Shown piece by piece: positions 1-64,000 of a stretch of 64,000 nt of DNA (positions within the stretch are counted from its first letter, which is position 1; every line of letters begins with the position of its first letter). The position numbers and the translations under genes were made by a program. The notes beneath the pieces were generated by a model. That model did not search any database. It was given only the letters and a program-made list of their open reading frames with translations, and was not told where the DNA came from. Origin of the DNA: Demequina sp. NBRC 110057 (GTDB taxonomy: Bacteria; Actinomycetota; Actinomycetes; Actinomycetales; Demequinaceae); NCBI RefSeq assembly GCF_002090175.1, contig NZ_BBRN01000003.1, positions 682,001 to 746,000 on the forward strand, read 5' to 3'.

Positions 1-777
1 CGCCCCCACCATGTCGAGGGCGTCCGAGACGATCGCGCCGTCGAAGCCCATCTTCCCGCGCAGCAGGTCGGTGAGGATCGCGTGCGAGAACGTCGCGGGG
101 TGCTCGGCGTCGATGGCCGGAACCATGATGTGCGAGCTCATGATGCTTGCCACGCCGGCGTCGATGAGCGCCTGGAAGGGCGCCAGCTCACGCTCGGCGA
201 GGGTCGCCTCGTCCACCTCGACGGTGGGCAGCGACACGTGCGAGTCCTGAGCGGTGTCGCCGTGGCCGGGGAAGTGCTTGGCGTTGGCCGCCACCCCGGT
301 CGACTGCACTCCCGCGGTCCAGGCCACGCCGTGCTCGCCCACCAGGGAGGGCGTGGCCCCGAAGGACCGCACGCCGATGACGGGGTTGGCCTTGTTCGAG
401 TTCACGTCCACATCGGGCGCGAGGGTCAGGTTCACTCCTGCGTCGCGCAGTTCCCACCCCACCTGGGCGCCGACGGCGCGGGTGAGGTCGGCGTCGTCGA
501 GGCGACCCAGGAGGGCGTTGCCGGGAAACGGCGACCCCTGCGCCTGGTACAGGCGGGAGACGTCGCCGCCCTCCTCGTCGATCGAGATGACAGCATCGGG
601 GTTGGCCGCGCGGATCGCCGCGGTGAGCTCGCGCAGCTGCGCGGGCGACTCGACGTTGGTGGCGAACAGGCACACGCCGCCCATTCCCTCACGCAGCCGC
701 CTGTCGACCCACTCGGGAAGCGTGGGGCCCTCGAAGCCGGGCATGAGCACGGCGAGCGGGCTCGCTGTCGCGGTCAT
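1..777 (-). CDS. GH3 beta-N-acetylhexosaminidase-like glycosidase (partial, C-terminus off the window)
   Basis: Only the first 259 residues lie in the window; the gene runs off at base 1. The protein has no signal peptide, so it should act in the cytoplasm. It shows the NagZ-type GH3 signature KHFPGHGD followed by a DSH triplet (about residues 167-180) and, at the truncated end, SDALDM with the likely nucleophile Asp. The family removes terminal GlcNAc from chito-oligosaccharides or muropeptides. The ATG at 777 overlaps the stop of the upstream permease by four bases (ATGA), so it is the last visible gene of the sugar transport operon. This suggests intracellular cleavage of the imported disaccharide. 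The exact substrate (GlcNAc versus glucose linkages) is inferred from the motif. Confidence 0.85.
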   Translation of the reverse strand, partial: MTATASPLAVLMPGFEGPTLPEWVDRRLREGMGGVCLFATNVESPAQLRELTAAIRAANPDAVISIDEEGGDVSRLYQAQGSPFPGNALLGRLDDADLTRAVGAQVGWELRDAGVNLTLAPDVDVNSNKANPVIGVRSFGATPSLVGEHGVAWTAGVQSTGVAANAKHFPGHGDTAQDSHVSLPTVEVDEATLAERELAPFQALIDAGVASIMSSHIMVPAIDAEHPATFSHAILTDLLRGKMGFDGAIVSDALDMVGA

Positions 778-1619
778 CCCTTCACCGCCCCGCCGACCAT
801 GCCGGACGTCATGCGGTTCTGGACGATCATGAAGAACACGATGACGGGCACCGCGACCAGCACGGAGCCGGCCATGACCTGGCCCCACTGGACCGCGCCG
901 AACTGGGTGGGCTCGGAGAATCCACGTAGCCACAGCGGTAGCGTCTCGGAGCTCTCCGACGTCATCAGCACCGAGGCCAGGGCGAATTCGTTCCACACCT
1001 GCAGGAACGCGTAGACGCCGGAGGCGACGAGGCCGGGCGCGAGCAGCGGGAAGGTGATCCGCATGAACGCCTGGAAGCGGGTGCAGCCGTCGATCATGGC
1101 CGCCTCCTCGAGGTCCGCCGGCACGCCGGCGACGAAGCCGCGCAGCATCCACAGCGTGAAGGGCACCACCATGGCGACGTAGATGATGGACAGACCCGCG
1201 ATGGTGTTCAGCAGGTTGAGGCCGGCGATCATCTTGTACTGCGCGATGAACATCGCCTCGGCGGGAAGCATCTGCACCAGGATCACCGCGAGTACGAACG
1301 ACTTGCGGCCCTTGAACCTGAAGCGGGACACGGCGAGCGCTCCGAGGAACGCCACGACGATGCAGATGACGAGCGCGATCGCCGTCACCGACAGCGAGAT
1401 GCGCATGGCGGCGCCGAAGCCTGTCGAGCCGTCAAGCACTGCCTTGTAGTTGTCCCAGGATCCGCCGAAGGGCACCCAGGTGGGGGTGAGCGACGTGATC
1501 TTGGAGGCGGGGAGGAAGGACGAGTTGATCATCCAGTAGACGGGGAATGCCCACATCACGGCGAGGATGATCGCGACGACGGCGCCGACGCGCCGTCCGG
1601 TGGAGGCCTTGGTCTTCAT
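774..1619 (-). CDS. Carbohydrate ABC transporter permease (MalG/DasC type)
   Basis: This 281-residue protein has about six membrane segments starting near residue 12. It carries the EAA loop of binding-protein-dependent permeases (EEAAMIDGCTRFQAF, around residue 190), which docks the ATPase. It is the MalG-like half of a carbohydrate-uptake-1 importer. Its start overlaps the stop of the preceding permease by one base and its stop overlaps the GH3 start, so the three genes are translationally coupled. No ATP-binding gene lies in the cluster. Actinobacterial sugar importers of this type commonly borrow a shared MsiK-like ATPase encoded elsewhere, and I infer the same here. Confidence 0.93.
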   Translation of the reverse strand: MKTKASTGRRVGAVVAIILAVMWAFPVYWMINSSFLPASKITSLTPTWVPFGGSWDNYKAVLDGSTGFGAAMRISLSVTAIALVICIVVAFLGALAVSRFRFKGRKSFVLAVILVQMLPAEAMFIAQYKMIAGLNLLNTIAGLSIIYVAMVVPFTLWMLRGFVAGVPADLEEAAMIDGCTRFQAFMRITFPLLAPGLVASGVYAFLQVWNEFALASVLMTSESSETLPLWLRGFSEPTQFGAVQWGQVMAGSVLVAVPVIVFFMIVQNRMTSGMVGGAVKG

Positions 1620-2590
1620 CAGTCGTCCTCCTTGAGGAGCTCACGCACGTAAAACCAGGACAGCCCGATGGTGAAGATCATCACGATCATCGCGGCGGCG
1701 GCGGCGACGCCGAACTTTCCTTGGCCCACGCCGAGCCCGTACACGTACGTGCCGAGCAGGTCGTAACGGATGCCCGCGGCGCCGAAGCCCTGGAGCAGCT
1801 GGATCTGCGCGTACACGCGCAGGTCCCAGATCATCTGCAGCAGCAGGAGGATGACGAGCACGGGGCGGATGATGGGAAGCGTGATGCGGCGCAGCATCGA
1901 CAGGCCGTGCGCGCCGTCCAGCTGCGCGGCCTCCACGACCTCCTCGGAAACCTGGGTGAGGCCCGCGTAGACCGACAGCGCCACGAAGGGCACCGATGCC
2001 CACGTGATGATGATGGACGCGATCGCGAAGAAGCTCAGGGGGTTCTGGAGCCAGTCGTGGCCGATGAAGTCCACGCCGGGCAGCTGGCTGAGCGCCCAGT
2101 TCAGGACGCCGTTGCGGTCGTCGATCAGCCAGTTCCAGACGGTCATCTGGGCGACGATGGGCATGGCCCACGCCAGCAGCATCGAGATCTGCAGGATGAT
2201 GCGCGGCACAGTCGGGATCGCCTTCATGAGCAGCGCCAGGCCGATGCCGATGATCATCGTCGCCAGGGCGGTGGCGCCCATGAACACGACGGAACGGATC
2301 AGGACGGTCCAGAACTCGCTGCCGGTGAGCAGGCCGATGTAGTTGTCGAGGCCCACCCACTCGGGCGCCTGACCGAACTGCTGCGCGAGGCCGTACTCGC
2401 GGAACGAGTTGAGGATCTGCCATCCCACGGGGTAACCCATGCCCACGAGCAGGGTGATGAGCGCGGGGATGACGAGGAAGTAGGGAATGAGGCGCCGGCT
2501 GAGGGGGCGCTTCGAGGGGGTGCGCGGCTCGTCGGCCGCCAGTGGCGGCGGCGCGTCGAGGTCCGACGGCGCGGTCACGGGGGAAGTCAT
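1619..2590 (-). CDS. Carbohydrate ABC transporter permease (MalF/DasB type)
   Basis: The protein has 323 residues if started at the ATG at 2590, with a short disordered N-terminus and then six to seven membrane segments. The EAA motif (VEAAQLDGAHGLSMLRRI) sits in the second half, as expected for the MalF-like partner. An upstream in-frame ATG at 2638 would add 16 residues but lies inside a strong hairpin and lacks a ribosome site, whereas GAGG precedes 2590 by about eight bases. It follows the binding-protein gene after a 112-base gap containing that hairpin and is coupled to the next permease. Together they import a sugar, probably an amino-sugar oligomer judging from the GH3 gene. Confidence 0.9.
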   Translation of the reverse strand: MTSPVTAPSDLDAPPPLAADEPRTPSKRPLSRRLIPYFLVIPALITLLVGMGYPVGWQILNSFREYGLAQQFGQAPEWVGLDNYIGLLTGSEFWTVLIRSVVFMGATALATMIIGIGLALLMKAIPTVPRIILQISMLLAWAMPIVAQMTVWNWLIDDRNGVLNWALSQLPGVDFIGHDWLQNPLSFFAIASIIITWASVPFVALSVYAGLTQVSEEVVEAAQLDGAHGLSMLRRITLPIIRPVLVILLLLQMIWDLRVYAQIQLLQGFGAAGIRYDLLGTYVYGLGVGQGKFGVAAAAAMIVMIFTIGLSWFYVRELLKEDD

Positions 2591-2639
2591 GAGGGGTGCC
2601 TCGCGGGTTTCAAGGAGGGGGACGCGATGGGGTGGCATG

Positions 2640-2678
2640 GCGTGGGCCCGGGCGCCGGGGCGGCACCCGGGCCCACGC
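2640..2678 (-). promoter_or_regulatory. Intercistronic hairpin between binding-protein and permease genes
   Basis: Two perfectly complementary 13-base arms (2640-2652 and 2666-2678, core GGGCCCGGG) flank a 13-base loop. There is no U-run, so it is not a classical terminator. Hairpins at this place in sugar ABC operons typically protect the upstream mRNA or attenuate read-through, so that the binding protein is made in excess over the permeases. That role is inferred from position and structure. Confidence 0.7.
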
Positions 2679-2702
2679 GGGGACGGCTAGGCCGTCGCGG
2701 TG

Positions 2703-4025
2703 TTAGCCGTTGATGAGCTCGTTGATCTTCGAGTCGTACTCAGCGGCCAGCTTGGTGACGTCGCCACCCTCAGACACGGCCTGGAAGTAGTCCTCCAGGA
2801 TCTGGGCCTCCTCGATGGCGGCCCAGCCCGGCGCGGCCGGAGTGAGCTTCGAGTTCGAGGCGGCGTCCAGCGCGGCCTGGTTCTGCGGGGCGAGCTCGAC
2901 GTACGCGTCGGTGTAGTCGAGGTTGGCCGGGCCGAGGCCGTTCTCCGACAGCATGAGCTGGTAGTCCTCGGAGAAGATGATGCGCATCAGGTCCTTGGCA
3001 CCCTCGACGTGCTGCGAGGCGGCCGAGATGCCGATGTTGGAGCCACCGGCGAAGACGGGGGCGAAGTCGCCGTCGACACCCGGGAGGGCGAAGTAGCCGA
3101 ACTTCTCGTCGTTCCAGGTGAAGGTGTCGTCGTCGTTCACGTCACCGAGGCAGCAGGCCGCCCAGCTCGGCGCCATCTCGGTCGCGGCGGGGGTGCCGGA
3201 GAGCATGTCGTCGTTGATGGCCTGGTAGATCTCGTCCGTGTCGGTCGACTGCGCGACGGACGCGGTGGTGAAGAGCTCCTGCCACTGCTCCATGCCCTCG
3301 ATGGCCTCGGGCGAGGACAGCGAGCCGGCCCACGCGGAGCCGTCGTAGGTGGCGAGGTCGCCGCCGTTGGCGAAGATCCACGACACGCCGTTACGCCAGT
3401 CGCGGCCGCCCATGTAGAAGCCGGCGATGCCCTCGTCCTTCATCTTCGCGTTCACCGTCGTGATGTCCGCGAGGGTGGTGGGCACCTCGACGCCGGCCTG
3501 CTCGTACAGGTCCTTGCGGTACCAGGTGAGGCGCGAGCCGAAGTAGTAGGGGAGGGTGAAGTTGGACTCGCCCACCTTGCCGGCCTCGACGAAGCCGGGC
3601 AGCAGCGAGTCGCCGCCGAGCTCCTCGTACATGTCGGTGATGTCGAGGTACGCGCCCACGGTGGTGAAGGTCGAGGACTGCGTGTTGCCGACCTCGGCCA
3701 CGTCGGGGGTGTTCGCCGAGTCGGGAAGTGCGGTGGTGAGCGACGAGATCGCGTCGCCCCAGCCGATGCGCTCGACGGTCAGCGTGCCGCCGTTCTCCTC
3801 GGTGTAGGTCTCCTTGAGGTAGTCGACCAGGGCCTCGGGGGTGTCCTGCTCACCCATCAGCCACAGGGTGATGTCCTCCGCTGCCGAGGTCTCCTCGGTC
3901 GTCGGAGCAGCGGAGTCCGTAGCCTCCGTCGTCGCGTCGTCATCGGATCCGGACGACGAGCATCCGGCGAGGACGATGGCCGAGGCGGCGGCCATGGCCA
4001 CCGCTCCCTGCGTCATCTTCTTCAT
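2703..4025 (-). CDS. Sugar ABC transporter substrate-binding lipoprotein
   Basis: This 440-residue protein has a lipoprotein signal peptide: a Lys-containing start, a short hydrophobic stretch, and lipobox LAGC with Cys at about residue 21. A Ser/Gly/Asp/Glu/Thr-rich tether follows. The mature part has the size and pattern of family 1 solute-binding proteins (carbohydrate uptake 1), acting outside the membrane as the capture subunit for the two permeases downstream. A good ribosome site (AAGGAAG) precedes the ATG at 4025. It lies 69 bases after the ROK regulator in the same direction. Substrate cannot be read from sequence. The linked GH3 hexosaminidase makes chitobiose or a muropeptide-derived sugar the leading guess. 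Confidence 0.93.
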   Translation of the reverse strand: MKKMTQGAVAMAAASAIVLAGCSSSGSDDDATTEATDSAAPTTEETSAAEDITLWLMGEQDTPEALVDYLKETYTEENGGTLTVERIGWGDAISSLTTALPDSANTPDVAEVGNTQSSTFTTVGAYLDITDMYEELGGDSLLPGFVEAGKVGESNFTLPYYFGSRLTWYRKDLYEQAGVEVPTTLADITTVNAKMKDEGIAGFYMGGRDWRNGVSWIFANGGDLATYDGSAWAGSLSSPEAIEGMEQWQELFTTASVAQSTDTDEIYQAINDDMLSGTPAATEMAPSWAACCLGDVNDDDTFTWNDEKFGYFALPGVDGDFAPVFAGGSNIGISAASQHVEGAKDLMRIIFSEDYQLMLSENGLGPANLDYTDAYVELAPQNQAALDAASNSKLTPAAPGWAAIEEAQILEDYFQAVSEGGDVTKLAAEYDSKINELING

Positions 4026-4056
4026 GGTGATACTTCCTTCTGTTGTGTGTGCCGTC

Positions 4057-4076
4057 CGTGACTTAGGGAAGCCACG
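4057..4076 (-). other. Small hairpin upstream of the binding-protein gene
   Basis: CGTGGCTT and AAGTCACG (minus strand, one G-U pair) form an 8-base stem with a CCCT loop between the ROK gene and the binding-protein gene. No U-run follows. It could be a weak attenuator or an imperfect operator, and it does not match the palindrome at the ROK start. Confidence 0.3.
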
Positions 4077-4094
4077 TCGTTGTGGTGCCTGGGG

Positions 4095-5312
4095 TTACGA
4101 GATCCCCAGTTGTCCGGTGAGGACGGTGACCACCGCCCCGAGCACGACGATGTCGCGCCCCAGTGCGGTCATCCGCAGCGAGAGGTCTCCGTGGAGCTCT
4201 CCCATCGTGCGACTGCGGAGCGTCTCGGCGGTGGCCTCGAGGAGGTCCCCGGCGAGAAGATCGTGAGGTCCGGCGAGGATGACCTCGCCGAGGTTGAGCG
4301 CGCCGACGACGGGGCCGAGCGCGATGCCCAGCCGCTCCCCCGCCTCGCGCAGTACGGCGGTCCTGCCGGCATCGTCCGTCGCCTCGGCGAGGTTCGCCTC
4401 GAGGCGGGGGGATGCGAGCCAGGTCTCCAGGCAGCCGGCCTTGCCGCAGGCGCAGTCGGCGCCGCCGTCGGTGCCGACGACCACGTGGCCGATCTCGCCG
4501 GCGGCGAAGCCGGACCCGTGCACCAGGTGGCCGCCGATGACGAGGCCGGAGCCGACGCCTCGACCGATGCGGATGAGCATGGTGTCCGCGCTGGCGCCGC
4601 CGAACGTGCGCTCGCCCTGGGCGGCCATGTTGGCGTCGTTGGCGACCTGGGTGGGCAGGTCGTAGCGCTCGGAGACCAGCTGCTGCAGGGGCACGTCGTG
4701 CCAGCCAAGGTTGGGGGCCTGCACGACAGTGCCGTCGAGGTCGACGAGGCCGGGGCTGCCGATGCCGATGCCGATGACGGGCGCCTCGGCGCCGGCCAGC
4801 AGCTCGTCGAGGAGACGGTACGCGGCGTCGACGGCCTCCATGCCGGTGACCCCGCGCACGGGGACCTCGGCGCGGCTCTTCACGGTGCCGTCGAGGTCGG
4901 TGAGCACGCCGCGGAAGGCCGAGTTGTTCGACAGGTCGAGGCCCACGATGCTGAAGCCCTGGCGGTTGAGGTCGAGCAGGGTGGCGGGCTTGCCCGGACG
5001 CGAGTCGGGTCGCAGCCCGAGCTCGATGACCAGGTCCTCGGCGATGAGGTCGGCGACAAGGTCGGAGATGGTGACGCGGGTGAGGCCCACCTCGCGGGCG
5101 AGGTCCGCGCGGGACAGGCCCTCGGCGCGATAGAGCGCCTGCATGACCAGCGCGCGGTTGTGACGGCGCGCGTGCTCGGGGCGCAGCCGCGACGTGGGCC
5201 GCGCGGTGGCGGCCCGCACGGGGCGGGCACTGCTGGCGACGGGGCGTCCGGCCCGGACGGCCTTCTCGGCCCCCTCGGTCACGGCGCCTCGCTGCGCTCC
5301 CTTGGTCGTCAT
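4095..5312 (-). CDS. ROK-family transcriptional regulator of the sugar locus
   Basis: This 405-residue protein has a winged HTH at about residues 45-105 (LSRADLAREVGLTRVTISDL). The ROK sugar-kinase-like domain follows, with a zinc-binding CACGKAGCLE motif. Such proteins repress sugar operons and release DNA on binding sugar or sugar phosphate. The gene heads the cluster. A 19-base palindrome (5318-5336) sits five bases before the ATG and there is no Shine-Dalgarno, so autoregulation and leaderless translation are likely. The first 40 residues are basic and low-complexity, so the true start could be further in. The ligand is unknown. Confidence 0.9.
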   Translation of the reverse strand: MTTKGAQRGAVTEGAEKAVRAGRPVASSARPVRAATARPTSRLRPEHARRHNRALVMQALYRAEGLSRADLAREVGLTRVTISDLVADLIAEDLVIELGLRPDSRPGKPATLLDLNRQGFSIVGLDLSNNSAFRGVLTDLDGTVKSRAEVPVRGVTGMEAVDAAYRLLDELLAGAEAPVIGIGIGSPGLVDLDGTVVQAPNLGWHDVPLQQLVSERYDLPTQVANDANMAAQGERTFGGASADTMLIRIGRGVGSGLVIGGHLVHGSGFAAGEIGHVVVGTDGGADCACGKAGCLETWLASPRLEANLAEATDDAGRTAVLREAGERLGIALGPVVGALNLGEVILAGPHDLLAGDLLEATAETLRSRTMGELHGDLSLRMTALGRDIVVLGAVVTVLTGQLGIS

Positions 5313-5317
5313 GGTTA

Positions 5318-5336
5318 GTTAGTAAAGATTACTAAC
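5318..5336. promoter_or_regulatory. Palindromic operator at the ROK gene start
   Basis: GTTAGTAA-AGA-TTACTAAC is a perfect inverted repeat with 8-base arms. It is AT-rich in a GC-rich region and ends five bases upstream of the ROK ATG. On the minus strand a possible -35 TTGCGC and -10 TTTACT (17-base spacer) overlap it, with the -10 eight bases from the start codon. Bound ROK protein would block its own promoter and the operon behind it. Confidence 0.75.
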
Positions 5337-5447
5337 CAACCTCGCGCAAGGGGTCGGAACGTTTCGATTTTGACTGTTACCGAGTCGTGACCACCCGGAA
5401 ACAGGCGGAAACACTTCCCCGCGGCCGCCAGCACCCTTGGGACACGC

Positions 5448-5485
5448 ACGAGGGGCCGGCCGCCTCGTGGCGACCGGCCCCTCGT
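5448..5485. terminator. Bidirectional hairpin terminator downstream of mdh
   Basis: Arms 5448-5459 and 5474-5485 (ACGAGGGGCCGG and its complement) form a perfect 12-base stem with a 14-base loop. It lies just after the mdh stop codon and upstream of the ROK promoter. There is no long U-run, which is common for actinobacterial terminators. Confidence 0.75.
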
Positions 5486-5501
5486 CAGGCGTGACGGCGC
5501 G

Positions 5502-6521
<1,020 letters not shown>

Positions 6522-6532
6522 CTAAAGGGGTG

Positions 6533-6573
6533 GTGCAAAAAGAAGGGCCCGCAGGCGGTCTGCCTGCGGGCCC
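6533..6573 (-). terminator. Rho-independent terminator of icd
   Basis: A perfect 12-base stem (6545-6556 with 6562-6573, arm GGGCCCGCAGGC) has a 5-base loop. On the minus strand it is followed by TTCTTTTT. It lies directly downstream of the icd stop codon at 6579. Confidence 0.92.
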
Positions 6574-6578
6574 TGCGA

Positions 6579-7796
6579 TCACGCCAGGCGGGCCGAGAGG
6601 TTCTCGTCGAGCGTGGCGAGGAAGGCCTCGGTGGTCTGCCACTCCTGGTCGGGGCCGACGAGGAGAGCGAGGTCCTTGGTCATCTTGCCGGACTCGACCG
6701 ACTTGATGACCACGTCCTCGAGGGTCTGGGCGAAGCCCGTGACCTCGGGGGTGCCGTCCAGCTTGCCGCGGTGCTTCAGGCCACCGGTCCACGCGAAGAT
6801 CGAGGCGATCGGGTTGGTGGAGGTGGGCTTGCCCTGCTGGTGCTGGCGGTAGTGACGGGTCACGGTGCCGTGCGCCGCCTCGGCCTCGACGGTCTTGCCG
6901 TCGGGGGTCATGAGCACGGAGGTCATGAGGCCCAGCGAGCCGAAGCCCTGCGCGACGGTGTCCGACTGGACGTCGCCGTCGTAGTTCTTGCAGGCCCAGA
7001 CGTAGCCGCCCTCCCACTTCATCGCGGAGGCGACCATGTCGTCGATCAGGCGGTGCTCGTAGGTGAGGCCCTTGGCCTCGAACTCGGCCTTGAACTCGGT
7101 GTCGAAGATGTGCTGGAAGATGTCCTTGAAGGCGCCGTCGTAGGCCTTCAGGATGGTGTTCTTCGTCGACATGTAGACCGGGTAGTCGCGCAGCAGGCCG
7201 TACGAGAAGGACGCACGCGCGAAGTCCTCGATCGACTTGTTGAAGTTGTACATACCCATGGCCACACCGCCGTCGGCGCCGTAGTTGGCGACCACGTGCT
7301 CGATGGGGGCGGAGCCGTCCTCGGGCGTGAACGTGACGGTGAGCTGGCCGGCGCCGGGGACCTTGAAGTTGGTCGCCTTGTACTGGTCGCCGTGGGCGTG
7401 ACGGCCGATGATGATCGGCTTGGTCCAGCCCGGCACCAGGCGCGGGATGTTCGAGATGATGATCGGCTCGCGGAACACGACGCCGCCGAGGATGTTGCGG
7501 ATGGTGCCGTTGGGCGACACCCACATCTTCTTGAGGCCGAACTCGTCCACGCGCGCCTCGTCGGGCGTGATGGTCGCGCACTTGACGCCCACGTTGTGCT
7601 TCTTGATCGCGTTGGCCGCGTCGATGGTGATCTGGTCATCCGTCGCGTCACGCGACTCGATGCCGAGGTCGTAGTACTCGAGGTCCACGTCCAGGTAGGG
7701 GTGGATCAGGCGGTCCTTGATGAACTGCCAGATGATCCTCGTCATCTCGTCGCCGTCGAGCTCGACGACCTTGCCTTCGACCTTGATCTTCGCCAT
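6579..7796 (-). CDS. icd: NADP-dependent isocitrate dehydrogenase
   Basis: This 405-residue enzyme decarboxylates isocitrate to 2-oxoglutarate and yields NADPH. Length and motifs (GDEMTRIIW near the start, [27 protein letters not shown]) fit the homodimeric IDH type otherwise common in eukaryotes and many actinobacteria. The ATG at 7796 is preceded by GAGG at a suitable distance. It is monocistronic, with a U-tailed terminator after it. The 200 bases upstream are shared with the divergent aquaporin gene and show no obvious operator. Confidence 0.97.
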
Positions 7797-8003
7797 TGAG
7801 GTGCCTCACACAGGTGGGTATCGGGGAGCAGATTCCGGACCCAGGCTAGTCCATCCCCCCTTCTCCCCGGTACGCCCGGCATCGGCGGCCTACCCTCAAC
7901 ATTCGCTCAGAATTCGGCCCGGTCGAACGGCGGCGCGCGTCCACCCGTGCCACGATGCCTCTGTGCGCGCACCGCGCAGTCCCCTTAACGAAAGGTGCAG
8001 GAG

Positions 8004-8870
8004 ATGTCGGAGAGCCGACCGGAGGACGTCACCCCGGAGCTCGCCGCGACCGACGAGGTCGTGGAGGAGCAGTTCGAGGTTGACGAGTGGATCGAGGACA
8101 CGAGCGGCCCCGGCCTCGTCTCGCGCATGTTCGCGGAGGCGGCGGGAACCTTCATCCTGGTGCTGATGGGTGTGGGCGCGGCCCTGTTCTCGTCGGTGAT
8201 GGGCTGGGGGCTCCTCGCGGTGGCCTTCGGCTTCGCGCTCGGTGTCATGATCGCCGCCCTGATCTTCGGCCGCATCTCGGGTGCCCACCTCAACCCCGCC
8301 GTGACCATCGGCGTGTGGCTGGGCGGCCGCTTCCCCGGCCGCGACGTCGCTCCGTACATCGTCGCGCAGGTCATCGGCGCCGTGGTCGCGTCCGGCCTGT
8401 TCGCCTTCCTTGTCTCGACCAACGAGCTGTACGACCAGCTCGGCACCACCAAGGAGTTCATCGGCACGGCCTCGAACGGCTATGGCGAGCACTCCCCCAC
8501 GCAGTTTGACTGGCTGCCCGCCGGCATCGTCGAGGTCATCATCGCGGCGCTGCTCGTGGCCGTGGTCCTGTCCGTCACCTCGGTGCTCAACAAGGCGGGC
8601 GCCGCGGCGGCCCCGTTCGGCATCGGCCTCACCGTCGGCTTCCTGGTCCTCGTGGCCATCCCCTTCACCAACGGCGCCCTGAACCCGGCCCGCGCCACCG
8701 GCACCGCCGTGTGGTCGGACTCGTGGGCCCTCGAGCAGCTGTGGCTGTTCTGGGTCGCCCCGATCATCGGCGCCGCGATCGCCGGCCTCCTGTTCCGCGC
8801 CTTCGGCCCGGAGGAGGACCTCATCGTCGTCGAGCGGATCGAGGAGACCGTGGCGGTCATCGAGGACTGA
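8004..8870 (+). CDS. aqpZ: Aquaporin (AqpZ/MIP family)
   Basis: This 288-residue channel has six membrane segments and two NPA loops, HLNPAVT and ALNPARATG. It transports water and possibly small neutral solutes across the inner membrane. Arg after the second NPA is typical of water-selective filters. It carries an unusually long, very acidic N-terminus of about 45 residues and an acidic C-terminal tail; most AqpZ proteins start almost directly with helix 1. The ATG at 8004 has AAAGG eight bases upstream. An upstream in-frame GTG at 7995 is possible. A strong terminator follows. Confidence 0.92.
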   Translation: MSESRPEDVTPELAATDEVVEEQFEVDEWIEDTSGPGLVSRMFAEAAGTFILVLMGVGAALFSSVMGWGLLAVAFGFALGVMIAALIFGRISGAHLNPAVTIGVWLGGRFPGRDVAPYIVAQVIGAVVASGLFAFLVSTNELYDQLGTTKEFIGTASNGYGEHSPTQFDWLPAGIVEVIIAALLVAVVLSVTSVLNKAGAAAAPFGIGLTVGFLVLVAIPFTNGALNPARATGTAVWSDSWALEQLWLFWVAPIIGAAIAGLLFRAFGPEEDLIVVERIEETVAVIED

Positions 8871-8885
8871 CACCTCGCCGTCATA

Positions 8886-8921
8886 CGAAAGGCCCCCAGC
8901 CGTCAGGCTGGGGGCCTTTCG
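8886..8921. terminator. Bidirectional terminator between aqpZ and the DUF3017 gene
   Basis: A perfect 16-base stem (8886-8901 with 8906-8921) closes on a GTCA loop. The arms start CGAAAGG and end CCTTTCG, so both directions carry short A and T runs. It separates convergent genes. Confidence 0.9.
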
Positions 8922-8951
8922 CGTCCAGGAATGGACGGCCGATGCGGTGGC

Positions 8952-9266
8952 TCAGTCGAGCGGCACCGTCAGTCCCAGCACCGCAAGCGCGATGCCGAAG
9001 CCGATCATCAGCGTCACGTCGATTGCGCGGCGGCGCACGGAGAAGGACACCCCGGCGGGGAGGGCGGTCCTCACTGCCGCCCCGCCGAATGCCGAGCCCG
9101 CGAGCATGAGGGTGCCCGCCTGGGCATCCACGAGCGCGCCGACCAGCACGCAGACGGCCACGACGCCCAGCGCGATCGCGGCGGTCGCCAGGCTCGCCTG
9201 GGTGGTGTTGTCCTGCGCGCGGATCTCCTCCACGCCCGGCTCGGTGTCCTCGTGCTCGTCGGCCAT
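8952..9266 (-). CDS. DUF3017 family small membrane protein
   Basis: This 104-residue protein has a charged N-terminus and three hydrophobic segments (about residues 25-45, 48-62 and 82-100). It matches by recall the actinobacterial DUF3017 family, whose members sit downstream of purH or folD. Function is unknown. It starts eight bases after the purH stop and is probably the last gene of the purN-purH unit. It is too small for an enzyme; a membrane-associated accessory role is all that can be said. Confidence 0.75.
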   Translation of the reverse strand: MADEHEDTEPGVEEIRAQDNTTQASLATAAIALGVVAVCVLVGALVDAQAGTLMLAGSAFGGAAVRTALPAGVSFSVRRRAIDVTLMIGFGIALAVLGLTVPLD

Positions 9267-9274
9267 CGCGCTAC

Positions 9275-10831
9275 CTAGTGGAAGAAGTGCCTGGTACCGG
9301 TGTGGTACAGGGTGATGCCGGCGGACTTGGCCGCCTCGATCACCTCGGCGTCACGCACGGAGCCGCCGGGGGACACGACGGCCTTGACGCCCGCATCGAT
9401 GAGCACCTGGAGGCCGTCCGCGAACGGGAAGAACGCGTCCGAGGCCGCGACGGCGCCGCGCGCCCTCTCCTCGCCGGCGCGCGTCACCGCGAGGCCGCAG
9501 GAGTCCACACGGTTGACCTGGCCCATGCCGACGCCGACCGCGGCGCCGTCCTTCGCCAGCAGGATCGCGTTGGACTTCACGGCGCGGCACGCGCGCCATG
9601 CGAAGTCGAGGTCGGCGAGGGTGGCCTCATCGGCGGCCTCGCCCGCCACGAGCTCCCACGTGTCGGCGGGGTCGCCGGGAGCGTCGATCGCGTCGGCGGC
9701 CTGCACCAGCAGCCCGCCGGTGATGCGGCGCCACTCGGCCACCTGAGCGCGCGGCTCGACCGTCAGCAGGCGGATGTTCTTCTTCGCCTGCAGCACCTCC
9801 GCCGCGCCGTCCTCGAAGCCGGGGGCCACGACCACCTCGGTGAAGATGTCCTTGATCTGCTCCGCCGCGGCCACCGAGATGGGGCGGTTGGCGGCGATGA
9901 CGCCGCCGAACGCCGACACGGGGTCGGTCGCGTGCGCCTTGGCGTGGGCCTCGGCGATGGTCTCCGCGACGGCGATGCCGCACGGGTTCGCGTGCTTGAT
10001 GACCGCCACGGCAGGGCGGTCGAAGTCGTAGGCGGCGCGCAGCGCGGCGTCGGCGTCGACGTAGTTGTTGAAGCTCATTTCCTTGCCGTGGAGCTGGCGC
10101 GCCTGCGCGAGGCCACCGGCGACCGACGGGTCGGTGTACACGGCGGCGGACTGGTGCGGGTTCTCGCCGTAGCGCAGCGTCGCGGAGCGGTCGAAGGACG
10201 CGGCGACCCACTGGGGCAGGTCGGCGCCCTCCTCGGGGGCCACCACGGAGGTCATCCAGGACGCGACGGCGATGTCGTAGTCGGCGGTGTGGCGGAAGGC
10301 CGCGGCGGCGAGCGCCTGACGCTCGGCGAGGGTGAAGCCTCCCTCGGCGACGGCAGCGAGCACCTCGTCGTACCGGGCCGGGTCCACGACGACGGCGACC
10401 GACGGGTGGTTCTTGGCCGCGGCGCGCACCATCGACGGGCCGCCGATGTCGATCTGCTCCACCACCTCGTCCTGCGCGGCGCCGGAGGCGACGGTCTGCG
10501 TGAACGGGTAGAGGTTCACCACCACGAGGTCGAAGGGCGCGACGCCCAGCTCGTCGAGCTGCGCGCGGTGCGATTCGAGGCGGCGGTCGGCGAGGATGCC
10601 GGCGTGGACCCGGGGGTGCAGGGTCTTCACGCGGCCGTCGAGGCACTCGGGGAACCCGGTGAGCTCCTCGACACGCGTGACCGCCACGCCGGCGTCGGCG
10701 ATCCGCGACGCCGTCGAACCGGTCGAGACGATCTCGACGCCCGCGGCGGCGAGGCCGCGAGCGAGGTCCTCGATCCCCGTCTTGTCGTACACCGAGATGA
10801 GTGCCCGTGCCACTGCCTGCCGCTCAGCCAT
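9275..10831 (-). CDS. purH: Bifunctional AICAR transformylase / IMP cyclohydrolase
   Basis: This 518-residue enzyme carries out the last two steps of purine synthesis: formyl transfer from 10-formyl-THF to AICAR, then ring closure to IMP. The N-terminal MGS-like cyclohydrolase domain shows [15 protein letters not shown] and [15 protein letters not shown]. The C-terminal transformylase domain shows [13 protein letters not shown] and [11 protein letters not shown]. Full length is present. It follows purN by 24 bases in the same direction, placing both folate-dependent formyl transfers in one transcription unit. Confidence 0.98.
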
Positions 10832-10855
10832 GCTGCGCCTTCCGTTGTGCTTGAT

Positions 10856-11479
10856 TCACGCGCCGAGGCGCGCACGTCTTCCATCGACGGTCCAGCCCTC
10901 GCGCGCCATCCTGCCCACCGTCTCGGTGACCAGGGCGCGCTCCGCGATCTTGATGCGCTCGTGAAGGGAGGACTCGGTGTCATCATCCCAGACCTCGACA
11001 GAGGCCTGGGCGAGGATCGGGCCCGTATCCACGCCCGCGTCCACGAGCATGACCGTGCAGCCCGTGATGCGTACGCCGTGCGCAAGAGCGTCCCTCACCC
11101 CGTGCGCGCCGGGGAACGAGGGGAGCAGCGCGGGGTGGGTGTTGACGATCCTGCCGCCGAAGCGGTCGAGGGTCGGGGCGCCGATGATGCGCATGAAGCC
11201 CAGGCACAGGACCAGGTCCGGCTCGTGGGCGGCGATCGCGTCGACGAGCGCCTCATCCCAGGCGGCGCGGTTCGCGAAGTCCAGGGGCGACACGACGGCG
11301 GAGGCGACCCCCGCATCGGCCGCGATGTCGAGGGCACCCACGGCGGGCTTGTCGGTGATGACGGCGGCGACGCTCGCGCCGTAGGCCTCGTCGGCGGCCG
11401 CCTCGAGGACGGCGCGCATGGTCGATCCGGCGCCGGAGGCGAGGACGACGAGGCGTGCGGGGGCGTGCCGGTTTGTCAC
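10856..11479 (-). CDS. purN: Phosphoribosylglycinamide formyltransferase
   Basis: This 207-residue protein transfers a formyl group from 10-formyl-THF to GAR, step three of purine synthesis. The catalytic region is clear: LGFMRII, then VNTHPALLPSFPGAHGV containing the Asn/His pair, and the DTGPIL loop with catalytic Asp. It starts at GTG 11479 with the Rossmann start LVVLASGAGSTM. It is the first gene of the purN-purH-DUF3017 unit. The upstream region is shared with a divergent small membrane-protein gene. Confidence 0.97.
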   Translation of the reverse strand: MTNRHAPARLVVLASGAGSTMRAVLEAAADEAYGASVAAVITDKPAVGALDIAADAGVASAVVSPLDFANRAAWDEALVDAIAAHEPDLVLCLGFMRIIGAPTLDRFGGRIVNTHPALLPSFPGAHGVRDALAHGVRITGCTVMLVDAGVDTGPILAQASVEVWDDDTESSLHERIKIAERALVTETVGRMAREGWTVDGRRARLGA

Positions 11480-11528
11480 GGGGCGAGCCTATCGGCATGC
11501 TGGGGTCACCTTCGATCCCAGGAGCACC

Positions 11529-11957
11529 GTGCCCGACAACGACACCCCGTCCCCGCAGCTGTCCCCTGCCGCGCGCCGTTACTCGGTGCCGTTCATGGTG
11601 CTGCTCGGGCTCACCCTGCTCCTGTACCTGTTCTCGATCCCCCTCGCGTACGGGATGCTGCTGACGGGCCCCGCCGCGGCCCTCGTGGGGCTCAGGGCGC
11701 TGTGGGTCACGCGCAAGGACAAGGCGCTGGCGTACTTCCGGCTGTCGATGACCTTCGGGACCATCGTGGCGGGCTTCATGACGGTCACCGCGCTGGGACT
11801 CGTCGTGTTCAACGGCATCATGACCGACCTGTCCGACTGCATGGACCGCGCCGTGACCCGCTCTGCCGCCGACCAGTGCGAGCAGGAGTATCAGGACTCG
11901 CTCAACAACGTCGTCGAGGACCTCTACGAGCGCTTCGGGGTCACGACGGGGTCGTGA
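11529..11957 (+). CDS. Uncharacterised membrane protein
   Basis: This 142-residue protein has three hydrophobic segments (about residues 20-40, 42-58 and 75-98) and a C-terminal, mostly polar tail of about 45 residues with two cysteines. The GTG start at 11529 has AGGAG at 11520-11524; longer in-frame forms lack a ribosome site. Its last 17 bases overlap the convergent DUF6350 gene. I do not recognise a family. Its position between purN and the DUF6350 gene suggests a lineage-specific insertion in an otherwise conserved neighbourhood. Confidence 0.75.
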   Translation: MPDNDTPSPQLSPAARRYSVPFMVLLGLTLLLYLFSIPLAYGMLLTGPAAALVGLRALWVTRKDKALAYFRLSMTFGTIVAGFMTVTALGLVVFNGIMTDLSDCMDRAVTRSAADQCEQEYQDSLNNVVEDLYERFGVTTGS

Positions 11958-13212
11958 CCTCCTCGGCGGCCGATGCGTCGGTCGCCGCCCGCTCGGCGGC
12001 CTCCTGGCGCTCGCCCCTGCCCGCGCGCCAGCGCACCCAGGCATCCTTCAGCGCGAGCACTCCCGTCGCCGCCAGGTAGCCGCCCAGCACCAGTCCCGCG
12101 AGGGCGGTGGTGGTCGGGATGAGGTCGGCGCCCACCGACTCGGCGAGCCTGCCGGGGCCAATCGCGCCCGCCGCCATCGCGAGCACCGCGAGGCCTCCCA
12201 CGGCGACGAGGCCGAGTGCCACGGCATCGGCCTTGGCATCGTCCCAGGTGAGAGCGCCGCGCCGGCGCGAGGCGAGGCGCACCGCGGCAGCTACCGCCAC
12301 GAGCGCCAGCGGCACCCACACGAGCCATCCGCCGGCGACGTCCGGGAGGACGCCCAGCAGCGGTACCTCGGGCAACGCTCCGGCCGCCAATTCACCGGGC
12401 GCGTACGCGGAGCCGAGCCCCACGGAGAAGCCCTGTCCGGTGAGCCACGCGAGCATCCACACGATGATGGTCGGCGCGTAGGCGAGCTCGCCGATGGCGA
12501 GCACCACGCCGCCCACGCCGTCCACTCCCAGGCCGGTCGCGGCATCGGCCACCGCCCCGCGGCCCACGACGGCGAAGACGAGCGCGGTCACCGAGGCGAG
12601 GCCGAGCGCCCACGCGAGGGTCGCCGTCGCGCGCCTCGCGCCGCGCAGGACCCAGGCGGGAAGCTGCGTCAGCCAGGCAAACTCGGCGCCGTGCGCGCGC
12701 CAGATTCCCGCCGCGGCGGCGGGGGCGGCGATGAGTGCGGCAACGGTGCAGGCGCGCACGATGAGGCTGCCGCCCTCGGGCTGTCCCCCGAGCGCGATCG
12801 AGCCGATCACGCCCACCATGGCGACGTAACTCGCGACGGCGAGGGACCAGCTGGTCCAGGTGCGCGTGGCGAAGCGACGGGCGAGCCCCACCATGGCGGC
12901 GGCGCTCAGCACCGTGAGGCCGAGCGGCAGCAGGGTGATGGTGCCGATGCTCGTGACCGCGGGCACGCCGTGAGCCATGAGGAATACGGTGGTGGCCACT
13001 GTGAACGCGGAGCCCCATGGGATCCCGTCGATCGTGGTGGGGCCGGGGTCGGAGGCGATGACGGCCATCGCGAGGATGGTGACCGCGAGGTACGGGCCGA
13101 GCGCGGCCTGGACGCCGGCGAGGACGCCGCCCACCCAGCCGGGGTAACCCGAGAACCATTGCTGCAGCCACGCCCACGCGGAACGGAGCGGGGCGGTGGA
13201 CGGGCGGCGCAT
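11941..13212 (-). CDS. DUF6350 family polytopic membrane protein (PerM-like)
   Basis: This 423-residue protein has about ten hydrophobic segments, rich in Ala/Val/Leu. Its place between sucD and purN matches the actinobacterial DUF6350 family, some members of which have been linked to cell-division persistence (PerM in mycobacteria). That functional link is recalled family knowledge, not visible in sequence. The Trp- and Arg-containing N-terminus precedes the first segment at about residue 30. The C-terminus is Ala/Glu/Thr-rich and overlaps the convergent neighbour. Confidence 0.75.
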   Translation of the reverse strand: MRRPSTAPLRSAWAWLQQWFSGYPGWVGGVLAGVQAALGPYLAVTILAMAVIASDPGPTTIDGIPWGSAFTVATTVFLMAHGVPAVTSIGTITLLPLGLTVLSAAAMVGLARRFATRTWTSWSLAVASYVAMVGVIGSIALGGQPEGGSLIVRACTVAALIAAPAAAAGIWRAHGAEFAWLTQLPAWVLRGARRATATLAWALGLASVTALVFAVVGRGAVADAATGLGVDGVGGVVLAIGELAYAPTIIVWMLAWLTGQGFSVGLGSAYAPGELAAGALPEVPLLGVLPDVAGGWLVWVPLALVAVAAAVRLASRRRGALTWDDAKADAVALGLVAVGGLAVLAMAAGAIGPGRLAESVGADLIPTTTALAGLVLGGYLAATGVLALKDAWVRWRAGRGERQEAAERAATDASAAEEVTTPS

Positions 13213-13233
13213 GGTTCCTATGGTGACCCGTGA

Positions 13234-13260
13234 GCGCGCCGAATCCGAGCATCGGCGCGC
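13234..13260. other. Hairpin upstream of the DUF6350 gene
   Basis: GCGCGCCGA (13234-13242) pairs with TCGGCGCGC (13252-13260) around the loop ATCCGAGCA. It lies 22 bases before the DUF6350 start codon and next to the sucCD terminator, and shares the apical sequence AATCCGAG with it. Confidence 0.5.
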
Positions 13261-13286
13261 AGCGGGGCCTCACCCACAGACGCCGA

Positions 13287-13350
13287 CGCCCCGGGAGTCA
13301 CGGAGGGCGTGGAATCCGAGAATTCCGCGCACCCGGCGACTCCCGGGGCG
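13287..13350 (-). terminator. Nested hairpin terminator of sucCD
   Basis: Outer arms CGCCCCGGGAGTC (13287-13299) and its complement (13338-13350) are perfect over 13 bases. They enclose a second hairpin built on GGAAT (13311-13315) and ATTCC (13322-13326). It lies seven bases after the sucD stop. No U-run is present. Confidence 0.7.
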
Positions 13351-13356
13351 GACGGG

Positions 13357-14235
13357 TTACTTCGTGAGGAGGGCTCGCATGAGCTCGGCGGTCTCGGTGG
13401 GGGTCTTGCCCACCTTGACGCCGGCGGCCTCGAGGGCCTCCTTCTTCGCCTGCGCGGTGCCGGCCGAGCCGGACACGATCGCGCCGGCGTGGCCCATGGT
13501 CTTGCCCTCGGGCGCCTCGAAGCCGGCCACGTAACCCACGACGGGCTTCGTGACGTGCTCCTTGATGTACGCCGCAGCGCGCTCCTCGGCGTCGCCGCCG
13601 ATCTCGCCGATCATGACGATCGCGTCAGTGTCGGGGTCGTTCTCGAACGCCTCAAGGCAGTCGATGTGGGTGGTGCCGATGACGGGGTCGCCGCCGATTC
13701 CCACCGCGGTCGAGAAGCCGATGTCGCGCAGCTCGAACATCATCTGGTAGGTCAGCGTTCCCGACTTGGACACGAGGCCGATCCGGCCGGCGCCGGTGAT
13801 GTTCGCGGGAGTGATGCCCACGTTCGACTCGCCGGGGGTGATGAGGCCGGGGCAGTTGGGGCCGATGAGGCGCACCCCCTTGGACTTCGCGTACGCGTAG
13901 AACTCGGCGGTGTCCGCGACGGGCACGCCCTCGGTGATGATGACGGCCAGGCCGATGCCCGCGTCCACTGCCTCGATGACCGCGGCCTTGGTGAAGGCGG
14001 GGGGCACGAACAGCACGGTGACGTCGGCTCCGGTCTCAGCCATCGCATCGGCCACCGTCCCGAACACCGGGATGTCGGTGCCGTCGAAGTCGACGGACGT
14101 GCCTGCCTTGCGGGGGTTCACGCCGCCAACGATGGTGGTGCCGGAGGCGAGCATGCGCGCGGTGTGCTTGGAGCCCTCCGAGCCGGTCATGCCCTGGACG
14201 ATGACCTTGGAGTCCTTGTTGATGAAGATCGACAT
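13357..14235 (-). CDS. sucD: Succinyl-CoA synthetase alpha subunit
   Basis: This 292-residue alpha subunit binds CoA and carries the phosphohistidine, [12 protein letters not shown]. It begins [18 protein letters not shown], the usual SucD start; a longer open frame upstream is only read-through of the sucC region in another frame. [14 protein letters not shown] is the other family landmark. It starts 11 bases after the sucC stop and forms a heterotetramer with SucC. The complex makes ATP or GTP from succinyl-CoA in the TCA cycle. Confidence 0.98.
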
Positions 14236-14246
14236 GTGAGGCTCCC

Positions 14247-15413
14247 TTACGCGTTGGCCAGCTCGGCGGCCTTGGCCGCAGCGCCGTCCATGGTGTCGAC
14301 GATGGTCACGAGCGGGTGGTTCGCGGCGGCGAGGATCTCGCGGCCCTCGTCCACCGAGTTGCCGTCGAGGCGGACCACGAGCGGCTTGGTGGCCGCGTCG
14401 CCGAGCGTCTCGAGCGCGCCCACGATGCCGTTCGCGACCTCGATGCAGCTGGTGATGCCGCCGAAGACGTTGACGAACACGCTCTTCACCTGAGGGTCGT
14501 TCAGAATCACGTCGAGGCCGTTGGCCATGACGGCCGCCGAGGCGCCGCCGCCGATGTCGAGGAAGTTGGCGGGCTTCACGCCGCCGTGGGCCTCGCCGGC
14601 GTAGGCGACCACGTCGAGGGTCGACATAACCAGGCCGGCGCCGTTGCCGATGATGCCGACGGAGCCGTCGAGCTTCACGTAGTTGAGGTTCAGGGCCTTG
14701 GCCTTCGCCTCGAGCGGGTCGGCGGCTGCCTTGTCCTCGAGGGCCTCGTGGTCCTCGTGGCGGAAGCCGGCGTTCTCGTCGAGCGTCACCTTGCCGTCGA
14801 GCGCGATGATGGCGCCGTCCTCGGTGCGCACCAGGGGGTTCACCTCGACGAGCGTGGCGTCCTCGTTGGCGTAGACGGTCCACAGTTTCTGGATGACGTC
14901 GGCGACGGGCGCCTTCAGGTCCTCGGGGAAGTTCGCCGCGTCGACGATCTCGGCGGCCTTGGCGGCGTCGATGCCGACCAGCGGGTCCACCGCGACGCGG
15001 GCGAGTGCCTCGGGCCGCTCGACGGCGAGCTGCTCGATCTCCATGCCGCCCTCGACGGAGCACATCGCCAGGTAGCGGCGCTCCGCGCGGTCAAGCAGCA
15101 CCGAGAAGTAGAACTCCTCGGCGATGGCCGCCCCGGCCGCGATCATCACGCGGTGCACGGCGTGGCCCTTGATGTCCATGCCGAGGATCTGCGCCGCGGC
15201 GGCCTCGGCCTCCTCGGGCGAGCGGGCGAGCTTCACGCCGCCGGCCTTGCCACGTCCTCCGGTCTTCACCTGGGCCTTGACGACAACGACGCCGCCACCC
15301 AGCTTCTCGGCGGCGGCCTTGGCCTCCGCGGGGGTCTCGGCGACGATGCCGGGCAGCACGGGAACCCCGTGCTTCTCGAACATGTCCCGAGCCTGGTACT
15401 CGTACAGGTCCAT
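14247..15413 (-). CDS. sucC: Succinyl-CoA synthetase beta subunit
   Basis: This 388-residue beta subunit has an N-terminal ATP-grasp domain ([19 protein letters not shown] start, [16 protein letters not shown]) and the conserved EVNPL and GGI segments that bind nucleotide and succinate. The ATG at 15413 has AAGGA just upstream; a longer in-frame version would add a non-conserved 27 residues. It heads the sucCD operon. The preceding ldh gene is separated by a large imperfect hairpin, so sucC probably has its own promoter within 15414-15517. Confidence 0.98.
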
Positions 15414-15517
15414 GTGCGTCCTTGCTGTCGTGAAAGGCCGCGCGGGTCTCGCGCGCCAGTACGTGGGGGTCACGATACCGGGTCGATGTTGCACCCCGGT
15501 GACGCTCCCCGCTTGGC

Positions 15518-15577
15518 GTCACAGGGATCCCCTGGGTTCTTTTTCCGCCGGAGGCGAGCCCAGGGGATCCCCGTGAC
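15518..15577. terminator. Large hairpin between ldh and sucC
   Basis: A 19-base stem with one mismatch (15518-15536 with 15559-15577, containing the palindromic GGATCC) encloses a 22-base loop. The loop holds a small CGCC/GGCG hairpin and a TTCTTTTT stretch on the plus strand. It lies just past the ldh stop and is the likely end of ldh transcription, although the T-run sits inside the loop rather than after the stem. Confidence 0.7.
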
Positions 15578-15589
15578 GGTGCGAGGCGG

Positions 15590-16543
15590 TTAGGCGACCC
15601 CGAAGCGGTTCGCGACGTCCTTGATCGACTGGGCCGACGCAAGCAGGGCTGCGGTCTCCGCCTCGTCCATCGGGACGGTCGCGTGGTGCTCGATGCCGTG
15701 GCGACCCACGACCGCGGGAAGCGACATGCAGACCTCGCCCACGCCGGGGTAGTCGATCAGGGTCGAGACCGGCATGATCCGGCGCTGGTCGCCCAGCACG
15801 GCCTCGACGATCCTGGCTCCCGCGGCGCCCACCGCGTAGTTGGTCGCGCCCTTGCCCTCGATGATCGTGTAGGCCGAGCGCATCACGTCGTGGTGGATCT
15901 GCTCGCGCTTCTCGGGCGTCATCACGACGTTGCCCTCGCGGTCGCGCCACTCGGACAGCAGCTGCCCGCCGATGGTGGCCGACGACCACAGCGCCACCTC
16001 GGAGTCGCCGTGCTCACCCGCGATGTACGCGTGGACGTTGCCGACGGCGACGTCGCAGGTCGCGGCGATCTGGTGACGCAGGCGGGACGTGTCGAGCGCG
16101 GTGCCCGAGCCGAACATCTGCGCCGGGTCCATTCCCGACTTCTTGATCGCGGCGTAGGTGACCACGTCGACGGGGTTCGTGACGAGGATGTAAATCGCGT
16201 CGGGCGCCACCTTCAGCAGGGGCGGCAGCACCTTGTCCATGAGCGAGATCGTGGCTCCCGCGAGGTCCATGCGGGACTGGCCCGGCTGCTGCTTGGCGCC
16301 GGCGGTGATGACCACCACGTCGGAGCCCGACACGACGTCCACGTCGTCCGAGCCCAGCACCGTCGCCTCGGGCATGAACTGGATGCCCTGGGCGAGGTCG
16401 AGCGCCTCCGCCTCAACCTTCGCCTTGTTGATGTCGTACAACGCGACGGTACGCGCGAATCCGCGCATCAGGCCTGCATACGCGAGGGTCGCACCGACCG
16501 CTCCCGCTCCGACGATCGACACCTTCGAGGTCTTGCTCTCCAC
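15590..16543 (-). CDS. ldh: L-lactate dehydrogenase
   Basis: This 317-residue enzyme reduces pyruvate to L-lactate with NADH. It has the Rossmann start VSIVGAGAVGATLAYA, the QQPGQSRMDL substrate loop with catalytic Arg, and GEHGDSEVA with the active-site His. SGTALDTSRLRH distinguishes it from malate dehydrogenase. The GTG at 16543 is chosen because AGGAGG lies five bases upstream. It is a single-gene unit between the sucCD operon and a secreted-protein gene. With phosphoketolase, pta and ackA in the window it points to fermentative ability. Confidence 0.96.
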   Translation of the reverse strand: MESKTSKVSIVGAGAVGATLAYAGLMRGFARTVALYDINKAKVEAEALDLAQGIQFMPEATVLGSDDVDVVSGSDVVVITAGAKQQPGQSRMDLAGATISLMDKVLPPLLKVAPDAIYILVTNPVDVVTYAAIKKSGMDPAQMFGSGTALDTSRLRHQIAATCDVAVGNVHAYIAGEHGDSEVALWSSATIGGQLLSEWRDREGNVVMTPEKREQIHHDVMRSAYTIIEGKGATNYAVGAAGARIVEAVLGDQRRIMPVSTLIDYPGVGEVCMSLPAVVGRHGIEHHATVPMDEAETAALLASAQSIKDVANRFGVA

Positions 16544-16757
16544 GGTTTCCTCCTGGGATGGGGGCTGTGGCGCCAGCCTACTTGGCGGCCGCGGCACCCG
16601 CGCCGCTTCGCGGTCGGGTGGCGAAGGGGCGCGGCGCGTGACAAAGCGACGGCTCCTGGGGGCGACACTCCGCGCCCTCGGGCGCGCCGCTCGGCGTGTC
16701 AGCCAGATCACCGTCACTTCGTGACCAGATGACCGGGTCGCGACGGGCCGATGCGAC

Positions 16758-16787
16758 GGCCGGGCCCGCGGCGGCCGGGCCCGCGGC
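16758..16787. repeat. Two-copy tandem 15-base GC repeat
   Basis: GGCCGGGCCCGCGGC occurs twice in direct succession (16758-16772, 16773-16787), immediately after a GGCCGATGC word at 16746. Both units contain the self-complementary GGGCCC, so the pair can fold into hairpins. It lies downstream of the 16805 gene and upstream of ldh, and may serve as that gene's terminator. Confidence 0.6.
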
Positions 16788-16804
16788 CAGCGAGCGATCG
16801 CCCG

Positions 16805-17440
16805 TCAGGGACGCGTGGGAACGCAGAGGTCGCCGTCCACCACCTCGGCGGTCGGGCCGTCGACGTTGATGCCCGCGAGAGTCTCCCAGCGCTGCTCGAC
16901 ATACTGCTGGGAGCCAGCACACCACCGGTCGTGGGTAGTGGTGCCGGCGCCGAGCGGAAGGCGATCGCCCGCGTAGGTGAAGGACTGGCCTCCCGCCTCG
17001 ACGCCGTCGAGCCCCGAGGGCCCCGCCCACGGCTGGAGGACCCACCCGTCGCCGCCGCAGCGCGGCTCGGGCTCGCCTGGCTCGAGCAGGTCGACGTCCT
17101 CGTTGACCTCCACCGGCACGTCGCAGTCGGGGTCGAAGACGAGGGCTCCCCCGGTCAGCACGATGTCGTCCGTGCACGCCTGCGTCCGCGCGGTCGTGAT
17201 GGTGGGCTCGACCATCGTCACCTCGACGCGGGTCAGCCCCCACACGTCGACGAGGGGTGCACGCCCGGTCGACTCCAGGGTGGCGTCGAGGGTGATCTCA
17301 CCACACCCGCCGTCCACGACGGTCGCCGTCTGGGACACCTCCGTGGCGGCCCCGTCAACAGACCGGACCGGCACGGCCGTCAGGACGGCTGCGACGCCCA
17401 GCGCCGCCACCGCGACGCCCACCTTCACCCACCACGACAT
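16805..17440 (-). CDS. Uncharacterised exported or membrane-anchored protein
   Basis: This 211-residue protein has one N-terminal hydrophobic segment (about residues 5-23), either an uncleaved anchor or a signal peptide. It is followed by an extracytoplasmic domain with six cysteines (CGE, ACTDD, DCD, RCGG, WCAG, LCVP) that could form three disulfides. The composition is acidic, with no enzyme motif I recognise. It is transcribed after pcrA in the same direction, 73 bases downstream. No family assignment is offered. Confidence 0.7.
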   Translation of the reverse strand: MSWWVKVGVAVAALGVAAVLTAVPVRSVDGAATEVSQTATVVDGGCGEITLDATLESTGRAPLVDVWGLTRVEVTMVEPTITTARTQACTDDIVLTGGALVFDPDCDVPVEVNEDVDLLEPGEPEPRCGGDGWVLQPWAGPSGLDGVEAGGQSFTYAGDRLPLGAGTTTHDRWCAGSQQYVEQRWETLAGINVDGPTAEVVDGDLCVPTRP

Positions 17441-17513
17441 GGGCTCCCCCTTGCCGCGCCGCCGCGGACGGGCGGTGCGTTGAGGGAAACCTATCCCGGC
17501 CGGGGTCCGCGCG

Positions 17514-20183
17514 CTACAGCTTTTCGAGCGCGTTGAACCGCAGCACCAGGCGCTTCACTCCCTCGGTGCCGAAGTCGACCTTGGCGACGGCGTTGCGACC
17601 CGAACCCTCGGTGCCCACCACCTTGCCCATGCCGAACTTGTCGCTCATCACGCGGTCTCCCACCTCGAAGCCCACGTCGCCGATGCCGCCACCTGGCGGG
17701 CTCGGCGGCACGTACCGCGAGGTGACGGCGCCGGCGCGTGAGTACGCGTTGCCGTCGGCCCTGTCCTGGTTGCCTCCGTAGCCGCCGCCACCGAAGCCAC
17801 CGGAGCCGCCCCACGACCCGGAGCGGCTTGTGCCGCGGTCGGAGCGGGCCCTGAGCGAGGCCATCGACGTCTGCGCGATCTTCCACTCGATGAGCTCGGC
17901 GGGGATCTCCTCGGTGAACCGGGATGCGCCAAAGTACTGCGGCGCTCCCCAGCTCGAGCGCACCTGCGCACGCGTGAGGTACAGCTTCTGGCGGGCGCGC
18001 GTCAGGCCCACGTATGCCAGGCGCCGCTCCTCCTCCATGTCCTTGGTCTCGCCGGACTCGATGGAGCGCATGTGGGGGAAGGTGCCGTCCTCCATGCCGG
18101 TGAGGAACACCACGGGGAACTCGAGGCCCTTCGCTGTGTGCAGCGTCATCATGGTGACCACGCCGCCCGCGCCGTCCTCGTCGGGAAGCTGGTCGGCATC
18201 GGCCACGAGGGCCACCTTCTCGAGGAAGTCCTCGAGCGTGCCCTCGGGGTTCTCCTCGGAGAACTCACGCCCCACGGCGACGAGCTCCATGATGTTCTCG
18301 ACGCGGCTCGCGTCCTGCGGGTCGTCCGAGGCGCGGTACGCGGTGAGCATCCCGGAGCGGTCGGCGATGGCGTCCAACACACCCGCGGGGCCGTTGTCGG
18401 CGGCGATGGCGCGAAGGTCGTCCATCAGCGACACGAAGTCGCCGATGGCGCGCACGGCACGGGTCTGCAGGCCCGCCTCGTCCGCCCGCCGCAGCGCATC
18501 GCCGAAGCTGACGGACGCATCGGCCGTCGTGAGAGAACGCCGCAGGCCGTCGATACCCTCGACGGCGGTGTCGCCGATGGCGCGTCGCGGGGTGTTGATG
18601 ATGCGCCGCATCGCGATGTCGTCGTCCTCGTTCACGATCGCCGAGAGGTAGGCGAGCATGTCCTTGATCTCCTTGCGGTCGTAGAAGCGCGTGCCTCCGA
18701 TGACCTTGTAGGGGATCTCCGCGCGCATGAACCGCTCCTCCAGTGCGCGCGACTGCGCGTTGGCGCGGTACATGATCGCGATGTCGCCCGCCGAGTAGTC
18801 GCCCGCGTCGAGGAGTCGGCGAATCTCGCCGGCGATGTACTGGGCCTCGTCCTGCTCGGACTCGCCCGCGTAGCCCTCAATCTTGGCGCCGGCCCCGGAG
18901 TCGGTCCACAGGTTCTTGGGGCGGCGGCCCTCGTTGTTCTTGATGACGGCGTTGGCGGCGCTCAGGATGTTCTGCGTCGAGCGGTAGTTCTGCTCGAGGC
19001 GCACGATGTGCGCGGCCGGGTAGTCCGCCTCGAACTCGAGGATGTTGCGGATCGTGGCGCCACGGAACGCGTAGATCGACTGGTCGGCGTCACCCACGAC
19101 GGTGAGCTCTCCCGGCGGCAGCTCGGGGTCTCCCGCCTTGCCGATGAGCTCGCGCACCAGGATGTACTGCGCGTGGTTGGTGTCCTGGTACTCGTCCACC
19201 AGGACGTGGCGGAAGCGCTCCCGGTAGGCGCGCGCCACCTGCGGATTCTGCTGCAGCAGGCGCACGGTGCGCACGATGATGTCGTCGAAGTCGACGGCGT
19301 TCGCGGCGTCGAGGCGGCGCTGGTATTCGGCGTAGGCGCGGCCCGCGGCGTGGTCGATGGAGAACTTGGAGGCCTTCTCGGTGGCCGCGAGCGCCTCCAT
19401 GGGGCTGATCAGCTCGTCCTTGAACTTGCCGATGCGGTTCAGCAGCGCCTTGGGGGTGAACTTCTTGGGGTCGATGTCCAGTTCCTTGGACACGAGCTTC
19501 ATGAGGTTCGCCGAGTCGGTCTGGTCGTAGATCGAGAAGGTCGACTTCAGCCCCGCGGCCGCGTGGTCGGCGCGCAGGATGCGCACGCACGCGGAGTGGA
19601 AGGTCGACACCCACATGCGCCGCGCATCGGGCCCCACGAGGTTCTCGACGCGCTCACGCATCTCGCCGGCGGCCTTGTTGGTGAACGTGATCGCGAGGAT
19701 CTCGTGAGGCCGCGCGCGGCCCGTCGCCAACAGGTAAGCGATGCGGTGGGTGAGGACGCGCGTCTTGCCCGAGCCCGCTCCGGCCATGATCAGCAGCGCC
19801 TCGCCGGCGTGCTCGACGGCCTCGGCCTGCGAGGGGTTCAGCCCCTCCACCAGCGAGGCGGCGTCGGGCAGCGGCTCTCCCCAGCCACCTCGTCGGGGCG
19901 CGGCCGATGCGGTGGCCGGCTGGACAGGCTCGGCCGGCGGCGTCCAGGCCTCCTCAGGCATGGGCTCGTCCTCGGCCTCCGGCGCGGGCTCGGGTCCGGG
20001 CTCCCAGTCGGGCTCCTCCTCGGGCCAGGGCGCGGGCTCGTAGACGGGAGCGGCGTCCCCTCCACGGGAAGGCGCCGGCGGCGCCTGCGGGGCGGGCGCC
20101 TGGGGCTCAGAGGCGGCAGCGCGGCCACCGCCCTTGGCGGGCTTGATCGGGTCCGGGCCGTCGAGTTCGAAGAGCGCATCCAT
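17514..20183 (-). CDS. pcrA: ATP-dependent DNA helicase PcrA/UvrD
   Basis: This 889-residue superfamily 1 helicase unwinds DNA 3' to 5' in repair and in clearing stalled complexes. Motifs in order: a Gln-containing NPSQAEAV, Walker A AGAGSGKTRVLTHRIA, Walker B DEYQDTN, GDADQSIYAFRGA, LEQNYRST, VTMMTLHTAKGLEF and VGLTRA. A C-terminal basic domain ends in a PcrA-type tail (GDRVMSDKFGMGKVV), which in this family contacts RNA polymerase. The first 100 residues are a Pro/Ala/Glu-rich extension absent from classical PcrA. There is no Shine-Dalgarno; a TAGACT box sits nine bases before the ATG. Confidence 0.96.
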   Translation of the reverse strand: MDALFELDGPDPIKPAKGGGRAAASEPQAPAPQAPPAPSRGGDAAPVYEPAPWPEEEPDWEPGPEPAPEAEDEPMPEEAWTPPAEPVQPATASAAPRRGGWGEPLPDAASLVEGLNPSQAEAVEHAGEALLIMAGAGSGKTRVLTHRIAYLLATGRARPHEILAITFTNKAAGEMRERVENLVGPDARRMWVSTFHSACVRILRADHAAAGLKSTFSIYDQTDSANLMKLVSKELDIDPKKFTPKALLNRIGKFKDELISPMEALAATEKASKFSIDHAAGRAYAEYQRRLDAANAVDFDDIIVRTVRLLQQNPQVARAYRERFRHVLVDEYQDTNHAQYILVRELIGKAGDPELPPGELTVVGDADQSIYAFRGATIRNILEFEADYPAAHIVRLEQNYRSTQNILSAANAVIKNNEGRRPKNLWTDSGAGAKIEGYAGESEQDEAQYIAGEIRRLLDAGDYSAGDIAIMYRANAQSRALEERFMRAEIPYKVIGGTRFYDRKEIKDMLAYLSAIVNEDDDIAMRRIINTPRRAIGDTAVEGIDGLRRSLTTADASVSFGDALRRADEAGLQTRAVRAIGDFVSLMDDLRAIAADNGPAGVLDAIADRSGMLTAYRASDDPQDASRVENIMELVAVGREFSEENPEGTLEDFLEKVALVADADQLPDEDGAGGVVTMMTLHTAKGLEFPVVFLTGMEDGTFPHMRSIESGETKDMEEERRLAYVGLTRARQKLYLTRAQVRSSWGAPQYFGASRFTEEIPAELIEWKIAQTSMASLRARSDRGTSRSGSWGGSGGFGGGGYGGNQDRADGNAYSRAGAVTSRYVPPSPPGGGIGDVGFEVGDRVMSDKFGMGKVVGTEGSGRNAVAKVDFGTEGVKRLVLRFNALEKL

Positions 20184-20192
20184 GACCCGAAA

Positions 20193-20198
20193 AGTCTA
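20193..20198 (-). promoter_or_regulatory. Candidate -10 box for leaderless pcrA
   Basis: TAGACT on the minus strand lies nine bases upstream of the pcrA ATG and itself overlaps the TAG stop codon of the upstream cyclase gene. With no ribosome site present, transcription would begin at or next to the start codon. Confidence 0.45.
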
Positions 20199-21332
20199 GG
20201 CGCTGGCGGTGACACCGGGGGCCGGGCCGGCGGCGCCGGGGCTTGCCACACCCACGCGGTCCCTGCCCGACGTCTTTGCCTCGTACAGCGCCCTGTCGGC
20301 GGCGGCCAGGAGCGCCATCGCGCCCTCGCCCGCGTCGCGGAACGCGACACCGACGGACAGCGTGAGGTCGACCGCGCCGTCGGTGACCTCCATCGGGGCG
20401 TCCGCGATGCTCGCGCGCAGCGCCTCGAGGGTGGCGACGAGGCCGCGGTCGCCGTCACGCGCGAGGAGGAGGAACTCGTCTCCGCCCCAGCGGGCCACCA
20501 AGCAGCCCGGCGCGAGGTCGTGGTCCAGCCGGCGCGCCACCGCGCGGATCACCTCGTCGCCCACCGCGTGGCCGCGGGCGTCGTTGATGTCCTTGAAGCG
20601 GTCGATGTCGACGAGCGCCACGCAGGCGGCACGCGTGGGGTCGGCATCGAGCTCGTCGAGGACTCGCATCACGGGACGCCGGTTCGCGATCCCCGTGAGG
20701 TCGTCGGTGTTGGCGCGGCGTTCCCCGATGGCGGCAAGGCGGGTCAGTTCTCGCTCCGCGCGCGCCGTCCTCAGCAGGATGAGGGTCAGCGAGGTGAGCA
20801 CCGCGGCGATCCCGCCGAGGCGCGTCACGCTCGCCATCGTCTCGAAGACGGCATCGTCCACGGGCACGGCGGAGGTCGCCGGCGGCGCGAAAATCTCGAC
20901 CGCGAGCATCGCGAGGATGACCGTCCCGCAGAACACCAGGCGGGTCACCACCAGGCGCTCGGGCACCACGACGAGGGTGACGAAGCCCACCGCGAGGAAC
21001 AGGCTCTGCACGCCCGACGCCACGGAGAACGTCGCGGCGAAAGGCACCAGACACACGAAGGTGGTGGCGAGCACCGCGATGGCGGCGCCGATGACCCGAC
21101 CGCGCCACGCCGCGACCGCCGCCCCCAGATAAACGGGGAGGGCAAGCAGGCCGAGGGTCAGGAACAGCGCGTCGCCGGGAGGGCTCCACCACAGGAACAG
21201 CGCCAGGTAGGCGGCGGCGGTGGCCATCGACGCCAGCGAGAGCGTCACGACGACCGTCCGGCTGGGAGTGCCGCGCCTGTCGTAGCCCGCACGCACGACG
21301 CGCACCGCCGCCCCCATGTCCATCCGCCCCAT
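20196..21332 (-). CDS. Membrane diguanylate cyclase (GGDEF)
   Basis: This 378-residue protein has six hydrophobic segments in the first 190 residues and then a GGDEF domain with intact RWGGDEFLL (near residue 283), so it should make cyclic di-GMP from two GTP. The segment DADPTRAACVAL precedes VDIDRFKDINDARGH, which carries the metal-binding Asp. An RxxD inhibitory site upstream of GGDEF is not obvious. The membrane part is a generic sensor of unknown ligand. TACGAT eight bases before the ATG, with no Shine-Dalgarno, suggests a leaderless message. It is one of two GGDEF proteins in the window. Confidence 0.9.
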   Translation of the reverse strand: MGRMDMGAAVRVVRAGYDRRGTPSRTVVVTLSLASMATAAAYLALFLWWSPPGDALFLTLGLLALPVYLGAAVAAWRGRVIGAAIAVLATTFVCLVPFAATFSVASGVQSLFLAVGFVTLVVVPERLVVTRLVFCGTVILAMLAVEIFAPPATSAVPVDDAVFETMASVTRLGGIAAVLTSLTLILLRTARAERELTRLAAIGERRANTDDLTGIANRRPVMRVLDELDADPTRAACVALVDIDRFKDINDARGHAVGDEVIRAVARRLDHDLAPGCLVARWGGDEFLLLARDGDRGLVATLEALRASIADAPMEVTDGAVDLTLSVGVAFRDAGEGAMALLAAADRALYEAKTSGRDRVGVASPGAAGPAPGVTASA

Positions 21333-21340
21333 GGTCGGTC

Positions 21341-21346
21341 ATCGTA
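21341..21346 (-). promoter_or_regulatory. Candidate -10 box for the GGDEF gene
   Basis: TACGAT on the minus strand fits TANNNT and ends eight bases before the ATG at 21332. No ribosome-binding site intervenes. Confidence 0.4.
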
Positions 21347-21390
21347 GAGCGGACAGCGGCTCCCGTCGCGGGGAACCGTGAACTCCAGGG

Positions 21391-22041
21391 CTACACGATT
21401 CGCCGCTGAGCCGCCCAGTGCGCCAGCTCGTGGCGGTTGGACAGCTGCAGCTTGTGCAGCACCTTTCCCACGTGAGTCTCGACCGTCTTGATGGAGATGA
21501 AGAGCTTCTCGCCCACCTCGCGGTACGTGTAGCCGCGCGCGATAAGGCGCATGACCTCTTGCTCGCGGGCGGTGAGCTGATCGAGCTCGTCGTCCTCGAT
21601 GGCCACCTCGCCGCCGGCCGCGCCGAACGCATCGAGGACAAAGCCCGCGAGGCGAGGCGAGAACACGGCGTCTCCGCCCGCGACCCTGCGCACGGCATCG
21701 GACAACTCCGGGCCGGAGATGGACTTGGTGACGTACCCCCGGGCTCCCGCACGGATCACGGACACGACGTCCTCTGCCGAGTCGGACACGCTCAGCGCCA
21801 GGGTGCGGGTGCCCTCCACGCGGCCCTTGATCTCGGCAAGCACGTCGAGCGCCCCGGCTCCGGTGCCTCCGGGAAGGTGCACGTCGAGGATCACCACCTC
21901 GGGACGCTTGTCGAGGATCTCCGCGATCGCCGACTCGACGTCACGCGCCTCCCCCACGACCTCGATCTGGTCGTCGAGCGACTCGCGCACTCCCACGCGA
22001 ATCACGTCGTGGTCGTCGACGATCACCACGGTGACGGACAT
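21391..22041 (-). CDS. LuxR/NarL-family response regulator
   Basis: This 216-residue regulator has a receiver domain (VIVDDHD acidic pocket, phosphorylated Asp53 in VVILDVHLPGG, switch Lys in YVTKS) and a C-terminal LuxR HTH (LTAREQEVMRLIARGYTYREV, about residues 150-210). Its ATG overlaps the stop of the sensor kinase gene by one base (TGATG), so they form a two-component pair. Together with the divergent PspC-domain gene this is a common actinobacterial arrangement. It is thought to respond to envelope stress, but the target genes are not visible beyond the divergent promoter. Confidence 0.95.
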   Translation of the reverse strand: MSVTVVIVDDHDVIRVGVRESLDDQIEVVGEARDVESAIAEILDKRPEVVILDVHLPGGTGAGALDVLAEIKGRVEGTRTLALSVSDSAEDVVSVIRAGARGYVTKSISGPELSDAVRRVAGGDAVFSPRLAGFVLDAFGAAGGEVAIEDDELDQLTAREQEVMRLIARGYTYREVGEKLFISIKTVETHVGKVLHKLQLSNRHELAHWAAQRRIV

Positions 22042-23069
22042 CAGGACTCCCTTCGGGGGATGGACAGGGCAACCTCGGTGCGGCCGCCAGGGGACGAGTG
22101 GATCTCGGCGTGGCCGCCGTGGCGCTCCACGCGGCCGATGATCGATTGGCGAATACCCAGACGGTCGTCGGGGATCGCGCGGGGGTCGAAGCCGGGGCCG
22201 GCGTCGCGCACGAAGACCTCGAACGCATCGGCCGTGAGCTCGGCGTACACGGAGATGGGGCCGATGCCGTGGCGGGCGGCGTTCTTCGCCGCCTCGCGCG
22301 TCGCGGCCACCGCCGCGCGTAGGTCCTCCGTGAGGGGCGCGTCCCCCACGGTGACGGTGTCGACCACCACGGAGTGCGCGTCCTCGACCTCGCCGATGGC
22401 CTCCGCGACGGCGGTCGCGACGGACGCGTCCGGGTCGCGCCGCTCGCCGTACAGGTAGGCGCGCAGGTCGCGCTCCTGGGCGCGGGCCAGGCGCGCCACG
22501 GCATCGGGGTCGGTGGCCCTGGCGCGGATGAGGGTGAGGGTCTGCAGCACCGAGTCGTGAAGGTGGGCGGCGATCTCGGCGCGCTCGTGCTCGCGGATGC
22601 GCGCCTGGCGCTCGATGGAGACCTGCCGGATGGCGCGCATCCACCAGGGCGCGAGCATGAGCCCCAGCCCCAGCAGGATGACGAGGGTGGTGACGACGGA
22701 GCGCACCGCCATGCTGTCGGTGTAGTCCCACAGCGCGAACCACCACAGCGCGGTGATCCCCAGCGCGAGCCCGATGAGGAGCCGCCACCAGTCGTCGCGC
22801 CGGAACAGTCCCGACACGTCGAGCCGCCACGGGTCCTGCCCGAAGGCACCGTCCAGCGGGCTCCACGTCAGCGCAAGCGACACCAGGAACAGGATCAGCG
22901 GGATCAGCCACCCGGGCAGGTCCTCGCCTCCCCAGCGATCGAACGCGAGAACCCCGGCGATGGCCAACATCGCGACGCCGCCGAGCGCGCGCCACCACAC
23001 TGGCGCGCCGCGACGGCGCTGCAGGGGGCGGGCGACCCTGGGGGTCGGGGCGGTGGTCACGGCATCCAT
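22041..23069 (-). CDS. Sensor histidine kinase (HisKA_3 type)
   Basis: The protein has 342 residues from the ATG at 23069. Four hydrophobic segments (about residues 28-43, 53-68, 96-114, 122-142) form two hairpins with almost no outside loop. The HisKA_3 dimer domain with phosphoacceptor His171 (EIAAHLHDSVLQ) and an HATPase domain (EAAKNAARHG, DAGPGFDP, GGHAEIHSSPGGRTEV) follow. Lack of a large external sensor suggests it senses the membrane itself or a membrane partner such as the divergent PspC-domain protein. Alternative GTG starts at 23075 and 23084 cannot be excluded. It is coupled to the response regulator gene. Confidence 0.93.
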   Translation of the reverse strand: MDAVTTAPTPRVARPLQRRRGAPVWWRALGGVAMLAIAGVLAFDRWGGEDLPGWLIPLILFLVSLALTWSPLDGAFGQDPWRLDVSGLFRRDDWWRLLIGLALGITALWWFALWDYTDSMAVRSVVTTLVILLGLGLMLAPWWMRAIRQVSIERQARIREHERAEIAAHLHDSVLQTLTLIRARATDPDAVARLARAQERDLRAYLYGERRDPDASVATAVAEAIGEVEDAHSVVVDTVTVGDAPLTEDLRAAVAATREAAKNAARHGIGPISVYAELTADAFEVFVRDAGPGFDPRAIPDDRLGIRQSIIGRVERHGGHAEIHSSPGGRTEVALSIPRRES

Positions 23070-23099
23070 CGTCACACAGCGCACCGCGCGGAAGCAGGC

Positions 23100-23153
23100 A
23101 TATCGCGCGATATCAGGGGCGGATCCTCCTGAAGATCAGGGTGCCGATCAGGG
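23100..23153. promoter_or_regulatory. Divergent control region of the kinase/regulator and PspC genes
   Basis: A perfect 14-base palindrome ATATCGCGCGATAT (23100-23113) is followed by three direct copies of ATCAGGG (23112-23118, 23135-23141, 23147-23153). The elements lie between the kinase start and the pspC ribosome site and are plausible binding sites for the response regulator. That assignment is inferred from position only. Confidence 0.5.
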
Positions 23154-23241
23154 CGTCCCCTCATAGCGGTCCCGGCCTTGTCGTTGCGACAGTGGAGCCA
23201 TCGTCGGGCGGCCCGTCCGCCCCAGGAACCTCAGGAGTGAC

Positions 23242-24954
23242 ATGAGCGAGACACCGCAGCCGCCGCAGGAGGCCGCGTTCTTCACCGCGATCCGTGGCTG
23301 GGACATCCAGCGCGGCGACCGCCTGCTCGGCGGCGTCGCATCCGGGCTCGGCGCCAAGGTGGGCATGGCCCCCGTACCCGCCAGGCTCCTCATGGTGCTG
23401 GCAGGCGTCCTTCTCAACGGCCTCGTGCTGCTCGCGTACGCCGCGGCGTGGGCGCTGCTTCCCGACCGCCATGGGTCGATCGTCATTCAGGACTTCGGCC
23501 GCGGCGTCACCAACGTGGGTGCGCTCATCGGCATCGCGATCATGGGCGTGCTGGGATTCGTCACCATCGACAACGGCGGGCTGTTCGGCGGCATCTTCGG
23601 CGCCGACCCGTTCCCCTGGGACAGCCTCGGCAACTTTGGCCCCTTCGAGATCATCGCCGCGTTCTTCGGCGTCATGATCCCGCTGGCGATCCTCGGCGGC
23701 CTGGTCTTCCTCATCGTCTACCTCGTACGACGCAACAAGGCCGGCACTGTGCACTCCGGGCCGGGCGGGACGTACTGGACGAGCCAGCAGCAGGACTCCG
23801 GCGCGACCCCTCCCCCGTACCAGGCAGCGGCCGATGCCACCGCCGGTGCCGCGGAAGCGGCGCCCGGCGAGGACGGCGAGGTGCACGACGAGGCGCCTGG
23901 CGAGGCGACCTCACCCGAGCAGCCCGCAGCCGCCGCTGCGGCCGCGGCGGCAAGTGCAACATCGGCCACGGGAACCACGGGCCAGCCTCAGCCGTGGGAG
24001 CCCGCCCTCCTTCCCGGCGACCCGCGCGTCACGGTGCCGCCACGGCAACATCACCAGGGACGCCAGAACCCGCACGGCACACCCGCCGCCGACCCGTGGG
24101 CCTCCTCGTACGCGTGGAACGCCTCGACCGGCGAGCGGTCCACCACGCCCGCCTACGCCCCCGCCCGTCCCCCGAAGCCGCCGCGCGTGCCCGGGCCCGG
24201 CAAGGCAGCCTGGCTCGCCTTCCTCGGGGTGCTGGTCATCGCGGTCGCCGTGGTGTTCGCCATCGCCCGCTCGGGTCAGCTCGCGGTGAGCCCGGTCCTC
24301 GCCTGGGGAGCCATCATCACGATGGGCCTCGGCGCTGTCCTGCTGGTCGTCGCGCTCTCGGGGCGTCGTTTCGGATTCCTCGGCTTCCTGTCGGTGTGCG
24401 CCGTCGCCGTGTCGATCCCGATGGTCGCCAACGCGGACACCATCCGCGCCAACTACGGCGACTGGGGCTACTGGATGGACGGCAGCGCCATCGACTACGA
24501 GGAGGCCTTCGGCTTCGACGACGGAGGCCCCGAGCCCGAGGCGTCGGCCACGGCCACGGGCCCCGAGCAGGTCAGCATCCGTGAGGCCTTCGGCGACGAC
24601 TACACGACCATCTACGCCGCGGGCAGCTGCTGGGACTACTCCGACAGCGCCAGCGAGGAGATGTTCGGCCCCGCCGACTCCTACATCCAGCTCTCCACCG
24701 TCGACGAGGACATGTCGATCCCCGTGCGCGGGTCGACGACCGAGGCCGTCATCCCCTCGGGCACCTCGCTGATCGTCACGTCGCCGGGGTCGGTCACCGT
24801 CGACTTCACCGAACGCCAGGTGTGGTGCGACCTGTGGAACGACGGCACCGCCGACTCCACGGTCCTTGACCTCGCCGCCGGCGACGGCCCGGTGCTGACC
24901 CTGGAGGCACCCGACGTGTCCACGCTCTACATCACCGAGGAGGTCTCCCAGTGA
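23242..24954 (+). CDS. PspC-domain multi-segment membrane protein
   Basis: This 570-residue protein has an N-terminal PspC domain (about residues 15-75: GDRLLGGVASGLG, then a hydrophobic helix ending WALLPDRHG). Two more membrane segments (about 87-107 and 138-163) follow. Next come a cytoplasmic Ala/Pro/Gly-rich linker of about 150 residues, three further segments (about 318-390) and an acidic extracytoplasmic C-terminal domain. The layout resembles actinobacterial PspC proteins coupled to envelope-stress two-component systems, and it is divergent from such a pair. AGGAG precedes the ATG by five bases. Its stop overlaps the next gene. Confidence 0.88.
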   Translation: MSETPQPPQEAAFFTAIRGWDIQRGDRLLGGVASGLGAKVGMAPVPARLLMVLAGVLLNGLVLLAYAAAWALLPDRHGSIVIQDFGRGVTNVGALIGIAIMGVLGFVTIDNGGLFGGIFGADPFPWDSLGNFGPFEIIAAFFGVMIPLAILGGLVFLIVYLVRRNKAGTVHSGPGGTYWTSQQQDSGATPPPYQAAADATAGAAEAAPGEDGEVHDEAPGEATSPEQPAAAAAAAAASATSATGTTGQPQPWEPALLPGDPRVTVPPRQHHQGRQNPHGTPAADPWASSYAWNASTGERSTTPAYAPARPPKPPRVPGPGKAAWLAFLGVLVIAVAVVFAIARSGQLAVSPVLAWGAIITMGLGAVLLVVALSGRRFGFLGFLSVCAVAVSIPMVANADTIRANYGDWGYWMDGSAIDYEEAFGFDDGGPEPEASATATGPEQVSIREAFGDDYTTIYAAGSCWDYSDSASEEMFGPADSYIQLSTVDEDMSIPVRGSTTEAVIPSGTSLIVTSPGSVTVDFTERQVWCDLWNDGTADSTVLDLAAGDGPVLTLEAPDVSTLYITEEVSQ

Positions 24955-25370
24955 TCACCACCGCCCCCGTCCGCCGCCGCGCGGGCCAGCGCATCGCCTC
25001 CGCCCTGTGGGCGCTGCTCGTCATCGGCGCCGGCATCATGATGGCCGTCGCGTTCTCCGGGACCGCGATCGACCTCGAGCTCGCCGCCATCATCGCCCTG
25101 GGGGCCGTGGGTGGATGGCTCGTGCTGTCCGCCGTCCTCAGCGGCATCGGCCGCTCGAAGGAGATCCGCGAGGCCACCGCCCCCGTGGTCGAGGAGCCCC
25201 TTGAGGAGCCGGCCGCGCCCGCCGACGAGTCCACCCCCGAGGACGACGAGGACGCCGTCGCGCCCACGGCGCCGATGCCCGTTGCACCCTCGGAGGCCAC
25301 CCCCACCGAGGTGCTCTTCACCGACGTGGATCGGGACCGCGAGGACGGCACAGAGACCCCGCGCGGCTGA
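24951..25370 (+). CDS. Small membrane protein coupled to the PspC-domain gene
   Basis: This 139-residue protein has two hydrophobic segments (about residues 15-35 and 42-62) and then a strongly acidic Glu/Pro/Ala tail of about 75 residues. The GTG start overlaps the preceding stop (GTGA), so it is translated together with the PspC protein and probably works with it in the membrane. The acidic tail may be disordered and interact with a partner. I recognise no family. A strong terminator ends the operon. Confidence 0.8.
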   Translation: MITTAPVRRRAGQRIASALWALLVIGAGIMMAVAFSGTAIDLELAAIIALGAVGGWLVLSAVLSGIGRSKEIREATAPVVEEPLEEPAAPADESTPEDDEDAVAPTAPMPVAPSEATPTEVLFTDVDRDREDGTETPRG

Positions 25371-25385
25371 CGCGGCCTCACGATC

Positions 25386-25420
25386 ACGGCGTGCCCTCGC
25401 GGGAAGCGAGGGCACGCCGT
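25386..25420 (+). terminator. Terminator of the pspC operon
   Basis: A perfect 15-base stem (25386-25400 with 25406-25420, arm ACGGCGTGCCCTCGC) has a 5-base loop, 15 bases after the stop codon. A short CGTCGTTGG tail follows instead of a clear U-run. Confidence 0.85.
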
Positions 25421-25461
25421 CGTCGTTGGCAACCGTGACGCCAACCCCAAAGGAGCCTCAC

Positions 25462-26154
25462 GTGAACCGCCGCCTGGCCGCCCTGCCCCTCGCCGCCGCC
25501 GTCGCCCTTGCCGCCTGCTCGACGGACGCGGACGACACGGGCAACGGCACGCCCGACGCATCGGCCACCGCCACTCAGGCGAACCCCGACGCCTCCCCCA
25601 CATCCCAGACCGACGCGTCGATCGACGTCGACTCCGGCGGCGACCCGACGGCGGACGCCCAGGACGCGGAGGGCGTGGCCTCGCTCGGCACCGCCAACGC
25701 CACCCTGGCGGTCACGCTGCCGGACGAGTGGCAGTACGAGGGAACCTACGGCGATGGCGCACTCCCCTACGCGGTGCTGGTGGACGCGAGCCAGCCGTTC
25801 GACCTCTCCGAGCCCGGCTCGGACGCCTACCGGGAGTCCGTGTGGGTGCAGGTCGAGACGTACCGGGTGGGCGGCGAGTCCCCGTTCGCCGATGCCGTCG
25901 CCGACGACGCCGCGGGGCTCGCCGAGCAGCTGGAGGCCGCCTACGGCGGAGAGGCCACCGAGGTCGACGGACGCGACACTCCCCTGGTGCACGGCACCTA
26001 CGAGGACGCCGGCGAGGACGTCGAGGACCTGTACGCGCTGCACGGCGACCTGTGGGTCCTCGCTCGCGCCTGGAACGTGGACGTCGCGGGGTACGTCGAT
26101 GGCGACGACGTGCCGATCCTCACCGCGGTGCTCGAGACCTCCGAGGTCAAGTAG
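25462..26154 (+). CDS. Putative lipoprotein of unknown function
   Basis: This 230-residue protein has a lipoprotein signal (VNRRLAALPLAAAVALAACS, lipobox LAAC) and a Thr/Ala/Asp-rich tether to about residue 70. A compact domain of about 155 residues follows, containing ATLAVTLPDEWQYEG and alternating strand-like segments. The domain vaguely recalls the LpqN/LpqT group of actinobacterial lipoproteins, but I would not assign it. AAAGGAG lies six bases upstream of the GTG at 25462. It is flanked by terminators on both sides, so it is monocistronic. Confidence 0.8.
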   Translation: MNRRLAALPLAAAVALAACSTDADDTGNGTPDASATATQANPDASPTSQTDASIDVDSGGDPTADAQDAEGVASLGTANATLAVTLPDEWQYEGTYGDGALPYAVLVDASQPFDLSEPGSDAYRESVWVQVETYRVGGESPFADAVADDAAGLAEQLEAAYGGEATEVDGRDTPLVHGTYEDAGEDVEDLYALHGDLWVLARAWNVDVAGYVDGDDVPILTAVLETSEVK

Positions 26155-26182
26155 CCCCGGGTCCGTATGGCCCACACCTGAA

Positions 26183-26233
26183 ACGCATGAGGCGCGTGTG
26201 ACAGTGCGGGACTGTCACACGCGCCTCGTGCGT
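26183..26233. terminator. Long bidirectional terminator between lipoprotein gene and guaA
   Basis: A 23-base stem with a single mismatch (26183-26205 with 26211-26233) and a 5-base GCGGG loop lies between the convergent lipoprotein and guaA genes. The core arm is GAGGCGCGTGTGACAGT. Confidence 0.88.
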
Positions 26234-26284
26234 GTCACCCGTCACCTCCGTGGGCAAAAGCGACGGCGGTGACGGGCGCGGGGA

Positions 26285-27879
<1,595 letters not shown>

Positions 27880-27883
<4 letters not shown>

Positions 27884-28233
27884 GCGGTGGCCTCCTTGGG
27901 GGCGAGCTCATCGGAGATGCGGCGCTCGACGACGAACGACAGGAACGGGACGATGCCGCCGAAGAACATCGTGGCCAGGCGGCCGTAGCCCCACTTGGCC
28001 TGCAGCCACAGCTGCAGCACGGTCACGAGGTAGACCATGTAGACGAAGCCGTGGATCTGGGCGATGACCAGCATCGTGGGGTCGATCGACTCCTTGAGGC
28101 CCTCGAGTCCGGGGATGTAGCGGATCATCCCGACGAACACGACGATGAGCAGCGTTCCGGTGATGATCGCCATCACCTTGTAACGGGTGAGGGCGCCGGG
28201 GGTGATGGCCGGGCGGGTGGCGGGCGAGGTCAC
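27880..28233 (-). CDS. DUF3817 family membrane protein
   Basis: This 117-residue protein has three hydrophobic segments (about residues 20-42, 55-75 and 82-102) and conserved-looking IRYIPG and [11 protein letters not shown] segments typical of the DUF3817 family. Function is unknown; the gene is regularly found just before guaA in actinobacteria. The GTG at 28233 is supported by AAGGAAGGA upstream and by the GTGA overlap with the preceding SURF1 gene. It overlaps guaA at the other end, so SURF1, DUF3817 and guaA are coupled. Confidence 0.85.
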
Positions 28234-29015
28234 GGGGATCCTTCCTTGACGCTTTCCGGGGCGGGCTGCGCGGAGGCGTCCGCGTCCGGCTGCACCCGGC
28301 CATTGTCCCGTATCCAGCGCACGCCGACGAACAGGAAGAACGCGCCGAACAGCCACCACTCGAGCGCGTACACGATCGACCGGAAGTTCAGCTCGTGCTC
28401 GGGCTCCGGGTCGGGGATGGCGTTCAGCCCCTCCTCGGGTTCGTCCGCCACGAGCAGCGCCGAGTACAGGGGGCTCTCCCAGTGCTGGGCGAAGACCGCG
28501 GGCGACAGCGTCGACGCCCAGTAGGCGCCCTCCGGCGCCGCGTCATCGACGGAGGCCGATGCTCCCTCGGACCCCCTCAGATAGCCCTCCAGGGAGGTGG
28601 CCTCGCCGGGGCCGCCGAGCTCATCCACGGCATCGGCCGGCAGCCAGCCCACCACGACGGGAAGCGTCGCCGCCTCGCCGGTGCCGGTGGCGTCGGCGTC
28701 CACCGTGAAGGGGCGCACCACCAGGACGGCCTCGACGCCGTCGATCACGCGTCCGCCGCCGACGAGGGCGGCGTCGTCATCGGCGTAGGAACCCTCGACC
28801 GTCACCGTCTTGCCCACGCCGGACTCGGCGGGGCTCGCGGGTGCGAGGGCGTCGGCCAGCGGGACGGCCTCGGCGGTCGCCACGACGTCGCCCTGCTCGG
28901 TCCCGACCCGCCACTGCCACAGGCCGAGCGAGCCGCACACCCCCAGCACGACGGCGAGGACGGCGCACACGCCGACGATCACGCCCCAGCGGAGGGCTCC
29001 CGGCCTGGCGCTCAT
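28230..29015 (-). CDS. SURF1 family cytochrome oxidase assembly protein
   Basis: This 261-residue protein has two membrane segments, near residues 10-32 and 210-230, with an extracytoplasmic domain between, the standard SURF1 layout. The second helix shows the family landmark NFRSIVYALEWWLFG. SURF1 proteins help insert heme a into cytochrome c oxidase. The Ala/Pro/Ser-rich C-terminal tail is extra. Its stop overlaps the DUF3817 start, and its start overlaps the stop of the GGDEF gene by four bases. Confidence 0.9.
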   Translation of the reverse strand: MSARPGALRWGVIVGVCAVLAVVLGVCGSLGLWQWRVGTEQGDVVATAEAVPLADALAPASPAESGVGKTVTVEGSYADDDAALVGGGRVIDGVEAVLVVRPFTVDADATGTGEAATLPVVVGWLPADAVDELGGPGEATSLEGYLRGSEGASASVDDAAPEGAYWASTLSPAVFAQHWESPLYSALLVADEPEEGLNAIPDPEPEHELNFRSIVYALEWWLFGAFFLFVGVRWIRDNGRVQPDADASAQPAPESVKEGSP

Positions 29016-30208
29016 CCGTTGTCCCGTCGGCGCTGCCTCGCGGGCGCCTCGGAGGCGGCGTCGGCCGCCGGCATGGTGGTCGCCACCTGGTCACGTCCCT
29101 TCCGCTTCGCGTCATACAACGCACTGTCCGCCCGGATCAGCGCGTGGTGCGGGGTGCCGGCGTGGTCGCCCACGGTCAGGCCCACCGACATCGTCACGCG
29201 GTGCTCGTGGCCGTCACAGGCGAAAGGGGTGTCGCCCACGGCGGAGCGGACCCGCTCCATCGTGGTGGCGGCGTCCTCGAGCGTTGACTCGGGTAACACG
29301 AAGATGAACTCCTCGCCTCCCCATCGTCCCACGGAATCGGTGAGCCGCAGGTGCGTGCGCAGGCGGGCTCCCACGTTCTCCAGCACGGTGTCGCCGCAGC
29401 CGTGGCCGTGCTCGTCGTTGAGCGCCTTGAAGTGGTCGAGGTCGCCGATGGCGAGGCAGAAGTCGGCACCGTCGTGATGCGCGAGGGTCGCGAGGCGTTC
29501 GAGCACCGGGCGCCTGGTGGCAAGGCCGGTCAGCGCGTCGGTATTCGCCAGGAACTCGGCGCGGCGTGCGCTGAGGTCCGCGAGCGCTCGGGCCTGCTCG
29601 ACCCGATGGTGGGCGAGCGCTGCCGCCATGAACAGGATGAAGGCCGTCAGCAGGGCGTTGATCGAGAACAGCGTCTGCAGCAGCGCCGCGGGCATCGCGT
29701 AGAGGGCGCCGCCGGCGGGCATGCCGACCTGGCACGCGAGGAAGGCCGCGAGCGCGACGGCGAGGGTCACCCATCGCCACACCGCCTGGCGCTCGGTGAA
29801 CATGACGTAGACCAACTGGCCAGCGGTGAGCAGGTACAGGTGCATCCCCGCCTCCCACCCCAGGAACACCGTCGCGGTCACCATCTGCGCCATCGGCACC
29901 GCGAAGGCGAGCAGCGCCGCGGCGAGCTGGCGCCCCAGCCGGGCGAGCAGGATGCCCGCGACGTAGCCGGCCACCCAGAAGATGTGGGCGACGATGAGCC
30001 CGCCCAGCCCGATGATGTCGTACGTGAGGTAGAACGCGGCGTACGACAGGGTGAGGATCAGCGAGAAGACCAGGAACGCGTGGGTGGTGCCGACGGCGCG
30101 GCCAGCGGCGCCCGTGAGCGCCCCCACCCTGCGGTCAAGGACGCGCACGGCAATGCCGGTGAGCGTCCCGCGCGCGCGTGCGGGGGTGGTGGTCATCACG
30201 GTCCCCAT
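29012..30208 (-). CDS. Membrane diguanylate cyclase (GGEEF)
   Basis: This 398-residue protein has six or seven hydrophobic segments over residues 40-215 and a GGDEF domain with intact RWGGEEFIF (about residue 295). It should therefore synthesise cyclic di-GMP. IGDLDHFKALNDEHGHGCGD carries the metal-binding Asp. It heads a tightly packed unit with SURF1, DUF3817 and guaA, so the cyclase gene and the GMP synthase gene are co-transcribed. That is notable because GTP is the cyclase substrate. An internal ATG at 30196 is an alternative start. The upstream 180 bases are shared with pta. Confidence 0.9.
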   Translation of the reverse strand: MGTVMTTTPARARGTLTGIAVRVLDRRVGALTGAAGRAVGTTHAFLVFSLILTLSYAAFYLTYDIIGLGGLIVAHIFWVAGYVAGILLARLGRQLAAALLAFAVPMAQMVTATVFLGWEAGMHLYLLTAGQLVYVMFTERQAVWRWVTLAVALAAFLACQVGMPAGGALYAMPAALLQTLFSINALLTAFILFMAAALAHHRVEQARALADLSARRAEFLANTDALTGLATRRPVLERLATLAHHDGADFCLAIGDLDHFKALNDEHGHGCGDTVLENVGARLRTHLRLTDSVGRWGGEEFIFVLPESTLEDAATTMERVRSAVGDTPFACDGHEHRVTMSVGLTVGDHAGTPHHALIRADSALYDAKRKGRDQVATTMPAADAASEAPARQRRRDNG

Positions 30209-30388
30209 CTCTGGCGGCCCGCGACGTGTCGACCGTGTCGCGGGGCCCCGCCGCCTCAGCGCGCACCAGCCTAGTTCGGCGCCCCGCGGCTCGCCACCGA
30301 TACGGGACCGGCTCGTACGCCCCCGAGCGGGCTTCTACCGGGCCTATCGTCACGGGCACCGATGCCGCGGACGTGTAAGGATGGGCGC

Positions 30389-32467
30389 GTGGCACGAAGC
30401 ATCTACATCGCATCGGCCGAGGGCGACACCGGTAAGTCCACCGTCGCTCTCGGGATCACCCGCCTGCTGGCCCGAACGGTCGGCCGTGTGGGGATCTTCC
30501 GACCCGTCGCGCGAGTGGCCGACGGATCCGACTACGTTCTCGATCTGCTCCTGGGGCAGGACGGCGTGGTGACCTCCAACGATGACGCCGTGGGCGTCAC
30601 GTACGAGGACGTCCATACCGATCCCGAGGCGGCGCTCGCGACCATCGTCGCCCGCTACCACGAGGTGGCCAGGGCGTCCGAGGTGGTCGTCATCGTCGGC
30701 ACCGACTACACGGACGTGTCCGGCGCGGCCGAGTTCGCGTTCAACGCGCGCATCGCCGCGAACCTGGGCTCCCCCGTCGCGCTCGTGGTGCACGGCCGCG
30801 ACCGCACCCCCGCGGAGATCGCCCGCGTCGTGGGCCAGACCCGCGCCGAGCTCGAGGAGGGCCACGCCCGCGTCGCGGCAGTGTTCGCCAACCGCTGCGA
30901 GCCAGGCCAGCTCGAGGCGATCAGGCAGTCCCTGCCGGCCGACATCGGGATGGGCGCGCTGCCCGAGGACCCGATCCTCACCGCCCCGCTGCTGGGCGCA
31001 CTCGTCGAGGCGGTCGACGGCACCCTGATCTCGGGCGACGAGGCGCTCCTCAGCCGCGAGGTGCGCTCCGTCAACATCGGCGCGATGACCGCCGCGCACC
31101 TGCTGGAGCGCATCGACGAGGGCACCGTGGTCATCACGCCGGGCGACCGCTCGGACACCCTGCTGGCGCTCCTGTCCGCCCACGCCGCGGACAACTTCCC
31201 GTCGCTCACCGGCATCATCCTCAACGGCGGCTTCACCCCCGAGCCGGCGATCGCCCGCCTCATCGAGGGCCTCGGCTCGTCGCTTCCCGTCATCACCACC
31301 GAGCTGGGCACCTACGGCACCGCTCGCCGCTGCTGGAACACGCGCGGCCGCGTGTCGATCGAGTCCGCGGTGAAGGTGGACACCGCCCTCAGCATGTTCG
31401 ACCGCCACGTCGACGCCGACGCCCTGCTCGCGCTGCTCGACGTGGCGCGCACCGACGTGGTGACGCCTCTCATGTTCGAGCACGACCTGCTGGACCGCGC
31501 CCGCTCGGCCCGCCAGCACATCGTCCTTCCCGAGGGAAGCGACGACCGCATCCTGCGCGCCGCCTCGACGCTCATGACGCGCGACGTGGTCGACATCACG
31601 ATCCTGGGACCCGAGGCAGCGATCCGTGGCCGCGCCGGCGAGCTGGGGCTCGACCTCGGCGCCGCCCGCATCGTCTCCCCGTCCGACCCCGACCTCGTCG
31701 AACGCTTCGCCGCGGACTACGCCGAGGTGCGCAAGGCCAAGGGCGTGACGCTGGATCAGGCCCGCGACACCGTCCAGGACGTGTCGATGTTCGGCACGAT
31801 GATGGTGCGCCAGGGCCTCGCCGACGGCATGGTGTCCGGCGCCGCACACACGACCGCGCACACGATCATGCCGTCGTTCCAGGTCATCAAGACCCCGCCT
31901 GGCGTCTCGATCGTGTCCTCGGTGTTCTTCATGTGCCTGCCGGACAAGGTCCTCGTCTACGGCGACTGCGCGGTCAACCCCGACCCGACCGCCGAGCAGC
32001 TCGCCGACATCGCCATCTCCTCCGCGGAGACCGCGGCGCAGTTCCACATCGAGCCGCGCATCGCGATGCTGTCGTACTCCACCGGCGAGTCCGGTTCCGG
32101 CCACGACGTCGACAAGGTCCGCGAGGCCACGCGCCTGGTACGAGAGCGTCGCCCCGACCTCCTGGTCGACGGGCCGATGCAGTACGACGCCGCCGTCGAG
32201 CCGTCGGTGGCCGCATCGAAGGCCCCCGACTCTGACGTCGCCGGCCGCGCCACCGTGCTCGTGTTCCCCGACCTCAACACGGGAAACAACACCTACAAGG
32301 CGGTGCAGCGCTCGGCGGGCGCGGTCGCCGTCGGCCCCGTGCTGCAGGGCCTGCGCAAGCCGGTCAACGACCTGTCGCGCGGAGCGCTCGTCCAGGACAT
32401 CGTCAATACCGTCGCGATCACCGCGATCCAGGCACAGGGCCTCAAGGCCAAGGAGGACAACGCATGA
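30389..32467 (+). CDS. pta: Phosphate acetyltransferase
   Basis: This 692-residue enzyme interconverts acetyl-CoA and acetyl phosphate. It is the long form: an N-terminal P-loop domain (EGDTGKSTVALGI), a central DRTGG-like domain, and a C-terminal catalytic PTA_PTB domain (about residues 375-690) with GMVSGAAHTTAHT and PDLNTGNNTYKAVQRSAGA. The GTG at 30389 has AAGGA seven bases upstream. Its stop overlaps ackA (ATGA), making the classical acetate switch operon. Phosphoketolase, encoded 12 kb away, feeds acetyl phosphate into the same node. Confidence 0.96.
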   Translation: MARSIYIASAEGDTGKSTVALGITRLLARTVGRVGIFRPVARVADGSDYVLDLLLGQDGVVTSNDDAVGVTYEDVHTDPEAALATIVARYHEVARASEVVVIVGTDYTDVSGAAEFAFNARIAANLGSPVALVVHGRDRTPAEIARVVGQTRAELEEGHARVAAVFANRCEPGQLEAIRQSLPADIGMGALPEDPILTAPLLGALVEAVDGTLISGDEALLSREVRSVNIGAMTAAHLLERIDEGTVVITPGDRSDTLLALLSAHAADNFPSLTGIILNGGFTPEPAIARLIEGLGSSLPVITTELGTYGTARRCWNTRGRVSIESAVKVDTALSMFDRHVDADALLALLDVARTDVVTPLMFEHDLLDRARSARQHIVLPEGSDDRILRAASTLMTRDVVDITILGPEAAIRGRAGELGLDLGAARIVSPSDPDLVERFAADYAEVRKAKGVTLDQARDTVQDVSMFGTMMVRQGLADGMVSGAAHTTAHTIMPSFQVIKTPPGVSIVSSVFFMCLPDKVLVYGDCAVNPDPTAEQLADIAISSAETAAQFHIEPRIAMLSYSTGESGSGHDVDKVREATRLVRERRPDLLVDGPMQYDAAVEPSVAASKAPDSDVAGRATVLVFPDLNTGNNTYKAVQRSAGAVAVGPVLQGLRKPVNDLSRGALVQDIVNTVAITAIQAQGLKAKEDNA

Positions 32468-33600
32468 GCGTCAACTACGTGGGGCTCGCGCTGGTCCTCA
32501 ACTGCGGCTCGAGCTCGGTGAAGTACCAGGTGGTCGACACCACCCAGGACGAGCCGCTGGCCGTCGGCCTCGTGGAGCGCGTGACGCACCACTCGGAGGC
32601 CATCCGCGAGATCATCGCGCAGCTGTCCGAGCCCGGATCCGGCGTCGACCTCACCACCCTGACCGTGGTGGGCCACCGGGTGGTCCAGGGAGGCGCCGAG
32701 TTCTCCGCGCCCACGATCATCGACGACGAGGTGGAGCGCAAGATCGCCGTGCTCGCCGCGCTCGCGCCCCTGCACAACCCGCCGAACCTCGCCGGCATCA
32801 CCGCGGCGAGGGCGGCGTTCCCCGACCTTCCGCACGTCGCCATCTTCGACACGGCGTTCCACTCGACCCTGCCGGTGGAGGCGTACACCTACGCCGTCGA
32901 CCGCCACGTCGCCGCCGAGCACGGCGTGCGCCGCTACGGCTTCCACGGCACCTCGCACGCCTACGTGTCGCGAGAGACCGCGCGCCTCATGGGACGCGCC
33001 GTCGGCGACGTCAACACCATCGTGTTGCACCTCGGTAATGGCGCCTCGGCGTGCGCCGTCAAGGGCGGCATCTCGGTCGACACGTCGATGGGCCTCACGC
33101 CGCTCGAGGGCCTCGTCATGGGCACCCGTTCCGGCGACATCGACCCCGCGGTCACGCTTCACCTGGCCCGCACGGCAGGCATGACCCCCGACGAGGTCGA
33201 CACCCTGCTGAACCGCCACTCCGGCATGGTCGGACTCACCGGCTACTCGGATATGCGCGACGTCAACGCCGCGATCGAGGCGGGAAGCCACGAGGCCCGC
33301 GTGGGAATGGACGTCTACTGCCGCCGCATCCGTGGCTACGTGGGCAACTACTACGCCCAGTTGGGCCACCTCGACGCGATCACCTTCACCGCCGGCGTCG
33401 GCGAGAACGATCCGGTGGTGCGCGCGGGCGCGCTCGCCGGCCTCGAGGAGCTCGGCATCGAGATCGACCCCGAGCGCAACGCCGGCCGCAAGAAGGAGCC
33501 CACCCTCATCAGCACCGACGCGTCGCGCGTCCAGGTGTGGGTGGTGCCCACCAACGAGGAGCGCGAGATCGCCCTCCAGTCGATCGCGGCGGTGTCGTAA
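32464..33600 (+). CDS. ackA: Acetate kinase
   Basis: This 378-residue enzyme converts acetyl phosphate and ADP to acetate and ATP. It has the ASKHA-fold signature LVLNCGSSSVKYQ at the start. FHGTSHAYV, LHLGNGAS, DTSMGLTPLEGLVMGTRSGD and FTAGVGEN follow in the family order. It is translationally coupled to pta by a 4-base overlap and followed by a U-tailed terminator. Confidence 0.98.
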   Translation: MSVNYVGLALVLNCGSSSVKYQVVDTTQDEPLAVGLVERVTHHSEAIREIIAQLSEPGSGVDLTTLTVVGHRVVQGGAEFSAPTIIDDEVERKIAVLAALAPLHNPPNLAGITAARAAFPDLPHVAIFDTAFHSTLPVEAYTYAVDRHVAAEHGVRRYGFHGTSHAYVSRETARLMGRAVGDVNTIVLHLGNGASACAVKGGISVDTSMGLTPLEGLVMGTRSGDIDPAVTLHLARTAGMTPDEVDTLLNRHSGMVGLTGYSDMRDVNAAIEAGSHEARVGMDVYCRRIRGYVGNYYAQLGHLDAITFTAGVGENDPVVRAGALAGLEELGIEIDPERNAGRKKEPTLISTDASRVQVWVVPTNEEREIALQSIAAVS

Positions 33601-33623
33601 CCCGGCTGCGGAATCCCGTCTCG

Positions 33624-33658
33624 AGGGGCGTGTCGGCGGTCGCCGACACGCCCCTTTT
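33624..33658 (+). terminator. Rho-independent terminator of pta-ackA
   Basis: AGGGGCGTGTCGGCG (33624-33638) pairs with its complement at 33641-33655. A TTTT run follows on the plus strand. It lies 24 bases after the ackA stop. Confidence 0.92.
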
Positions 33659-33773
33659 CATCGTTGTGATCTATCCCACTGCGCCGTGGCACTATTCGGG
33701 CTTTCCGGACGCCTAGAGTGGAGAACTACGGTCGCTTTCGATGGCACGGGCGGCCCGGTGAGGAGCCCTTCCC

Positions 33774-34565
33774 ATGATCGACGTCTCGGCGTGGGTGACC
33801 CACGCGACGCGTGAGCCCAGCGACGATTTTCTGACCGCACTCGACCGCCGCTGGCGCGCCGCGGTGACCGATAGCACGGTGAACTGCGCGCCCCTCACGG
33901 ACCCGCTGCGCGCGTTCGTGATCGCGCACGTCGACCGGGCCGCGCACAAGCGCAGGCTGCGCACTGTGGTTGTCCTGCCCGGCGAGACCCACGAGGACGA
34001 CCACGGCTTCACCCCGATGTCCGACCTCGTGCCGAGCGACATGTTCGGCCCGCAGTCGCTCGAGGTGCTCCACTGCGGAGACGAGTCGGCGCTGGCCGCC
34101 GCGCTCGAGCTCGCGAAGACGGACCCGCACGTGCTGGTGGTGCCCGTCATCACCGAGCGCCAGTTCGCCGACATCGACATCTTCGACGCCCACTCCGCGG
34201 CGCTGCTGCGCCCCGAGTATCACGGCGTGGTGCTGCCGTTCATGTACGCGCCCCTGGCCGAGCCGTTCGACGAGGCGATCGAGCGCGAGGACCTGCTGCG
34301 CGCCTCGGGCTGGGGCACCTACACGGTGGACGTCGACTTCACGCTGCAGGAGCCCGTCGACATCCACCGCCACGTCGCGGTCCTGCTCGAGGACCTGTGC
34401 GACGAGATCTCCCAGAACAAGGCCGATGCCGCCGCCCGCGTATTGCTGAGCCCTCCCCTGTGGCCGCTGGTCACGGTGCGCGCGCCGGAGACGTGGGACC
34501 CCGAGCGGTGCCTCAGCGCCGACGACGCGAGGGACGCCGAGGGCGCGCGCCGCGAGCTGTCGTAG
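33774..34565 (+). CDS. Uncharacterised soluble protein
   Basis: This 263-residue protein has no membrane segment and no signal peptide. It looks like a mixed alpha/beta cytoplasmic fold with LRTVVVLPGETHEDDHG, HVLVVPVITERQFADI and a C-terminal acidic tail. I recognise no enzyme motif. GTGAGGAG precedes the ATG. It stands alone between the ackA terminator and a convergent amidotransferase gene that ends three bases away. The AT-rich 33661-33720 stretch upstream likely contains its promoter. Confidence 0.75.
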   Translation: MIDVSAWVTHATREPSDDFLTALDRRWRAAVTDSTVNCAPLTDPLRAFVIAHVDRAAHKRRLRTVVVLPGETHEDDHGFTPMSDLVPSDMFGPQSLEVLHCGDESALAAALELAKTDPHVLVVPVITERQFADIDIFDAHSAALLRPEYHGVVLPFMYAPLAEPFDEAIEREDLLRASGWGTYTVDVDFTLQEPVDIHRHVAVLLEDLCDEISQNKADAAARVLLSPPLWPLVTVRAPETWDPERCLSADDARDAEGARRELS

Positions 34566-34568
34566 CGC

Positions 34569-35249
34569 CTACGCGAGGTCGCGCAACCACGCGCGGATCA
34601 TCACGATTCCCGCCATCGCCGCCTCATCGGCGACAGCGGCGGTCTGCCGCCTGAGGGCGACGGGGTCGATGCCCCGCTGAGCGAGCTCCACGGCGTGACC
34701 CATGAGCCACGGCTCGATCGCCTCGCCGTCGACCTCCGCGTGGAACTGGAGCGCGAGGCCCGAGCCGGCGGCGAAGGCCTGGTGCACGGTCGCCGGGGAC
34801 GACGCCAGCAGGGTCGCACCGTCGGGAAGGTCGAAGGTGTCCCCGTGCCAGTGCAGCACCGGGGCGTCCGCGAACGCGCTCAGCGGCCCGGTGCGGCCGG
34901 CGAGGGTGAGGGCGAGGTCGCCCCACCCGATCTCCACCTCACCCGGGCGCACCTGGGCGCCCAGCGCGGCCGCCATGAGTTGCGCGCCCAGGCACACGCC
35001 GAGGGTGGGCAGCCCCGCGTCGAGCCGCCGCGCGATCAGCGCAATCTCCTCGTCGAGAACCGGATAGGAGGCGCGGTCCCCGACCCCGATGGGCCCACCC
35101 AGTACGACGGTCAGGTCCGCCATCGCGGCGGCGCCGAGGTCGTCCACCCCCGCATCGAGGTAGGTGATCTCGTAGCCGTGCGCGCGGATCTCCGCCTCCC
35201 AGAGCCCCAGGTCCTCGAACCGCACGTGGCGTACCGCGACGCATCTCAT
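34569..35249 (-). CDS. Class I glutamine amidotransferase-like protein
   Basis: This 226-residue protein has a stand-alone GATase1 fold: nucleophile Cys in LGVCLGAQLMAAALG and an active-site His in LQFHAEVDGE. It resembles the GMP-synthase-like amidotransferase family (YfeJ type), whose members hydrolyse glutamine or gamma-glutamyl compounds. The partner or substrate is unknown. The ATG at 35249 begins MRCVAVRHV, the usual first strand of the fold, so longer forms are rejected. It is divergent from the GntR gene, and the 75 bases between hold a palindrome. Confidence 0.85.
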   Translation of the reverse strand: MRCVAVRHVRFEDLGLWEAEIRAHGYEITYLDAGVDDLGAAAMADLTVVLGGPIGVGDRASYPVLDEEIALIARRLDAGLPTLGVCLGAQLMAAALGAQVRPGEVEIGWGDLALTLAGRTGPLSAFADAPVLHWHGDTFDLPDGATLLASSPATVHQAFAAGSGLALQFHAEVDGEAIEPWLMGHAVELAQRGIDPVALRRQTAAVADEAAMAGIVMIRAWLRDLA

Positions 35250-35284
35250 GCACGCGAGTCTAGGCGGGGCATCGACTCGCGCCA

Positions 35285-35317
35285 GATGCATGCATCAACG
35301 CATACAAGGTGTAACGT
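35285..35317 (+). promoter_or_regulatory. Promoter and putative operator of the GntR-MFS operon
   Basis: A perfect 12-base palindrome GATGCATGCATC (35285-35296) overlaps the position expected for a -35 box. TAACGT (35312-35317) fits a -10 and ends seven bases before the ATG at 35325, with no Shine-Dalgarno. A leaderless, self-repressed promoter is the simplest reading. Confidence 0.5.
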
Positions 35318-35324
35318 GGGACCT

Positions 35325-35999
35325 ATGTCCCCCACCTCAGCGCTCCCCTGGGAGTATTCCGACCTCCGTTCCGTCTCCTGGCGCCTCGCCGCGAACGCCG
35401 CCCGCGGCATCGTCGACGGCTCCATCCCCGCGGGCACCGTCCTCACCGAATCCGCGCTCGCAGACGAGGGCGGCGCGAGCCGCACCCCCGCCCGCGAAGC
35501 CATGGTGCAGTTGCAGACGTGGGGCCTCGTGCGCCTCATGCCCAAGAAGGGCGCCGTCGTCACGGTGATGAGCGACCGCGAGCGCGACGAACTGCTCGAC
35601 GTCCGGTCGTCTCTCGAGCAGCGCGCGGGCGAGGTGATCTCGGCCGATGCTGAGCTCGCCGGCGAGCTCGCGGACCGCCTCGACGACCTCCACGCCGCGC
35701 AGGAGCGCGCCATCGCCGAGGAGGACGCCCTCGCGTTCGCCGGGCTGTGCGTCACGTACCACTTGCAGATCATCGCGATCGACGGCAACGAGGTGGTCCA
35801 GCAGGTGGTCGACCTGCTCGGCCCGCGCCTGGCACGCGTCACCTACATGGCCGTCGCCGGCGACCTGAAGGCAGCGCGCCGCTTCCTCGACGAGCACCGC
35901 GACCTCGCCGCCGTCATCCGCTCGGGCGACGGCGCCGCCTTCGCCGGCTCGGTCCACACCCACATCGCAGGCAGCCGCCCTACCGGCGCCGTCCGTTGA
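35325..35999 (+). CDS. GntR-family regulator with FCD domain
   Basis: This 224-residue protein has an N-terminal winged HTH (about residues 15-80: TVLTESALADEGGASRTPAREA, LVRLMPKKGAVVTV) and a C-terminal all-helical FCD ligand domain starting with ERDELLDVRSSLEQ. FCD regulators bind small organic acids and repress neighbouring transport or catabolic genes. It overlaps the following MFS gene by four bases, so it most likely controls that exporter or importer. The palindrome at 35285 is a candidate operator. Confidence 0.9.
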   Translation: MSPTSALPWEYSDLRSVSWRLAANAARGIVDGSIPAGTVLTESALADEGGASRTPAREAMVQLQTWGLVRLMPKKGAVVTVMSDRERDELLDVRSSLEQRAGEVISADAELAGELADRLDDLHAAQERAIAEEDALAFAGLCVTYHLQIIAIDGNEVVQQVVDLLGPRLARVTYMAVAGDLKAARRFLDEHRDLAAVIRSGDGAAFAGSVHTHIAGSRPTGAVR

Positions 36000-37207
36000 C
36001 CCGGCGCGCCGACTGGCGCCTGGTCGCACCCGCCGTCCTCATGCTGGCGTGGGGAGGCAATCACTTCACGCCTCTCCTCCACGTGTACGAGGAGTTGGGC
36101 CCGTACGCGCCCTGGCAGGCGAACCTCCTGTTGGGCATGTACGTGGTGGGCCTCATCCCCGGACTGCTCGTCGCCGCAGCGGTGTCCGACCGCCGCGGCC
36201 GCCGTCCCGTCATGCTCGCCGGCCTCGCCTCGGGCGCCGCGGGCTCCCTCATCCTCGCCGCGGGCCTTCACCACCTCGCGCTGCTGTCGCTCGGCCGCGC
36301 CCTCGCGGGCATCGGCGTGGGGGTCGCCATGTCGGTCGGAGCGAGCTGGATCGCCGAACTGTCTTCGCCTCGGTTCGACCCCCACGCGGGCGAGGGCGCG
36401 CGCGCCAGGCGAGGCGCCCTCACGCTCACGGTGGGCTTCGCCGTCGGCGCCGCCGTCTCGGGCGCCCTCGCCCAGTGGAGCGACGCCCCGGCGCTCTGGC
36501 CCTATGCCGCCCACCTGGTCGGCACCGTCGCCGCGACAGTGCTGGTGCTGCGCGCCACCGAGACAGTGCGGCCCGAGCACCGGGCCACCGGCGCCTGGTG
36601 GCGGGACCTCACTGTGCCGGCCGCCGGCCAGCGCCGCTTCCTCGGCGTGGTGCTCCCCGCCGCCCCGTGGGTGTTCGCCGCCGCCGGGGTGGCCTACGCC
36701 GTGATGCCCGCGGTGGCCGAGACGTCGCTGGGCAACTGGGCCACCCTGTACGCCACCGTGTTGACCGTGGTCACCCTCGGCATCGGCGCGGCGGTCCAGC
36801 CCTTCGTCGCGCGGCTGGACTCGCGGACCGGGGGACGCGCGCTTCCCGTGGGGCTCACCCTCATGACGGCAGGCATGGGCCTAGCGGCCCTCGCCGCGCG
36901 CGCCGCGGACCCGTGGCTCGCGCTCGGCGTCGCGGCCGTCCTGGGCGCCGCCTACGGCATCACCGTGGTGGCGGGGCTGACGCACGTCATGGCGATCGCC
37001 ACCCCGGACGACCTCGCGGGACTCACGGGCGTCTACTACGCCCTGTCCTACACCGGCTTCCTGCTGCCGACCGTCCTCGCGGCGTCGCTCGCGGCCGTGC
37101 CGTACGCCCTCACTCTCACCGCCGTGGCACTCGCGTGCGCGGCCTGCCTCGCGGTCGTGACGGTCAGGGTGCGGCCGTGGACCTGGTCGCCTCCCGCCCA
37201 GGCGTGA
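35996..37207 (+). CDS. MFS transporter
   Basis: This 403-residue protein has about twelve membrane segments and the MFS loop motif VSDRRGRRPVMLAGL between helices 2 and 3. It begins at TTG 35996, which overlaps the regulator's TGA (TTGA); no better start is available in frame before the first helix (APAVLMLAWG). Substrate is unknown. Coupling to an FCD-type GntR regulator suggests inducible transport of a small organic molecule or drug. It is convergent with the DUF3054 gene 15 bases away. Confidence 0.88.
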   Translation: MTRRADWRLVAPAVLMLAWGGNHFTPLLHVYEELGPYAPWQANLLLGMYVVGLIPGLLVAAAVSDRRGRRPVMLAGLASGAAGSLILAAGLHHLALLSLGRALAGIGVGVAMSVGASWIAELSSPRFDPHAGEGARARRGALTLTVGFAVGAAVSGALAQWSDAPALWPYAAHLVGTVAATVLVLRATETVRPEHRATGAWWRDLTVPAAGQRRFLGVVLPAAPWVFAAAGVAYAVMPAVAETSLGNWATLYATVLTVVTLGIGAAVQPFVARLDSRTGGRALPVGLTLMTAGMGLAALAARAADPWLALGVAAVLGAAYGITVVAGLTHVMAIATPDDLAGLTGVYYALSYTGFLLPTVLAASLAAVPYALTLTAVALACAACLAVVTVRVRPWTWSPPAQA

Positions 37208-37222
37208 CGCGGACGCCCGCCG

Positions 37223-37609
37223 TCAGGCCTTGAGGCCGCGGCGGCGGGCGATCACGCCGGAGACGACGCGCCACCCGATGAGGAACAGCGCGAGGAAGAT
37301 CGCGGCGACGACGACGAACGACACCTGGACACCCTGGCCGCTCGCCAGGCGCAGCGCCATGCCACCCACGAGCGTGGACGCCCACACCACGAGTCCCGTC
37401 GGCCTCCACGCGCACGGGCGCGTCCAGCCGCGCACCATCAGCCACCCCAGCGCCGCGCCCGCCAGGAACGGCCACGCGGTGGTGAGGTAGCCAAGGCCGC
37501 TCTCTCCCAGGATCCCCTCGTCGTGACTCGCCCTGCCGATGGCGGCGAACAACCCGATCGCCGCGACGTCGATCCCCGCAGCCCCGAGCGCCGCTTGCCT
37601 GATGTTCAT
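37223..37609 (-). CDS. DUF3054 family membrane protein
   Basis: This 128-residue protein has four hydrophobic segments. The start GIDVAAIGLFAAIGRASHDEG matches the DUF3054 pattern by recall. Function is unknown. The ATG at 37609 (MNIRQAAL) is preferred because the first helix follows directly; an upstream start adds only Arg-rich sequence. It is divergent from the ABC-F gene with about 50 bases between. Confidence 0.8.
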   Translation of the reverse strand: MNIRQAALGAAGIDVAAIGLFAAIGRASHDEGILGESGLGYLTTAWPFLAGAALGWLMVRGWTRPCAWRPTGLVVWASTLVGGMALRLASGQGVQVSFVVVAAIFLALFLIGWRVVSGVIARRRGLKA

Positions 37610-37661
37610 GGCAGCCAGTCTCGCGCATCGGACCCGGCGCGCACGCAACTACCCTTGACGG

Positions 37662-39491
37662 GTGGCACATCTCCTCGGCACGCAGTCCATCGGCCTCGAT
37701 TTCGGCACCGGCACCGTCCTTGGCAGCGTGACGGTCGGGCTCGAGGACGGCGACCGCATCGGCATCGTCGGCTCCAACGGCGCGGGCAAGTCCTCGCTCA
37801 TGGCGATCCTCGCGGGTCGCCTGGCGCCGCACTCCGGGCAGGTGACCACCACCCGCGGCACCCGTGTGGGAGTCCTCGACCAGTCCGACCACGTCGACGA
37901 GTCGCTGACCGTCATCGAGGCGATCGTGGGCGACGCCGACACCCACGAGTGGGCCTCCGACCCGCGCATCAGGGACATCATGTCCGGCCTGGTTCCCGAC
38001 CTTCCGGCCGATGCCGTGGTGGGCACCCTTTCCGGAGGCCAGCAGCGCAGGGTCGCCCTCGCGGCGGTCCTCACCGGCGAGCACGACGTGGTCTTCCTCG
38101 ACGAGCCGACCAACCACCTCGACGTCGAGGGCGTGGCCTGGCTCGCGGACCATCTGAATCGCCGCTGGGCGCGCGGGCGCGGGGCGCTCGCCGTCGTCAC
38201 CCACGACCGCTGGTTCCTCGACGCCGTCACCGAGCGCACGTGGGAGGTGCACGACGGCACCGTCGACATGTACGAGGGCGGCTACGCCGCGTACGTGCTG
38301 CAGCGCGTCGAGCGCGACCGCATCGCCGCCGCCACCGAGGCCAAGCGCCAGAACCTCATGCGCAAGGAACTGGCGTGGCTGCGCCGCGGCGCCCCCGCCC
38401 GAACCTCTAAGCCCAAGTTCCGCATCGACGCCGCCAATGCCCTCATCGCCGACGTCCCTCCCGTGCGCGACCAGGTGCAGCTCACGCGCATGGCGACGGC
38501 GCGCCTGGGCAAGGACGTCGTGGAGCTCATCCGCTGCTCCGTGTCTTACCCCACCGTCGACGGCGGCACCCGCGAGGTCCTTCACGAGGTGGATTGGAAC
38601 ATCGGCCCCGGCGAGCGCGTGGGTCTGCTGGGCGAGAACGGCGCCGGCAAGTCCACCATGCTGCGACTCATCACCGGTGACCAGGAGCCGACGTCGGGAC
38701 GCGTCAAGACGGGTATGACCGTGCGTGTGGCCCAGCTGAGCCAGCAGCTCGCGGAGCTCGACGAGCACGCCGAGGAGCGCGTCTCCGGCGTCGTCAAGCA
38801 GTTCAGCTCGATCGAGCTCGCCGACGGCTCGGAGATGACCCCCACCCAGCTGCTGGAGCGCCTCGGTTTCACCTCCGCGCAACTGAAGACGCAGGTCAAG
38901 CGCCTCTCGGGCGGCCAGCGCCGCCGCCTCCAGCTGCTCCTGGTGCTGCTGAGCGAGCCCAACGTGCTGGTGCTGGACGAACCCACCAACGACCTCGACA
39001 CGGACGTGCTCGCGGCGATGGAAGACCTCCTCGACTCCTGGCCCGGCACGCTCGTGGTGGTGAGCCACGACCGCTACCTGCTCGAGCGCGTCACCGACGA
39101 CCAGTTCGCGGTCATGGACGGGGGCCTTCGCCACCTTCCCGGCGGCGTCGACGAGTACGTCGAACTCACCCGCAACCGCCGTGCTGCGGCCGATGGCGTG
39201 GGCACCTTTGGCGGCGCCTCCTCCCCCTCCGCGGGAACGGCGTCCGCACCGCAGGCGCCGCAGTTGACCGGCGCCGAGCGGCGCGCGCTGGAGAAGGAGC
39301 TGCAGTCCGTCGAGCGCCGGATGGCGAAGGTGGGCGAGCTCACCGAGGGCGTCCACCACGAGATGGTGATGCACGATCAGGCCGACTTCGCCGGCCTGGC
39401 GGCGCTGACCAAGCAGATCGGCGACCTCGAGGAGGAGAACGCCGAGCTCGAGGAGCGGTGGCTGGACCTCAGCGAGCAACTGGGCGCCTGA
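37662..39491 (+). CDS. ABC-F ATPase (Uup type)
   Basis: This 609-residue protein has two ABC cassettes in one chain and no membrane segment. Walker A sites are GSNGAGKSS and GENGAGKST. Signatures LSGGQQRR and LSGGQRRR and Walker B sites FLDEPTNHLD and VLDEPTNDLD are intact. The inter-domain linker contains RTSKPKFRIDAAN, and the C-terminus is a coiled coil (about residues 540-609), both typical of Uup. ABC-F proteins act on the ribosome to relieve stalling. Housekeeping is more likely than antibiotic resistance, but resistance cannot be excluded from sequence alone. It starts at GTG 37662. Confidence 0.92.
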   Translation: MAHLLGTQSIGLDFGTGTVLGSVTVGLEDGDRIGIVGSNGAGKSSLMAILAGRLAPHSGQVTTTRGTRVGVLDQSDHVDESLTVIEAIVGDADTHEWASDPRIRDIMSGLVPDLPADAVVGTLSGGQQRRVALAAVLTGEHDVVFLDEPTNHLDVEGVAWLADHLNRRWARGRGALAVVTHDRWFLDAVTERTWEVHDGTVDMYEGGYAAYVLQRVERDRIAAATEAKRQNLMRKELAWLRRGAPARTSKPKFRIDAANALIADVPPVRDQVQLTRMATARLGKDVVELIRCSVSYPTVDGGTREVLHEVDWNIGPGERVGLLGENGAGKSTMLRLITGDQEPTSGRVKTGMTVRVAQLSQQLAELDEHAEERVSGVVKQFSSIELADGSEMTPTQLLERLGFTSAQLKTQVKRLSGGQRRRLQLLLVLLSEPNVLVLDEPTNDLDTDVLAAMEDLLDSWPGTLVVVSHDRYLLERVTDDQFAVMDGGLRHLPGGVDEYVELTRNRRAAADGVGTFGGASSPSAGTASAPQAPQLTGAERRALEKELQSVERRMAKVGELTEGVHHEMVMHDQADFAGLAALTKQIGDLEEENAELEERWLDLSEQLGA

Positions 39492-39638
39492 CGAGGACGA
39501 TTCGCCCGGCCCGCCCGACTTCGCCCTACTCGCCCGCCCGACGATGTGAACCAGTCCGGCGACCGACACGCCGGCTGAGCCCAGGCATCGGCCACCCGCA
39601 CCGGTGTGTCGCCTGTGCCACTGATTCAAAGAGAGGGA

Positions 39639-40580
39639 CTACCCGAGCAGCTCGACACCAAACTCGGACACGACGGCGCGCACCTCGTCCAGGTAGCGCT
39701 CCGCCTGCCGGGTCAGCGGGATCGCCGAGTGGCCGATCCACCCGATCTCGATGTGCTCGTCGACCTCGAGCGGGATGGCGGCGATCTCGGGGTCGAGTTC
39801 GCCGCTCACGATTCCCGTCGAGATGGTGTAGCCGCCCAGACCGATCATGAGGTTAAAGATGGTCGCGCGGTCGGACACCCTGATCTCCTGCTCGGAGGAC
39901 AGCGTCGAGAGGATCTCCTCGGCGAAGTAGAACGAGTTGTTGGCGCCCTGGTCGAACGTCAGCCGCGGCAGGCCCTCCAGGTCGGCGAGGGTGGCGCGGT
40001 CGCGTCCGGCGAGCGGGTTGCTGCGGGCCACAAAGATGTGGGGACGCGCGAGGAAGAGCGTCCTGAACGCGAGGCCCGAGTCGCGCAGCAGCTTGTCGAC
40101 GACCTTGCGGTTGAAGTCATTGCGGTAGAGGATGCCCACCTCGCTGCGGAGCGTCCTGACGTCCTCGATGATGTCGAACGTGCGGGTCTCGCGCAGCGCG
40201 AATTCGTACTCCGCCGCCTCGGAGGCCTTCACCATCCGCACAAAGGCCTCCACCGCGAACGAATAGTGCTGCGCGGAGACCCCGAGGAGGCGCCGCGACG
40301 GCGGCCGCCCCAGGTAGCGCTGCTCCAGCAACTCCACCTGCTCGACGACCTGCCGCGCGTAGCCCAGGAACTCGGCGCCGTCATCGGTCAGGCTGACACC
40401 CCTCGCGGACCGCACCAGGAGCGCGCGCCCCATGCGCGACTCGAGATCCTTCATCGCCGCGGACATCGTCGGCTGGGCGACGTAGAGCAGGTCGGCCGCG
40501 GCGGAGATGGATCCCTCCGCCGCCACCTCGATGAAGTAACGCAACTGTTGAAGGGTCAGACCGCTCGCTCCCTGTGCCAT
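39639..40580 (-). CDS. LysR-family regulator divergent from the mesX-mesD cluster
   Basis: This 313-residue protein has an N-terminal HTH (LTLQQLRYFIEVAAEGSISAA, QPTMSAAMKDLE) and a LysR substrate-binding domain. The ATG at 40580 has AGGA seven bases upstream. It is transcribed away from the mesX-mesD-flavin reductase genes with 120 bases between, the usual arrangement for a LysR activator controlling its neighbours. The co-inducer is probably a methionine-pathway metabolite or a sulfur signal, by inference from context. Confidence 0.92.
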   Translation of the reverse strand: MAQGASGLTLQQLRYFIEVAAEGSISAAADLLYVAQPTMSAAMKDLESRMGRALLVRSARGVSLTDDGAEFLGYARQVVEQVELLEQRYLGRPPSRRLLGVSAQHYSFAVEAFVRMVKASEAAEYEFALRETRTFDIIEDVRTLRSEVGILYRNDFNRKVVDKLLRDSGLAFRTLFLARPHIFVARSNPLAGRDRATLADLEGLPRLTFDQGANNSFYFAEEILSTLSSEQEIRVSDRATIFNLMIGLGGYTISTGIVSGELDPEIAAIPLEVDEHIEIGWIGHSAIPLTRQAERYLDEVRAVVSEFGVELLG

Positions 40581-40589
40581 AGGCAAATC

Positions 40590-40605
40590 CTATACAAAGA
40601 CATAG
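40590..40605. promoter_or_regulatory. Candidate LysR binding site between regulator and mesX
   Basis: CTAT-N8-ATAG (40590-40605) is an inverted repeat in the most AT-rich part of the 120-base divergent region, ten bases upstream of the regulator start. LysR proteins typically bind such short interrupted dyads. No clear -10 or -35 for mesX can be assigned. Confidence 0.45.
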
Positions 40606-40700
40606 ATCAGTCGAGTTACCCGATATCAGGGCTTTGGCCGCACCATGGAGTCATTCATCCACCAGGGCCGACCCCGGCCTCCCTGACCGGATTGGCGATC

Positions 40701-41699
40701 ATGGCGCACGAGTTCACCTTTAGCCTCACCACCACCCGCTTCGACGAGGACTACACGCCGTCGACGAACACCCGCGCGACCACCAACTTCGCGAACCTCG
40801 CGCGCGGGGAGCAGCGGGAGCAGAACCTGCGGGCCGCGATCACCATGATCAACCGCCGCGTCAACGACCTGGTGCGGTGGGACAACCCCCACGGCGACCG
40901 CTACACGCTCGACCTCGACATCGTGTCGGCCGAGTTGCAGTTCGAGGCCGATGGCGCTGCCCAGAGCTTTCCGCTGCTCGAGGTCCTCGACATTCACGTG
41001 GTGGACCAGAACACCGGCACGCGCCGCCACGGCATCGTCGGCAACAACTTCTCCTCCTACGTGCGCGACTACGACTTCAGCGTGCGTCTGCCCGAGGCCA
41101 GCGCCGGTGGCGGCAAGCCCGTCCTCCCCCAGGACTTCGGCGACCTGCACGGCAAGCTGTTCCAGCACTTCGTCGACTCCGAGGCCTACCGCGAGCGCTT
41201 CCCCCAGGCGCCCGTGATCTGTATCAGCGTGTCGACGAGCAAGACGTACGTGCGGACCACGAATCTCCACCCCGTGCTGGGCGTCGAGTACGTCCTGGAG
41301 CAGGAGGGCGTGTCGCTCACGGACGCCTACTTCGCCAAGATGGGGCTCCAGGTCCGCTACTTCATGCCCGCCGGCAGCGTCGCCCCGCTCGCCTTCTACT
41401 TCCGCGGCGACCTGCTGAACGACTACTCGGACCTGCAGCTCGCCGGGACCATCGCGACGATGGAGACGTTCCAGAAGATCTACCGGCCCGAGATCTACAA
41501 CGCGAACGCCTCGGCCGCCGCGACGTACCGCCCCAGCCTGGACAGCGGCGACTTCTCGCGGACGCAGATCGACTACGACCGCGTCGAGCGCAGCGAGCTG
41601 GGCGCCCTGCAGGGCAAGTACACCGCGGAGCACTTTATCGAGCCCCACCGCGAAATCCTCGAGCAGTGGGCCGCCGACTTCCTCGCGCCCGTCGCCTGA
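40701..41699 (+). CDS. mesX: DUF1852 family protein, MesX partner of the MesD methionine synthase
   Basis: This 332-residue soluble protein begins MAHEFTFSLTTTRFDEDY and contains NNFSSYVRDYDFSVRLPE and LAFYFRGDLLND. I recognise it as DUF1852. Published work on folate-independent methionine synthases names this family MesX and reports that it is needed, together with oxygen, for MesD function; I rely on recall for that. A putative oxygenase role is inferred. It is followed 17 bases later by mesD. The ribosome site before 40701 is weak, and no other in-frame start fits. Neighbouring flavin reductase suggests a reduced-flavin requirement. Confidence 0.85.
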   Translation: MAHEFTFSLTTTRFDEDYTPSTNTRATTNFANLARGEQREQNLRAAITMINRRVNDLVRWDNPHGDRYTLDLDIVSAELQFEADGAAQSFPLLEVLDIHVVDQNTGTRRHGIVGNNFSSYVRDYDFSVRLPEASAGGGKPVLPQDFGDLHGKLFQHFVDSEAYRERFPQAPVICISVSTSKTYVRTTNLHPVLGVEYVLEQEGVSLTDAYFAKMGLQVRYFMPAGSVAPLAFYFRGDLLNDYSDLQLAGTIATMETFQKIYRPEIYNANASAAATYRPSLDSGDFSRTQIDYDRVERSELGALQGKYTAEHFIEPHREILEQWAADFLAPVA

Positions 41700-41716
41700 A
41701 CGACCAAGGACGCCTC

Positions 41717-42790
41717 ATGACGCACACCCTCCTCCCGACCTCCATCGTCGGAAGCCTCCCCAAGCCCTCCTGGCTCGCCGCCCCCGAGACCCTGTGGTCC
41801 CCGTGGACGCTCGAGGGCGACGCCCTCGTCGAGGGCAAGCAGGACGCCCTGCGCATCGCGGTGCACGAGCAGACCCGCCGCGGCATCGACATCGTCAGCG
41901 ATGGCGAGCAGACGCGCCAGCACTTCGTCACCACCTTCATCGAGCACCTGAGCGGCGTCGACTTCGAGCGCCGGGAGACGGTGCGCATCCGCGATCGCTA
42001 CGACGCGAGCGTGCCCACCGTCGTCGGCGCCGTCACGCGAGAGCGCCCAGTCTTCGTGGAGGACGCCGCGTTCCTGCGCGCCACCACCGACCGCCCCATC
42101 AAGTGGGCCCTGCCCGGGCCCATGACGATGGTCGACACGCTCTTCGACGCCCACTACCGCAGCCGTGAGCAGCTCGCGTGGGAGTTTGCCGGGATCCTCA
42201 ACCAGGAGGCGAAGGAGCTCGAGGCGGCCGGGGTGGACATCATCCAGTTCGACGAGCCCGCCTTCAACGTCTTCTTCGACGAGCTGAAGGACTGGGGAGT
42301 CGCCGCGCTGGAGCGCGCGACCGAGGGCCTCAAGGCCCAGACCGCCGTCCACATTTGCTACGGCTACGGCATCAAGGCGAACACCGACTGGAAGGCGACG
42401 CTCGGGTCGCAGTGGCGCCAATACGAGGAGTCCTTCCCCCTCCTCCAGCGCTCGTCGCTCGACATCGTCTCGCTCGAGTCGCAGAACTCCCACGTGCCGA
42501 TGGACCTCATCGAGATCCTGCGCGGCAAGAAGGTCATGCTCGGCGCCATCGACGTGGCCAACCACGCCATCGAGACGCCCGACGAGGTCGCCGACACCCT
42601 GCGCAGAGCCCTGACCTTCGTGGACGCCGAGAACCTCATCCCGAGCACCAACTGCGGGCTCGCCCCGTTCCCCCGCGACATCGCCCTGGCCAAGCTCAGC
42701 GCCCTTAGCGCCGGCGCGAGCATCGTCCGCGACGAGCTCGCCGGCGCCTCGGTGCCGGACGAGCGCGCCGCGACCGCCGCCCATGCCTAG
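41717..42790 (+). CDS. mesD: Core-type methionine synthase MesD (MetE C-terminal domain homologue)
   Basis: This 357-residue protein corresponds only to the catalytic half of cobalamin-independent methionine synthase. The zinc ligands are all present: His212 and Cys214 (VHICYG), Glu254 (VSLESQ) and Cys313 (TNCGLAPFPR). The N-terminal MetE domain is entirely absent, and the protein is a complete short enzyme rather than a fragment. The MesX partner marks it as the MesD class, which is reported to make methionine from homocysteine without a methyl-tetrahydrofolate donor. AAGGA lies six bases before the ATG. Confidence 0.88.
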   Translation: MTHTLLPTSIVGSLPKPSWLAAPETLWSPWTLEGDALVEGKQDALRIAVHEQTRRGIDIVSDGEQTRQHFVTTFIEHLSGVDFERRETVRIRDRYDASVPTVVGAVTRERPVFVEDAAFLRATTDRPIKWALPGPMTMVDTLFDAHYRSREQLAWEFAGILNQEAKELEAAGVDIIQFDEPAFNVFFDELKDWGVAALERATEGLKAQTAVHICYGYGIKANTDWKATLGSQWRQYEESFPLLQRSSLDIVSLESQNSHVPMDLIEILRGKKVMLGAIDVANHAIETPDEVADTLRRALTFVDAENLIPSTNCGLAPFPRDIALAKLSALSAGASIVRDELAGASVPDERAATAAHA

Positions 42791-42800
42791 GAGCGCCACC

Positions 42801-43367
42801 ATGGCACGTCGTCCCGTCCCCGCCTCGGAGCTCGCGGCGCCCGCGCACGACCTGGCGCCCTCGCTGTCCGCGGACGACTTCAAGGCGGTCTTCCGCGGGC
42901 ACCCGGGCGGAGTCGCCGTGATTACGGCCGATGCCGGCGACGGTCCCGTCGCCCTCACCGCCTCCTCCGTGTCGTCGGTGAGCGCCGAGCCGCCGCTGCT
43001 GGTGTTCTCCATCTCCGCCTCGTCATCCGCCTCCGACGTGCTGTCGCGCGCCGAGACCGTCGTGGTGCACCTGCTGGACGCCCGCGACCTCGAGCTCGCC
43101 AAGCTGGGAGCAGCGCGCGGCATCGACCGCTTCGCGGCGACGCACCAGTGGACGCGTCTCGCGACGGGCGAGCCCGTCTATCACGACGTCCGCGCATGGG
43201 TGCGCTGCGCCGTGATCGACCGCCTGCACGCAGGCTCCTCCACGATCTTCGCCGCGCAGGCGCTCGAGTCGCACATCGAGCGCGACGTCGACCTTGCCGG
43301 CAGCGAGGGTGCGCTCGTGTACCACGACCGCACGTGGCACCGGCTGGGCGATCACTCGCGCATCTGA
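42801..43367 (+). CDS. Flavin reductase domain protein in the methionine cluster
   Basis: This 188-residue protein is of the flavin-reductase-like split-barrel family: HPGGVAVITADAGDGPVALTAS and SVSAEPPLLVFSIS form the FMN-binding core. Members supply reduced FMN or FAD to two-component monooxygenases. The ATG at 42801 has AGGAG eight bases upstream (an earlier ATG lies inside the mesD end). As third gene of the mesX-mesD operon it probably feeds reduced flavin to MesX. That partnership is inferred from gene order. Confidence 0.9.
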   Translation: MARRPVPASELAAPAHDLAPSLSADDFKAVFRGHPGGVAVITADAGDGPVALTASSVSSVSAEPPLLVFSISASSSASDVLSRAETVVVHLLDARDLELAKLGAARGIDRFAATHQWTRLATGEPVYHDVRAWVRCAVIDRLHAGSSTIFAAQALESHIERDVDLAGSEGALVYHDRTWHRLGDHSRI

Positions 43368-43414
43368 GTTCGCGAGGCGCAGCTCGGCGAACCGCTGAGG
43401 GTTCGCCGAGACCT

Positions 43415-44446
43415 CTAGTGGTCCTTGTTGCCCGCGAGCGCGTCGGTGTCGTGCAGGGTGTCCTCGTCCACAAACCGCTCGCCGAGCTTGCCGACGATCA
43501 GGCCGATGACCGCGGTCAGGACAACGATGCCGACAGTCGCGACCGCGACGACCCAGACTGTCTGCGGCCAGGTCAGCACCGCAGCATCGAGTGGAGCGAT
43601 CGAGGCGAGAACGGTGACCCATGCGTCGCCGGCGCTCGCGCCCAGGGCGATCAAGCCCACCACTCCGATCAGCATGACTTCGGTGGCGTTCGCACAGAAC
43701 ATGACGAGGGAACGGGCGGCGTGCTGGAGACGGTCGCGTCCAGCACCGAGCACGAAGCCCACGACGAAGGCGGCGATGTCGACAAACCGCCACCATGCCC
43801 ACGCGGCACCGACGACCGCAAGTGCCCCGTGAATCCCCTCGGGAAGCGGGAAGCTCAGTGCCACTGCAAACGCCCCAAGCATCGCCAGCGACAGTGCCAC
43901 GTAGGTCGTAGCGAAGTCATCGACTCGGCCCGCCGGCCGCTCGAATCGTCGAACAATACGCGACGGCGAGAGCCGCGAGTTCCATGCGTCAACGGCGCCG
44001 AGGATCCGGCTCACCAGGGGCGCAGCACGGTAGGTGTGCGGACGGCGAGACATCCCCGCGAGTGCAGCATTCACGTCCAGGTGGTGGCCCGTTGGCATGG
44101 CATCCACCAGGTGGGGGCCCAGTTCTGACTCTCCCCTAAAGCGTGGCACCACGTGAATGTGCGGGTGACCTGGCGGCGTTTCGGAAAAGATCTGGAAGTA
44201 CACGCGCTCGATCCCAGGGCGTTCCAACAATGAGCGCTCGACGCGACCCATCAGCCGCCCCATGGACGCCAGGCGGCGCGGTCCGAGGGTGTGCAGGCTT
44301 TCCGCATGCACCTCAGGTTGCATCACGAACCGGGGACGCGCGCTTGTCCCTTGGAAGACGTTGACGCGCCACCCATCTCCGAGGTCGATGTCCTCCCCCC
44401 GAGACTTCAGATGTGTCTGGAGTTCGCAGAGTTCGCATCCCGTCAT
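43415..44446 (-). CDS. HIT-domain / four-helix membrane fusion protein
   Basis: This 343-residue protein has two parts. Residues 1-110 are a HIT-like nucleotide hydrolase/transferase domain with a complete triad (His94, His96, His98 in HPHIHVV) and an N-terminal Cys pair (Cys4, Cys7). Residues 180-320 hold four hydrophobic segments (about 181-199, 206-234, 248-270, 297-319) of no family I recognise. A soluble HIT domain anchored by a polytopic domain is unusual. The ATG at 44446 (MTGCELC) is chosen because HIT proteins commonly begin near such a Cys pair. Its wording is less GC-biased than its neighbours, hinting at recent acquisition. Confidence 0.75.
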   Translation of the reverse strand: MTGCELCELQTHLKSRGEDIDLGDGWRVNVFQGTSARPRFVMQPEVHAESLHTLGPRRLASMGRLMGRVERSLLERPGIERVYFQIFSETPPGHPHIHVVPRFRGESELGPHLVDAMPTGHHLDVNAALAGMSRRPHTYRAAPLVSRILGAVDAWNSRLSPSRIVRRFERPAGRVDDFATTYVALSLAMLGAFAVALSFPLPEGIHGALAVVGAAWAWWRFVDIAAFVVGFVLGAGRDRLQHAARSLVMFCANATEVMLIGVVGLIALGASAGDAWVTVLASIAPLDAAVLTWPQTVWVVAVATVGIVVLTAVIGLIVGKLGERFVDEDTLHDTDALAGNKDH

Positions 44447-44571
44447 GCGCACACCGTACTGGGGCTCAGCGGACTGCGGTGTGAGGCCGGAGGCGAATAG
44501 GACCTTCGCCCTCGCGCATCGGCTGCCGCGGTGGAATGCTGGACCTGTTGGTCCACGACACGGAGGTTCAC

Positions 44572-47028
44572 ATGACGCAGCACCCCTGGCAGACCCGCAC
44601 TTCTGAGGCCGCATCGGCCGAGGAGATCGACGGCATCGACCGCTGGTGGCGAGCCACCAACTACCTCTCGGTCGGGCAGATCTACCTCCTCGACAACCCC
44701 CTCCTCAAGGGAGGCCTGAAGCGCGACGACGTCAAGCCGCGTCTCGTGGGCCACTGGGGCACCACCCCGGGACTGAACTTCCTGTACGCGCACCTCAATC
44801 GCATGATCAAGGCGCGCCAGCAACCCACGATGTACATCATCGGCCCGGGCCACGGCGGCCCGGGTCTTGTCGCTTCGAGCTTCCTCGACGGCACGTACAC
44901 CGAGACCTACCCCGACATCTCCGAGGACGAGGCCGGCCTGCGCCGCCTGTTCAAGCAGTTCTCCTTCCCGGGCGGCATCCCGTCGCACGTGGCCCCCGAG
45001 ACCCCCGGATCCATCCACGAGGGCGGCGAACTGGGCTACGCCCTCAGCCACGCTTACGGAGCCGCCTTCGACAACCCCGACCTCCTTGTCGCGGCGATCG
45101 TGGGCGACGGCGAGGCCGAGACCGGGCCGCTCGCCACCAGCTGGCACTCCAACAAGTTCATCAACCCCGCCACCGACGGCGTGGTCCTGCCGATCCTCCA
45201 CCTCAACGGCTACAAAATCGCCAACCCCACGGTGCTCGCCCGCATCGGCGACGACGAGCTCAACGACCTCATGAAGGGCTACGGCCACAAGCCCCACGTC
45301 TTCGTCGCCGGCTTCGACGACGAGAGCCACGACTCGATCCACGCCCGGTTCGCGGCCCTGCTCGACGAGGTCATGGACGAGATCGCCGCGATCAAGGCCG
45401 AGGCCGCCGACAACCCCGGCATGGACCGCCCGATGTGGCCCATGATCGTGTTCCGCACCCCCAAGGGCTGGACGTGCCCCGACCAGATCGACGGCAACGT
45501 CACCGAGGGCTCGTGGCGCGCGCACCAGGTGCCGCTGTCCAGCGCCCGCGACACCGAGGATCACCTGCGCACGCTCGAGTCGTGGATGCAGTCCTATGGC
45601 CCCGACGAGCTCTTCGACGAGTCGGGCGCGCCCACCGACGCCACCCGCGCCATGGCCCCCGAGGGCGAGCTGCGCATGTCCGCGCGCCCCGAGGCGAACG
45701 GCGGGCTCATCCTGCGCGACCTCAAGATGCCCGATTTCCGCGACTTCGCGGTTGACGTGCCGAACCCGGGCGCCGGCCCCGTCGAGGCCACGCGCGAGCT
45801 CGGCAGCTTCCTGAAGGCGATCATGGAGGCCAACGACGACAACTTCCGCATCTTCGCCCCCGACGAGCTGGCCTCGAACCGCATCCAGGCCGTCCTCGAC
45901 GTCACGGACAAGGTGTGGCAGGGTCGGCGCGAGGACGACGGCGCCCACACCGGCCCGTCCGGCCGCGTGGTCGAGATGCTCTCCGAGCACCAGTGCCAGG
46001 GCTGGCTCGAGGGCTACCTCCTCACGGGACGCCACGGCCTGTTCACGTCCTACGAGGCGTTCATCCACATCGTCGACTCGATGTTCAACCAGCACGCGAA
46101 GTGGCTGAAGGTGTCGCAGGAGCTGCCGTGGCGCCGCCCCATCGCGTCGCTGAACTACCTGCTGTCCAGCCACGTGTGGCGCCAGGACCACAACGGCTTC
46201 TCGCACCAGGACCCCGGCTTCATCGACCACGTCATCAACAAGAAGGCGGAGGTGGTGCGCGTCTACCTTCCCGCGGACGCGAACACCCTGCTCAGCACCT
46301 ACGACCACTGCCTGCGTTCGCGCGACTACGTCAACGTGGTGGTCGCGGGCAAGCAGCCCGCTCCGCAGTGGCTCACGATGGACCAGGCGATCGACCACTG
46401 CACCAGGGGCCTGGGCATCTGGGAGTTCGCCTCCAACGTGCCGCTGGGCGAGGAGCCCGACGTGGTGATGGCGGCCGCCGGAGACGTGCCGACGCTCGAG
46501 ATCCTGGCGGCGATCGACATCCTGCGCCGCGAGCTCCCCGACCTGAAGATCCGCATGGTGAACGTCGTTGACCTCATGCGCCTGCAGCCCGAGAAGGAGC
46601 ACCCGCACGGCATCTCCGACCGCGACTTCGACCAGCTGTTCACTACGGACAAGCCGATCATCTTCAACTACCACGGCTACCCCTGGCTGATCCACCGCCT
46701 CACCTACCGCCGCAACGGCCACGCGAACCTTCACGTGCGCGGCTTCAAGGAGGAGGGCACCACCACCACGCCGTTCGACATGGCGATGCTCAACGACATC
46801 GACCGCTACCACCTGGCGATGGACGTCATCGACCGCGTGCCGCACCTGGGAACGCGCGCCGCGCAGCTGCGCCAGGACCTGCACGACAAGCGGCTGGAGG
46901 CGCGACGGTACGCCCGCGAGCACGGCGCCGACCTTCCCGAGGTGGCCGACTGGGTGTGGCCCGATGCCGGTGCCGCGACGCGCGAGGCCATGGCCGGGGT
47001 GCAGGACACGGGCGGCGACAACGAGTAG
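44572..47028 (+). CDS. xfp: Xylulose-5-phosphate/fructose-6-phosphate phosphoketolase
   Basis: This 818-residue thiamine-diphosphate enzyme splits xylulose-5-P or fructose-6-P with phosphate into acetyl phosphate and a triose or tetrose phosphate. The N-terminal domain shows [12 protein letters not shown] and the ThDP site [31 protein letters not shown] is the family landmark. The C-terminal third ends with the conserved [12 protein letters not shown] region. GGAGG precedes the ATG at 44572. It is monocistronic. Its acetyl phosphate product is used by AckA (ATP) or Pta (acetyl-CoA), both encoded at 30.4-33.6 kb. Confidence 0.97.
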
Positions 47029-47048
47029 CCGCGTGCGCCGCTGACAGG

Positions 47049-47089
47049 CGAGGGGCCGATGCCGTGGTCACCACGGCATCGGCCCCTCG
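47049..47089. terminator. Terminator of xfp built from an inverted GGCCGATGC pair
   Basis: Perfect 20-base arms (47049-47068 and 47070-47089) are separated by one base, so the actual loop is formed by melted inner pairs. Each arm contains one GGCCGATGC word (47054-47062 and 47076-47084). It lies 20 bases after the xfp stop and is almost identical to the hairpin at 47456. Confidence 0.88.
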
Positions 47090-47148
47090 TCATGCGCGGG
47101 CCACCTGGCCGCCCTAGGCTGACGAGGACACGACGCGAGGAGGCGGCC

Positions 47149-47439
47149 ATGTCCGAGCACGAGACCCACGATCAGCACCCCCACGAGCACGGCGAGGACT
47201 GCGGGCACGCCGCCGTCGCCCACGACGGGCACACCGACTACGTCCACGACGGCCACGTCCATCACCCGCACGGCGACCACGTCGACGAGCACACGGGAGT
47301 GCACGCCGTCGCTGAGTCACACGCGCACGAGCACGGCACCGACTGCGGCCACGAGGCAGTCGCGCACGAGGGCCACACGGACTACGTCCACGACGGCCAC
47401 CACCACGCGGCGCACGGCGACCACTACGACGAGCACTAA
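47149..47439 (+). CDS. Histidine-rich, internally duplicated small protein
   Basis: This 96-residue protein contains 29 His. It consists of two 37-residue repeats (residues 12-48 and 60-96) that agree at about 30 positions. Each has HEHG-x-DCGH, VAH-x-GHTDYVHDGH and HGDH-x-DEH. It has no signal peptide and only one Cys per repeat. The composition implies binding of zinc, nickel or another divalent metal in the cytoplasm, perhaps as a store or chaperone. GAGGAGG precedes the ATG at 47149. It sits between two near-identical terminators, so it is an isolated unit. No metal transporter gene is adjacent. Confidence 0.8.
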   Translation: MSEHETHDQHPHEHGEDCGHAAVAHDGHTDYVHDGHVHHPHGDHVDEHTGVHAVAESHAHEHGTDCGHEAVAHEGHTDYVHDGHHHAAHGDHYDEH

Positions 47440-47455
47440 CCCGCCCGACGACAGG

Positions 47456-47496
47456 CGAGGGGCCGATGCCGTGGTCGCCACGGCATCGGCCCCTCG
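47456..47496. terminator. Bidirectional terminator with an inverted GGCCGATGC pair
   Basis: Perfect 19-base arms (47456-47474, 47478-47496) have a TCG spacer. They contain the words at 47461-47469 and 47483-47491. It ends both the histidine-rich gene and the convergent ABC exporter operon, whose last stop codon is nine bases away. Confidence 0.88.
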
Positions 47497-47504
47497 TCGT
47501 CGAC

Positions 47505-48680
47505 TCAGCGGCGCGCGAGCGCGTCGCGCAGCTTCATCCGCCCGCCGGTGTTGAGCACGGCGCCGGCGTAGACGCGGCCGGCGACCCAGACGAGGGCCGG
47601 GATCGCGGCGACGCACAGCCCGATGGCGAGCGCAATCTCCCACGGGGCGATGGCCCCGAAGGCGGCGCGCATGGGCACCATGAACGGCGCGAAGAACGGC
47701 ACCTGGGTGAGGATGGACGTGAGGGGGCCGTCGGGGTCGCTCGGCACCAGGTAGATCGCCAGGTACAGCGGCACCATCATGAGCAGCATCATCGGCGTGG
47801 TCACCGCGCCGATGTCCTCCTGGCGCGACACGAGCGCCGCGAGCCCGCCGAAGAACACGGTGAACAGCGCGAAGCCCAGCACGAACCAGATGCTGAAGTT
47901 GGTCAGCAGCGCCCCGACCCCGATGGACAGGTCGCCCAGCAGCCCCAGGTACCAGGACGCGAACAGCAGCGGCACGATCATCGCGGCCGCCTGAACCAGG
48001 GCGTAGAGGCCGACGCCCAGCACCTTGCCGCCCAGCAGCGTCGCGGGCTTCACGGTCGCGAGCAGGATCTCGACCACGCGCGAGGACTTCTCCTCGACGA
48101 CGCCCATCATGATGACCGACGAGCTCTGGATGAGCACGAAGAACAGGATCAGGATCACCGCGAAGCCGGCGAAGAACTCGCCCGAGTCGAAGCTAGAGCC
48201 GCCGTCGCCGAGCGTCTCGACGGTGGGAGCGGATGCCGCGAGCGCTGTCGACACCTCCGCGGGGTCGCCGCCGAGCGCGGTGACCTGAGCGTCGAGCACG
48301 GCGGCCTGGGTGGCGGCCTGCAGGATGCCGGTCAGGGTGTCGTCGCCGTCCTCGACGTAGAGCGTGGGCGACTCGACGGGCCCCAAGATGAGGCCCGCGA
48401 CGTCCTCGCCGAGCGCGGGCTCGGCCGGGGCGTCGGCCTCCTCGAAGGCATAGTCGGCGTCCTGCGCCTCGGCAGTGGCCTCGAGGTAGGGAACGAGGTC
48501 GGCGGCGGTCGCGGTGTCGACCTGCACCAGGGACGGCTCTCCGTCGTCGGCGAGGAACGGCTTCGCGACGATCGCGCCCACCACGATGACGGCGATCATG
48601 ATGCCGGACGAGATCAGGCTCGCCTTGGAAAGGGTGCGCACGCGGAACTCGCGCCGCGCGATCAGCCACAGGGTGCTCAT
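47505..48680 (-). CDS. ABC-2 type exporter permease (NatB-like)
   Basis: This 391-residue protein has a first membrane segment near residues 20-40 and a large extracytoplasmic domain to about residue 170. A cluster of five to six C-terminal segments follows, with MMGVVEEKSSRVVEILLATVKP, the cytoplasmic hallmark of the NatB/ABC-2 family. It pairs with the ATPase gene upstream (ATGA overlap). Such systems export sodium, lipids, drugs or peptides; the substrate here is unknown. The ATG at 48680 (MSTLWLIARREF) is the standard family start. Confidence 0.92.
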   Translation of the reverse strand: MSTLWLIARREFRVRTLSKASLISSGIMIAVIVVGAIVAKPFLADDGEPSLVQVDTATAADLVPYLEATAEAQDADYAFEEADAPAEPALGEDVAGLILGPVESPTLYVEDGDDTLTGILQAATQAAVLDAQVTALGGDPAEVSTALAASAPTVETLGDGGSSFDSGEFFAGFAVILILFFVLIQSSSVIMMGVVEEKSSRVVEILLATVKPATLLGGKVLGVGLYALVQAAAMIVPLLFASWYLGLLGDLSIGVGALLTNFSIWFVLGFALFTVFFGGLAALVSRQEDIGAVTTPMMLLMMVPLYLAIYLVPSDPDGPLTSILTQVPFFAPFMVPMRAAFGAIAPWEIALAIGLCVAAIPALVWVAGRVYAGAVLNTGGRMKLRDALARR

Positions 48681-49582
48681 GCCGCCTCCTCGGTCTCGCT
48701 CACCACGTCTTGGAACAGTTCGGTCAGGCTGGGGCGCACGGGGGCGAAGGACGTCACCGTGCCGGCGCCGACGGCCGATGCGAGGGCCGCCTGGGCGGCC
48801 TCGGCCGAGGCAGCCTCCACCCGCCACACGCCCGGGCCGGCCTGCGTCACCGAGGCGCCGGGGGCATCGGCCGTCCACCCCGCGGGAAGCGTGCCCGCGA
48901 GCTCCCACTGGGGACGGTCGGTGGCGCGCAACTCGTCGATGGTTCCCTGGGCGACCATGCGGCCCGAGCGGACGATTCCCACGCGGTCACACAGCCGCTC
49001 GACGAGCTCGAGCTGGTGGGAGGAGAAGATGACGGGGACGCCGGCGGCTGCGCGATCGCGCAGCACCTCGCTCATGACTCCCACCGCGACGGGGTCGAGC
49101 CCGGAGAAGGGCTCGTCGAGGACAAGGATCTCGGGCCCGTGCACGAGAGCGGAGGCGAGTTGGACGCGCTGCTGGTTGCCCAGCGACAGCTTGTCGACCT
49201 CGTCGCCGCGGCGTTGTTCGACGCCGAGCACCTCGGTCCAGTGCTCCATCGCGGCGGTCGCGTCGCGCTCGGACAAGCCGTGCAGGCGCGCGAGGTAGGT
49301 CAGCTGCTCCCCCACCTTCATGCGCGGGTACAGGCCGCGCTCCTCGGGCATGTAGCCGATGCGGCGGCGCACCTCGAGGTCGACGGGCTTGCCGTCCCAC
49401 GAGACGGTGCCGGCGTCGGGGCGCAGGACGCCGAGGATGATGCGCATGGTGGTCGTCTTGCCCGCGCCGTTGGAGCCGACGAAGCCGAACAACTCGCCTC
49501 CGGCCACGCTGAACGACACGTCGTCGAGGGCGCGCAGGCTGCCGTACGACTTGGACAGATGGTCAAGATGGAGGTCGGGCAC
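48677..49582 (-). CDS. ABC exporter ATP-binding protein (NatA-like)
   Basis: This 301-residue protein has a single ABC cassette: Walker A GSNGAGKTTTM, a signature in the variant form LSLGNQQRV, and Walker B ILVLDEPFSGLDP with an H-loop SSHQ. The C-terminal 90 residues form an accessory domain found in ATPases of ABC-2 exporters. The signature has Leu instead of Gly at its third position (SLGNQ rather than SGGQQ), a change common in the NatA group. The GTG at 49582 has AGGAG seven bases upstream. It is coupled to the permease. Confidence 0.94.
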   Translation of the reverse strand: MPDLHLDHLSKSYGSLRALDDVSFSVAGGELFGFVGSNGAGKTTTMRIILGVLRPDAGTVSWDGKPVDLEVRRRIGYMPEERGLYPRMKVGEQLTYLARLHGLSERDATAAMEHWTEVLGVEQRRGDEVDKLSLGNQQRVQLASALVHGPEILVLDEPFSGLDPVAVGVMSEVLRDRAAAGVPVIFSSHQLELVERLCDRVGIVRSGRMVAQGTIDELRATDRPQWELAGTLPAGWTADAPGASVTQAGPGVWRVEAASAEAAQAALASAVGAGTVTSFAPVRPSLTELFQDVVSETEEAA

Positions 49583-49788
49583 TCGGGTCTCCTGGTGAGG
49601 GGGTCGAGGGACCACCAGAGCCTAACCAGGGCAAACGGGACGTGTCGTCATCCGCGGGGAGGATGTGCTCGACCGCCCTCCCCCTGCCTACCCCTGCCTG
49701 CCCCCCTCTCCTGCCGCAAATGGCCGCATGTGCGGCTCGAAGACGCGCGACGCGCCGCACAACAGGCCACCAGGAGAGGGGCGACCGG

Positions 49789-50388
49789 TCACACGGCGGA
49801 CGCGAGCTCGCGGTCACCTTCGGCCTCGCGCCCGAAGATGACCTTGAAGATCGGGTAGAAGACGAGGACGGAGATGCCCGCGTTGATCAGCATGGTGGTG
49901 ACGTCGCCGAGGGTCTCGCCTGTCGCGCCGAGGCCCCACGTGTCGATGAACAGGTCGTAGATCGGCGTCTTGTAGAAGCCCTGGGCCACGGCGGCGACGA
50001 AGGTAATCACCACGTACGCGAGCACGTACCAGGCGGCGGCGCGCCACGGGTTGGTGTTGGACTTGAAGGTCACGTTGCGCTGCAGGAAGAAGTTGATGGT
50101 CTGCGCGACGGCGATCGTGAGCTGCACCGCGAGGAAGTAGGCGAGTCCGCCGCCGCCGTCGGGCAGCGCCCCCGCCGGGTAGTCGAAGACGAACGTGTCG
50201 CCGATCGGCATGACCTGCACCGAGACGTCGACAAGCTCGGTGCCGTTGAACCACGACTTCAGCACGGGCATGAGCGCCAGCTGGAGCACGGTCATCGCGG
50301 TATTGACGCCCATGAAGACGATGAACTGGGCGGTTTCGGGGCGGCGCTCGGCGAACCGCGACCAGGGACGCAGGAGTGCGGGGATCAC
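49789..50388 (-). CDS. GtrA-like membrane protein
   Basis: This 199-residue protein has four hydrophobic segments (about residues 20-42, 85-103, 118-138, 165-185) and a pattern like the GtrA family (QFIVFMGVNTAMT, INFFLQRNVTFKS). GtrA-type proteins are thought to move lipid-linked sugars across the membrane for cell-wall glycosylation. The 40-residue external loop between the first two segments is longer than in typical members. It starts at GTG 50388. There is no glycosyltransferase next to it, so the pathway is not evident. Confidence 0.75.
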   Translation of the reverse strand: MIPALLRPWSRFAERRPETAQFIVFMGVNTAMTVLQLALMPVLKSWFNGTELVDVSVQVMPIGDTFVFDYPAGALPDGGGGLAYFLAVQLTIAVAQTINFFLQRNVTFKSNTNPWRAAAWYVLAYVVITFVAAVAQGFYKTPIYDLFIDTWGLGATGETLGDVTTMLINAGISVLVFYPIFKVIFGREAEGDRELASAV

Positions 50389-50485
50389 GGCGGCCAGCGT
50401 AGGAGCGTGGCCGACGCGCGGGTGCCGTCATCGCATGACCTGTCGCGACGGCGGCATCACCTGCCGCGCGTCACCGGGGACAACG

Positions 50486-50534
50486 CAGGCGTGGGGCCGA
50501 TGCGGTGGTCACCACCGCATCGGCCCCACGCCTG
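50486..50534. terminator. Terminator of guaB3 with an inverted GGCCGATGC pair
   Basis: Perfect 24-base arms (50486-50509 and 50511-50534) are separated by one base, the longest perfect dyad in the window. The words lie at 50495-50503 and 50517-50525. It lies ten bases after the guaB3 stop codon. Confidence 0.88.
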
Positions 50535-50544
50535 GGTCACGCGA

Positions 50545-51669
50545 TCAGGAGGGGTGGTACGGCGAGACGACCACGTCGATGCGCTGGAACTCCTTGAGGT
50601 CCGAGTAGCCGGTCGTGGCCATCGAGCGACGCAGCGCGCCCATGATGTTGGTGGTGCCGTCGGCGAGGTGACCGGGGCCGTGCAGGATCTCCTCGAGCGG
50701 AGCGACGGTGCCCACCTCGACGCGCTCGCCGCGCGGAAGCTCGGAGTGGTACGCCTCCTGGCCCCAGTGGTAGCCGCGGCCGGGAGCCTCCTCGGAGCGG
50801 GCGAGGGCGGCGCCGAGCATGACGGCGTCCGCGCCACACGCGAACGCCTTCACGAGGTCGCCCGAGCGGCCAAGGCCGCCGTCGGCGATGACGTGCACGT
50901 AGCGGCCGCCGGACTCGTCGAGGTAGTCGCGGCGCGCCGCGGCGACGTCCGACACGGCGGTCGCCATGGGCGCGTGGATGCCGAGCGTCGTGCGCGTGCG
51001 CTGCGCGGATCCGCCGCCGAAGCCCACCAGCACGCCGGCCGCGCCGGTGCGCATGAGGTGAAGTCCGGCCTGGTAAGTCGAGGCGCCACCGACGATGACG
51101 GGAACGTCGAGGTCGTAGATGAACTTCTTGAGGTTGAGGGGCTCGACCTCGGGCGACACGTGCTCGGCAGACACGGTGGTGCCGCGGATGACGAACAGGT
51201 CGACGCCGGCCTTCAGGACCGTCTCGTAGTGCTCCTGGGTGCGCTGCGGGCTGAGCGCGCCCGCGACGGTGACGTCGGCGGCGCGAATCTCGCGCAGGCG
51301 CTCGGCGATCAGCTCGCCCTTGACCGGCTCGCGGTAGATCTCCTGCATGCGCGCGGTCGCGGCGAGGCCGTCCAGCTGCGCGATCTCCTCGAACAGCGAC
51401 GTCGGGTCCTCGTAACGCGTCCACAGGCCCTCGAGGTCCAGGACGCCGAGCCCGCCGAGGCGGCCAAGGGCGATCGCTGTCGCGGGGCTCATCACGGAGT
51501 CCATGGGTGCGGCGATCACCGGGATGTCGAACTGGAAGGCATCGATCTGCCAGTTCAGCGACACCTGCTGCGGGTCGCGCGTGCGGCGCGAGGGCACCAC
51601 CGCGATGTCATCGAAGGAGTAGGCGCGGCGCCCACGCTTGCCGCGTCCGATCTCGGTCTCGTAGCTCAC
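50545..51669 (-). CDS. guaB3: GuaB3 family IMP dehydrogenase-related protein
   Basis: This 374-residue TIM-barrel protein has no CBS domains. It is the shorter actinobacterial IMPDH paralogue usually called GuaB3, beginning YETEIGRGKRGRRAY. IPVIAAPMDSVMSP and ADGGLGRSGDLVKAFACGADAVMLG are the barrel landmarks. The catalytic-loop segment reads FVIRGTTVSAEH and lacks the usual GICTT Cys motif of true IMPDH. Its activity is therefore uncertain, and published views of this subfamily vary. It is separate from guaB by about 3 kb rather than adjacent, as it is in many relatives. Confidence 0.93.
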   Translation of the reverse strand: MSYETEIGRGKRGRRAYSFDDIAVVPSRRTRDPQQVSLNWQIDAFQFDIPVIAAPMDSVMSPATAIALGRLGGLGVLDLEGLWTRYEDPTSLFEEIAQLDGLAATARMQEIYREPVKGELIAERLREIRAADVTVAGALSPQRTQEHYETVLKAGVDLFVIRGTTVSAEHVSPEVEPLNLKKFIYDLDVPVIVGGASTYQAGLHLMRTGAAGVLVGFGGGSAQRTRTTLGIHAPMATAVSDVAAARRDYLDESGGRYVHVIADGGLGRSGDLVKAFACGADAVMLGAALARSEEAPGRGYHWGQEAYHSELPRGERVEVGTVAPLEEILHGPGHLADGTTNIMGALRRSMATTGYSDLKEFQRIDVVVSPYHPS

Positions 51670-51777
51670 CGCCCCAGCCTATCGGGCGCGGGCGGCCGCC
51701 GTGCCGGTGGGTGTCCCACGCGGGGCCGATGCGCGGCGCGGGCGGGCGATGTCGGCGCCCCGTGGGAGAGTGTCACC

Positions 51778-52485
51778 ATGAGCTGGCTCGACGAGACCAT
51801 GGTGGGATTCGACACCGAGACGACAGGGGTGTCCACGGCGCACGACCGCATCGTGACCGCCGCCATCCTCACCCGCACCGGCGGCGAGACCACCACGCGC
51901 ACGTGGCTCATCGACCCCGGCGTCGAGATCCCGGCGCGCGCCACCGAGGTGCACGGCATCACCACCGAGCACGCCAGGGAGCACGGGGTGCAGCCCTCGA
52001 CGGCGCTCGACGAGATCGCCGCGATCCTCGCCGCCGCCATGGGTGCGGGGTTCCCGCTGGTCGCCTTCAACGCGCAGTTCGACCTCTCCATCCTCGAGAG
52101 CGAGCTCGCGCGCCACGGCCTACCGTCCCTCGCGTCGCGCCTGCCGGGCGGCGAGGTCGCCCCCGTGGTCGACCCGCTCGTGCTCGACCGCCACCTCGAC
52201 CGCTACCGCCGCGGCCCCCGCAAGCTCATCAACATGTGCGAGCACTACGGCGTCGCCGTGGTCGCCGACGACCTTCACGCGGCCGATGCGGACGTGGCAG
52301 CCACGCTCGACCTCCTTCCCGCGATGGCAGCGAGGCACCGCGCGCTCGGCACCGTCGAGCTCGCCGACCTTCAGGGTCAGCAGGTCGAGGCGCACCGCGT
52401 CTGGGCCACGGAGTTCGCGTCCTGGCTGCGCTCGAAGGGCCGCACCGACGACCTTCCGCGACCCGAGTGGCCGGTGTGCGTCTGA
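51778..52485 (+). CDS. DEDDh-type 3'-5' exonuclease (DNA polymerase III epsilon-like)
   Basis: This 235-residue protein has the Exo I motif VGFDTETTG, Exo II FNAQFDLSILE and a C-terminal Exo III-like HAADADVAA, the acidic cluster of DnaQ-like exonucleases. It would trim DNA or RNA 3' ends, in proofreading or RNA turnover. It is a stand-alone protein with no BRCT or nuclease fusion. GGGAGAG precedes the ATG at 51778. It is co-directional with gdhA 50 bases downstream, but functional linkage is doubtful. Confidence 0.88.
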   Translation: MSWLDETMVGFDTETTGVSTAHDRIVTAAILTRTGGETTTRTWLIDPGVEIPARATEVHGITTEHAREHGVQPSTALDEIAAILAAAMGAGFPLVAFNAQFDLSILESELARHGLPSLASRLPGGEVAPVVDPLVLDRHLDRYRRGPRKLINMCEHYGVAVVADDLHAADADVAATLDLLPAMAARHRALGTVELADLQGQQVEAHRVWATEFASWLRSKGRTDDLPRPEWPVCV

Positions 52486-52535
52486 CGGGTTCCGCCCGGG
52501 GCTAGAGTCGGAAGGGACTCAACGAGGAGGCCCGG

Positions 52536-53810
52536 ATGAACCCATCCATCAGCGCCGAGGCGACCCTGACCCGGGGTCCGCTCGACGACGCGAAGGCACA
52601 GCTCGCCCAGGCAGTGGCGCAGCTCGACGTGAGCGAGGGCGTTCACCGCATGCTCGCCACGTCCCGCAGGGAAATGGCGGTCGCGGTGCCGCTGCGGCGC
52701 GACGACGGCTCGATCGCCGTCTACGAGGGATTCCGCGTCCAACATAATTTCTCGCGCGGGCCCGCCAAGGGCGGCCTGCGCTTCTCCACCGCCGTGGATC
52801 TCGACGAGGTGCGCGCGCTCGCCATGTGGATGACCTGGAAGTGCGCGCTCGTCGACGTCCCCTACGGGGGCGCGAAGGGCGGCGTGGCCATCGAGCCGCG
52901 CGATCACTCGGTCGGCGAACTGGAGCGCGTCACGCGGCGCTACACGTCCGAGATCCTGCCGATCATCGGCCCCGACATGGACATCCCGGCGCCGGACATC
53001 GGCACCGACGAGCGCACCATGGCGTGGATCATGGACACCTACTCGGCGTCCAAGGGGCACACCGTCCCCGGCGTGGTCACCGGTAAGCCGATCGCGCTCG
53101 GCGGCTCGCTCGGCCGCGCGAGCGCCACCTCCCGCGGCGTCGCTCACGTGGCCCTGCTCGCCATGGCGAGCAGGGGGCTCGAGCCGGCGCGAGCATCGGC
53201 CGCCGTCCAGGGCTTCGGCAAGGTGGGCCGCGACGCCGCCCGGTTCCTGCAGGAGGCGGGCGTCACCGTGGTCGCGGTGTCCGACGTCGACGGGGCCGTC
53301 GTCAACGAGGGCGGCCTCGACGTCATGCGGCTCGCGGCCCACGTGGATACGACGGGATCGGTGCGCGGCTTCGACGGCGCCGACGAGCTGGACCGCGATG
53401 CGCTGCTCACCCTCGACGTCGACGTACTGGTGCCCGCGGCCCTCGAGGGTGTGATCACCGAGGACAACGCCCCGGACGTGAAGGCGTCGATCGTGGTCGA
53501 GGGCGCGAACGGCCCCACCACCCAGGCGGCCGACGAGATCCTCACGGACAGGGACGTGCTGGTGGTGCCGGACATCCTTGCCAATGCCGGCGGCGTGATC
53601 GTGTCCTACTTCGAGTGGGTGCAGTCGAACCAGGCCTATCAGTGGCGCGAGTCCGAGGTGAACGAGCGGCTCGGGGAGCGCATGACGAACGCCTGGCACG
53701 CCGTGGTGGAGCATGCGGGGGTCCACGGGACCACGTACCGCGAGGCGGCGACGGCTTTGGCGGTCAAGCGCGTCATCGAGGCGCATGACCTGCGCGGCCT
53801 CTACCCCTGA
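52536..53810 (+). CDS. gdhA: Glutamate dehydrogenase (Glu/Leu/Phe/Val DH family)
   Basis: This 424-residue enzyme reversibly deaminates glutamate to 2-oxoglutarate and ammonia. The substrate-binding Lys lies in GPAKGGLRF, and the catalytic Lys in PYGGAKGGV. The nucleotide-binding domain has VQGFGKVGRDAARFL. Length matches the hexameric small GDH class (GudB/RocG-like) rather than the 450-residue GdhA class, so the symbol is approximate. AGGAGG lies upstream of the ATG. A long nested hairpin structure follows the stop. Confidence 0.93.
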   Translation: MNPSISAEATLTRGPLDDAKAQLAQAVAQLDVSEGVHRMLATSRREMAVAVPLRRDDGSIAVYEGFRVQHNFSRGPAKGGLRFSTAVDLDEVRALAMWMTWKCALVDVPYGGAKGGVAIEPRDHSVGELERVTRRYTSEILPIIGPDMDIPAPDIGTDERTMAWIMDTYSASKGHTVPGVVTGKPIALGGSLGRASATSRGVAHVALLAMASRGLEPARASAAVQGFGKVGRDAARFLQEAGVTVVAVSDVDGAVVNEGGLDVMRLAAHVDTTGSVRGFDGADELDRDALLTLDVDVLVPAALEGVITEDNAPDVKASIVVEGANGPTTQAADEILTDRDVLVVPDILANAGGVIVSYFEWVQSNQAYQWRESEVNERLGERMTNAWHAVVEHAGVHGTTYREAATALAVKRVIEAHDLRGLYP

Positions 53811-53826
53811 TCCCTGCGCCATCCGC

Positions 53827-53936
53827 CGCGTACCGCTCACCACACACGTGGGACCGATGTGACAGGTGGGGCCACGGTGCATGCACACGGGCCACACGAG
53901 CCCCACGCGTCACTGCCGTGTGTTGAGCGGTACGCG
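53827..53936. other. 110-base nested inverted-repeat structure between gdhA and a TauE-type gene
   Basis: Four nested dyads share one axis. Outermost arms CGCGTACCGCTCA (53827-53839) and complement (53924-53936) are extended inward by ACACACG pairs (53842-53848 with 53917-53923). Next come GTGAC/GTCAC (53859-53863, 53909-53913), then GTGGGGC/GCCCCAC (53866-53872, 53900-53906), and at the apex the palindrome GTGCATGCAC (53877-53886). It fills the gap between convergent genes. It may be a bidirectional terminator, but it is longer and more elaborate than the others in the window; a structured RNA is possible. Confidence 0.65.
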
Positions 53937-53947
53937 CCAGGCGCGGG

Positions 53948-54697
53948 TCAGGCCACGAGCACGCGGACCAGCATCCCCAGCGACATGACGACGATGAGCA
54001 CGCGCAGCACCAGGGGGTTGACCCTGAGCAGCAGGTGAGAGCCAAGGTAGGCGCCGATCAGTTGGCCCACGATCATCACGCCGCCGATGGCCCAGATCAT
54101 CTTTCCTGCCACGGCGAATACCAGGAGCGACGCGATGTTGGTGGCGAAGTTCAGCGTCTTCGCGACCGCGGTCGCGCGCCGCAGCGGCAGCGCGCGCAGG
54201 GCGACCCCCGACAGCGCGAAGAGCGAGCCCGTCCCCGGGCCGAACGCGCCGTCGTACGCCCCGATGACGGGGACCACCGCGCCCTCGTAGGCGCGGTCGG
54301 TGATGCGCGGCGCGGCCGGCGGCTCGTGCGACTTGGGGACGAACAAAAAGTACGCGGCGATGAGCGCGAGCACCACGGGGATGACGACCTCGAGCGCATC
54401 GGTCGAGACGAACAGGATCGCCACGGAGCCCGCGGCCGAACCGAGGAAGGCCCACAGCATCGGCCGCCTGACGTCCACCCATCTCACGCCGTGGCGCCGG
54501 ATCACCTGCGTGGTCGCCATGAAGGTGCCGGCAGTGCCCTGCAGCTTGTTGGTGCCGAGCGCCTGCAGCGGAGGCACCCCAGCCACCAGCAGCGCGGGCA
54601 CGGTGATGAGCCCGCCGCCGCCGGCGAGGGTGTCGAGGCACCCGGCAAGCAGCGCGACGACCCCGAGGATCGCGAGCAGCTGCCAGGTGACCTCCAC
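53948..54697 (-). CDS. TauE/SafE family sulfite/organo-anion permease
   Basis: This 249-residue protein has about eight membrane segments. The duplicated family motif appears as GCLDTLAGGGGLITVPALL in the first half and GAYDGAFGPGTGSLFALSG in the second. Family members export sulfite, sulfoacetate or related anions; the substrate here is unknown. It starts at GTG 54697, three bases after the guaB stop, so it may be read through from guaB. I see no functional link to purine synthesis. Confidence 0.88.
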   Translation of the reverse strand: MEVTWQLLAILGVVALLAGCLDTLAGGGGLITVPALLVAGVPPLQALGTNKLQGTAGTFMATTQVIRRHGVRWVDVRRPMLWAFLGSAAGSVAILFVSTDALEVVIPVVLALIAAYFLFVPKSHEPPAAPRITDRAYEGAVVPVIGAYDGAFGPGTGSLFALSGVALRALPLRRATAVAKTLNFATNIASLLVFAVAGKMIWAIGGVMIVGQLIGAYLGSHLLLRVNPLVLRVLIVVMSLGMLVRVLVA

Positions 54698-54700
54698 CCG

Positions 54701-56221
<1,521 letters not shown>

Positions 56222-56394
56222 CGTGGCACGCACGGACGGGGCGAACGTGCTCCTGGCCGATGCCGGGGCGGGTGACGAGGCGCGGCTCGCCGTCCGCATC
56301 GGCCGCCCTGCGAACACTCGGTGAACGGGACAAATGGGTCTAGCCAAACCCCGTTCTTCCAGGTATGAATGTCTGTAGATGGCGTTTTCGGGCC

Positions 56395-56472
56395 GAGCCC
56401 TCCACCCCTGGCGGTGGGCTCTGGGCCGGTCTGTGTGAACACTGACGGATCGCGACTCAATGACGAGTCGCG
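56395..56472 (+). promoter_or_regulatory. Structured leader upstream of whiB
   Basis: Two hairpins lie in the unusually long (294-base) guaB-whiB gap. One is built on GAGCCC (56395-56400) and GGGCTC (56416-56421), with a short inner stem. The other is a perfect 8-base stem CGCGACTC (56451-56458) with GAGTCGCG (56465-56472), followed by TCTCTTTT. The second, with its T-run 32 bases before the ATG, looks like an attenuator. A possible -10 TATGAA lies at 56374-56379. No leader peptide was identified. Confidence 0.5.
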
Positions 56473-56503
56473 GCGAGTCTCTTTTCGGAGATTGGAGCGC
56501 GCC

Positions 56504-56794
56504 ATGGACTCGGTTGCGAAGCTACCCGCACCGACGCAGGATCAGTGGGAATGGCAGTACGAGGGTGCGTGCCGCGAGGCCGACCCCGACCTCTTCTTCC
56601 ACCCCGAGGGTGAGCGCGGCGCCGCCCGCCGCCGTCGCGCGGAGGCGGCCAAGCAGTACTGCGCCCGCTGCCCCGTCCTGGACATGTGCCGCGAGCGCTC
56701 GCTGGATGCGCGCGAGCCGTTCGGCGTGTGGGGCGGGATGAGCGAGGACGAGCGTCACGCGATGCTCGCCGGCCGCCTCAAGCAGGCGAGCTAG
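56504..56794 (+). CDS. WhiB-family iron-sulfur transcription factor (WhiB3/WhiD-like)
   Basis: This 96-residue protein has the four cluster-binding cysteines at 23, 53, 56 and 62 (C-X29-C-X2-C-X5-C), the GVWGG turn at 74-78, and a short basic C-terminus. The segment DLFFHPEGERG-x-ARRRR is characteristic of the WhiB3/WhiD branch, which senses redox state and influences development or central metabolism with the principal sigma factor. It lacks the AT-hook of WhiB7. The ATG at 56504 follows GGAG at moderate distance. A long structured leader precedes it and a U-tailed terminator follows. Confidence 0.92.
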   Translation: MDSVAKLPAPTQDQWEWQYEGACREADPDLFFHPEGERGAARRRRAEAAKQYCARCPVLDMCRERSLDAREPFGVWGGMSEDERHAMLAGRLKQAS

Positions 56795-56806
56795 ACGACG
56801 CAACGA

Positions 56807-56848
56807 CAGAGGGCCCCCGGACGCGATGTCCGAGGGCCCTCTGTTTTA
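56807..56848 (+). terminator. Terminator between whiB and groES
   Basis: CAGAGGGCCC (56807-56816) pairs with GGGCCCTCTG (56834-56843), with further inner pairing (CGGAC/GTCCG). TTTTA follows on the plus strand. It separates the convergent whiB and groES genes. Confidence 0.92.
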
Positions 56849-56859
56849 CGCGGATGCGA

Positions 56860-57153
56860 TTACTGCACCACTCCGAGCAGGTCGCGCGCCGAGAGGATCA
56901 GCAGCTCTTCGCCGCCGTACTTCACCTCGGTGCCGCCGTACTTCGAGTAGATGACCTTGTCACCCACAGCGACGTCAACCGGGATGCGGTTGCCGTTGTC
57001 GTCGACGCGACCGGGGCCCACCGCCAGGACGACGCCCTCCTGGGGCTTCTCCTTGGCGGTGTCGGGGATGACGAGGCCGGACGCGGTGGTCTGCTCGGCG
57101 GCAGAGGGCTTCACCACGACCTTGTCCTCAAGAGGCTTGATAGAGACCGACAC
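56860..57153 (-). CDS. groES: Co-chaperonin GroES
   Basis: This 97-residue protein is full length, with the start [16 protein letters not shown], the mobile loop around [21 protein letters not shown], and the [15 protein letters not shown] and [13 protein letters not shown] strands. It caps the GroEL chamber in ATP-driven protein folding. It starts at GTG 57153 with a purine-rich site (GGAAGGTGAGG) upstream. A perfect CIRCE lies 126 bases upstream, so HrcA control is expected. groEL does not follow; the gene is terminated alone, so groEL must be elsewhere. Confidence 0.97.
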
Positions 57154-57278
57154 AGCGGACCTCACCTTCCGTGATCCATGACAGATGTGTGTGTCGCGGC
57201 TCCTCGTCCGACCTGCCGTCGCGGGGGTCAGAACGGCCGATGGAGGCCACGCATCCCGATGCCGGGACGCTGACCAAT

Positions 57279-57305
57279 TTAGCACTCACCCCCCACGAGT
57301 GCTAA
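57279..57305. promoter_or_regulatory. CIRCE element (HrcA operator) of groES
   Basis: TTAGCACTC (57279-57287), nine spacer bases and GAGTGCTAA (57297-57305) match the CIRCE consensus exactly. It lies upstream of groES and 53 bases before the divergent methyltransferase gene, so HrcA could affect both directions. Confidence 0.97.
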
Positions 57306-57357
57306 CCGATCACCGGGTGTTCACCGCGCGCGAACCGTGCCGTGGAAGGATCGGGGC

Positions 57358-58527
57358 ATGGATGCCGCGACCGCCCGCCTGCTCACGTCCCCGGACGGTC
57401 TCGCCCTTGTCGACGCGCTCCCACCCTACGAGGAGCGCCTGTCCCTCGCGATGGGCGAGTCCATGCGCTCCCAGGGGGTCGATCCCGCGCTCGTGGCGGC
57501 CGCCCTCACGCAGTCGCGGCTGCGTGCGGCCGCGCGGGCGAAGCTCGGCGACTTCGCCGACGGGATGCTGCTGACCCAGGACGGACTCGAGCAGGCCACC
57601 CGCCTCGCGGTGGCCGCCCGCCATGCGGCTCGCTACCGCGACGCGGGCATGCGCTCGGTCGCGGACCTCACCTCGGGCATCGGCGCCGATGCGATGGCGT
57701 TCGCCGCCCTCGGCATCGCCGTGACGGCGATCGAGAGGGACGAGGCGACTGCGCTGCTTGCCGACCACAACCTGCGCCACTGGGACACCGCCCGCGTGGT
57801 GCACGCCGATTCCATGGAGATCGCCTCGCGCCTCGAGGTCGACGCCCTCTTCGCCGACCCCGCCAGGCGCACCGCACGCGGGCGCCGCCACGACCCGAAG
57901 GACTACTCCCCCGCGCTCGACGACGTGCTCGCACTGCGCGCCACCCACCCAGCGCTGGGGGTCAAGGTCGGGCCCGCCATCCCGCACGACGCGGTGCCGG
58001 CCGATGCCGAGGCCGAGTGGGTCTCCGTCGACGGTTCAGTGGTGGAGGCGGCGCTGTGGCACGGCCCGCTCGCGCACGCGCCCGGCCACGCCGCGCTGGT
58101 GCTGCGCGGGGGCGAGGCGCACCGGCTAACGGGCTCCACGGATCAGGCCGAGGCCGGGCCGCTCGGCGAGTACGTGTACGAGCCCGACGGCGCCCTCATC
58201 AGGGCGGGGCTCGTCGCCGAGGTGGCGGGGCGCATCGGCGGCCGCCTCGTGGATCCCACCATCGCCTACCTCACCACCGATGCGCCGTCAGTGACCCCGT
58301 TCACGCGCGGCTACCGCGTACTCGAGACGACCCCGCTCAAGGCGAAGGCGATCGCGGCGGCGCTACGTGCACGCGGCGTGGGCACGGTGGACATCAAGAA
58401 GCGCGGCGTCGACATCACGCCCGAGCAGCTGCGGCCTCAGCTCAAGCTGAAGGGCGACGCGCGCCTCACGGTCATCCTCACCCGCGTGGGCGGGCGACGC
58501 GTGGCCCTCATCGCCGAGCCCCTCTAG
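57358..58527 (+). CDS. Class I SAM-dependent methyltransferase with THUMP-like domain
   Basis: This 389-residue protein has an N-terminal helical region and a SAM-binding Rossmann core (VADLTSGIGADAMAFAALG, then AIERD, and the FADPARR segment in place of the usual DPPY-type motif). The C-terminal THUMP-like domain (about residues 310-389) contains KRGVDITPEQLRPQLKLKG. It is most likely an RNA methyltransferase, target unknown. AAGGA lies seven bases before the ATG at 57358. It shares its upstream region with groES and the CIRCE. Confidence 0.85.
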   Translation: MDAATARLLTSPDGLALVDALPPYEERLSLAMGESMRSQGVDPALVAAALTQSRLRAAARAKLGDFADGMLLTQDGLEQATRLAVAARHAARYRDAGMRSVADLTSGIGADAMAFAALGIAVTAIERDEATALLADHNLRHWDTARVVHADSMEIASRLEVDALFADPARRTARGRRHDPKDYSPALDDVLALRATHPALGVKVGPAIPHDAVPADAEAEWVSVDGSVVEAALWHGPLAHAPGHAALVLRGGEAHRLTGSTDQAEAGPLGEYVYEPDGALIRAGLVAEVAGRIGGRLVDPTIAYLTTDAPSVTPFTRGYRVLETTPLKAKAIAAALRARGVGTVDIKKRGVDITPEQLRPQLKLKGDARLTVILTRVGGRRVALIAEPL

Positions 58528-58532
58528 AAACG

Positions 58533-59036
58533 TCAGTCCTCATCGGCGGCGCGCAGCACCTTGCTCACCATCTGCTGGCTGGTGCCGAGCTCGCGGGCGA
58601 TGGCGCTCTGCGACTGGCCGGCGGCGTGTGCGGTGCGAATCCTTGCGCGGGCGGCGTCGTCGAGCGCACCCGCCCGGGTCGAGGCGGCGCCGCCGCGCCT
58701 GCCCGACATGATCGAATCGACGCTCGCCTTAGAGATGCCGAGGGCCGATGCCACCTCGGCTCGCGCCTCGCCAGCACCCACCCGTTCGCGCACCTGCGCG
58801 ACGAGCGCGTCCGTGAGCCGCACCCGAGGCGAGGCCGACGCGGGTGCCGAGGCGCGTCGCGGCCTCGGCGAGCCGACGGCGAGCGGGCCGCCGGCATCGG
58901 CCCTGGTCTTGCCCGTGACGAGCGCCGAGACGGACGTCTGCGACACCCCGAATTCCTGGGCTAGACCTGCCTGGCTGTCCCCGGCGGCGTATCGCTCGCG
59001 CAGCCGCACCACGTCGTCGTCGCTGAGCCTCGCCAT
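58533..59036 (-). CDS. Small protein with three tandem helix-turn-helix units
   Basis: This 167-residue protein is built from three repeats of about 40 residues (about 3-44, 73-114, 125-163). Each follows the resolvase-type HTH pattern R-x-R-x3-AAG-(D/E/Q)-(S/A)-x-A-x-(L/V)-A-x2-(F/L)-G-(V/I/T)-S-x3-V. The linker between units one and two is Ser/Pro/Ala/Arg-rich and probably flexible. No catalytic domain is present, so it is a pure DNA-binding protein that could contact three sites or an extended site. I recognise no named family. It is convergent with the methyltransferase gene, five bases away. Confidence 0.75.
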   Translation of the reverse strand: MARLSDDDVVRLRERYAAGDSQAGLAQEFGVSQTSVSALVTGKTRADAGGPLAVGSPRPRRASAPASASPRVRLTDALVAQVRERVGAGEARAEVASALGISKASVDSIMSGRRGGAASTRAGALDDAARARIRTAHAAGQSQSAIARELGTSQQMVSKVLRAADED

Positions 59037-59055
59037 GGCCCCATGCTAGGGCGCG

Positions 59056-59673
59056 TCACGCGCCCAGTAGCAGCGAGAGCGCGAGGGCCAGCATCACCAC
59101 GGCAACGAAGCCGTCGAGGATCCGCCAGGCACGCGGCCGGGACAGCACGCCCGACAGGAGCCTGGCGCCGTAGCCCAGCGCGGTGAACCAGACGAACGAG
59201 CCCGCCATGGCGCCGGCGGCGAAGATCCACCGCTGGTCGCCGTACGTGCCCGCCACGGAGCCCAGGAGCACCACAGTGTCGAGGTACACGTGCGGATTGA
59301 GCCACGTGATCGCGAGCGTGGTGAGGGCCACGGCCCGCGGGGTGGTGGCGACACGGGCCGCGCCGTCGGCCTCGAGGCCCTCCTCGCCCCCGCGCCAGGC
59401 GCGACGGGCGGCCAGGATGCCGTAGGTGGCGAGGAAGACGGCGCCGCCGATGCGCGCGGTGGTCTCGATCCACGGGTGCGCCGAGATGAGGGTGCCGAGC
59501 CCCGCGGTGCCGGCGGTGATAAGGATGGCGTCCGAGAGCGCGCACACCAGGACCACCACCACGACGAATTCGCGGCGGATGCCCTGGCGCAGGACGAAGA
59601 CGTTCTGGGCGCCGATGGCGGCGATGAGGGACAGGCCGAGGCCGAGGCCGGCGAGGAAGGTCATGCCGTCCAC
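59056..59673 (-). CDS. lysE: LysE/ArgO family amino-acid exporter
   Basis: This 205-residue inner-membrane protein has about six segments and the family landmarks IAAIGAQNVFVLRQGIRRE near the N-terminus and TWLNPHVYLDTVVLLG in the middle. It exports basic amino acids (lysine, arginine). It starts at GTG 59673, or at ATG 59664 with no ribosome site for either. It is divergent from a LysG/ArgP-type regulator gene, the classical pairing in which the regulator activates lysE when internal lysine or arginine is high. Confidence 0.93.
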   Translation of the reverse strand: MDGMTFLAGLGLGLSLIAAIGAQNVFVLRQGIRREFVVVVVLVCALSDAILITAGTAGLGTLISAHPWIETTARIGGAVFLATYGILAARRAWRGGEEGLEADGAARVATTPRAVALTTLAITWLNPHVYLDTVVLLGSVAGTYGDQRWIFAAGAMAGSFVWFTALGYGARLLSGVLSRPRAWRILDGFVAVVMLALALSLLLGA

Positions 59674-59722
59674 GCTAGGGAGAGATTCGCATTAGCACCA
59701 CCAAGGATTTCTTCACTTGCCT

Positions 59723-59728
59723 TAATCT
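59723..59728 (+). promoter_or_regulatory. -10 box of leaderless lysG
   Basis: TAATCT ends six bases before the ATG of the regulator gene in the 61-base gap shared with lysE. There is no Shine-Dalgarno. The surrounding AT-rich 59690-59728 is the likely regulator-binding stretch. Confidence 0.5.
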
Positions 59729-59734
59729 GGCTTC

Positions 59735-60607
59735 ATGTTGGTGCCCGTCGATCTCGCCCACACGCTCGCCGTTGCCGTCGAGGAGGGAACCCTCGACGCG
59801 GCGGCCCGCCGACTCCACCTCACGCAGTCGGCGGTGAGCCAGCGCCTCGCGACGCTCGAGCGCGTCACCGGACAGGTGCTCCTGGTGCGCTCGCGCCCGG
59901 TGCGCGCGACGGCCGCGGGCGACGAGGTGGTGCGCTACGCCCGCCAGGTCGCCCACCTCGACCACGACCTCGCGGGGCGCATCGGCATCGAGGCGGGGCA
60001 CCCCACCGTCGCGCTCGCCGTCAACGCGGACTCCCTCGCCACGTGGATCCTGCCGCCCCTCACCGCCGCCGCGACCCACCACGGGGTGCTGCTTGACCTG
60101 CACCGCGAGGACGAGGGGCACACCACCGCCCTGCTCGCCGACGGCACCGTCACGGCCGCCGTGACGACGGTCGCCACGCCGGTGCCTGGCTGCACCTCGA
60201 CGGCGCTGGGAAGCATGCGCTACCGCGCGGTCGCGGCCCCGGACTTCGTGGCGCGTTGGTTCCCCGACGGAGTCACCGCAGACGCCCTCGCGGTCGCCCC
60301 CGTGCTCGACTTCGATCGCCGGGACACCCTGCAGAGCCGCTACCTCGAGGGCCGCGGCGTCGACCCCGCCGCGCCGCCGCGCCACTACGTGCCGTCGTCG
60401 ACCGAGTTCGCGCGCACCATCGCGCTGGGGCTCGGGTGGGCGATGCTTCCCGACGCCCAGCGGGAGGGGCTGAGTCTGGTGGACCTCGGAGGCGGGGACG
60501 TGACCGTCACCCTGTACTGGCAGCAGTGGCGCACGCACTCGGCGACCCTCGCGGGGATCGCCGCGGAGGTCGCCGCCGCGGCGCGCGAGGCGCTCGACCC
60601 CGCCTGA
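59735..60607 (+). CDS. lysG: LysR-family regulator of lysE (LysG/ArgP type)
   Basis: This 290-residue protein has an HTH at residues 5-65 (HTLAVAVEEGTLDAAARRLHLTQSAVSQRLATLE) and an effector domain containing NADSLATWILPPL, a landmark of the ArgP/LysG subgroup. It likely senses lysine or arginine and activates the divergent exporter. The start is the ATG at 59735, six bases after a -10-like TAATCT. It is convergent with the GH3 gene, which ends eight bases away. Confidence 0.93.
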   Translation: MLVPVDLAHTLAVAVEEGTLDAAARRLHLTQSAVSQRLATLERVTGQVLLVRSRPVRATAAGDEVVRYARQVAHLDHDLAGRIGIEAGHPTVALAVNADSLATWILPPLTAAATHHGVLLDLHREDEGHTTALLADGTVTAAVTTVATPVPGCTSTALGSMRYRAVAAPDFVARWFPDGVTADALAVAPVLDFDRRDTLQSRYLEGRGVDPAAPPRHYVPSSTEFARTIALGLGWAMLPDAQREGLSLVDLGGGDVTVTLYWQQWRTHSATLAGIAAEVAAAAREALDPA

Positions 60608-60615
60608 GCCCTGCC

Positions 60616-62361
60616 CTACGCGCAGTCGGGGGCGGGCAGGTCAAGCGCGACGGGCCACTCGCCGCCCGCGGTCGCGTCGCCCGTGAGGATGTCCGCGAGC
60701 GCGGCCATGGAGGGGGCCGATCTGCCGTAAAGGCCAAGGTAGGCGTCGGCGCGGGAGCCCTCGAGGCCCCACGGCCCCGCGAGCGCCACCACCACGTCGG
60801 CGTCGCCGCTACCCGTGTCGGAGCCGAGCAGCTGCACCCGCGTGCCACCCGACCCGACCGTGACGCCGCGCCTCTCGAGCGCGGCCGCGAGAAGCGCGCG
60901 GTCGTCCGCGGTGCCGCCGGTCAGTGACACGGCGTCGCCCACCACCACCGCGTCGCAGTCCCGCGCGGCGAGGCTCGCCCCGGCGACGGCCAGCTCGCGC
61001 GCGGCCGCCGCGGCGTCCCCGCCCTTCCCGCCGTCGGCGGCCTCCGACTCCACGCCGTCGAGCGAGGCCTGCCACCGCCCGGCGAGGATCACCCGCGACA
61101 CGGCCTCGTCGAGCCGCGCCCGCGGCACTGACCCGTCACGCACCGCGTCGACGATCGCGTCGCGCGCGGCGGCGGGGTCGGTCGGCATCAGCAGCACGTC
61201 GGCCCCCGCGGCGAGCGCCGCGACGGCCACCGCGCCGGCGTCGCCAGCCACGGCGCCCATGTTGAGCGCGTCGGTCACCGCGAGGCCGGTGAAGCCCATC
61301 TCGTCGCGCAGGTACGCATACGCGTCGGGGTCAAGAGAGGCCGGTTCCCCGCCCCACGCCTCGACCGCGACGTGCCCCATCATCACGGCGGGAGCACCGG
61401 TGTCGATGGCGTCCTGGAACGGCGCGAGGTCGCGCGTGCGCAGGGCCTCGATGCTCGCGGCCTGGACCGGCAGCGCGTGATGCGAGTCGGTGGTGACGGA
61501 ACCGTGGCCGGGGAAATGCTTGACGACGGGGACCACACCGGCGTCGACGTATCCCTCGATCGCGGCGTCGACGGTCGCCGAGACGTCCGCCGGTTCGTCC
61601 CCCGCCGACCGCGACCGGATGACCGGGTCCGCGGCGCCGACCGTCACATCGGCCACGGGCGCGAAGTTCATGGTGACGCCGAGCCCGGCGAGCGACGCGC
61701 CCTGCGCCCGGTACGCCTCGGTGACCACGTCGGCGTCGCGCGCGGCGCCCGCAGACATGAAGCCGGGAAGCGTCGGCACGACGCCCGCCATGCGGGACAC
61801 GGTGCCGCCCTCCTCATCGACGCCCACGATGGTGCCCCAGTCGCGGTCGGTCGCCCCCGTCGCGGCGGCGGCGAGCGACTCGACCTGGGCTGCGTCCCCG
61901 TGCGAGCCCATGAGGATCACGCCACCCAGGCTGAGCCTGTCGACGAGCGACGCGAGTCCCGCGGCGTCGCCGCCCGACCACGCCGCCACGATCACCCGGC
62001 CGGCGGCCTCCTTCAGCGGTAGCGCGCGGGCATCGGCGAGCGCGGCCGCGCTCTCCGCCTCGCTCGGGCGCCACGTCGGTCTCGCGGGCGTCACCGCGAT
62101 CCGCGGAAAGGACTCAGAGCCGGGCCCGACGCCCGCGGGGGCGGTGACCGCCGAAACTTCCCGGCCACGCGACGCCTCGCCACCGACAGCCCGCTCGCCC
62201 CCGGGCACGCTGTCGGCCGTCCGCAACCCCGCGACGGCATCGGCCACCACCACGCGGGCCGGGTCAGCGACGGACGCGAGCGCGCCGATTCCCCACCACG
62301 CGAGCGCGCCGGCGCACAGCGCGGCGACCGGTGCCGCGACGGGCGCGAGCCACCTCCGCAA
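60616..62361 (-). CDS. Membrane-anchored GH3 beta-N-acetylhexosaminidase-like protein
   Basis: This 581-residue protein has an N-terminal hydrophobic anchor (about residues 5-30) and a low-complexity linker to about residue 100. The GH3 barrel carries the NagZ-type signature KHFPGHGSVTTDSHHALP and the nucleophile segment GLAVTDALNMGA. A C-terminal alpha/beta domain follows, with DADVVVALAGPWG. It should act outside the membrane on peptidoglycan or chitin GlcNAc residues. It starts at TTG 62361, six bases after the tsaD stop. It is the second GH3 of this type in the window; the first (1-777) lacks an anchor. Confidence 0.9.
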   Translation of the reverse strand: MRRWLAPVAAPVAALCAGALAWWGIGALASVADPARVVVADAVAGLRTADSVPGGERAVGGEASRGREVSAVTAPAGVGPGSESFPRIAVTPARPTWRPSEAESAAALADARALPLKEAAGRVIVAAWSGGDAAGLASLVDRLSLGGVILMGSHGDAAQVESLAAAATGATDRDWGTIVGVDEEGGTVSRMAGVVPTLPGFMSAGAARDADVVTEAYRAQGASLAGLGVTMNFAPVADVTVGAADPVIRSRSAGDEPADVSATVDAAIEGYVDAGVVPVVKHFPGHGSVTTDSHHALPVQAASIEALRTRDLAPFQDAIDTGAPAVMMGHVAVEAWGGEPASLDPDAYAYLRDEMGFTGLAVTDALNMGAVAGDAGAVAVAALAAGADVLLMPTDPAAARDAIVDAVRDGSVPRARLDEAVSRVILAGRWQASLDGVESEAADGGKGGDAAAAARELAVAGASLAARDCDAVVVGDAVSLTGGTADDRALLAAALERRGVTVGSGGTRVQLLGSDTGSGDADVVVALAGPWGLEGSRADAYLGLYGRSAPSMAALADILTGDATAGGEWPVALDLPAPDCA

Positions 62362-62367
62362 GGGCGC

Positions 62368-63408
62368 CTACGCCACCACGCGGGTGAGCGGCATCGACGA
62401 GTCGACCCCGTAGCCGAGGTCGGAGGGCGCGAGGCCGCGGCGCACCACGGCAGAGCCGAGGGCGGCGATCATGGCGCCGTTGTCGGTGCAGTAGCGGATG
62501 GGCGGGATGCGCACGTCGATCCCGGCCTCTTCGCCACGCCTGGTCGCCATCTCGCGCAGCTGCGAGTTGGCCGAGAAGCCACCGCCGATCACGAGCGTGT
62601 CGATGCCGTGCTCGCGGCAGGCGTTGAGCGTCTTCATCACGAGCACGTCGGCGACGGCGTCGGCGAAGGACGCGGCGACGTCGTTGATGGGGATCTCACG
62701 GCCGGCGTCCCGCTCGCGCTCGACCCAGCGGGCGACGGCGGTCTTGAGGCCGGAGAAGGAGAAGTCGTAGGCGTGCTTCTCCTGGAACTTGGCGGCGGTG
62801 AGCGCCCGCGGGAACGGGATCGCGGTGGGGTCGCCCTCGCGTGCCAGGCGGTCGATGTGCGGGCCGCCGGGGTACGGCAGCTCGAGCAGGCGGCCCACCT
62901 TGTCGAACGCCTCGCCCGCGGCATCGTCGAGGGTGTGGCCCAGCTCGGTGACCTGGGTCGCGACGTCGTCGATCTTGAGCAGCGACGTGTGGCCACCGGA
63001 GACGACCAGGGCCATCACCTTCTCGGGGAACTCGCCGTGCACCAGTTCGTCGACGGCGGCGTGGCCGATGACGTGGTTGACCCCGTGCAGAGGCTTGCCG
63101 AGCGCGACGGCGAGCGACTTGGCGGCAGCGTTGCCGACGGTCAGGGAGCCGACAAGGCCGGGGCCCGCGGCGACGGCGATCGCGTCGACGTCGCTGAGCG
63201 TCTTGCCGGCACGGCTGAGCGCCTCCTCGAGCGTCGGCACGAAGGCCTCAAGGTGCGCGCGCGAGGCGACCTCGGGGACGATGCCGCCGAAGCGCGCGTG
63301 CTCGTCCATCGACGACGCGGTGACGTCGACAAGCAGCTCGGTGCCCTGGACGAGCGCCACGCCCGTCTCGTCGCACGTGCTCTCAATGCCCAGTACCAAC
63401 GGATCCAC
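62368..63408 (-). CDS. tsaD: tRNA N6-threonylcarbamoyladenosine synthase subunit TsaD
   Basis: This 346-residue protein is the catalytic subunit for t6A37 of ANN-decoding tRNAs. It starts [20 protein letters not shown] and has the metal-binding HVIGHAA segment, VVSGGHTSL and [12 protein letters not shown] of the ASKHA fold. The GTG at 63408 gives the usual family length; a 54-base extension to 63462 would add non-conserved residues. A TAGACT box seven bases upstream and the lack of a ribosome site indicate a leaderless start there. It is followed by the GH3 gene six bases away. Confidence 0.96.
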
Positions 63409-63415
63409 GTCATGG

Positions 63416-63421
63416 AGTCTA
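63416..63421 (-). promoter_or_regulatory. -10 box of leaderless tsaD
   Basis: TAGACT on the minus strand ends seven bases before the GTG at 63408. It supports that start and a leaderless transcript. Confidence 0.5.
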
Positions 63422-63482
63422 GTTGCCGTCCGTCGCCCCGCACCCCCGCGGTCGATTTCCACTCTTTTAGGCTCTTAGACGC

Positions 63483-63502
63483 GTCAAATGGATCCAATTG
63501 AC
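63483..63502. promoter_or_regulatory. Palindromic operator upstream of the nitroreductase gene
   Basis: GTCAA-A-TGGA pairs with TCCA-A-TTGAC: a 20-base dyad with only one mismatched pair, centred on GGATCC. It ends 18 bases before the chosen ATG and sits in an AT-rich patch between divergent tsaD and nitroreductase genes. MarR- or HxlR-type regulators bind such dyads, but no regulator gene is visible in the window. Confidence 0.6.
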
Positions 63503-63520
63503 GGTGAGAGGATGGTTGAT

Positions 63521-64000
63521 ATGTCCACCAATTTCGCGATCGACGCCGCCGCGCGCGCGACCCTGTTCACCGACGCCCGCTCCGCCCTGACCTTCGCCGA
63601 GCGCCCCGTCACGATGGACACCGTCCGCGAGGTGTGGGACCTCATCAAGTGGGGACCCACGGCCAACAACACCGTGCCGCTGCGCGTCCTCGCCGCCACG
63701 TCGGAGCCGGCCCGCACCGCCGTCCTCGACGCCGCCGCGGCGGGCAACCGCGACAAGGTCGCCGCCGCTCCCCTGGTGCTCGTGGCCGCACGCGACGAGC
63801 GCTTCCACGACACCTTCGAGATCACGGGAGGATCGGAGACTGCCGCGGCCCGCTTCGAGGCCGACCCCGAGGCGCGCACCCGCTTCTCGCACACCAACAC
63901 GATGCTGCAGACCGGGTACCTGATCCTCGGCCTGCGCGCCGCCGGCCTCGCCGTGCGCCCCGTCGGCGGTTTCGACCGGGCGGCGCTGGACGCGACGCTG
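63521..64000 (+). CDS. Nitroreductase family protein, RutE-like (partial)
   Basis: The first 160 residues are visible; the gene continues past the window. It matches the malonic semialdehyde reductase/RutE branch of FMN-dependent nitroreductases: DARSALTFAERPV, VREVWDLIKWGPTANN and the SHTNTMLQTGYLILGLRAAG helix. Such enzymes reduce small aldehydes or nitro compounds with NAD(P)H. The ATG at 63521 has AGAGG nine bases upstream; in-frame ATGs at 63488 and 63512 are alternatives. No other rut gene is nearby, so a role in pyrimidine breakdown is not supported. Confidence 0.88.
   Translation, partial: MSTNFAIDAAARATLFTDARSALTFAERPVTMDTVREVWDLIKWGPTANNTVPLRVLAATSEPARTAVLDAAAAGNRDKVAAAPLVLVAARDERFHDTFEITGGSETAAARFEADPEARTRFSHTNTMLQTGYLILGLRAAGLAVRPVGGFDRAALDATL

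Follow-up and report, generated by a model that had tools for sequence, protein, structure and literature searches.

A divergent lysR/mesX-mesD-flavin reductase cassette in Demequina and a possible need of MesX for reduced flavin

We identified a divergent cassette of four genes, lysR, mesX, mesD and a PF01613 flavin reductase gene, all present at positions 39639-43367 of a 64,000-nucleotide stretch of the genome of Demequina sp. NBRC 110057 (hereafter the window). The cassette is an actinobacterial copy of the published MesX/MesD methionine synthesis system. We consider it rather probable that it encodes a regulated auxiliary synthase in which MesX most likely uses FMNH2 and O2 and the reductase is exchangeable. 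The genes are as follows.

39639-40580, minus strand: lysR, LysR-type regulator, divergent from mesX (HTH_1 PF00126, 3.2e-20; LysR_substrate, 3.8e-7)
40701-41699, plus strand: mesX (DUF1852; PF08908, 1.2e-161), putative oxygen-dependent, methyl-supplying partner of MesD
41717-42790, plus strand: mesD, core methionine synthase without the folate domain (NF006589, 644.6 bits against a cut-off of 392; 3rpd_A, 2.1e-174)
42801-43367, plus strand: flavin reductase of the PF01613 family (1.5e-29)

Cassette layout and the published system

The identities that an earlier note had assigned from the sequence hold for all four genes (PF08908, NF006589, PF01613 and HTH_1 matches). The mesX and mesD genes are separated by 17 bases, and we infer that mesX, mesD and the reductase gene form one operon. 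The lysR start is more likely the ATG at 40580 than the TTG at 40586, up to which the open frame extends. For the reductase, the ATG at 42801, with a possible ribosome-binding site that overlaps the mesD stop, appears more likely than a start at 42783; its translation is probably coupled to that of mesD. Chance gene order or faulty annotation is an extremely improbable explanation of the neighbourhood. A reductase adjoins mesXD in only a minority of loci, as such an explanation would allow, but the profile matches of the cassette genes are far beyond chance, mesD follows mesX in all 80 loci compared, and the same genes occupy the same site in the four carriers within the window's genus, a conserved order that already contradicts it.

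The MesD protein (357 aa) matches only PF01717 in Pfam and thus lacks the folate-binding half. As the earlier note had read, this half-length MetE homologue has all four zinc ligands (H212, C214, E254 and C313); the homocysteine ligands are S13, E64 and D179. Their correspondence to those of MetE and 3RPD was taken from PMC7857596 and from the alignment with 3rpd_A. All seven ligands are kept in the window and in 123 aligned loci, the one exception being a locus cut off before the last cysteine. The alignment covers the 123 of 130 loci with a match that score above 450 bits; L001 is the window itself and some others are near-duplicates. The seven loci outside it are two MetE stretches of the window genome, four from the frame-broken genome G632, and L124. 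All seven ligands are retained in L124 and in the later-fetched L199-L202. Given these conserved ligands, MesD would hold zinc and activate homocysteine as the thiolate.

Methionine synthesis by MesD and MesX, independent of folate and cobalamin and requiring O2, is known from genetics in other species, in a paper that names Actinobacteria among the carriers (Price et al. 2021, PMC7857596). The families in the window match, so the folate-independent, oxygen-needing synthase recognized in the earlier note stands, with the oxygen need already in print. In the E. coli complementation described there, mesD with mesX sufficed and the reductase was not included. The outcome that the earlier note had set against its proposal, complementation by mesD alone, did not occur in that assay. 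On these genetics, MesX rather than methyl-folate or cobalamin would provide the methyl group, in an oxygen-dependent manner. The question of the methyl donor of MesD concerns central metabolism, namely an aerobic methionine route that bypasses both folate and B12.

The systems of Acinetobacter baylyi (ACIAD3523/ACIAD3524, with reductase ACIAD3522) and Sphingomonas koreensis belong to the same families, have a reductase nearby and conserve the zinc and homocysteine ligands. Unlike them, the window has a divergent LysR gene with its own candidate operator, and its genome encodes MetE and MetF while MetH is absent. The window reductase shares 24% identity with the mesXD-adjacent reductases of two Acinetobacter loci other than that of ACIAD3522. 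In S. koreensis, which has a reductase near the cassette, the methionine-rescued genes named in PMC7857596 include only mesD and mesX of the system. Paenarthrobacter aurescens TC1 (L004) has the same lysR/mesX-mesD-reductase layout as the window, and its MesX, MesD and reductase are 72%, 87% and 71% identical to those encoded there. MesD is the apparent sole methionine synthase of P. aurescens TC1 (PMC7857596), whereas the window genome has MetE and MetF besides; P. aurescens TC1 is the cleaner model. The additional metE and metF also weaken the description of the cassette as self-contained in the earlier note, and the cassette would work beside MetE/MetF in this organism.

Flavin reductases beside mesXD

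The 80 nearest loci were chosen by MesX similarity and overlap the sample used for gene order (L039 and L140, for example, look like one contig), so that the rates among them are not independent estimates: an intact PF01613 reductase adjoins mesXD in 24 and a broken one in two, an MsuE-type reductase is adjacent in two, and 52 have no adjacent reductase of either family (the 54 without PF01613 minus the two MsuE loci). Among the 52, L059 stops within mesD and is uninformative, and in L070 a PF01613 gene lies some 5 kb away; three other stretches (L076, L145 and L153) end less than 1.5 kb after mesX. The neighbourhood tallies omit L001 and L082-L118, which are short or repeat genomes re-fetched as L133-L163; L163, a 50% complete assembly of poor quality whose three genes all have frame breaks, was told apart. 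The profiles behind these counts derive from adjacent reductases and so favour that type. An independent Pfam count agrees, with nine intact and one broken adjacent reductase in 31 genomes, the window included, against eight and one by the profiles in the 30 others.

Reductase adjacency is thus recurrent, but not universal. The survey of co-occurrence that the earlier note proposed does find the reductase with mesX; its place as a fixed third gene is not borne out. An adjacent reductase of either family is absent from 12 of 18 plasmid regions, from all loci of Brevibacterium (0/3), Dietzia (0/4), Rhodococcus (0/3) and Curtobacterium (0/3), and from all but five of 30 Microbacterium loci. In two Glutamicibacter loci the reductase is broken while mesX and mesD are open. 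MesX matches occur in 209 plasmid records, which indicates that the MesX/MesD system is widely mobile. Downstream genes in 82 reductase-less loci varied, and no shared substitute for the third gene was seen. Of eight checked against Pfam, two matched no family, and the rest encode aldo/keto reductases (two), a secretion ATPase, a GNAT protein, a formate/nitrite transporter and a HAD hydrolase.

Adjacency exceeds the background. Pfam finds 103 PF01613 matches in the 31 mesX genomes (about 120 Mb). Ten of these, including a broken one, immediately follow mesD, and the remaining 93 amount to about 0.8 per Mb. Every one of the 31 genomes has at least one match, including the 21 without an adjacent PF01613 gene, which all carry one elsewhere. 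This proves little since the family is widespread: of 14 control genomes, 13 have it. Four genomes (G000, which is that of the window, G503, G514 and G469) have the cassette reductase as their sole PF01613 match, and the first three of these belong to the same genus. Loss of the reductase should therefore be easy to test in the window's genus, where three carriers were searched.

The adjacent reductases are diverse. That of the window falls under every NCBIfam equivalog cut-off, the best match being RutF with 68 of 254.75 bits. In a comparison of 15 loci from three groups with a PF01613 neighbour (Actinobacteria; Acinetobacter/Pseudochrobactrum; Paracoccus/Croceibacterium), the adjacent reductases are 22-34% identical between groups and their MesX proteins 55-67%. 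Directly before mesX in Burkholderiales and Xanthomonadales lies an FMN reductase of the MsuE type (PF03358), which is not homologous to the PF01613 proteins; that of L124 matches TIGR03566 with 251.8 bits, over a cut-off of 212.5. Three such loci (L124, L074 and L080) were not chosen for MsuE, while L199-L202 were selected by similarity to MsuE and enter no adjacency rate. From these sequence comparisons we read the adjacent reductases as repeated recruitment rather than one lineage. RutF is the best NCBIfam model for the window and Acinetobacter reductases alike (68-69 against 186-216 bits), so these two may represent one old, fast-diverging gene.

Read in this way, the adjacency is evidence for a need of reduced flavin that goes beyond the published remark. 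The earlier note had proposed that MesX depends on reduced flavin, and the recurrence of the reductase fits this. However, the idea was already in print: section 13 of PMC7857596 proposes substrate oxidation by MesX and takes a flavin reductase encoded nearby as a hint, and that paper's conclusions predict a flavin cofactor. That separate lineages carry FMN reductases of unrelated kinds next to mesXD adds comparative evidence in place of a single line, and the comparison of relatives suggests that MesX needs reduced flavin, whose use by MesX is something we infer. MesX would most likely consume freely diffusing reduced FMN together with O2, and the product of the third gene would make FMNH2. 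If any cellular FMN reductase could substitute for it, the neighbouring gene would be expected to be often missing, of varying type and dispensable in E. coli.

The same counts bear on the alternative that the reductase is a general redox or sulfur accessory that favours methionine-gene surroundings, with MesX needing no flavin. It is not beside mesX in most loci, is decayed in the two Glutamicibacter loci and was not used when E. coli was complemented (PMC7857596). What makes this alternative quite unlikely is that reductases of two non-homologous families lie immediately beside mesXD in several phyla, against about 0.8 PF01613 genes per Mb elsewhere in the mesX genomes. In addition, the A. 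baumannii data of PMC12892962 record that B12 lowers the DUF1852 gene (log2 -8.3) and with it a flavin reductase gene two locus tags away (-2.5).

The MesX protein

MesX matches PF08908, 'Putative oxygenase MesX', over the entire profile (1-323 of 323) with 537.6 bits against a cut-off of 25, and matches no other family in Pfam. Among 119 distinct near-full-length sequences, H150, H190, E94, E196, D123, D125, E264, D293 and E296 are invariant. MsuD/MsuE and HpaB/HpaC are two-component FMNH2-dependent monooxygenase pairs. Like them, the cassette sets a putative O2-dependent enzyme beside a small FMN reductase (PF01613 or, in other lineages, PF03358); unlike them, MesX has a Pfam family to itself, and its reductase partner is not constant.

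MesX could instead be a metal-dependent oxygen enzyme, for example with non-haem Fe(II) held by two histidines and a carboxylate, the reductases serving to keep the metal or protein centre reduced. Reduced flavins can reduce ferric iron, and the invariant residues would suffice for such a site. The published oxygen dependence (PMC7857596) is also in keeping with it. On the other side, Pfam shows no family but PF08908, and the family name of MsuE makes it an FMN reductase. Its usual partner is an FMNH2-dependent sulfonate monooxygenase. We regard the metal enzyme as unlikely beside the use of FMNH2 and O2.

The MesX sequence has no match in the PDB, and for the full AF2 model (mean pLDDT 90.4) Foldseek gave nothing at E 0.001 or better against either the PDB or the viral library. 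In VIA-align the full model reaches Z scores up to 4.1, mostly with acyltransferases and with some MHC-like and SMC/Rad50 entries. Residues 1-243 were therefore modelled alone (mean pLDDT 79.4) and searched again. GNAT or GNAT-like proteins, by title, make up 48 of the 50 matches listed, with Z scores of 4.0-5.5 that, by the tool's own note, may reflect merely a common arrangement; one example is 1y9k_D (Z 5.5, rmsd 4.3, 127 aligned). The N-terminal part of the model thus weakly resembles GNAT acyltransferases. Known flavin-oxygenase folds are absent among the matches listed, which is not evidence against them, and no sequence or significant fold match in Pfam, the PDB or Foldseek links MesX to flavoproteins. 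It is a very doubtful suggestion that MesX binds an acyl-CoA such as acetyl-CoA in a GNAT-like manner and that its oxidative cleavage, with O2 and with FMNH2 from recruitable reductases, puts the methyl group on MesX itself or on a small carrier, from which MesD would pass it to homocysteine. If true, this would be the aerobic equivalent of drawing a methyl group from acetyl-CoA.

The LysR regulator and the mesX upstream region

Relatives of the window LysR (above 250 bits) occur in 73 of the 80 mesX loci. Four elements were noted between lysR and mesX.

40579-40605, no strand assigned: candidate LysR operator ATAG-N7-CTAT-N8-ATAG, overlapping the lysR start codon
40615-40625, plus strand: conserved GTTACCCGATA, possible mesX promoter element, conserved across actinobacterial upstream regions
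40640-40649, plus strand: conserved GCACCATGGA, possible -10 region from the alignment of upstream regions
40666-40679, plus strand: small leader palindrome GGCCG-ACCC-CGGCC before mesX, recurring in many actinobacterial leaders

The operator motif was aligned in 18 upstream regions and is present in full in 82 of 120 distinct upstream sequences. Exact copies occur once each in 20 of the 31 mesX genomes, always upstream of mesX, compared with two for a reversed-pattern control. These copies point to no other genes, and hence offer no route through a regulon to the methyl donor. If one mismatch is allowed, there is no enrichment in the 31 genomes (31 matches against 32 for the control). Two of 11 one-mismatch matches (L189 and L191) were examined and neither was taken as a target; the sites lie near leuC and near MMPL-like and MarR-like genes, as named by frame reading. 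LysR would most likely act on this operon only, through the palindromic site at its own start codon.

In Proteobacteria, PF08908-metE2 operons have been assigned to a predicted MetR regulon (PMC4239095), and there too mesX-mesD would be under a LysR-type regulator of homocysteine methylation. The MetR site given in that source, ATGAA-N5-TTCAT, differs from that in the window, and the window regulator is of LysR type, not an established MetR orthologue; no MetR model is among the best 25 of its 49 NCBIfam matches.

The GCACCATGGA element is followed within a few bases by the start codon of mesX in L029 and L040. A riboswitch or other RNA element in the mesX leader was considered and dropped, as Rfam gave no match at gathering score in the window and no credible match in 40500-40800. 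RNAalifold returned no consensus structure for 71 leaders (the 73 of 82 full-motif leaders with a GATTGG-like element, minus two identical), and we therefore do not claim the leader palindrome as an RNA element. Some paired exchanges are seen within it, in L005, L031, L034 and L039.

The mesX-mesD cassette and its host genome

The cassette consists of a lysR gene divergent from three genes that begin with mesX (DUF1852):

39639-40580, minus strand: lysR (family HTH, E 3.2e-20)
40701-41699, plus strand: mesX (PF08908 'Putative oxygenase MesX', Pfam, E 1.2e-161)
41717-42790, plus strand: mesD (NF006589 methionine synthase, NCBIfam, 644.6 bits)
42801-43367, plus strand: flavin reductase (PF01613, E 1.5e-29)

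The family placement of mesX, mesD and the reductase by Pfam and NCBIfam is without doubt, and the cassette that the earlier note had described is confirmed apart from two probable small start-codon corrections. MesD is a half-length homologue of MetE with 3rpd as its nearest solved structure (2.1e-174). The four zinc ligands claimed for it are present, and these and three homocysteine ligands are kept in the window MesD and in 123 aligned MesD stretches, one of which is the window itself and one of which stops short of the last ligand.

The window cassette is genuine and well conserved, and belongs to a system already published. Passages of PMC7857596 (Price, Deutschbauer and Arkin), where MesD and MesX were named, report that MesD needs MesX and oxygen and neither methyl-folate nor cobalamin, that the two are enough in E. 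coli without metE or metF, that carriers include Actinobacteria, and that MesD is apparently the sole methionine synthase of Paenarthrobacter aurescens TC1. Gene layout at the locus of this strain (L004) matches that of the window. The same passages point out how often a putative flavin reductase lies close by, and predict that MesX is flavin-dependent and oxidises its substrate. The central idea of the earlier note, that MesX depends on reduced flavin, matches this prediction and is therefore already in print. To the published system we add a comparison of loci that speaks for reduced flavin, a candidate operator and a structural lead on MesX. Elsewhere, excerpts of a later report describe nitrous oxide tolerance in strains with MesD homologues (PMC13059711), and excerpts of PMC12892962 describe a DUF1852 gene strongly lowered by B12 in A. 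baumannii. No paper identifying the methyl donor, the MesX fold or a comparative reductase pattern was found in the open-licence literature searched.

The 2.73 Mb window genome encodes MetE (Meth_synt_1, 9.6e-95) and MetF (MTHFR, 1.9e-73), but not MetH, as a search for S-methyl_trans gave no match. The cassette would give this genome a further route that depends on neither B12 nor folate. Besides MetF, a weaker match to the MTHFR family (53 bits) lies at G000:C5:468351-469088 of the same genome.

The distribution of mesX is sporadic, with 3 carriers among 346 genomes in the phylum sample, 31 among 297 in the order sample and 4 among 47 in the family. The same two genes flank the cassette in all four carriers of the genus (three loci compared with the window), where they are 4.4-5.8 kb apart. 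These genes are 2.0-2.6 kb apart in 9 of 40 mesX-less species (counting matches that reach both inner ends); other mesX-less arrangements have them 0.2 kb (G605) or about 4 kb (G433, G595) apart, or in reversed order. A single site of cassette gain or loss is likely. In the fourth carrier of the genus (G632, locus L163), whose assembly is 50% complete, the reading frames of mesX, mesD and the reductase are interrupted, perhaps by sequencing errors.

Flavin reductases beside mesX and mesD

Among the 80 mesX loci nearest to the window, mesD follows mesX in every case and 73 loci contain a close relative of the window LysR. Twenty-four loci have an intact PF01613 reductase next to the cassette, in 23 of them after mesD and in one beyond lysR. 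It is broken in 2 Glutamicibacter loci and non-adjacent in 54, two of which (Stenotrophomonas, Xanthomonas) have an MsuE-type FMN reductase immediately before mesX. In the order sample an adjacent reductase occurs in 8 of 30 genomes with mesX and a broken one in 1, or 9 and 1 of 31 with the window, and an independent Pfam search of the 31 mesX genomes returned the same 9 intact and 1 broken. Eighteen plasmid regions, chosen for spread from 60 listed of 209 records, have PF01613 in five, MsuE in one and neither in twelve. The lack of co-occurrence with mesX in other genomes that would have counted against the reading of the earlier note was thus not seen; however, the reductase is an optional, recurring neighbor (24/80 loci, 5/18 plasmid regions) and no fixture. 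In the Glutamicibacter loci, which come from two species and have mesX and mesD open, the post-mesD reductase is fragmented across frames (L034 10072-10603) or reduced to its first part (L039 10073-10270).

The 31 mesX genomes (about 120 Mb) contain 103 PF01613 matches, 10 directly after mesD and 93 elsewhere. Because the background density is only about 0.8 per Mb, chance is out of the question as the cause of adjacency in 10 of 31 genomes. Every one of these genomes has at least one match, including all 21 without an adjacent reductase. Genome G469 and the three carriers searched from the window's own genus have the cassette reductase as their sole match. This fits a reductase need that can be satisfied from anywhere in the genome. 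The support is weak, because 13 of 14 control genomes have PF01613 too.

The adjacent PF01613 proteins of 15 loci form three groups, from Actinobacteria, from Acinetobacter and Pseudochrobactrum, and from Paracoccus and Croceibacterium. Identity between groups is 22-34% for the reductases versus 55-67% for their MesX; among actinobacterial loci, reductase and MesX divergence run about parallel. An old common origin of the first two groups is possible, as both have RutF as best NCBIfam model (weakly in Actinobacteria); StyB/HpaC-type models are preferred by the third. In Burkholderiales and Xanthomonadales a reductase of another family, MsuE-type PF03358, precedes mesX (loci L124, L074, L080); further cases from an MsuE search (L199-L202) were left out of the counts. 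In our reading of this pattern, FMN reductases that can replace one another have been recruited beside mesXD several times, which suggests diffusible FMNH2 as the need common to these cassettes. The E. coli complementation described in the PMC7857596 passages would agree, in that host reductases could serve.

A diverged MesD branch is found in four MsuE-mesX-mesD cassettes (L124 6100-7116, L200 5731-6747, L201 5656-6672, L202 5925-6941), 56-57% identical to the window and 92-94% mutually, with all seven ligands kept; the L200 protein carries the annotation 2-hydroxypropyl-CoM lyase. On a contig assigned by its label to Bacillus subtilis SK6B4 (L081), a mesX-mesD-reductase locus has layout and scores nearly those of Pseudochrobactrum (L073); the assembly is perhaps contaminated. 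In Rhizobium plasmid pMK-2 (L198 5009-6020) mesD lies in two frames with no CDS in the gene table, which could reflect either a sequencing error or a pseudogene. Epoxyqueuosine reductase QueH, a cobalamin-free counterpart of QueG, is annotated near mesXD on plasmids of Acinetobacter lwoffii and Robbsia (L122 1058-1726, L131 4076-4747), a hint of plasmid clusters of B12-independent enzymes.

Conservation and predicted structure of MesX

Dozens of positions, including H150, H190, E94, E196, D123 and D125, are invariant among 119 distinct near-full-length MesX sequences, the most distant of which are 55% identical to the window's. The AlphaFold2 model is confident (mean pLDDT 90.4). The PDB gave no significant match to MesX by sequence or to the model by Foldseek. 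When residues 1-243 were modelled alone (mean pLDDT 79.4, stretch 116-131 poorly modelled), 48 of the 50 rows listed by a structure comparison were GNAT-like acyltransferases by title, with Z of only 4.0-5.5 that may reflect a common arrangement. This resemblance of a model is a lead, no more, toward possible acyl-CoA chemistry.

A candidate LysR operator

The motif ATAG-N7-CTAT-N8-ATAG is found upstream of actinobacterial mesX, in full in 82 of 120 distinct upstream sequences; in the window (40579-40605) it overlaps the lysR start codon. It is complete in none of the 18 proteobacterial sequences of this set. Twenty of the 31 mesX genomes have one exact copy each, always just upstream of mesX, compared with 2 exact matches to a reversed control pattern; with one mismatch allowed there is no enrichment (31 versus 32 matches). 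Since exact copies lie only at this position, LysR is most likely a local regulator with a single target, acting through this candidate operator. Passages of PMC4239095 assign the proteobacterial counterpart operons to MetR, which responds to homocysteine, so by analogy the window LysR might plausibly have homocysteine as its ligand. In the window leader (40640-40700), as in those of many actinobacterial mesX genes, the start codon is preceded by GATTGG and a small palindrome, GGCCG-N4-CGGCC. Two loci (L029, L040) differ in that the leader is absent and the mesX start codon directly follows the GCACCATGG element.
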